Source of the DNA: Gracilaria domingensis | Lineage: Eukaryota > Rhodophyta > Florideophyceae > Gracilariales > Gracilariaceae | Assembly: GCA_022539475.1 (NCBI GenBank) | Contig: VCMS01000425.1 | Coordinates: forward strand, 1-34,256 | Length of the DNA: 34,256 bases | Direction of reading: 5' to 3' | Part shown: positions 1 to 34,256 of the stretch, piece by piece | How positions within the stretch are numbered: position 1 is the stretch's first letter | Layout: each line of letters starts with the position of its first letter | Translations under genes and position numbers: made by a program | Notes under the pieces: generated by a model | Told to the model about the DNA's origin: nothing | Databases searched by the model: none | Seen by the model: the letters and a program-made list of their open reading frames with translations, nothing else

Positions 1-1631
1 AACAACTTTGTTCACAAGGGATAAGAACGGGTGCTACCTCGCAGTCGGTCACGTGCCAATCGCGGCCGGTTTACCATACATGTACACGGGTTTTCGCCGC
101 CGTGATTAAGTTCCAGCGGAGCGCCTACCATCACCGAACATAGAACCTTCCTCGTCTTCTCACACACACCAACCCCGTTTTCGGACATACACTTCCTTTT
201 CGCCGTCCCTTCCGTTTTCCGTTCGCCTCTGCCGTTCGCCGCTTCCTCGTTTCGTTCCCCCGTTCCCGTTCCCGTTCCCGTTCCCTGCCCTTCCGTTCTC
301 CCATTCCCTTCCTTCCTGCTATAGCCGTTCCCGCTTCATTGAATCTGATCATCGAGCGGACAACCTCTCATTCGAACCGTGAAGTGGTCGTGGGATCCCA
401 GGATGGGGAAGGTCGGCATAAGATGCATTAAGAGAAATTTTTGCGGAGAAAGATGACCAGAGGCAGGACAAGGTGAGCTGGACTGGCTGGTACGATGCGA
501 TATTGGCCGTGCGCCAGGTGGGGCGATGGAGGACCCGCAATTGGGTGAAGACGTGCGTCCACAGACGAAGAAGGTGCACATGGACTTAGTCTGCTAGGGC
601 GCTAAGGGGAAATTGAGGATGCAGGCAAACCACGTGTTGGATATCGGGTCCGAGTGCACGCGGGATGGAGGAAGCTGAAGGGCAGACTACAGTGAGACGC
701 GGGAGGATGTACGTCAAGTCCGGGTACTCCAGTGACTACCTGCGCTGAGGATTTTGAACGGTGTCCGGGTCCGTGGTCGGGGTCGACGGGTCTAGTGCCT
801 GGATGCAAGAATGACGGATCACCGAGGGACTTTGTGCCGGCTACCGCGAGACTTTTGGGTGAGGATCGAACACGGTTGCGGGTAAATGAATGGAAAGAAG
901 AGGGGCCGAACGAGGCGAAGTACGGGGAGTAAGAGGCCAATCGTCAAGGCCAGGAAAGCTAGATGGCTGGAGGAGGATGAAGTTGAGGCCCCGAAGCTTG
1001 CAATAGAGAAGAAGAGAAGATGGAGAAAAAGAACACGACAGACTAGGGTTGGAGTTTCAGGTGTCGTTGCGCGAAGCCGGTGTGGAAACGAGAACCCAGA
1101 GTTAGCTGGGATAACTCAGCGAGCGTGGACGCGGGGAGGATTGGAGGAACGGCGGACAAAGGAGGCAGGAACGGGGCGATGATGTGGCGAACAGGGTTTG
1201 GGCGCTTGTTTTTGAGGCAGCATAGCGGCAGCATAGAGGAGGCTCGGTGGCGCGCGCCTGGAACTAGTTCTAAGTAGGCATGCAACTCTGAAGTGGCTCT
1301 ATGGGCGTGGCCGACGATTCGCATGCGCCGCGGTCTCCATAAGGTGAATGTATCGGTACCTAGGCGCTATCTCGTATACAAATCGTGACTATTCTAAAAG
1401 AGTATTATGACAGCAAAATATGCGAACGTAACTATGGAGGCACACGGTGGACATCACAACGATGTCCTCACACGACACCAAACATAATCAACTCTGATAC
1501 TTTCATTTCGTGAACATATACTAGCAGACGTGGCGTACGTCAACTGTTCTGCATTGAATGGAGAAAAAGCCCTAGTACATGAAAGCGTAGCATACAAAAA
1601 ATTGAAAATTAATTGCTTGCACATAGCCCTA
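1..1631. other. Gene-free stretch upstream of the solo LTR
   Basis: No reading frame here resembles a known protein. The plus strand is strongly pyrimidine-rich from about 180 to 330 and contains a short CCCGTT tandem repeat. Positions about 640-1200 are purine-rich on the plus strand, and the open frames there are arginine/glutamate-rich in a way that follows from composition rather than coding. I see no RNA gene. Confidence 0.5.
259..282. repeat. CCCGTT hexamer, four perfect tandem copies
   Basis: Four head-to-tail CCCGTT units sit inside a longer C/T-rich strand (about 180-330) that also contains looser CCGTT-type motifs. It reads as a simple-sequence expansion. The motif loosely resembles a telomere-type hexamer, but four copies at an internal position give no support for a telomere. 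Confidence 0.75.
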
Positions 1632-2627
1632 TGTGGTGCAAACCCCAGGACGGGTGAAACACGCACAGGATGTCCGAAGTCCTGCTCCTTAGGGGATGGT
1701 AACTCGCTGGACGAGCTTCTGTTGACACCGGGGACCTGGGTGTAAGACCAGTAGTGTACTGAGGAAACCCTACAGAGGTGAATGCAGAAAGTCCAATATC
1801 AGGACAATCACCAGCCAAGAACGGTGTAGAAGCGAGGAATACCCGAAAAGGGGTGAGCCAAACACTTCGGAAGGAGGCGTAGCCCAAGAAATAAGGGACA
1901 GAGAGATACGTCCAAAGTGGAGACGCGGGCCGTGCACACGCAGGCAACAGGCCCGACGTCGGGGAAAAGACACGAAAAGAAACAAGAAAGAACCCAATAC
2001 TGGGGCGGAGATCTGTCCTGCAATCAGGAAGAAAATAGAAATAGTAGAAGTCAATACGACACGGTATATACAGATTCCTTAGGCGTCCTAAGGAGAGTGC
2101 GCGTACTTATACCTCTTGAGATGACCCTCTGGGCGGAGTAGTACACCGGCAAGGGCAGTAGCGCCTAGGGCCCACACTCAAGATGAGTCTCGAGTGCCCT
2201 CTGATCAGAGTGGCAGTTCTCAAAGGAGAGGCTTGGTTACTTTACCATCAGGTGGTGTTTAGCCGCCTCTGCACCTCTAAGTACCCCAGGTGCATAGTCG
2301 GTTGACTGATTACGATAGTGCACACCCGTACGGGTGGTACACGTACGCAACGCCACTGTCAGGGTGCAGAAAATAAAGACAAACTACAATATTCCCCCAA
2401 AATACCCCATTGGTGCACTAGCCATCCACCTCCATGTGTCCACGCCCGACCAGGGCCCTTGGCATATGCACGCCCCTATAGGGGTGCTACGTAAGATTAA
2501 AGTAACCAACGTTGAAGACTTCCATAGGGGATGCATCTCATAATGTCAAGTGCCACGTGCACGGGCGCATCGCTCATGTATGAAGAGCTTCTTCGTCAAA
2601 CACCCTCAGAATCGGGTTTGCTCCACA
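1632..2627 (-). mobile_element. Solo LTR of the gypsy-type element family (996 bp)
   Basis: This block is homologous along its whole length to the LTR at 22263-23245, with roughly 8% mismatches in the parts I compared by eye. It starts TGTGGTGCAAAC and ends GTTTGCTCCACA, a 12-bp terminal inverted repeat with one mismatch that includes the canonical TG...CA ends. The sequence beyond both ends is unrelated to the other copy, which fixes the boundaries. By comparison with the 22 kb copy, transcription would run on the minus strand; a TATATA motif (about 2064-2070) could be the LTR promoter. No gag or pol lies next to it, so it is a solo LTR, probably left by LTR-LTR recombination. I see no matching 5-bp target-site duplication (CCCTA versus TTGCT), so insertion followed by flank mutation, or recombination between two different insertions, is possible. 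Confidence 0.88.
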
Positions 2628-4555
2628 TTGCTTAGTAAATGTTAATTCTAAATTAATGAAAATAAACTAATTAGTCCTTGCAATGCACGCGCATGCAAGC
2701 TCCACGTGTTGCAGTATACACACGTGCTGAGAGACCCGTGAGGTCACCACTCGGTCGGGGAGAGCCCCCGTTGATCGGGCGTGCTATACTACACTCAGAT
2801 CTTGTGCTTAACGGATACAGCGGACTGTTCCCACTGTTTGAACTGCTTTAAGGAAAAAAAACGATGATGCGCCATAGTCCCCACTTCAGTAACGAAATCG
2901 GAACTTGCTGGATGCAAATGCAGCGGTAACCTCACCAAAGTGCACTTTTTCGGGTCTGGTACGCCCTAATCTTCAAAGTGAGAGCAACAAATAAAATCCG
3001 GAAGCTTCGAACATGCAAGTCGTCCACTTTCGTCTTCGTAATAATTATTCTTGCCAACCTTATATATCCAGTTTGAAGTTCTCTTCTGTGGGTTTGAAGC
3101 TTTGAGGAGGGCCGCGAGCTGATGTATACTTGATGCGAAGATAATGTGGCTTCAAAAATAGGAGAATGACTTTGGAGCGAAGAAAAAGATTTTGTGAAGC
3201 CAAAAGTTTTTCATAAGCATATATGCCATTCCTGCGACCAAAATAAAAGCTTTCCTTGGAGGTTCGAATCTTATAGTTATGTAGCTCAAGGAATTGACCA
3301 AGAATAATATTTTGTTAATTATGCCTTTTGAAAGAAGACCTAATATCAATGTTATAACAAACATAAGATTCTCTGTGTTGAAAAGGTTTTGAGAAGGCAG
3401 ATTCAGAAATAAAAGGAAACGTGCCAACCTAATTGCCGGTCAAAGCTTTGGTAGAACTTGTGAGACCTGAGTTCTAAATTCCGTCGTGGACCTTTCGTCA
3501 AAACGCTACAATGGTTGAGAAACATTTTATACTAGAGAATGAGAATGTTGTTCTCGATACTTGTACTCGCTCTCCAAATAGGTAGACGGTACGACTTTGA
3601 GGCTGCTTTTGGCCTTTTTAAGTAGAGGGAGCTTTTGACCATTGTATTCTCTGTAACATTCTATTTGTCAAGACTATTGAATGAGGATAACTACGACTCA
3701 GCCGTCGGGATGTGACTTGGTGGCACATTTACCGACTTGTACTGCTTGAGCGTGATGTGTTAAGATATCTTATAGTGCCCTTACACTCTATCAAGAGAAT
3801 TCTTACAAGTTTTGACTCTGAAAGCTTACAGTCTCTGTTATCCGCAATTTGACTTCATTCATTGAGAAGAAAGAAGAAAAACGGCCACTTTTTCGATGAA
3901 TTGGATTTCGGACAAAACGAAGATTTGAGAGATGGTGAATATACTATCAGATCCGAATCGAACAATGCCTAACCTTTATCAAAATTGTAACGCGATGAAC
4001 GAGTTCTTTTTTAGTAGTTTTTAGTACAATCACAGAACTGTTTTTCAGGCTATAGTTTTATGTTTTCTGTATTGAAACTTGCAACGGTCTGTTGTAAACT
4101 TGGTATCAATTAAAAACCGTAGAAAGGTCTCATAAAAAAAGTGTGATTTTTAAATGAGCGTTTTGCCTTTCAAAAACTTTTAACTTTTTGTGTGAAATCA
4201 TACAGAACGGAAAAAACATAAAACAGTGTAAAATAACATATAATGTAATGCTGTTGAGTGCAAAGTACATTTTCTTAATTCTGTAGTAAACAAAATAAAC
4301 TGGTTATGTTTTTGGGAATATTTTCATTATGTTTTAGTATACATTATCGTATTTGTCATAGAACTAACATAAATGTTTACAAAATTGAGTAGAAAACTTG
4401 ACATTTTGTATTAAACAATAAATGAAACAAAAGCTTTGGATCATTGCAGAACAAAATATAATTTCATATTTTACTATTTGTCAGACAAGGTTTCTTACAT
4501 TCATTAAGAAATGTATAGAATTATTTATATGATTGTTTTCCCTGATATAAACATT
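2628..4555. other. AT-rich gene-free stretch
   Basis: This segment is markedly AT-rich, most strongly at 4000-4555, with short A/T runs and frequent stops in all frames. One hydrophobic minus-strand frame (3152-3427) has no family resemblance and is probably chance. A GGTTCGAATC motif near 3258 resembles a tRNA T-arm B box, but no acceptor or A-box partner is visible. The segment ends abruptly at the GC-rich block starting at about 4556. Confidence 0.5.
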
Positions 4556-6030
4556 GCGGTGTTCAGCAAACGCTGTTAAGCCGATGCTGCAGATGTTCAT
4601 CAAGCTGTTGAGCGTGCCCATCTCGGGACGGCTGTGGCCTGTGACGGAGCAAGTGCTGGTGGTAACATCGAAAGCAATCTGTGCGGCGACGAGTATGCGG
4701 GAAGAGAGCTGCTACTGCGCGAAGGCGCCGTTCGTGGCGGCGAGATTTGCGAGTGTGAGCATGGGGGCAGACGGGGCGCAGCTGAAGGAGGAGCTGAAGA
4801 CGGCGTGTGAATGCGTGCTGCTGCTGGGGTGGCGGTACGCGCAGGATCAGGAGAAGGGCGGAAACGTGATGAAGCGGGTGATGACGGTGGTGAAGAACGT
4901 GGCGCTGTTCACGAGCGGCAGCAGTGGGCATGCGGTGAAGCACTACGTTGGGCTGATGCTGAAGATGGGTGATCGGTTGTGCAGCAGTTCAAAGAATGGG
5001 GAGTATCTGCTTTGCCGCATGCTGACGTCAGAGTGCGCGTCGTTGGAGGCAGTGGCGGAGCATGTGGCTACCTTTGGGGGCGACAATGGCCTAGGCTGGA
5101 ACGCAATGATGGAAGCGATCTGCACGCGATGCAAGGCGGTGCTCGCGCAGGCAGGAACGTTGGGGTGTACGTGGAGTGGCTGTCGCAGAACGTGGTGAAG
5201 CAGCTGATGGTGATGCGCAAGAGCGCGGACAGGACGCGCGCGACCCAGGTGAGCCGAGAGGTGCTGCGGGTGCAGGACTCGATCTTCTGCAGCGTGGCGA
5301 TGAAGACGTTTGCAATGGTGGCGGACATTGGCGGCGAGCTGAGGCGCAGGATCGAAGAGGGCGGCGAGGGCGCGGTAGACAACGGGGTGACGGCGCTGCA
5401 GAAGTGGTGCGCGCACGTGGAGGAGCTGGGGCAGTTTGGGGTGGAAGTGGTGGGGCAAATGGAGGCGCAGCGGCAGGAGTGCATGGCGAAGAAGCGGCAT
5501 GTGGTTCTGGGCGGGCTGCTGCAGGTGCTCGAGGAGGTGCTGCGCGTGGGGCTGGCGGTGCGCAAGGCGTGCGGCGGCGCGCAGCGCGACTCGGTGGAGG
5601 CGCTGGTGATCGGCGTGATGCGCATTGCGCGCGTGCGCGAGCACGCGCCCGTGGACGCGCCCGCGGACGAGCACGAGAACGGCGCGTGGGCGCTGGCGGT
5701 GAAACAGCGCGCCGGCGCGATGGCGGCGCTGCTGAACTGCACGCGGTGGGGGACGAGGCGCGGCCGCGCGGCGCGCACGACGCGGTGGAGTACACGGCGC
5801 GGCTGGCGCGCCAATGCAGGCTGCTGCTGCAGGGGTGCGGCGGCGGCGGCGGCGGCGCACGCCGACGTGCGGTTCGCTTACGCGAGCTGCGCCGTGCGGG
5901 CGTTCGCGTGGCGCACGAGCGCTGGGCCGCGCGCGAGCTGCGCGCGCTGCGACGGCTGCTGCAGGCGGGCGGCGCCGAGCCGGTGGCGGCCGCGCAGCGC
6001 GCGGACGCGCTCGGGCGCAGCGCGCACGAT
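4556..6030 (+). pseudogene. Unrecognised helix-rich protein, frame-broken
   Basis: I do not recognise this protein. Coding character is clear. One frame is open from 4554 to 5198, another from 4979 to about 5750 and a third from 5176 to 6150, and joined at about 5160 and 5750 they give one continuous, strongly alpha-helical product of roughly 490 residues. It has leucine/valine-rich amphipathic helices, glycine and alanine runs near the end, and no membrane segment or obvious catalytic motif. The first in-frame ATG is near 4583, with a stop just upstream at 4548. The open frame begins right at the AT-to-GC boundary after a TTCAG, which could be a 3' splice site, so earlier exons may be missing or unrecognised. 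Codon third positions are very GC-rich, unlike the ABCF3/RMND1 island. The two frame changes mean either a decayed gene or uncorrected indels. Confidence 0.45.
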
Positions 6031-6087
6031 TTTAAATTAAAAAATTTTGTTTTAAAGGAGCCGCGCGCACTCGCGTCGCGCTTTCCG

Positions 6088-6104
6088 AGTTGGAAATTCC
6101 AACT
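6088..6104. repeat. 17-bp palindrome AGTTGGAA-A-TTCCAACT
   Basis: This is a perfect 8-bp inverted repeat with a one-base centre, followed by CTTGC. It lies just after an AT-rich run (about 6030-6056) embedded in GC-rich DNA. Similar imperfect TGGRA...TTCCA(A/C) palindromes followed by TTGC occur near 24570 and 30969. It could be a regulatory site or part of a dispersed repeat; nothing in the sequence decides. Confidence 0.5.
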
Positions 6105-6189
6105 TGCATTGCGCGCTGAGCCACGCCACGCGCCACAGAGCGCGGCGTAGCATGCGCGCGAACCTGCGCGCGCGCTGCGAACACAGCTT

Positions 6190-6216
6190 GCGCACTGTGC
6201 ATGCTGCACAGTGCGC
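6190..6216. repeat. 12-bp-stem perfect hairpin with TGC loop
   Basis: The arm GCGCACTGTGCA (6190-6201) is exactly complementary to TGCACAGTGCGC (6205-6216), with a 3-nt loop. It lies in non-coding GC-rich DNA after the frame-broken gene. It could act as a hairpin in a transcript, but no gene ending here is certain. Confidence 0.7.
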
Positions 6217-7331
6217 ATGCTGTGCTGGCTGCGCGCGTGCGGCGCGCCGCGGCTGCCGCCAGACGACGCCACCGACACGCCGCGCGCCTGCGCCTTCGCG
6301 CCGCCGCTCAGGGCGCCGCGGCGCCGCCGTGACATCTACCTACTGCCGCTCGCACCCTGTCATGATGCCGCGGGTTGACAGCGCGCCCTGCGCGCCCCAG
6401 CTGAGGCGCGCGCGCGCTGGTGGCCGCGCGCCGCCGCCCCTGCCGCCTTCTCACGCCCGCATCTTTCAGCGCTGCTGCGGAGCTTTCGGCACTGCTGCGG
6501 ATCTTTCGGCGCTGCTGCGGCTGCGCAGCGCGCGTGCGTCCGTTGCCGTGCTCTGATATCATACGCGCCGGCCCACCGGATCCGCCCGCAGCGCCTGCGC
6601 CCCGCGTCGGCATTCGCCTGCCGCGTCCCTTCCGCCGCGGCCGACTGCGCTCTGCCGATGACGACGACTGGGGCACCAGCTTGCCGCCGCTATCATGGAC
6701 GAAGCCACCCCGATCTTCGCGTGCCCGCACGACCGCACCGCACCTCCTCCGCCGCCGTCCCCACGCTCAAGCAGCAGGAACTCACCTCCTAAATCTGCAC
6801 CTTCTCCCCGCGCTGCCTCATTTCTATCTACTTCGCCGTCGCGCTTCTCTACATCCCATCGTGTGATGCTCCCGAGAAGCAGCATTGTACTTAGGGCCGC
6901 ACAGAATCTTTGATGATGTGCACATCCCGCTAATGTAACAAAGTAAAGGTTAGTGGCTGTCTGGCTTTTTATAATTAAAAAGAAGGCCGCCTGACATGTC
7001 GCGGTGTCACACAATCGGTAAAACGGAGCTACGAGGTACTTGAAGCATCTATGCAGAGTGACTTACTACCTCCTCTAGCGTGAGCTACAAGCAAACCAAG
7101 GTGACCAGGACTGATGTGGGCTTGTAGCTTTGCCTATTTGTTACAAATAAACCTCTTGCAATCAAATATTGCATTTACATAACTTCGTGACAACCGTCGC
7201 TTGACTTATTTGATGTTACAAATTAAGCGGCGGAAAGAGAGTCCTGAGTTGCATAAGAGCAGCGTGCGACAACTTGTGCGCAAGCAATATTCGATTCATC
7301 CTCATACCTCCTTTGATTGGAAAAGCACAGT
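6217..7331. other. GC-rich to mixed gene-free stretch
   Basis: Positions 6217-6700 are very GC-rich with overlapping open frames on both strands, the pattern expected from composition rather than coding. The stretch includes the 20-bp tandem repeat at 6461-6520. From about 6900 composition becomes more balanced and no conserved frame is visible until the hypothetical gene that follows. Confidence 0.45.
6461..6520. repeat. 20-bp tandem repeat, three copies
   Basis: Three head-to-tail copies of a unit like ATCTTTCGGCGCTGCTGCGG sit at 6461, 6481 and 6501, differing by one to three bases. The 20-bp period is not a multiple of three, so the array would change frame at every unit, which argues against it being protein-coding. 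Confidence 0.85.
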
Positions 7332-7880
7332 ATGGCAAGTCATCTTTTCAAGTCTTTGCTACCTAATCAAGTTGTTAAATTTGCCTTCCAAATTTGCAGC
7401 AAGCATGGATCAAAGGCGGAAGTTCATTATCACTACAATGAAGAAGAGGAGGATGAAAATCATCAATTATGCACAAGATCGACACAGTGGAAAAGAAAAT
7501 GGAGAGACCTTGAAGATAATCGGCAAAAAGAAAATGAAGAACGCAGAAAAAGACGTGCACACGTTCTAGAAAACGAAACCGTGGAAGAAAAGGAAAAACG
7601 ACTTGGAGAACGTAGAACGAAGTATGCATTGAAAGTTGCAAAGAAGAAACAAGTGATTGCGGCAAGCAGAATGGTTCAGTTACCCCAAAACAGTAATATA
7701 CTCTCTACCAGAGAGGAAAGAAGATCACTTCAAGGTCAATACAAAATTGTTACGAAAGTGGACAAAATAGAAGTGTTCAGTCACTTTCATACATACCGTC
7801 CCTTAAATGGAGAGAAACCGGTTGGAAAGGCTATCGAACTCAAGAAACATTCAGAGGGCTTTACTTTGAAGAATATTTAA
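7332..7880 (+). CDS. Lysine/glutamate-rich hypothetical protein (182 aa)
   Basis: An ATG in good context (AGTATGG) opens a 182-codon frame ending TAA. The first 40 residues are mixed and mildly hydrophobic. Residues about 40-125 are highly charged and probably coiled-coil, with runs of E, K and R. The tail (about 130-182) is less charged, with an aromatic HFHTYR stretch. I do not recognise a family. The motif around ENETVEEKEKRLGERR resembles the short ENET-type arginine/glutamate repeats found in proteins of some Helitron-like and other repetitive elements, so a transposon origin is possible, but this rests on composition and one motif. Codon usage is AT-richer than in the GC-rich block upstream. 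No intron or upstream exon can be argued from the sequence. Confidence 0.4.
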   Translation: MASHLFKSLLPNQVVKFAFQICSKHGSKAEVHYHYNEEEEDENHQLCTRSTQWKRKWRDLEDNRQKENEERRKRRAHVLENETVEEKEKRLGERRTKYALKVAKKKQVIAASRMVQLPQNSNILSTREERRSLQGQYKIVTKVDKIEVFSHFHTYRPLNGEKPVGKAIELKKHSEGFTLKNI

Positions 7881-7906
7881 TCTGCAGAAGACAGCGTTAG
7901 ATGTTA

Positions 7907-9120
7907 TTAGTTGTGGAGAATTGTTGGACAACGCGAGAATGTAGTATGGGCAGTGCGTAGATGTTTTTTAACAGAATCGATACTACCAAGGGTATGAAGA
8001 AGGGCAATATTGTTGTGGGTCTGATGGTGTTGGAGATCAAATTGCAAGGCAGGTTTGTAGCACTCAAGCGCCTTGTGCATATTTCCAAGTTCCTTTTGCA
8101 CGACTTCTAGATTGTTATGAGCCTCAGTTAGACGTGGGTTAAATTGGTCAGCAAGATTTTACGGGAGGAGAGCACGTTCCAACTTTCCAGTTTCGGCGTA
8201 GAGAACACCAAGGTCGTAGTGAACATCGGAAACCAGGGCTGGAGGGCAAGAACGCGCTTAGAGATCTTTTTTGCTAGCTGAGTATCAACAGTTTCGCCTA
8301 TTAGAACCCTTGGCGGAGAGAGTGAGAGCGAGATTGCTATGGCCAGTTTGTAGTTAGAATTGCAGGAAGAACCCTTCTCAGAGGGGCGCATGGAAAGATC
8401 GGGGGCTCCAGCGTTTCATTGCAGCACGCCGAGATTGCAACATGCTTCGACGTGCGAGGTGTTGTGCTGCAGCTACTCCTTGTTGTACATTCGGGCCTTT
8501 CCAGTGTGCGAGGTGTCTGCACGTGCGATGGCCGTATTGTAAATTTCCTTCGGATACATCTGGAGGGCCTCGAAGTAGTGCTGGACTTCGTCAGCAAGAA
8601 GGTTAGCCATCTTCAAGAGCACGTCCTCATCGGTGAGCAGTGCGGCCAACTGCAACGCCAGCGACGTTTCACCGCACCAGGGCAAAACCGTGATGGCTCG
8701 TCTAACGAGGCGCAACGCCTCTGGCAGCTGCACGAGGTTGAAGGACAAAATGGTGGCCAGTGCCTACAGCGCGGACACCGAGTCGGGCGCGATGCGCGGC
8801 GCGCGCCACAGCGTCTCCTCGGCGTCGGCAACGGCACGAGCTGCACCGACGCCAGCTGACCAAGCAGGGGCGCATAATGCGCGTGATGGGACTGCAGAAC
8901 GGACAGCGCGGTGGTGACAGCGTGCTCCACGGCGGGATGGCGGCCGCACGCGTACAGGAAGGCAGCCTGCGAGAGCAGGGCGTCGTTGAACGGCGCGGGG
9001 GGCGCTTGGGGGGGCGGCGGCGGCGACGCCGGGCGCGGCAGGGCGAGGCGGCAAAGCGGTCATGGCGTGGGTGCAACCAGCGGGCGCGGTGGTGAGCAGG
9101 TGGCGCGTGGCCCGCGCCAT
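7907..9120 (-). pseudogene. TPR-repeat protein, SPINDLY/OGT-like, heavily disrupted
   Basis: Minus-strand frames, read in order, give a tetratricopeptide protein. The N-terminus starts at the ATG ending at 9120 (MARATRHLL...). The middle helical portion is at about 8930-8473 (DSVSAL, LVRRAITVLPW, LADEVQHYFEAL). The C-terminal TPRs are at about 8250-7907, with DVHYDLGVLYAETGKLERAL, then LTEAHNNL, ELGNMHKALECY and HHQTHNNIALLHTLG. The NNL...A..CY..AL pattern is the TPR consensus of the SPINDLY/O-GlcNAc-transferase group, which act on nuclear and cytoplasmic proteins. The catalytic glycosyltransferase domain is not present downstream. The coding sense changes frame at least at about 8240, 8470, 8760 and 8880 and contains in-frame stops, including one after LERALLP, so it cannot make a product. 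The family call rests on the TPR portion only. Confidence 0.6.
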
Positions 9121-9345
9121 TGACGAGGGCGCGCGCGTTTAGAGCGCAATGCTCCGGCGAAGCAGGGCGTCGATGAACGGCGCGGGGCGCGCTTGGGGGG
9201 ACGGCGGCGGCCACGCGGGGCGCGGTGGGGCGAGGTGGCAAAGCGGTCATGGCGTGGGCGCGACCAGTGGGCGCGGCGGTGAGCAAGTGGCGCGTGGCGC
9301 GCGCCATTGACGTGAGCGCGCGCGTTTAAAGCGCACAGCGCTCCC
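8974..9345. repeat. 187-bp tandem duplication covering the TPR gene 5' end
   Basis: A GC-rich unit of 187 bp occurs twice head-to-tail (AGCAGGGCGTCG at 8974 and again at 9161). Copies match closely, with scattered substitutions. Each copy includes on the minus strand the same start region: an ATG ending at 9120 or 9307 encoding MARATRHLLT followed by HAMTALPPRP. The presumptive start codon and first codons of the TPR gene were therefore duplicated. Confidence 0.8.
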
Positions 9346-9832
9346 ATTCGACGTTTCCTTACGCAGTTGGCGCCTTTGGCGCGGCGCGCGCCGCATTGGC
9401 GCCGGGATATGCTCCCTCGCGACTGCCGCGCGCACCTTCACCGGCGGCAGCGCCGGTCTTCGCGCAGCAGCCCGCCCTCTGACACGCGAATTCCCCCTGC
9501 CTCCGTCTTGCTGCTGACGCTCTCATGGCTGCAGTCACTCTGTTTTGAGCCACTGCGCGACTGCCAACAATGCCATGCCCACTGCACAACTCTCTGCAAG
9601 CCCAGCAGCACTTGACACTAACTGCCGTCCCCCACCACGTCGCGTCTGCCGACGCTGGCGCGCAACGTAGCGCATTTCATTCACTCTCGCCATGTCCTTC
9701 GCAGCGCTCGCCGAGAATTCTTTCATCATGATCGCCGCGTTACGCGATCGCAGCCTTCTTGCCGTGGAAAGCTTTTTCTGCCAAGGATTTTATCAGTTCA
9801 AAATGGAGAACCGTCCGCACCACAAGACGGGT
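9346..9832. other. Gene-free stretch between TPR and Sel1 fragments
   Basis: This is GC-rich at first and balanced later, with no frame resembling a known protein on either strand. It separates the duplicated 5' end of the TPR gene from the Sel1-repeat fragment and could hold the old promoter of the TPR gene, but no core element is recognisable. Confidence 0.35.
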
Positions 9833-10149
9833 ATGATACTAAATATCGCCGGGGCGCACGGCGCGTCGATGGGCACGCCGGGCGCGCCGACGTGCAGCAT
9901 CAGCGCCAGGTTGTGCTCGGAACGCGTAGGGGTTGGCCTCGCGCGCGATCGCCGCCTCGCACAGCTCCACCGCTGCGCGCCGTCGGCCGCCAAGCCGCCC
10001 GCGCCGCCGCCCAGCAGCCACGCCAGCCCCAGCATGGCGTCCGTGCGCCCGCTCTCCGCGATCGCGCGCCGGAACAGCTGCCCGGCGCGCCGCGGCTGCG
10101 CCTCTACCTCCGCCGCGCCGTGCGCCAGGATCAGCGCCAGGTTGTACAT
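9833..10149 (-). pseudogene. Sel1-like repeat fragment
   Basis: Minus-strand frames encode about two and a half Sel1-like repeats (short alpha-alpha units that bind protein partners). These are MYNLALILAHGA with RRAGQLFRRAIAESG, then DAMLGLAWLLGGGAGGLAADGAQ, then in another frame VELCEAAIAREANPYAF, and then EHNLALMLHVGAPGV in the first frame. The recurring pattern NLAxxLxxGA...RAxxLxxxAI is visible. Two compensating frame changes near 9930 and 9890 and the lack of flanking repeats show that it is a broken fragment. Its right end abuts the truncated reductase, on the opposite strand, within about 15 bp, so the two fragments were probably joined by rearrangement. Confidence 0.5.
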
Positions 10150-10161
10150 GGCGCAGCGATA

Positions 10162-10662
10162 TCACGAAACTTTGATAAGCTGTTGGGTGTAAATGATGAA
10201 GTCTGGAACAAGGTGTTCGATGTGAATGTCACGACAAACTTTCGTCTTTGTAAGATGTTTAGACCTATGCTGAAGGCCGGTAGTAGTATTCTGTTCGTCA
10301 CTTCCCTCGCCGCCTATTTTCCTATTCGTAAGTTAGGAGTGTATTCCATTTGGAAGACCGCTTTGTTGGGAATTGTCAAGGTTCTCGAGGATGAACTCGC
10401 AGATGATGATATTCGAGTAAACGCTGTGGCCCCAGGATTAATTCGTACTCGTTTCTCAAGCGCTTTGTGGAAGGACGATAATGGGAGTGATTTGGGATGC
10501 GGAGAGCGAGAAGATGGTTCGGGGAAAGAAAGCAGTCGACTACGTCGAAGTGGTTGCGTGGATGACGTTGCTACTGTAGCTGCTTTTCTTGTGTCAAAGC
10601 AGTCGCGGTTTGTAAGTGGGGAGATTGTTGTCGTTGCCGGTGCTACACGTTCTAGATTGTGA
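10162..10662 (+). pseudogene. DHRS4-like short-chain dehydrogenase/reductase, 5'-truncated
   Basis: The C-terminal 165 or so residues of a classical SDR close to peroxisomal DHRS4 (an NADPH-dependent carbonyl/retinal reductase). Visible landmarks in order are EVWNKVFDVNV (central helix), VTSLAAY (catalytic serine region), YSIWKTALLG carrying the catalytic Tyr-x3-Lys, DIRVNAVAPGLIRTRFS, RLRRSGCVDDVATVAAFL, SGEIVVVAGATRSRL and a stop. The final SRL is a type-1 peroxisomal targeting signal, as in animal DHRS4. The N-terminal Rossmann part with TGxxxGIG and the NAG motif is absent; homology starts near 10162, right beside the oppositely oriented Sel1 fragment. The frame is otherwise open, but half a coenzyme-binding domain cannot fold as an SDR, so I call it a truncated pseudogene unless an upstream exon lies elsewhere. 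Confidence 0.8.
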
Positions 10663-10934
10663 TTTGTCCTGCTCATGAGTTAGCCAAATGTTTGACATCA
10701 GATATATTTCCATGCTCTTGAATATCCAGAACGGTACATCCGAGATCTCTTTGCGTCAATCAATTAAGAAGACATGTGCTTGCGCTAGTTGTGCTTGAGT
10801 TTCTATGTCGAGCTTGTTCGGCGGCGCCCACAGATGGCTGCACCTGTATGTGAAGAGCAGTCGTTTTTGTGATACTCCTACACGAGATCTTGCGCATTAG
10901 ATCTGTTTCTTTGTACAGTTCATGAAATTTCACT
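10663..10934. other. Short intergenic stretch
   Basis: This lies between the reductase stop and the small minus-strand frame that follows. Balanced to AT-rich composition; no gene, RNA or repeat is visible. It probably holds the 3' end of the reductase transcript, though no AATAAA-type signal stands out. Confidence 0.3.
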
Positions 10935-11141
10935 TTAGTAACCCTCTCGAAGAGTGAAACCGTACATGTTACCTTCCATATTCGGCGGCCAGACTCGATA
11001 GCGCGGTGAAGACCATTGAAAATTCGAATGGAAGGAGGACAATCTGATTACAAAGGCCTCCTCTGTGCATGTACTGTCATTTATGACAACAATCTTCACT
11101 TTCTTGTCTCGGTCTTTCCAGGTTGACACCTTCTGCGCCAT
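10935..11141 (-). CDS. Small hypothetical protein (68 aa)
   Basis: A 68-codon frame starts at an ATG in strong Kozak-like context (GCCATGGCG) about 70 nt beyond the ABCF3 stop, on the same strand. The product begins MAQKVSTWKDRDKKVKI, with a basic N-terminus followed by a mixed hydrophobic stretch (VVINDS, EEAFVIRL) and an aromatic C-terminal part. I recognise no family. It might instead be the first exon of a longer gene running toward 10.7 kb. The context of the start is the main argument for coding. Confidence 0.3.
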   Translation of the reverse strand: MAQKVSTWKDRDKKVKIVVINDSTCTEEAFVIRLSSFHSNFQWSSPRYRVWPPNMEGNMYGFTLREGY

Positions 11142-11212
11142 GGCAACCTGGAAAATAGCGTCACATTATCGACAAGTTCATACAAGGCTATAGATCTAAG
11201 GTTACGGCTACC

Positions 11213-13377
11213 TCACATTGAAAAAAGTTTCGATCTTGCACGTAATCGTCGAACCATCTGCTGCCGATACTCCTGATACTCTCCTCTAAACTCTGTCACC
11301 TTACCGTCCTCACACACGCATATTGTTTCACAGACACTAGCAACGAGTCTCGCATCATGCGTGACCACAAGCAATCCTCCGTTGAAAGAATTAAGTGCCA
11401 TTATTAGTGAATCAAGAGTCTCGATGTCCAGATGATTAGTGGGCTCATCAAGAATCAATATATGGGGCTTCTGGAACGTGATAACCGCAAGAGCTACTCG
11501 ACTCTTTTGACCTCCAGAGAACGTATTAATTGGTCGCAGCGCTTGATCATTGCGCACTCCAAGCTTCGCCAAATGACTACGTAACTCGGGCATTATTGCG
11601 TCTGGGAACGTCACTTTCATGTGCTCCAATGGCGGTGGCCAAAGTACTAGGGTGTCCATATGATGTTGCGAGAAGTATCCCAACCGCAGCTTGGTGACTT
11701 CTTCACTTCACCGTCCATGGGAATGTTTTCGCCTAGAAGGAGCTTGCGTAACGTTGACTTCCCGGCCCCATTGGGACCGAGAAGCATAGTTCTAGAATCC
11801 ATGTTGATGCTGAAATCCAGTTGCCGAAAGAGAAATTCTCGGTCCAGATATCCAAACGTCACCTCGCAAATCTGAACGGATGCGTGGGAACCAGTTAATG
11901 CTCCGGGATCTGGGAATGTGAACGAGAATTCTTCCTCCTCGCTTGGAAGTACCACTCTCTCTTCATCCATACGTTGTAGCATTTTCAGTCGACTTTGAGC
12001 CATACTTGCGCGTTTCGCGTTATACCGGAATTTGTCCACAAACTTTTGAATGTGCGCGCGCTTCATTTCTTGACTTTCTGCAGTGCGTTCCAATTCTTTG
12101 AGTCTTTCTCTTCTTGCCTTCTCGAAATCGTCGTAGTTGCCACTGTAGGGATGTGGTTTGTGGTCTTTTACATGAATTATGTCAGTGCAGATCTCGTTCA
12201 GAAACGCTCGATCATGAGATACGCACGCAATGGTGTGCGGCCAACGCGAAAGATAGTCTCCCAACCAGATGACGGTCATTGCATCGAGATGATTCGAAGG
12301 TTCATCCAACAACAGCAGTCTAGGTTCCAGGGAGAGCGCGGAAGCCAGCAAAATCCGCATACGCCAACCCCCAGAATACTCATTCACTGTCTGATTCGTC
12401 ATCGCATGATCACTGAAACCAAGGCCATCTAGAATGCCCGCAGCGCGTGCCTTGGCCTTGTCGGCATCCATCTGACCAAGCTTCTCATACACCTCAGCGA
12501 GTCTGGCCGCCGTAGACGGGTCCGGCTCTGTGCCAGCATCCTCTGCTTCCTTCAGATTCTCATTGAGCTCTTCTTCTTCTGCCAGAAGCTCTTGCCTCTC
12601 TAGATCGCTTTCCAGCACCACCTCCATGGGCGTCTTCTCACTACCAGCTATTTCCTGTTCCACGTACACAATATCCATATCTTCTGGTATCAGTAGTTCT
12701 CGACGGGCAATCGCTCGCATCAATGTTGTCTGACCACATCTATTTCTGCCGATAATTCCAACTCTTCTGCCGTATGGAATGTGGAGTTCGGCCGCCTCTA
12801 GTAAGGTCATTCCTCCAAAGGACAAATCCAGACCTTCTATATGGACATCAGTCGAACCGGGGGTGTATTTCGCTTTCGTACTGCTCACCGTGGCTTCGGA
12901 TTGATACGTCTTCAACTGTACCCCCACGCGCCTCGCACGACGTGCAGCTGAAGCTTCTTTGGCTCTCTCAGCTTCCGCAGAACGGTCCAATGTCTGATTG
13001 GCATTTCCTGCGCTCTGCCTTGCTCTGCCGCCTTTCCGTCTCCCCGTGTCTATGCCCACACTTGCTCCTAACCGAGTGGCCTTCGTGAGACGAACCAGCT
13101 TTTCTCGTGTTTGATCTTCTGTTGGCGCTCCATGAAGTTGACGGCGGATGTCACGGGCGACCTCCTGGCTTTTGGATGAAGAAATGTCAGGGTTTAGGTG
13201 CGGAAGGAAAATTGAGACTACTTCCACTACTTCGTCTTCCGCAGCAGCCGCATCTGCGAGCGCTGACGTCAGGTATTGTATTGCGGCCGGGTCGATACCG
13301 GTCAAAGGATTCTCCAGACCTACGGCAGTTGCAAGAGCGTCGCGCGCGTTCTCAACTGTTACAGATTTGCCAACCAT
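11213..13377 (-). pseudogene. ABCF3/GCN20-type ABC protein, frameshifted, Walker A-1 altered
   Basis: Twin-NBD, membrane-free ABC protein of the ABCF3/GCN20 group, which in yeast and animals works with GCN1 at the ribosome in eIF2-kinase signalling. The ATG at 13377 starts 576 codons: an N-terminal extension (1 to about 170), then NBD1 with signature YSGGW (334-338), Walker B LLLLDEP (354-360) and H-loop SHD, a basic linker, and NBD2 Walker A GPNGAGKST (534-542). The frame is lost just after DGEVKK (about 11690). The remaining 150 or so residues continue in the next frame: YFSQHHMD, signature SGGQKSR, Walker B ILILDEP, VVTHD and a tail to the stop at 11213. One missing base explains the break. 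NBD1 Walker A reads GRNRCGQTT instead of GxxGxGKT (R213 codon 12739-12741, Q216 codon 12730-12732), so it has lost the key glycine and lysine. The total of about 720 residues is normal for ABCF3. Decay is likelier than an assembly slip because both lesions occur together. Confidence 0.9.
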
Positions 13378-14168
13378 GGTTCTCGAGCTTGGATCTTCAA
13401 GACCAAAGATGGATCAGTTGCAACACTGGCACGAGGTGCGCACTGAAACGAGTTCCAGAAGAGTGTTGTAGGCCACTTCAACTCCAGGGTGGGAACTTGA
13501 CTGGGCTGGCGTTGAAATTCCTTCGTAGAGAAAAGTATTGTTGAGATCAATCAGCGCTGGAACAAGTGAAGTTCACCAAGCGGTATGCATATCTCACCGC
13601 ACCGACGGCAAACGCAAAAGCACACGAAAAGAAACGTGAACTCTTGGTATGTGGTCCATTTGCTGACGACGAAGACACAAATAGCGCCGTCACAGATCAG
13701 TACGTGTAGCCTTACAAACGGAGCTTTCAGGCTTAACGTGTAAGCTGACACCAGCGAAGCACACATAAACACGCACAAACATCGCATGCACGCAGGCGTG
13801 CATGTGCATCATGTCAGACTTCGCAGAGCGTGTATGTATCGCTTCACTACACGTACGCGACATTGTAAGGCAAACACGATGGAAGCTCATAGTATTGAAC
13901 GAAGATCCAGTAGATCCGCAGCTCCAGGACTGCCAGTGGTTGTAGAGAGTATTAACTCGTTGAAGGAATTCGGGATAGATCTTCGTCAATCATTGATGCT
14001 CTGGTCTGGTGCTTTGTACGGGCTTCGATACACCCATTCTCTTCGGTCATGATCGATGAATGAGTGAATAAGGACTTCAAGGCGGTCCAAAACACAACTT
14101 TGCCCTTTCTCGCGATACGCTTAGTGCTAGCTAGTGCGCCGTTTGATCGTGCGAATAGCGGAAATCAA
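13378..14168. promoter_or_regulatory. Divergent intergenic region between ABCF3 and RMND1
   Basis: About 790 bp separates the divergent starts of the ABCF3 and RMND1 genes, so it should hold both promoters. No TATA box is convincing. Open frames here lack family resemblance; the one at 13786-14052 is not in frame with RMND1. CA/TG-rich alternating stretches lie at about 13740-13860, including an imperfect GCATGCACGCAGGCGTGCATGTGC inverted motif near 13784. Confidence 0.4.
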
Positions 14169-15275
14169 ATGGCAATGATTTATGCCCGACGCTCGTTCAA
14201 GTACCATCCTAATGTAATTCATTCTCTTAGTTCGATAAGATGTGGGCGATTCCTTGCACATGTTGCTGATCCAGAAATGGGGGCAGAATTTTCGCGAAAG
14301 AAGCCGAAAATCGGTGTGTCTGATAACAAGTTGAACAACTCTGACGGGATTTGTGCAGCGTACTGTGTGGACAATCCGGTGGTTTTATTTCGAGTGGCTA
14401 ACTTCTTTAGGAAGTTATCGTTCACAGTTAAGCAGCATGAATGCGATGATTCTAAAGTAATCTTCAGGAATCAAGATGTCAGGGTGTTTGATGGTGATGT
14501 GGTGCACGTCCCTTTCAGAGAGGCTAGCGGCACACGCGGTTCCTTTGGCCATGCTTTCCTTTTCAGTTCTGGAGCTGCTGTTTTCTGGGGACTTCCCGTC
14601 GACATGCGAAAGCGGCTCCTTGATGAGCTTGCAAATTTTCAAGATGTAGCGCATCTGTCGGTCAAGCCGCTCAGCCGAAGGAGCGATTCTAAGCTGCGGT
14701 TGGGAATGGACGAATTTGACCATGAATTCAAGTACTCGGTCCAAAACAGTCGCAAGAGACCTTGTTTTAAAAACGACGAAATCGTAATCACTGACGTGGA
14801 AGACGTTGAGCAATTACTTGCGTTTTCCTACGGACTCGCACAACCCGTGAAGCTCCTTCTGTTTGAGGAAGTGATTGACGCGCTTGTTATGAGAACGAGG
14901 AATCTGCCCGACGAACTAGCAAGAAATGGCAAAATAGAGCTGTCTCATCGTGACATAAAGGGACTCATCGGAGAGCTTCTTGCTGCTCGGTATGCACTCA
15001 ATCTAGTATCCGACATAAAAGACACGCCGGAATTGTTCTGAAACCACCTAGACCTGGAGGCGCTGCACCAGGAATGCGCGGGACAAGTGGAATTGAGGCA
15101 GCGCTCCAGAATATTAGACTCGCGCACAGAAGTCATCAAAGAAGCGCTTGATATCTTGAACAACCAACTTTCGTCTTCGTCGTCAGACCGCGTGGAAAGA
15201 GCCATTCTCGCGCTGATTGCGGTGGAGGTTTTCGTGGAGATTGTTCGCGTGGTGCACGCTTGGGGCGCATCGTGA
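14169..15275 (+). pseudogene. RMND1: RMND1 / DUF155 mitochondrial protein with in-frame TGA
   Basis: DUF155-family protein; the human member RMND1 is a mitochondrial inner-membrane factor supporting mitochondrial translation. I place the start at 14169, since the frame upstream has only a GTG. The first 35 or so residues (MAMIYARRSFKYHPNVIHSL...) are basic and hydroxylated, as in a mitochondrial presequence. Conserved landmarks follow: FSSGAAVFWGLP, the FSYGLAQPVKLLLFEEVID helix, LPDELARNGKIELSHRD, IGELLAARYALNLVSDIKD, then TPELF and TGA (15039-15041). Without a gap the same frame continues with NHLDLEALHQECAGQVEL, ILDSRTEVIKEALDIL and a C-terminal hydrophobic helix (ILALIAVEVFVEIVRVV) to the TGA at 15273-15275. 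The family has FFW at the break, so one TGG-to-TGA change truncates the protein by 78 codons, removing the C-terminal helices and membrane anchor. No intron fits at this point. Other Trp codons are TGG, so recoding is unlikely. Confidence 0.9.
15039..15041 (+). other. Premature TGA at a conserved tryptophan of RMND1
   Basis: In-frame stop at the W of the family's FFW motif, followed by 77 further conserved codons without another change of frame. Explained by a single G-to-A transition. Confidence 0.85.
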
Positions 15276-15457
15276 GACCCCCTTAAAATTACGGCGCGTT
15301 TTTGGAAAGCATACGGTTTGCGCGCCAAAATGACGCTTGTCTGCAAACAGCTGTGCAACCGAGCACTGTGCGATCGAACGCTTCGCTCCGTCCACGACGT
15401 CGTCAACCTCACTCCTGTGCCCCTCCGCACCCCTTCCCATCTCCCGACGGCGCCGCT

Positions 15458-18010
15458 ATGGTCGCCATACTGGTCCCCCCTTCGCAGCTTGCTCCTCGCA
15501 ACATTCGCACCCTGCGTCGCTCGATCCCCCATCCGCTCCACACAGTCTCTCTCGAGCAATGGTATCCCGAAACAACACAAGTCATCATCGAAAAACCTGT
15601 TCCCTGTCTGGCTCTGGTGTGTGCCATTGCGTCTGCCGGCCGCGTCGCCCTCGTGAAACCCACGTTTCTGCACGAGCTTGTACAACAACCTCAGCAACCC
15701 ATCTCTTTCTTGACTGAAACCCATCAGTACATAGTGCCCGACCAGGTGCTCCAACCAAATACCAGCCCTTTGTGGGTTGGACGCATCTAACTGCGAGCAT
15801 ACAGCTTTTGGAAGCACCTGCCTCCCAAACGTCTTCCATTATGGAAAAACGAGGTACTTGTTGTGGGTGAACTGCGACCACGCGGCGCAGCAGCTTCAGC
15901 TGCTCCTTCCACGGCTGTTCTGAGCCACATTCTTGTCACGGCGGGTGCCACTGTTGTAGCGGACCATAGTAAGGGCGTATCCTTTGCAATCGTCGCCCCA
16001 GGTCTAAGTCCATCCAGTTCCGCAGTTGTGCAATTCTTGGTTGAGAACAACATCTTTTGTCTCGGGCCAGCATTTGTGGTTGATCTCCTCGTTCCACTGG
16101 ATGCAGATCCGATGCATTATGTTTTGTTTGAGAACCAAAGGGATTTGTGTAGTTCCAGGTTTACTGCGTCAACCATGAACAAAACGGAGCATTCTGTGTG
16201 CGTCAGCAAGGTTATGCGAGAACCGAAGCCCAACGAGTCCAGCAGAGCAGAACATCTTGGCAAGCCCGCAACAACACAGGATCCGTCTTCAAGAATAAGT
16301 AGGGCACCGAAGCCTGGGCAACCTTCATCTAACAAAAAACCAGAAGCAGAAGCGGCTAAGAATCAGACAGTTGAATGCGGAAGACCAGAGGAGAATCCTT
16401 CACCCCATGGTGCTCTGATCATTGCGAAACTCAACACCCCATCCGTCGCTCCTATCGTTCGCAAGTCCGCGAGACTTAAAGCGAAGAGAAGCAGCTCAAC
16501 AGAGCCTCGCCATTCCGAAGGAAAGCCCGTGTCCGCCATTGCGCAGGAAAGGCCCCGTGCCAAAAGAAGTACTACAATGCGGAGGCCTCGAGGGAAGCTG
16601 TCACAGCCATCTGCACAACAAGAGAACAAATCTGCAGCCAAGTCAAAGCCATCCCGAGGTACTATGCCCGGACGACAGGAATCAGAAGGACCTTGTGTGG
16701 GTTCGAAAACTGAGGCTAAGAAGATGCGGGAGCCGGACAAGCCGGACACCAAGAAAACGCGAAAGAAGCAAAAGCATGCTCATTTAGCATCCAACGAAGG
16801 ACGGGAATGTTTGACGAGACCTCACACATCAGGCCCAATAAACGGTTCTGCACGTGAAGGTACATCTACACCATCCTGTAATCTTCCAATTGAGGAGAAG
16901 AACGGAAATCCCTTTGCCTCTTTGGTATCACCCATAACTTCACAAGAAACTGGTGGCTCGCGCAAACGCTGTCAGAAAGAATCTCCAACATGTCGAAGCT
17001 CCAGTTCTGAAGAAGAAGTGAAAATCACTCGGCGAACCAAGAGGGCGAGGACAACTGACTCTGCGTCGCAGTTGAGAACGAGTTTGTCGACAAGAGAAAG
17101 TGAACACTTTACCATAGCTACTCAGCACCCTGTACAGTCACTCACTTTCGAAGAACTGGCGGACTCGCATATAGCCATGAAGGAAGCGTTGAGCAATGCG
17201 AAGGCTGTGACAGAGCTCTCATCGACGACGAAGGCTTGTGATCCTCTGACGTCTTCGGGCACCGCATGGCCAAGCGCGGTTGTTCAGGAACGTGGAACCG
17301 CAGATCATGTTATCTCCGTTCCATCGACTGGTTCATCAAGGAAAATGAAGACAACATGGGACGTGGATTCGGATAACGAAGCTGAAACTGAGGCTCCCAC
17401 AGCGGTAGAGGGAAGGGCTTACGACGCTCGTGATGCAAATCGTGGCGCACTAGAGTCCATTGAGCGAGGTTTCGAAATGTTTTTGAGTCGCATGGGCGGT
17501 GAACCACAAGAGAAGGACCTACGCCTTTTGATCAAGGCTCTCGGTGGAAAAGACGTTTTGGACCAGGAGGACGACAAACAGGAGCCCGAACAGGCGAACG
17601 AGCTTTACAAAGAGGTGTGCGACCGCGATCTTGCCGAACACAGTCCCGTTTTAGAGGACGATGATGGCTTGGCTGTTGCGGACGGAAACGGAAATGATCA
17701 CGATGAATGGGGCGATCCTGTGAAGAAGGATTTACTATCGCAGTACCTCCAGAGTCAACCAGCTGGCAACACGGGTAATTCGAGAAGTAAGAGGGAAGCC
17801 GCATTCGATGCGTTGCAGACGCCGGTGCCATCGCAAGCGATTGTTGTTGAGCAGGTTCTTGCAACAGAGCTGTTTGTGCCAGAGAGAGCAGGATCGCTCC
17901 CTAAAGCAGTCGGACACCACGCCGATGACGAGCTGTGTGAGAGTACAATTGATGTGACAGAATGGATCCTTGGAGCTGAAAACCTTATCGGACGCAATGG
18001 ACTCGTTTAG
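15458..18010 (+). CDS. Tandem-BRCT protein with long disordered tail (NBS1-like layout)
   Basis: The ATG at 15458 begins a BRCT-like domain (TTQVIIEKPVPCLALVCAIA then RVALVKPTFLHELV, the usual CTHLI...K.LCALA...V..WL pattern). A second BRCT follows at about 15805-16110 (RLPLWKNEVLVVG, LSHILVTAGATVVAD, NIFCLGPAFVVDLLV). The remaining 600 or so residues are rich in S, K, E and P with basic clusters, so probably disordered, ending in an acidic stretch and a hydrophobic end (IDVTEWILGAENLIG). In-frame TAA at 15788-15790 interrupts the frame, but the TAA belongs to a CTAAC branch-point-like motif. An intron at 15727-15804 (GT...AG, 78 nt) removes it and leaves 824 codons in frame. BRCT pairs bind phosphopeptides in DNA-damage signalling. 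The BRCT-BRCT-disordered order resembles nibrin/NBS1, but I see no FHA domain upstream and no ATM-binding end, so the NBS1 idea is weak. Confidence 0.65.
15727..15804 (+). other. Proposed 78-nt intron in the tandem-BRCT gene
   Basis: GTACAT at the 5' end, CTAAC at 15787-15791 as branch point and ACAG at the 3' end. Excision removes the only in-frame stop and joins CA to C, preserving the frame into the second BRCT. A shorter option starting at GTGGGT (15772, 33 nt) also keeps the frame but is unusually short. If neither is spliced, the gene carries a nonsense codon. Confidence 0.45.
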
Positions 18011-19052
18011 GGGTTCTTGGGCCTATACTATAGGTTAGGGGTTGTAGCTTCTATAGTATGTGTGGTTTTGGTTTTGATTTTTGGGCGAGTTGGTGGTGAT
18101 TTGGACCCGCGTGCAGCAGTGGTTGACGCTTGGTTGTGATTTTGTAGTAGTGGTTGCGCGTGTGGTTTGGGTGCGGCGTGCGGCGGCGCGCGCACGCCGC
18201 TGTGGCGCTGTGGCGGCGCGTGAGGTGCGTGTTTGAATTTAAAGACATGCATGGTTGTGAAATTTTGAAACGGGCGAACGTTGTGATTTACGGGAGGGAG
18301 GGCGCTGCAAGAGTGTGTGTAGATGTGTATTTGGCAGATTTTAGATGAAGCGAAAGAAAGCTTGGTGGTTGGTGGTGGCGTGATGCAGTACGTAATGACG
18401 ATTGAATGTTTGTGATTTACGAATGCCGATTTGGTGAATTGCGATCTATGATTTGTGTGATTGCTGATATGTGCTGGGATTGATGATTTGTGTGACTGAT
18501 TTTGTAATTTATGTTTTGTGTTTTTTGTGTTTTGTATTCATGTAATATTAGAGTGGTTCGTGTTTTTGCTTTAATAGTTGTAGCGCGACTGAAAGATTTG
18601 TGAAATGAAGATTTCTAATCTACGTATTGTGTGTGATTTGTACTCTAACGTATTTTGTGTTATTTAAATTTATGTTTTTACATTATGTTCTTGATTTAAT
18701 TTTGGGTGACTAGATGTGAATGTGAAGCTGTCATTTGAGCATATTTGTAGATTTCGATTTCCCATTTGCAGATCTGAACAGATTTGATTGATTTGTGATT
18801 TGCAAATTTGATTGATTTGTGATGTGCAGATTTCAATGATTTGTGATTTTGTAGATTTTTGATTTGTAGATTTTCTTTTTGGCTTTTTTTGGTCCAAACC
18901 TCTGGGCAGCCTCTCGAATTACCACAAGGTGCATCGGATCCCGAGGGCCTAGGACCTGCTGAAGGAATCGGTTTGATTTGTGATGTGCAAATTTGATTGA
19001 TTTGTTATGTGCAGATTTGTGATTTGTAGATTTTCTTTTTGGCTTTTTTGAG
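18011..19052. repeat. T/G-rich zone with degenerate GATTTG repeats
   Basis: From the BRCT stop to the truncated end of the retroelement the plus strand is strikingly rich in T and G, with motifs such as GATTTGTGAT, GATTTGCAAATTTG and TTGATTGATTTGTGAT recurring at irregular spacing, densest at 18770-18870 and 18970-19045. The phrase GATTTGTAGATTTTCTTTTT plus GGCTTTTTT occurs twice, ending near 18888 and 19050. Between these lies a non-repeat island (about 18890-18965) that on the minus strand reads DPMHLVVIREAAQRFG and may be a scrap of other coding DNA. No gene is supported. Confidence 0.7.
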
Positions 19053-19964
19053 GTAAGACGGACCCGATAATTTGTTTCTTCACCAGACATTGCTCAGAAT
19101 GGCCAAAGTTGGCGATTAGCACCTTAAAGAGTTCATCTGGATTGATAGTAACGATTCCGTTAGCAACCCCTAGTTGTTTCTCGGCAACGAGGGTAGACAG
19201 AGGTTGCACATTGTGCAACCCTACCTGTTTAGAAGAGACGGGTACCCATACTTGGGATTCCGATGGTATCCGAACGGATTGAGCGATTCTGAGTTTCGTT
19301 GAGACCGGTTTCGGTGTCGGCGCTTCTTGAGCGACAGGCAAGAGGACACGCTTACGCGAAGCGTTCTGAAATGTCTTCCGCACTATCGGAACCGACGAGT
19401 CATCAAACATTTCTACGGTTCGGGCCCTGGGGCGTATAGCTTCCACGAAGCGATCACAAAAGTCACAACCCAGAATAACGGGTGCTGCAAGTGCCTTGCA
19501 GACAACGAAATACAACTGCACCAAGCCAAGTAAGTTCCAAGTCTCACCACGAGAGATGGGTGGCCCACTGTGCGTATCCGACGGTTATTCGCCTCTGCGA
19601 TATCCAAGTCTGGGCCGTAGCGAATGTGTTCCCGAAGTGCGGGCGGTATCAACGCGGTGTGAATCAGATTGGGCGCAGCCCCTGTATCCAAGACGGATAA
19701 TTGGCGTACCATGTACTGGTTTGATAAGCTTAAGTCGGCGTATACTTTGTAATTCCGCTTAGCCATTATCATGACCCGATCCGGGTTTCGCAAATTGCGG
19801 GAGCGAATCCACGATCGATGCAACACTCCAAGGAGTTTCGAGTCAGCATCTGTATCAGCAACTCTCCTGGATAGGATTCGAATTGCCGGGGAGCGAAGCG
19901 GTGACGCCTCAGACGTCCTCTGTTTCGACTCAAAAGACGCCCCTTCCGTATGGGAGACTCCCAA
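19053..19964 (-). pseudogene. Retrotransposon protease and linker, frameshifted
   Basis: A retropepsin-like aspartic protease that would cut the gag-pol polyprotein. The active-site loop is VLDTGAAPNLI (DTGA at 19677-19688). It is followed by a flap-like segment (EANNRRIRTVG), then in the next frame from about 19524 PVILGCDFCDRF, the hydrophobic-hydrophobic-Gly motif that ends retropepsin domains. A serine/proline-rich linker (QVWVPVSSK, NGIVTINPDELFKVLIANFG) stops at about 19060, where reverse transcriptase should begin. The frame change near 19510 breaks the active enzyme. The protease frame differs from the gag frame and overlaps it by about 35 nt (19930-19964), so an active relative may use ribosomal frameshifting. 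Confidence 0.8.
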
Positions 19965-22077
19965 ATCTAGTTTTTCTGGGCAGTCTCGACCGCCGGTTGC
20001 GGTTCATTCCCACCTCGGGGCTCCAAAGAACCCCCTTCGCCAGTCTCGGGTCCTTTAACCCATGATTGGGGTGTGCGCCTGCTGCAGGTTGAGGCTGCTG
20101 TTGCCGTCCATACTTGGCTTTGGCATCCTCATATGAGGCAGATGGCACCCGTTCCCGTTCTTCCGGGGTCAAAGACTCGTTCTGTACGATTACTTTCGGC
20201 ATCTCCCTCAAGGGAAACGAGCACTGAGGTGAAATATGCCCGTGTTGATAACACACGTGACATATCAGCGACACCAATCTGTCCAGCGAACGGGGCGCAG
20301 CCGGTCGTTGAGGTCGAGTATCCCGCCAGCCTGGCCGTGCAAACCGAGTGTGGTTGCTGGCATAGGCCAGTGATGGCGCAATAACCTTAGAGTTCCCCAT
20401 GTACCTCACAGGGTCCGTCTCCATGGTTTCCCCTGTAGTGGTTGAAGGTAGCCCCGAAGTTCCTACGGAATTAGGATTTGCCGCAAACTGGACCTGATCA
20501 TAATCCACAGGTGGACGGTTATCCTGTAACAGGGAGAGAGATGAGTCAGATCCTTCAGCCAGGAAGGCCTTCGTGGGCCTGTGTGTTGGCTTCCGTTTCG
20601 CTCGGAAGGTATCTCCCTCAGTCTGGGCGTAGTGAACCAGTTCCAAGTAGGAGATCTTCCTGTTTTGATCCCGACAACGGGATACTAGTGCCTGGATGCC
20701 GGGGTCCAATCCTTCCACAAACATTGTGCACCTCTCAGCTGAGGAATAAACATTACCGTAACGGTGAAACGCTTTGTTCAAGCGCGTTGATTAACTCGTT
20801 TCTGTTTCCCCCGAATTCTGCTTTGTCGCCCGTAGGGCCAGAGTAACGTCTGGGATCGCATTGCTACTGGCATACGACCTCAATAGGTAATAAACGGCTT
20901 CGGGCCAACACGTGACACCGCCTTCAGAGGCTCTTGCTGATCCACGCACGGAGTGAAATTGGTCTTCGGCCATCTCCTTTAGGAAATATGGGAGGGCCAC
21001 ATACGCCTGTGCTTCACTCATACAGAGTATGTCCGCTTCCTGAACGAAGCGTGCAAGGAAATCCATCACCATAATTGGGTGGTCACCACTGAACTCTTTC
21101 TTCTGTAGAGTAATCTGAATTCGGCGGATGTAATCCTTCACTAGCCCCGTTCCATGGGCATTGCGTTCACCTGAGGCGTTCTGTAACCGATAATAACGGT
21201 ATGAAAGCAGTTTCCGGTACAACGGACTCGACGGTTTTAACTCCCTGAGTCCCTTATGTCTCTTTCCCTTAGCACGGGAGCGAATGGCCTCTTGGGTGAC
21301 AAAGGTCGCTTTAGAGCGCGTTGATCGAGACCGACGTCGGTGACTGCCTTCAATATCCGACGAGGATGAAGAAGATGACGAGATACCCGACGATTCGGTG
21401 GAGGAGTCAGGATCTGACGAGTCCGAATATGCGTGAACCTCCCTTTTAGACTTCCGGGATTTGCGCTTCATCGAGCGGTGAGCGGAGCCTTCTGAGGCGA
21501 TTGGGTCATCTTTGGCCGCAGCCTCATCCATACGGATAGTAGCCTCTAGATTTTCCAAACGACTCTGTAAGCGAGTGGCGCTCACCCGAGCTTCTTCAAT
21601 AAAAGCAGCATACTCCGCTGCGAACACAGCGGGTTCTCCAAGACACTCCAAAATAGAGTTCACATCCTTACGCAGGAGTCGAATGTCTGCCGAGTAATCC
21701 CTAACAGGGGCATCGTCGAGACGACGGCGAAGTTCGGTTTGTTGTTTAAGAAGATCCACGAGGGAGATGTTGATGACACTCAATCGTGAGTCTAATAAGG
21801 TGTACTCACCCGAGTCCAGCGCTTCGGGGCGGGCTGCCTGTGAGGGTGTTTCCACCACCGGTGTAGGCTCCACAGAAAGAGGTTCCATGACCGGTATCGG
21901 TACTCTAGAAAGCTCTTGCGGTACGGAAACGGCTGAGGGTGCATTCCGACCATTCGGATCGCCATCGATATCTCCCGTCTCGGTAACAGACCTACGGAAG
22001 CGCGGGACAGCAAGAGGTGCTGTTCCACTCCTTTGAACTGACCTGTTGCGAGAGTTTCCACGTGACGGGGGAGGCAT
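19930..22077 (-). pseudogene. Retrotransposon gag with CCHC zinc knuckle, one in-frame stop
   Basis: Capsid/nucleocapsid polyprotein. The ATG at 22077 is the first in frame after the primer-binding site. The N-terminal third is proline/serine-rich, followed by coiled-coil-like helices (SVINISLVDLLKQQTELRRRL) and a serine-rich acidic stretch next to basic KR clusters. A retrotransposon-gag capsid segment (VMDFLARFVQEADILCMSE, YVALPYFLKEMAEDQF, then FHRYGNVYSSAERCTMFVEG) comes next, and then a zinc knuckle CHVCYQHGHISPQC (20221-20262, CX2CX4HX4C). A TAA at 20791-20793 splits the frame between the two capsid halves, yet both sides stay in the same frame, so a point mutation rather than an indel disabled it. 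The total of about 715 codons is long for a gag. Confidence 0.8.
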
Positions 22078-22242
22078 TCTGCAGATATGCGTCCCACGTA
22101 CCGAGAGGTTACCAAACACAACCAAACACTTCCGGAATGCGAAGTAGCGGTCAGCTCTACTCGATAAGGGTCCTTCCAACCACCACGGTGGGTACTTCCA
22201 CTTTTGAACCAACCTGAAAAGGTGATATTCCCGAGATTCGAC

Positions 22243-22260
22243 TTCTAGGTAGGGAGACCA
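22243..22260 (-). other. Retrotransposon primer-binding site
   Basis: Two bases past the LTR end the minus strand reads TGGTCTCCCTACCTAGAA. It begins with TGG, complementary to the CCA end of a tRNA, as expected for a minus-strand primer. The matching tRNA would end GGTAGGGAGACCA; I cannot name its amino acid from this window. Confidence 0.6.
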
Positions 22261-22262
22261 CT

Positions 22263-23245
22263 TGTGGTGCAAACTCAGGACCGGTCAAACACGCACAGGA
22301 TGTCCGAAGTCCTGCTCCCTTGGGGATGGTAACTCGGTGGACGAGCCTTTGTTGACACCGGGGACCTGGGTGCAAGACCAGTAGTGTACTGAGGATAACC
22401 TACAGAGGTGAATGCAGAAAGTCGAATATCCGGAGAATCACCAGCCAAGGACGGTGTAGAAGCGAGAAATACCCGAAAAAGGGTGAGCCAGACGCTCCGG
22501 GAGGAGGCGTAGCCCAAGAAACAAGGGAAGAAGAGATACTTCCAAAGAGGAGACGCAGGCCGTGCACACGCAGGCAACAGGCCCGACGTCGGGAAGAAAG
22601 AGCAAGAAATAACCCAATACTGGGGCGGAGATCTGTTCTGCAATCAGGAATTAATAGAAATAGTAAACGTCAATACCACACGGTATATACAGATTCCTTC
22701 GGCGTCCCAAGGGGAGTACGCGTACTTATACCTCTTGAGGTGACCCTCCGGGTGGAGTAGTACACCGGCAAGGGCAGTAGCGCCTAGGGCCCACACTCAA
22801 GATGAGTCTCAAGTGCCCTCTGATCCGAGTGGCAGTTCTCGAAGAAGAGGCTTGGTTGCTTTACCATCAGATGGTGTTCAACCGCCCCTGCACCTCTAAG
22901 TACCCCAAGTGCAGGGCCGGTTGATCGATCACAATAGTACACGCCCGTACGGGTGGTACACGTACGCAAGCCCACTGTAAGGGTGCAGAAAATAAAGACA
23001 AACTAAAATATTCCCCAAAATGCTTCACTTGTGCACTAGCCATCCACCTTCACGTGTCCACGTCTGACCAGGGCCCTTGGCACATCCACGCCCCTCTACG
23101 GGTGCTAATTAAGATTAAACTAACCAACGGTTGAAGACTCCCATAGGGGATGCATTCATAATGTCAAGTGCCACATGCACGGGCGCATCGCTCATGTATG
23201 AAGAGCTTCTTCGTCAAAAACCCTCAGAATCGGGTTTGCTCCACA
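22263..23245 (-). repeat. 5' LTR of the retrotransposon (983 bp)
   Basis: Homologous end-to-end to the solo LTR at 1632-2627. In element orientation it starts TGTGGAGCAAAC and ends GTTTGCACCACA. A TATATA motif at about 22683-22688 is conserved with the solo copy (2064-2070) and is the best core promoter candidate on the minus strand. The base sequence just outside the right end (GTTTT) has no partner because the left end of the element is lost. Confidence 0.88.
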
Positions 23246-23552
23246 GTTTTTTACGCAGAATCTACCTTGCGTGTGGCCAGGAGGCGCCGCACTACAAGCA
23301 GGGCGACATGAGATTGTCTACTTAAGTGGCAGAGAGCGCTCCGACGCTGACCACCCGACCTCATCGGCTGTCAATTGCCAAATTCGTGGTCACCCACGGG
23401 AGGCGCCTGCGCTTGCGCAAGTACACGTGAATTCCACGCTGTGTACCGCGTTGCGTAGGCGCCTCTTGTGGCGGCATATGCGCTAAAAGCATCCACCACC
23501 TACGCCTCTTATAGGCTAGTACGGTAGATACAACGCATCCATTGGCCAAGCC

Positions 23553-23593
23553 AACCGTACCGTCGATTCTCGCCTGGAATCGACGGTGCGGTT
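23553..23593. repeat. 17-bp-stem hairpin upstream of a TATA-like box
   Basis: AACCGTACCGTCGATTC (23553-23569) pairs with GAATCGACGGTGCGGTT (23577-23593) with a single A/C mismatch (G-U type on one RNA strand) and a 7-nt loop. It ends 5 bp before ATAAAAAG and so looks like part of a promoter or of a transcript 5' end. Confidence 0.7.
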
Positions 23594-23597
23594 GTGC

Positions 23598-23605
23598 ATA
23601 AAAAG
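23598..23605 (+). promoter_or_regulatory. TATA-like box ATAAAAAG
   Basis: An isolated TATA-like octamer between two strong hairpins. It is followed about 30 nt later by a long C/T-rich stretch (about 23640-24160), the look of a 5' untranslated leader, then by a proposed intron and ORF. No experimental support; placement relative to these elements is the argument. Confidence 0.4.
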
Positions 23606-23638
23606 GCCGGAGCAGTCGCCTCCGACTCAACTCCGGCC
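23605..23638. repeat. Nested hairpin (8-bp outer, 5-bp inner stem)
   Basis: GGCCGGAG (23605-23612) pairs exactly with CTCCGGCC (23631-23638). Inside it AGTCG pairs with CGACT around a CCTC loop. It directly follows the TATA-like box, so it would lie at or near the start of the transcript. Confidence 0.7.
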
Positions 23639-24217
23639 AGACCACTTCCCCTTCGACGACCTCCCGCCATCCCCACTCCTCATCTCTTTTCCCCTTTGTC
23701 GTCTCAACCTTCTTCCCCCATCCTCAACCTCTCTCGCTCTGCCCCTTTGGCGGCTTGGTCTCACCGCCCACAACGTTCCCTGCTACTCACACAGCCCCTC
23801 CTCTGGGCTCGTCTCGTGTGAGTCGGCAAAGCGTCCGTACTACCCTACCATTGGGTTAGCCTTGTGCGGAGTGCCTCTCTCTCCCAAAGTCCGTTCTTCT
23901 TGGTTCCTCGTCTCTCTGTCTTCTCCGTGGTGATTCTCTTTGTTGTCGTTGTTCCCGTTATCGTTCTTTCTCGTTTCAATACCCCACGATTGCCTTTCTT
24001 GTTGCTCCCTTTCGTTCCTTCGTCGTTGTGCGGGCATCTTCTGCCTGCATCTGTTCCCTCGCTTCTCTTGTCGGCCTTGGACTCTGGTTTCGCTGGTCCT
24101 TTCGCGTTGCAATTCCGTTCCTCACATAGTGTTGCTTTGCACCTGTTGTTGCTAGACACACTGTGTGATACGGCGTAAGGTTCCCATTAAACTACGGCCC
24201 TGAGGCAATCGTTCAAG

Positions 24218-24505
24218 AGTAAGTTGTTCTCAGCTGCTCTTTTGGCATTTTATGTGACTACTGACTTCTTGTTTGTTTCACATCAAGTGCCAACGTCTTT
24301 CGTCTCATCCAGCGAGTATTCGTCCGTGGTTGACCCGGACGAGCGTCTAGAAGAAGTCCCCGATTCCGTTCCGCAGATAAAGAAGTCGGCTATGCAGCCT
24401 CTTGACGGAACACGCGAGCGCCATTTCTTTCGCGTAGCCACTCAGAAGGAGCGTCTGTGTTCTGCAAAGTGGAATATTGTCTGTTCGCTTTGGAAATTAA
24501 GCTAG
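24218..24505 (+). CDS. Short ORF whose ATG would be created by splicing (72 aa)
   Basis: The leader ends ...TTCAAGA then GTAAGT (24219). A 69-nt candidate intron runs to CATCAAG (24287), with CTGAC and a pyrimidine run as branch point and tract. Joining A24218 to TG at 24288 makes ATG followed by 71 codons to a TAG: MPTSFVSSSEYSSVVDPDE..., acidic then basic (QKERL, RERHFFRV), ending SLWKLS. I recognise no family. The layout of promoter, long pyrimidine-rich leader, intron and short ORF next to an LTR suggests the beginning of a gene or mobile element whose body is missing. The frame without splicing starts at a non-consensus ATG at 24224 inside the intron. The splice signals are good matches, but the ORF is short. 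Confidence 0.35.
   Translation, partial: SKLFSAALLAFYVTTDFLFVSHQVPTSFVSSSEYSSVVDPDERLEEVPDSVPQIKKSAMQPLDGTRERHFFRVATQKERLCSAKWNIVCSLWKLS
24219..24287 (+). other. Proposed 69-nt intron forming a start codon
   Basis: 5' GTAAGT, branch-like CTGAC about 25 nt before the 3' end, pyrimidine-rich TTCTTGTTTGTTTCAC and terminal AAG. The length agrees with the other small introns proposed in this window. Confidence 0.45.
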
Positions 24506-24993
24506 TTTCTGGGCTATCTGGAGCGCGCGAGGGGGTGGCAGAGGCTGGCACTCAAAAAATTAAGAAATTTTGGAATATTAAATTCCATCCCTTGCAGGTT
24601 AATGTTGGGGTCTCCTAGTTTTTGTAGAGGTTCTACTTCGCCACACCACCCCATCCACTCTTTTCCGCGACCCTCTCCCAAATCTGCGCTTGTGCTAGTT
24701 TGCGTTTTCAATTTTCGTTGTGTTGGGATGCAAATCGCATCTCATCCCAGCTCAATGATCCCACCGTTCCTTCCCATCCAAATCGGCCTCATTTTTTACT
24801 CAATGTTTGCCAGTCACGCTTTCGGATCCTCCCTCCCCGTCTCCCCAACAGTTATTTTGTAAAAGCACGGGTGGCAACGCTCCCCAACCCCGTACACCTC
24901 CGTCGCCCAAAAACGGCCTCCCTTTCTTTCTCATCCTTCTCTCCTCCTGCAACCTCAGAATCCAGTCCATCATCTGCAGCGCCATGCCCTACT
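24506..24993. other. Gene-free stretch
   Basis: C/T-rich on the plus strand with an AT-rich palindromic patch near 24570-24590 (TGGAAT...ATTCCA). No frame with family resemblance; the minus-strand frames here may be the decayed continuation of the gene at 24994-25446, but that cannot be shown. Confidence 0.3.
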
Positions 24994-25446
24994 CTAAAAT
25001 TCATTCAAAACTGGAGCCCCGATGGCCTCCTGCGGTACCTCTTCCATCACCTTCCTCTTTTCCTTACGCGTCTTTTTCAGAAAACTCTTCTTGTCCTCGA
25101 ACCTACCACCCTTTGTCTTCGGTGTCACAAATGACCGCTTCTGTGCCGCAACACTTCTCGCACGTCCCATCTCTGCCTCTCCTTCCATATCAAATTTCAA
25201 CCTCCCCTCTTCCACCAACCCTTGCCTCCTGCCGAACTCTTCCGCCACCTTCTCCACCACGTCGATCAGTTTCTTAGGGACCATATTCTCCTCGTGCAAC
25301 TGTTCATGGTCGCTTCCCGCACAATATAATATGCAATACACATTACATTTCATCTCCATCCGTTTTACCGGCAAAGAACAGCGCAGGATCAATATCCCTT
25401 CAACAAAAAACTCACTACTAGCCCCATTCAGCAGCACGCCGCCCAT
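24994..25446 (-). CDS. Hypothetical protein, beta-rich start then charged helices (150 aa)
   Basis: The first ATG in the frame is at 25446 (MGGVLLNGASSEFFVEG). The N-terminal 60 residues alternate hydrophobic strands and cysteines (ILILRCSLPV, CNVYCILYCAG). A helix follows (KLIDVVEKVAEEFGRR), then a lysine/glutamate/arginine-rich segment to residue 150 and the stop. The strand-then-helix start followed by a charged linker is reminiscent of longin-like or SRX domains such as the N-terminus of SRP receptor alpha, but the conserved core cannot be matched well, so I make no functional call. Coding bias and a meaningful secondary-structure pattern are the case for a gene; it could be a first exon, or its 3' part could be lost downstream. 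Confidence 0.35.
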   Translation of the reverse strand: MGGVLLNGASSEFFVEGILILRCSLPVKRMEMKCNVYCILYCAGSDHEQLHEENMVPKKLIDVVEKVAEEFGRRQGLVEEGRLKFDMEGEAEMGRARSVAAQKRSFVTPKTKGGRFEDKKSFLKKTRKEKRKVMEEVPQEAIGAPVLNEF

Positions 25447-25836
25447 TTCACTCACACTCCCGACGATGCAATAGTATAATAACAAGCCCGAACAGCCCTA
25501 CACTTGCCTTTATTTTTGTTGCCAAAAAGAATCTCTCTGTATTTTTGCTTCAATCTCCAAATAGTCTTCAATCTTTAACTTGTCGGCAAACAACACAAAA
25601 GTTTTTGTAGCTCTGGAAAGGAAACACAGGATCCCAGAATTTCCACAGGACTTCGAGCAAGAGAGACCGGTGCAAGCAACGACGCGGGTCGTGCGCTGTG
25701 ACAGTAGTTTACTGATGCGGATAGATGTTCCACCAGTAGACGTTGGCAGTAGATAGAACGGTCAGCGACGCTAAGTAGTGCTGCAGCCCGGGAAAACTCT
25801 TCTAAAATAAACAAATATCGATGTCCAAGTGATGGC

Positions 25837-26280
25837 CTATATCGACAAGAAAAGATGCAACATCGACACGCTGTACAAATCCCTTAGCTGTATCGCTCTC
25901 GTACCTTCTATTATGACAACCTCTACCTTCGGTTTTACCTCTGTCTTTACTCCATCACCATTTGTTCTCTTCTTTGCAAATATACGTTCTTCATCTATCA
26001 CTTGCTTGTCGTATGACATCTGAACCGCCTTCGCAATGGCTTTATATGCGCCTTTCTGCCGTCCAATGGCGTAGGGAGCTTACCATTCCTAGCGTATTCG
26101 TTGCACGTATTTAAAACAGAGAGCACCCACCAAATCGATAAGGTCCATGCCATAAGCTGCAAGCAAAACCTTTTGAGCTATTCGACCTTCTGATCTTGTT
26201 TCATGCTTTCTCGTCACCTGAATTTGTCCCCTTTTTCTTATCGGAGTTCTTATCGGATGCTCTCCTGTACAATTCTCCAT
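25837..26280 (-). CDS. Possible Alba-like small nucleic-acid-binding protein, two exons
   Basis: The first exon 26280-26131 starts with ATG (MENCTGEHPIRTPIRKRGQI) and the second, 26055-25837, ends at a stop. A 75-nt intron between them (GTGGGT...CAG) keeps the frame and gives 122 residues. The joined order of strand (QIQVT), helix (RIAQKVLLAAYG), strand (DLIDL), helix (KGAYKAIAKAVQMSYDK), strand (DEERIFAKKR) and strand (KPKVEVVI) is the Alba fold, and GAYKAIAKAV resembles the G-x-AI-x-KAV signature. Alba proteins bind RNA and DNA and include RNase P/MRP subunits. The intron has no clear branch point, and the family resemblance is by pattern, so the alternative is a frame-broken or unrelated gene. 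Confidence 0.33.
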
Positions 26281-27548
26281 CTTTCACTAGTTAGTGCCCA
26301 CTAATTATCTTTCTACAATATCATTAAATAGTTTTTTAACCACCTTGCCTTGACCTAGATTACTCTCTCATCGAACGATGAAAACACTTTAAAGCTGCCT
26401 TCAGTGATTCACAATTCTCTTTCAAGTTTTGCAAGACAGCTTTGTTTCTTCTCACTGGTCGTTGTTTCCGAGAGCGCCATGCAATAGTTGTTAATTGTTG
26501 TTATGACATATGCATCAGCTATAGGATCGTTAGAAACATGGTTGGCGAATGTTGATTGCTGGTCAAGCGTGAAGGATGAGTGGTAACGGCGGAATGGGGA
26601 GGATTGTAAAGCAGAAATGTTTGGCTGTGCCCTAAAGCAGCTGTGAACTGTTTCAGGCGATTTATTATATATGTCTGTTCTACAGTTGAATGAAGACTTC
26701 AATCATTCGTGCCGTTATGAAAGGTTTATGATAGAGTTGGTTGTTGTGTTTTTAGAAGACGTATACACGCAGAGATTGGAATTCAATTGAGCAGGACGAT
26801 GCAAGTAGCTGCAGATTGTTTTTGTTTTGTGTAGCAGAGACATGGTTTACATGTGATGAATTGCGGGATATAAGTAGTGCGACAGGGACGAGCTCCTGTG
26901 CGCTTGCTCTCGTGAAAAGCACGGCAAGCACAATAGCTCGGATGCTGTATGGCAGTTAAAAGTGGAGTGTTATAGTTTTACTTCTGGCTTGAATTTTGAA
27001 ATGAAACTCAACGACGCTTATAAGAGCGAAGATTTCGAGCACTGGAGTCTTTTTCAAAAGCACAGAGAAGAACTCGCAAGAGCGTAGAGTTACCACTGCG
27101 CACGACCAACGTTGGTGCTCTTCACTTGCCAAATGCGGGCAAGAGCGAAATGTACGTGCACGCACCGACGCGCACCTGTACACATCTTGTACTGAAAAGG
27201 GGACGAAAGAGAGGCAGCACAGCTACGCCACGTGCGCGCCACCCGCACAGCGCCGCTGTGCGCTCGGAAACAATCTATCAAACAGCGCCCATTCGCATCG
27301 GCGGTCTCGCTCGCCGCGCGCTCGCGAGCTGCTCATCGCTGCCAGCCGAACGCCATGGGCGCCGCCTCCTCAATGCACGCCCCACGCCGCCGCGTGGGAG
27401 CCTAACATTTTGCAAGTGCAGAGAGTCACCGGCCTGTACCGCGCCGCGCTGCGCACGTCGCGCGACTGAACCATTGACTACTGCATGTGAGTCAAGGAGT
27501 GCGGGCAGATTCAGCAGCGCTTTCCAGCCAACGCTTGCGGAGAATGGT
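26281..27548. other. Gene-poor stretch
   Basis: AT-rich to balanced DNA with a minus-strand frame (26702-26409, about 97 codons) that has no recognisable family. GC rises from about 27200. Open frames at 27126-27548 are arginine-rich and compositional, though one continues in frame into the spliced ORF that follows. Confidence 0.3.
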
Positions 27549-27785
27549 ATGGAGGAGCTTTTTAGTATGAGACATCCGGATCCTTACATTCCGATCTATA
27601 AGCCGGGCTCTTCTAGCTATCAACAAAATGTGCCGCCGCCTCCGGAGGTATGTTTTGCCTTTTGACTGCGCGCCGCTGCCGTCCTCATTGCGTGCTGCTG
27701 CTAACTCGCTTGCGTTCGATTCTGTGTCACTGTTTTGTTAGCTTACCCACAGTTCATGCCCCCACCGCATGAAGCAATTCAGTAG
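27549..27785 (+). CDS. Short proline-rich ORF with a candidate intron (43 aa)
   Basis: The ATG at 27549 begins MEELFSMRHPDPYIPIY, then a serine/glutamine stretch and NVPPPPE. Right after the GAG codon comes GTATGT (27648), a textbook 5' splice site. CTAAC at 27701-27705 could be the branch point, and CAG at 27752 the acceptor, giving a 105-nt intron; joining adds FMPPPHEAIQ and a TAG. The alternative acceptor TTAG at 27741 gives a 94-nt intron and a different tail. I do not recognise the peptide; the frame is also open upstream to 27126, so the N-terminus could be longer. The proline-rich halves joining in register favour splicing at 27752. Confidence 0.4.
27648..27752 (+). other. Candidate spliceosomal intron (105 nt)
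   Basis: GTATGT donor, CTAAC branch motif 47 nt before the end, pyrimidine-rich stretch (GTGTCACTGTTTTG) and CAG acceptor. It is the best-looking set of splice signals in the window and shows that yeast-like GTATGT/CTAAC signals occur here. Confidence 0.5.
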
Positions 27786-27934
27786 TTCCGTACCAAAGAT
27801 TCAACGGTAGATCAAGACCAAAGTGCTTCATCAACGTTTTTGTCATCTTGTACACATCATCTTTGACCACACCATCCCCCGCCGCTTCCCCTCTGCGAAT
27901 CCCCGCGAAGCTCTTGAAAAAACAAAAACCACAA

Positions 27935-29340
27935 TCATTGGTGCTAGATCTTCAACAGCTTATCCTTGCGCGCAGGAACAGCTCTCTTCCCATCCGTACT
28001 CCAATTCACCGTGAACACCTCATCACTATGTCCAGGCAGATCCATCTTCAATTTCTTCGTCCCCATATCCCAAACCTTGCAGGTACTATCCTTCGAACCA
28101 CTCATCAACAACCGTCTATCCGCCGACCAAACCACTCCATTCACGGCCGCAACATGCCCGCGGAACGTGAAGCAAAAATTGCCAGTCTTGGCATTCCAAA
28201 GTCTCACACTCTTATCAAACTGGCCGACGCGATATAATGTCCATACGGACTTAACGCCACGCAGTTGACCGGCTGCTGATGGCCGGTCATGTGCGAAATG
28301 GGCTGTATGCCCTCAGAGTAAAATCATCAGAACCACTTACCCTAAGTTCCTTCTTGCCCGTACTTTGCATCTTCATCTTTTCAAAGCGCTCCAACGCTTC
28401 TTCTTGCGACAACTTGACCGGCGTGTATCCGTTCTGCTCGTCCAGAGATGCAAACGCATCGCATATGAGCACGTAGTTGGTAGAAACCGTGATGGAATTC
28501 ACCGAGTGAGCATGTGCATTTATAGTAGGCACAGGATGGCCCGTATCATACCGGCCATCCTGTGTCTACTGATGATCAGCACTCCAGATCTTTATACTAC
28601 GATCTTGAGAAGCAGAATAAATAGAACCGTCTCCACTCTACCCAGCAGTCGTGACGGCGGTAGTATGTCCCGCGATCATCTTGACCGCGCTCATGCTAGC
28701 CCCGTTCCAAACTTCGACGTTGCATCTTTCGAAGCAGACACAACCAAACAACATCGTTCATCCAAATGATACGGCTTCCAACACAAATCTGCCACCCATT
28801 TGCGATAGGAAGCCAAGCTCTTACCCGTTCCCTTCTCAACGTCCCAGATCCACACCCGACCTTCCTTCGAAGCAGAAGCCCATCGACTCCCCTCTGGGGA
28901 TAACCCCAACGCCAGCACCCAATCGCGATGATCGATAAAAGAAAGCTTCGGCAACTACGCCTTCGCACTTCACAATCTGACGCTAGTATCGCCAGACCCC
29001 GTCGCTATCAAACGACAATCCGGCGAGAAAACACGTCACCAAAACCGCCTCCTTGTGTCCCGGTAAGCTTGAACTACACCTCAAAACAGACTACATGCGA
29101 AACAACAACAGCGGCACAAATTCCAGCTGCGCCACGCTCTCTCTCACATGCGAAGCAGCCTTCAAAGTGGCTTCCAAGCTTCGGTCACTGGCTTGCGCGA
29201 AGATCGCAGAAAGAATTCATACGGCAACGGCGTGTCATTGTTCAGAAGGTGGTTGAGGAATCCCGCGAGCTGCTTGGGCGCGGAACCAGGTCTTACGTCA
29301 AAGACAGCGCGTAGGGGGTCGACCTCTTGCGAGAAAAGCT
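27935..29340 (-). pseudogene. Notchless (NLE1/Rsa4) WD40 protein, multiply disrupted
   Basis: Notchless is a WD40 adaptor that helps the AAA ATPase midasin remodel pre-60S ribosomes. Minus-strand pieces follow the whole protein: NLE domain (FDVRPGSAPKQLAGFLNHLL, TPLPYEFF), link to the propeller (SVAQLEFVPLLLF, SLPGHKEAVL), blades with SPDCRLIATGSGDTSVRL, HRDWVLALGLSPEG, ASKEGRVWIWD, RKWVADLCW, SIYSASQDRSIKIW, HAHSVNSITVSTNYVL, RVSGSDDFTL, KSVRLWNAKTG, FRGHVAAVNGVVWSADRRLL, KDSTCKVWD and LPGHSDEVFTVNW. In-frame stops occur at 29091-29093, 28970-28972, 28955-28957, 28638-28640, 28566-28568 and 27944-27946. Single-base frameshifts occur at about 28710, 28320 and 28220 and one in the NLE domain near 29215. 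The TAG at 27944-27946 is where the family ends in IW; the sequence then reads H-Q-stop. The start codon is not identified. Confidence 0.9.
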
Positions 29341-32300
29341 GCACGAGTGGGCTTGAATGCGCGCGCGGCGCGTCGTCGGCGCCATCCGACTGCACCGCGC
29401 GCCGCCCAACCCGGCGAAGAGGACGGCGCAGAAGCAGACGCAGTATGGAAGACTCAACGACGACGACGCCGTGCACATGGCAAGTGACGCGTGTATTCGA
29501 GCAGGCATTCACAGCCGTAGCGGCCCCAGCCTGTGGCTCACTTGCCGCGGAGGCGTCTCGCGACACCTCCTCCAGCCGACTATTGGTGATGATCGCAACC
29601 GCCCATTTACGTGCTGACCTTCGCAGTCCGCCATCATCTGCCGATGCCGCGCCGCTGTCACGCGACGCGTCGCACCCTCAAGGTGTGCGTGCGGCCGCTC
29701 GCAATGAAGGCGACGTACTTCCTCCCGCCGCTTCCGTCGCTTCGGACCGGGCGTTCTCACGCCACCATGCACGCTCTCCGTCGCATCGCGCTCATTCCCC
29801 CCAGCCCCGCACGCCGTGCCTGCCTGTAGAGCGCCGCGACCGCTCATGCTGCCGGCGCTCACCGACGCGTTGCGCGACGCGCAGCTCACGTTGGCGATTT
29901 TCGGCGCCGTCAGGCTGTCGCTGGGCGTCTGGCAACGGGTAACAGCGCCTGAGCTGGTTTCCTCGCGCACGACGAAGGAAGATTATCCACATCAGTTGTG
30001 GGCCACATTTCCTTGCATTTTGACCACTGTATAGCGCGATCACCCACGCGCATCTGTGTGCTGCCTGCTTGCCGCTGCTGTTCTTCTCTGTGCTTGTAGT
30101 GTCTGGCTTGTCGTCGCACGAGCGACAGCACTACGACCGGTTGCCGTGAGCCTGTTGCGCATGTGCGATCGATTCGTCGCGCACGGTCTATGCTCTCCTC
30201 AGACAGAGCCTCGAACCGTGATCCAGCGTGATTCGCAGGCGACACAACAAGGCTACGTCCTTCTTGGAGGCGCCCTGAGCCAGCCTGGCGTCGGCGTCGG
30301 CCCCCATCGGCGCCGTTGTGAACGGCAGCGCATTAAGTTCGTTTCTCGCCTTGTTTAGCGGGCTAGCAATGCCCGACAGCTGCACCAAGCAGGTGTTGAT
30401 CGCCACGCCGCGAACGCGCCAGCGGCGACGGCGTGAGCGGCATGGTCTGCAAAGGCAAGCTGTCCGTGGTGAAAAACACGCTGCGCAGCAGCAGCGGCTT
30501 GTCCGACGCGTCCGATGAAGACGCGCTGCATGGCGGCGACGAAGATGGCGACAGCGAGCGGCTGGACGGCGTGCGCACGGGCGACACGGAGTACGGCGAG
30601 TCAAGCTGTGCGCGCGAGCGCGCTCGAGCTTGCGCGGGAGGGCGAGACGGTGAGTGCGAGGCGCTTGCAGAGAAGGGGGAGGAGAAGGAGATTGAAAGAA
30701 TGATGACGGGCGAGGAAGAGAAGCTGAGGGAGGGAGAGGAGGGCGCGTTTATTGACGGCGACGGGGGCACGCAGTGCATGTTGCGGAGGATGTGGCTCGC
30801 GACGCAAGGCGAAACAGCGGCACGCGCGGGCAGCGTTGGCGCGTTAGCATGGAGCGCCAAGTGGGCGGGTGCGTGTGGGGGCTGGGGGGGCGGCGTCGGA
30901 AAGCTGCGGACAGGCGAGAGTGGCGGCGCGCTACGCAGCGCAAGCTCAACAAGTTAGTGCGCAGCATTTCAGTGGGAGAAATTCCACTTGCTTTCAGTCG
31001 CGCCTTGCTGCCCTCATTGGTATACAAAGGTATTGCACCAGTACCAACCAACTGTGTACAAAAACGCGTGTGCGGCTATTTACATCATGTCTACAGACGT
31101 TGCTCTCCCTTAAACAGTTTGTATTGTTGCTGTGTTATTCACAGACACTACGTTAGCGTTTGACTGCCCCCGCGCGCGGCCATGTACATGCTTTCAGATA
31201 CATTATGCACGAGCGAGGTTCTTGTAGCGGCGCAGCTGCCACTGACGTACAATGTTCCACCCAGCCCCCATGTTGTACTCCTCCCCCGCGCCGAACTCAC
31301 TCCCCGCCTCAGTCTTCATCTCCACTTGTTCCTTCAGGTGCACCACTCGCTCGCCTTTCATTTGCTCCTGCCGCACGTCTCCAGCGTCATTCTCATCGCT
31401 GCTATCAGCACCCTCAGTCTAGTACGCAGAGCACGCGATTGTTTAAGCCTGCAGCGGCGGCCCTGGAGACGAAAATTGTGATGGCGACGGACTTCACATT
31501 GAACAGCGAGAGAGCGGCTGCAGGTTCCTGACACATGTAATCAAAGCGCAACAAGAGGGTATTTCTGAGGGTGGTGCCCTGCGTGCCGCCCATCGCGCCA
31601 AGCGCCCAAGATGCAACATCCACAGTCCGGTTGCCACACGTCAGCAACTGTGGAGAGCAGCGGTGTTCGCGACAGATTCAGCGGCGGCCGGCGCGACAGA
31701 CGCATCAGTTGCTTGCGATATAGCTCCGTGCCGTCTGACATGACGGCGCGACATACGGGCAATAGTTTGGACGCGGGCATCACCGCGGGGACCATAGCGA
31801 GTGCAGCGGCGGAGGCGAGATCGGGAACTGAGACCATGAAGACGGCAGCAGCTGGTTCGATGTGGCACAGCGGCGTCATAGCAGGCGGCACGCAGCCCGC
31901 CGGCCGTGGTCTTGGCAAGATTAGTCACCAGCACACCGCCTCTGTCGTCGCGTTGACACACCGCGCGCGGCCATGAGTGCGCGTGGTTCGAATGGCCGGC
32001 GAACAGCGCGACAGCGATGATGTCTGCCCCGGCGCGCGCGCCCAGCCGCGTCGCGTGGCTCTTTGTGTCTGGTGGTCTTGAGCTCGCGAGCGGCGCGCGG
32101 TGCGCGACAAGCCAGTAGTGCGCAAGTTGGCCGCGCTGCGGCGCCGAGAAAAGGAGGGGTGGCAGCCCTCGAAATCCACAAAGCCGCGGATTGCACTTCT
32201 AGCACAAGCCTGGATCTTACGGTGTCGATGCGCTGATCCATGCAGCCCGGCGACGGTAGCAGAGCCGAGAGATGGCAGAGAGGCTCGTCATGCAGCGCAG

Positions 32301-32530
32301 CGACGAGAAAGAGCGCGGTGACGAAGGCGGCTGGCTACGGCGGTCAAGGAGGGACGATAAAGGCGAAGAATATGCCGACAGTGGCGGTGAAACCATGATC
32401 ATATGCAAATCGCACGGGTACGGCGGCGGTATGAGCGCAATCGTAAGCGAAGCATGCAGCGACGGCGGCCGTGGTGTATACGACCAAGAGCAGAGAACAC
32501 GGCAATGGCGGCGGAGGTGGATCCACCAAG
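29341..32530. other. GC-rich region with open frames but no recognised gene
   Basis: Both strands are nearly stop-free over long runs because of high GC content, so frame length alone is not evidence. Two minus-strand patches look more like real protein. One is at about 30370-30190 (AINTCLVQLSGIASPLNKAR). The other is at about 32020-31560 across two frames (ADIIAVALFAGHSNHAHSW, GGVLVTNLAKTTAGGLRA, then AAAVFMVSVPDLASAAALAM, DGTELYRKQLMRLS, VADVWQPDCGCCILGAW), perhaps a beta-propeller-like decayed gene. I cannot assign either to a family. An acidic glutamate-rich plus-strand frame covers 30433-30957. Confidence 0.35.
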
Positions 32531-32531
32531 G

Positions 32532-32611
32532 TGCGGTAGCTGCGGCAGCGTGATCAAGATGCGGTACCTACGGCGGCGCGATCAAAGTGCGGTAGCTACG
32601 GCAGCGCTATT
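32532..32611. repeat. 28-bp tandem repeat, about three copies
   Basis: TGCGGTAGCTGCGGCAGC... starts at 32532, 32560 and 32588 with a 28-bp period; copies differ by a few bases and the third is partial. The period is not a multiple of three. The array lies about 220 bp before the palindrome group. Confidence 0.75.
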
Positions 32612-32831
32612 GGGGAGCGGTAGCAAAACTAAATCATAAAGAACGCCGCAGAGACCAGCATCGCGAGAGGACAGCGACGCGAGTTCTACGGCGCAACGAC
32701 GCACCGCCTGCAGGAATGGCGCCGCGCGCTTCATGGGCGGCGCGGAGGTTTGCTGGCGATGGGTTGTTGCAGGCGGGTGTCATCAGATATGTCGTAATGT
32801 CATTCTGTCGTATTGGCAGCGCGCGAGATCA

Positions 32832-32863
32832 AGTTGTGTTAGGGTCGCTACCCTAACACAACT
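32832..32863. repeat. Palindrome unit 1 (14-bp arms, 4-nt centre)
   Basis: AGTTGTGTTAGGGT (32832-32845) is exactly complementary to ACCCTAACACAACT (32850-32863) around CGCT. It carries the same GTGTTAGGGT...ACCCTAACAC core as the three larger units and is followed by GCCCGCGGGCACG (32874-32886), the outer-arm motif of the others. Its left outer arm is missing, so it seems to be a truncated unit. Confidence 0.9.
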
Positions 32864-32962
32864 CGACCGCCCTGCCCGCGGGCACGTTACGTTTTGGCTG
32901 GATATGCGTGCGGTGTGTGTTTTGGGAGGTCTGTGGACGCTACCAGAATGAGGCGAAAACGA

Positions 32963-33034
32963 GCCCGCGGGCGGGGGGGGTCGGTCGTGTTAGGGTAGGT
33001 ACCCTAACACGACCGGACCCCCCCGCCCGCGGGC
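32963..33034. repeat. Palindrome unit 2 (72 bp)
   Basis: It begins GCCCGCGGGC and ends GCCCGCGGGC. Arms of about 35 bp pair with two mismatches around the central TAGGGTAGGTACCCTA. Between the ends each arm holds a run of seven or eight G (or C) and a unit-specific box (CGGTC / GACCG). Confidence 0.9.
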
Positions 33035-33071
33035 ATGAAATCGCACATTTTTGAAAAAATCGGCCAAAACG

Positions 33072-33145
33072 TGCCCGCGGGCGGGGGGGTCCGTTCGTGT
33101 TAGGGTAGCTACCCTAACACGAACGGACCCCCCCGCCCGCGGGCA
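33072..33145. repeat. Palindrome unit 3 (74 bp, perfect, no loop)
   Basis: The two 37-bp halves (33072-33108 and 33109-33145) are exact reverse complements with no spacer, centred on TAGGGTAGCTACCCTA. The unit-specific box is CCGTTC / GAACGG. Confidence 0.95.
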
Positions 33146-33180
33146 TAAAAAAGCACATTTTTTAAAAAACCGGCCAAAAC

Positions 33181-33258
33181 GTGCCCGCGGACGGGGGGGT
33201 GCGGTTGTGTTAGGGTAGCCACCCTAACACAACCGATCCCCCCCACGCCGGCGGGCAC
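33181..33258. repeat. Palindrome unit 4 (78 bp)
   Basis: The inner arms GCGGTTGTGTTAGGGT and ACCCTAACACAACCG pair (apart from the outermost base), and the outer arms GTGCCCGCGG... and ...GCGGGCAC pair with a few mismatches and a small length difference. The unit-specific box is CGGTT / AACCG. Confidence 0.88.
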
Positions 33259-33300
33259 GTTCTGGTCACATTTTCGCACCATGCCGAGACCTCCCAAAAC

Positions 33301-34256
33301 CCCTTCCTCAACACTTTTTGCACTCATTACCATGCACCCGCCCGCGAACACGTTGGCACCGCTGTCTACGTAGATTGGCGGGATGGCAAAAAGCTGTACA
33401 TTAATTAGAGTATATCTTGAGTATTAGGAGCGCTTCAAAACGCATGAATGGAGAGCGCTGCCATTGTTCGCATAAATCTACGTCCACCAAAACCCTTTGC
33501 TAGAAGGAACATTTTGAGGCCATTCTGTAGCGTTTTGATACCTCCCAAAACCCAATCGGTTGCATTCCTTGCAACGATTTTGTTGCGAGCTCAGTACAGA
33601 TCTTTTAGAGATAAATCAACTAGTTTTTTCATCCAATTGATGCTCAACCAGTAACACAATACGCGACCTTGTTACAATTTGTGTAGTTTCTGACACACTA
33701 CACTATTTAAACTGATCAAAGTGGCGAAGAGACGTACCACCGAAGCGCGCCAACACCCTCACGCACAAAAGTGGTAATGCGCCGGGATGAGATGCATAAA
33801 AAAACAGAGTGACGACAGTATGTAGCTACTTAAATACTCGCCACCACTTTTTCCGGTGAAGATACAAATTCTACCGATGATGAAGATAAGGTATTATATA
33901 ATAGCATGAGCGCTTCCGCTCTAGCGTTCAATTTATATATCTGAATCTAATTTGTTCGTTGTGACGGTCTGACAAACAGCGATGAAGGCCTCCAACGACC
34001 ATATAATACCGGATTTATAGGGGTAATAGAGCGAGCTCTCTGCGAAACACCATAAATAACTAAATGGAGTCCTGATAGGCTAACTACTACATTATTTTCA
34101 GAGGTTTAGAGAACGGGGTTTGTAGCAGCTCTTATATGCTAAATTCATTCAGTATAAAACTCTATGAAACAGAATGGCGACGAGAGTCGTCGCGGAAAGC
34201 AAAACAGATGGTAGGCATGAAAACCGTTCACGCCCTGTGGTGCTTCGAGCTGGTAG
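33301..34256. other. AT-rich gene-free right end
   Basis: Composition drops to AT-rich after the palindrome group. No conserved frame is visible; short plus-strand frames such as 33448-33654 have no family resemblance. One spaced inverted repeat is recorded separately. Confidence 0.4.
33890..34010. repeat. 10-bp spaced inverted repeat GGTATTATAT / ATATAATACC
   Basis: GGTATTATAT (33890-33899) and ATATAATACC (34001-34010) are exact complements about 100 bp apart. In AT-rich DNA a match of this length can arise by chance. It could be the ends of a tiny MITE-like insertion or of a folded RNA. Confidence 0.4.

What the first reader, a model, noticed from the sequence alone, without database searches (positions are those of the whole stretch)
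32832..33258. Group of large palindromes with compensatory arm changes and a shared TAGGGT core
Four consecutive palindromes share GTGTTAGGGT...ACCCTAACAC at the centre. Units 2, 3 and 4 also share GCCCGCGGGC-like outer ends and a G7-8/C7 tract, and their centres are about 110 bp apart. Unit 3 is a perfect 74-bp palindrome with no loop. The inner boxes differ between units (CGGTC, CCGTTC, CGGTT, with unit 1 ending AGTTG), yet each is matched by its own complement on the other arm. Independent mutation would break pairing, so either pairing is selected (cruciform DNA or hairpin RNA) or the arms of each unit correct each other by intra-palindrome gene conversion. The centre also resembles a telomere-type TTAGGG motif facing its inverse. 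I know no named element with this architecture; it could be a replication or recombination site, a dimeric-protein binding array, a MITE family, or a source of small hairpin RNAs.
Basis: partly seen in the sequence, partly recalled or inferred. Interest (0 to 1): 0.88.

Follow-up and report, generated by a model that had tools for sequence, protein, structure and literature searches.

The report
Central palindrome array of red-alga transposon
The palindromes are real and form a conserved, usually central landmark of a young, many-copy jumping gene in a seaweed genome, probably a cluster of protein docking sites rather than an unknown stand-alone element.

Summary
The palindromes are real: the core occurs 4 times here, 0 in shuffles. 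They are an internal array of a DNA-transposon family in a Gracilaria-type red alga: 573 left ends, 564 right ends and 1,646 palindromes in 77.9 Mb. Ends are CGTCTGT-type, with a 2-bp target duplication in 9 of 12 copies. Intact copies encode a 1,100-aa Plavaka-type transposase. In 37 of 38 paired elements carrying a listed palindrome, the array lies 38-63% of the way across.

The 'compensatory change' reading mostly fails. Arms match no better within a unit than after shuffling (66 units). Of 100 listed units, 16 changed on one arm only, 6 identically on both. Among related copies the inner 16 bp of each arm vary in 0 of 96 columns, against 28 of 252 in outer arms and spacers (p = 8e-5). That favours a sequence-specific dyad site over selected pairing, although box types differ between units. 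Matched box changes and centre flips fit template switching. Best reading: a cis-acting dyad-site array; the function is inferred.

The parts
24452..34256 (.). Part of the DNA transposon held in the window: from its left end to the contig end. The right end lies off the contig; in other copies it is 5.5-6.1 kb beyond the start of the array.
   Evidence: Common start of several copies at window 24452; alignments and ends in other copies.
24452..24466 (+). Left terminal inverted repeat CGTCTGTGTTCTGCA; its partner in other copies is TGCAAGAGACAGACG.
   Evidence: 573 left-end matches and 564 right-end matches in the genome.
27947..28565 (-). Cargo: two open runs (27947-28312 and 28290-28565) of a WD40-repeat gene fragment.
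   Evidence: Coordinates; PF00400 1.4e-16 for the 122-aa piece and a weak 0.043 for the 92-aa piece (translated from the C162 copy).
32829..32866 (.). Unit 1: short palindrome, box AGTTG, no G-tract arm on its left.
   Evidence: (I16).
32919..32980 (+). Left arm of the imperfect inverted repeat that brackets units 2-4 (overlaps the start of unit 2).
   Evidence: I5, 76%; alignment.
32963..33034 (.). Unit 2: box CGGTC on both arms, 3 unpaired positions.
   Evidence: (I9).
33072..33145 (.). Unit 3: box CGTTC on both arms, perfect 74-bp palindrome.
   Evidence: (I8).
33183..33254 (.). Unit 4: box CGGTT on both arms, imperfect outer arms.
   Evidence: (I12).
33239..33300 (-). Right arm of the bracketing inverted repeat (overlaps the end of unit 4).
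   Evidence: (I5).

Best explanation
SHOWN: the palindromes are an internal array, usually near the middle, of a young, high-copy DNA transposon family with a Plavaka-type transposase; among related copies the inner 16 bp of each arm are free of substitutions while outer arms and spacers vary. INFERRED: the array is a cluster of two-fold symmetric binding sites for a dimeric DNA-binding protein (element-encoded or host) that acts in cis, because copies with a truncated transposase frame keep it too. It may promote mobilisation, for instance by helping the distant ends to meet, or it may control the element's transcription. INFERRED: the rare matched changes on both arms and the flips of the central dinucleotide come from replication template switching between arms, not from selection for pairing.
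For: Transposon identity: ends and counts, 2-bp target duplication in 9 of 12 copies, p = 3e-9 at 1/16, PF18759 in 123 scored matches, 21 of them in a frame of exactly 1,100 aa (my count), 7.2e-19 for the C49 frame. Position: 37 of 38 elements with a listed palindrome at 0.38-0.63 of the length. Constraint: 0 of 96 columns variable at distances 3-18 against 28 of 252, p = 8e-5; core alone 0 of 60, p = 0.002. All 13 variable outer-arm columns are one-sided. Unit 1 has the dyad without the full outer arms. No further half-site with up to 1 mismatch in the window part of the element or in the fetched C162 stretch. Template switching is known to homogenise arms and invert spacers (PMC8604942, abstract and passages); centre AGGT 18, ACCT 4, AGCT 13 of 35 CGTTC units.
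Against: No binding protein is known and no binding, RNA or mobility data were available. The copies are related, so columns and positions are not independent events. In a broader set of 60 units the box at distances 13-17 departs from consensus in 46 of 600 cells (7.7%), more than the outer box (28 of 1,200, itself capped by the anchor rule); only the core, 11 of 1,200, is clearly the most conserved. The unit types were defined by that box, which favours the 0 of 96. On C2-C9, 2 of 13 paired elements show no exact core. One 6.4-kb copy has the array at 0.88 of its length.
Confidence: 0.42

Rival explanations
1. Passive palindromic minisatellite: the array hitchhikes in the transposon and its regularity is kept by unequal exchange and template switching, with no function.
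For: Unit number varies between related copies and one hybrid unit is seen in C100; centre flips; arms not matched within units beyond chance.
Against: Inner sites free of substitutions while outer arms and spacers vary; array present in elements of many lengths.
Confidence: 0.27
2. Structure is what counts: the palindromes are kept because they extrude cruciforms or hairpins in DNA.
For: Very strong single-strand fold (z = -22.6); perfect unit 3; matched box types CGGTC, CGTTC, CGGTT.
Against: Arm distance within units equals shuffled; 16 of 100 listed units with one-sided box changes; the commonest unit keeps unpaired positions (35 of 66 with GGTCGG against GTCCGG); all 13 variable outer-arm columns one-sided. 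The exact core is also kept across the box types.
Confidence: 0.12
3. The array is transcribed and makes hairpin RNA, small RNAs or a terminator next to the transposase gene.
For: In C16 the Plavaka match lies 2.8 kb and the array 5.2-5.8 kb inside the same end, and in C49 the frame reads inward from that end; strong fold.
Against: No Rfam family at gathering score; the pairing evidence above; no RNA data held.
Confidence: 0.08
4. The dyads are site-specific recombination sites that exchange cargo or resolve copies.
For: The left half differs between copies while the stretch from 137 bp left of unit 1 rightwards is shared; hybrid unit in C100; tyrosine recombinases accompany Plavaka giant repeats in Amoebidium (PMC11244446, passages).
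Against: PF00589 has 16 matches in this genome; of the 5 on contigs covered by my end lists none lies in a paired element, the other 11 could not be checked. The shared stretch starts 137 bp from unit 1, not at a dyad. Spacer orientation looks constant in the arrays I read.
Confidence: 0.08
5. Assembly artefact (fold-back).
For: None found.
Against: Many copies on different contigs with their own flanks and target duplications.
Confidence: 0.01

Closest known systems
Plavaka DNA transposons (CACTA/EnSpm-related; PMC12730594, passages seen)
   Same: PF18759 transposase; 2-bp target duplications as in PlavakaA; one C(2)C and one H(3)H motif in the right order in the 1,100-aa protein.
   Different: Ends are CGTCTGT..ACAGACG, not TGT..ACA or CATCA..TGATG; host is a red alga; a central palindrome array is not mentioned in the passages I saw.
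Plavaka giant repeats of Amoebidium (PMC11244446, passages seen)
   Same: Large repeats linked with a Plavaka transposase.
   Different: Those are gene clusters up to 50 kb with tyrosine recombinases; palindromes are not mentioned in its main text (0 occurrences).
Central strong gyrase site of phage Mu (PMC10052514, passages seen)
   Same: A special site in the middle of a long transposing element.
   Different: Bacterial gyrase site with proven need for efficient replication; here neither binding nor need is shown.
Template switching between inverted-repeat arms (PMC8604942, abstract and passages; PMC8794818, listing only)
   Same: Explains matched arm changes and inverted short centres.
   Different: A mutational process, not an element; does not explain the constraint on the inner sites.

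Membership tests
Plavaka transposon | Plavaka transposase domain | tested here: met
   PF18759 over the curated cut-off; 7.2e-19 for the C49 frame.
Plavaka transposon | 2-bp (PlavakaA) or 2-3-bp (PlavakaB) target duplication | tested here: met
   2 bp in 9 of 12 copies; C325, C516 and C420 do not match.
Plavaka transposon | Termini TGT..ACA or CATCA..TGATG | tested here: not met
   CGTCTGT..ACAGACG. So I call it Plavaka-type, not a member of PlavakaA or PlavakaB.
[quoted passage not shown]
   CHRC at residue 466 and HLLDH at 744, the only such strings in 1,100 aa; catalytic D and E not placed.
CACTA/EnSpm transposon | CAC..GTG ends and 3-bp target duplication | tested here: not met
   Ends and 2-bp duplication, 3 bp matched in 0 of 12.
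Independent MITE | Palindromes occur as insertions of their own, away from the large transposon | tested here: not met
   17 of 18 arrays on C2-C9 near a facing end; C9:452030 has no listed end near it.
Mu-like central site | Central position in the element | tested here: met
   37 of 38 elements with a listed palindrome at 0.38-0.63; copies are related.
Mu-like central site | Needed for efficient transposition; bound by a topoisomerase | not testable with these tools
   Needs experiments.

The most novel reading that the evidence does not exclude
A eukaryotic transposon that carries a centrally placed palindromic 'apex' array which helps its far-apart ends to meet, a functional counterpart of phage Mu's central gyrase site, kept near the middle while the element ranges from about 9 to 23 kb.
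Probability: 0.12. Interest if true: 0.85.

Novelty: new variant of a known kind. Interest (0 to 1): 0.5.

Why it matters
If the array works in cis, it would add a conserved internal part to the anatomy of large eukaryotic DNA transposons, where attention is mostly on the ends, and would make the question of how ends 10-20 kb apart find each other testable. The roughly 1,650 palindromes in over 500 young copies are also a natural data set for template switching between inverted-repeat arms.

Tried and rejected
Telomere link: (TTAGGG)4 has 0 matches in the assembly. Known structured RNA: no Rfam match at gathering score. Dyad in other collections: 0 exact matches in viral contigs and in genome contigs (records near this genome may be left out there). 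Relatives of the transposase in viral contigs: none confirmed. Tyrosine recombinase as cargo: not seen in the 5 of 16 matches that could be placed. Single half-sites elsewhere in the element: none with up to 1 mismatch in the two stretches examined. Protein search with the whole transposase: nothing; with residues 230-780: 75 proteins, none with an organism name shown. The two pieces of a second gene beside the C49 transposase have no Pfam match. Paper searches: nothing in the rows shown describes such an array by title or abstract start; only PMC12730594, PMC11244446, PMC10388701 and PMC12502185 among them were looked into, by passages. That is all the support for 'not found in print'.

Full report
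WHAT IS THERE. Four exact copies of the dyad core lie between 32836 and 33230 (0 in 100 shuffles). Unit 3 is a perfect 74-bp palindrome; units 2-4 form a 110-bp tandem array; unit 1 stands 151 bp before unit 2 and has only a short palindrome. Units 2-4 are bracketed by an imperfect inverted repeat, also seen around the array of a copy on contig C16.

WHERE IT SITS. The window is contig C425 of a 77.9-Mb assembly. An ABC-F gene in the window is 94% identical over 94% of its length to a protein of Gracilaria domingensis, 88% to one of Agarophyton chilense and 86% to one of Gracilariopsis chorda, so the host is a Gracilaria-type red alga; the species is not settled. The 427-bp region gave 617 candidates, of which 40 were scored. 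Alignments show a repeat of about 14 kb in this subfamily that starts at window 24452 and ends, in other copies, 5.5-6.1 kb beyond the start of the array. Its ends are CGTCTGTGTTCTGCA and TGCAAGAGACAGACG. Of 12 copies with both ends in hand 9 have a 2-bp target duplication; C325, C516 and C420 do not. With up to 2 mismatches there are 573 left ends (279+294) and 564 right ends (301+263); the core with up to 1 mismatch has 1,646 places. The control patterns gave 0 in each. A 32-mer beside the array, with up to 3 mismatches, marks 81 copies close to the window's. Copies compared with the window over 2.9 kb are 99.5-99.9% identical (seven), so the family has moved recently.

THE ENZYME. The window-type copy on C162 has a 431-aa frame with a Plavaka match at 5.5e-6; it lies beyond the end of the window contig. 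The copy on C49 has a 1,100-aa frame 2.0-5.3 kb inside the right end, with PF18759 at 7.2e-19 and single C(2)C and H(3)H strings. PF18759 gives 123 scored matches of 672 candidates, 21 in a frame of exactly 1,100 aa (my count). In six paired elements a match lies 2.4-3.6 kb inside the right end. Frames of 1,110 aa with another profile range also occur; their relation to this family was not tested. The C49 copy shows no core in the 6.5 kb fetched from its right end; its array, if any, lies further in.

POSITION OF THE ARRAY. From the first 100 listed right ends and first 100 listed left ends I paired 50 elements; 38 contain a listed palindrome. Measured from the right end, the array lies at 0.49 of the length on average (sd 0.09); 37 of 38 at 0.38-0.63 (8.9-22.8 kb), and one 6.4-kb copy at 0.88. 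The 12 others are not evidence of absence, since the lists are cut at 100 rows: two of them, C64:193643-205287 and C65:8070-17218, have the array. On C2-C9, where the exact-core list runs to C9:452030, 11 of 13 pairs have it and two (C5, 22.9 kb; C6, 21.3 kb) show none. Of 18 arrays there, 17 face an exact end within 13.5 kb, against 10.8% of positions on C2, C3, C5, C6, C8 and C9. Copies are related; 26 structures rounded by hand give 25 within 0.35-0.65. The left half differs between copies: C64, C32, C107 and C100 share with the window only the first 0.5 kb (84-85%), the last 137 bp before unit 1 and, in C64 and C32, a 0.6-kb block (82%).

ARM CHANGES. Of 74 distinct units held at that point, 66 have both outer boxes. 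Mean edit distance between the arms of one unit is 3.39, the same as after shuffling arms among all units (3.39, sd 0.12); for 61 units in loci with two or more it is 3.39 against 3.26 for arms of different units (p = 0.52). The commonest unit, 35 of 66, has GGTCGG on one arm and GTCCGG on the other. In 100 listed AGGT-centred units 77 have the consensus box on both arms, 16 a change on one arm, 6 the same change on both (all CGTTC), 1 different changes on both (the exceptions were typed from the listing and recounted). In 60 units anchored by the outer box, 9 differ from consensus on one arm and 18 on both, 16 of these identically; these are mostly the CGTTC and CGGTT types, inherited by related copies, so few events. 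Matched change is real but not the rule.

CONSTRAINT. Among 66 units of related arrays (16, 35 and 15 of three types; one hybrid unit and units with short flanks left out), no substitution occurs at distances 3-18 from the centre (0 of 96 columns), while outer arms have 13 of 114 and spacers 15 of 138 (columns counted by hand, indels left out; Fisher p = 8e-5, core alone p = 0.002). All 13 outer-arm columns are one-sided. The types were defined by the box at 13-17, which favours the result there; the core test is free of this. In the broader set the core departs from consensus in 11 of 1,200 cells, the box in 46 of 600 and the outer box in 28 of 1,200 (capped). So the core is kept everywhere, and the box is kept within a type but differs between types.

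FLIPS AND HYBRIDS. In CGTTC units the centre is AGGT 18, ACCT 4 and AGCT 13 of 35; ACCT is AGGT inverted and is seen in C27, C65 and C107. Unit 2, with imperfect arms, is AGGT in 23 of 23 arrays. In yeast genes, template switching homogenises arms and inverts spacers, the latter only with arms over 9 bp (PMC8604942, abstract and passages). C100 has a hybrid unit with arms of two types, which points to exchange between units. These are few events.

WORKING MODEL. Shown: a conserved, usually central dyad array inside a Plavaka-type transposon. Inferred: a dimeric protein binds it and the array is kept because moving copies need it or profit from it. In phage Mu a central gyrase site helps the ends to meet; its deletion delayed replication and the centre was the best position (PMC10052514, passages). 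Whether anything like this happens here is untested.

LIMITS. No reads, transcripts or binding data. The left half and the second gene of the longest elements remain unread.

Noticed in passing
window 19049-23248: A separate repeat of about 4.2 kb, with 16 other near-full places at 88-95% identity in the genome; frames on the minus strand without a Pfam match over cut-off.
   Followed up: no
window 27947-28565: A WD40-repeat gene fragment carried as cargo inside the transposon on the minus strand; the host source gene was not sought.
   Followed up: partly
window 32527-32607: A 28-bp tandem repeat (2.9 copies) about 220 bp before unit 1.
   Followed up: no
L009/L010, L013 and other copies, about 4.5-5.2 kb right of the array start: A tandem repeat with a period of about 373 bp near the right end of the element that varies in copy number between copies.
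   Followed up: no
L043 with L044 (C516, C200); L038 with L039 (C602, C241): Two pairs of copies share the same left flank, which suggests duplicated or allelic segments in the assembly.
   Followed up: no
L059:5380-6501 (C49): Coding-looking sequence on the opposite strand just past the transposase, apparently a convergent second gene; two pieces without Pfam match.
   Followed up: partly
window 8969-9335: A 187-bp unit repeated twice in tandem (90% matches).
   Followed up: no
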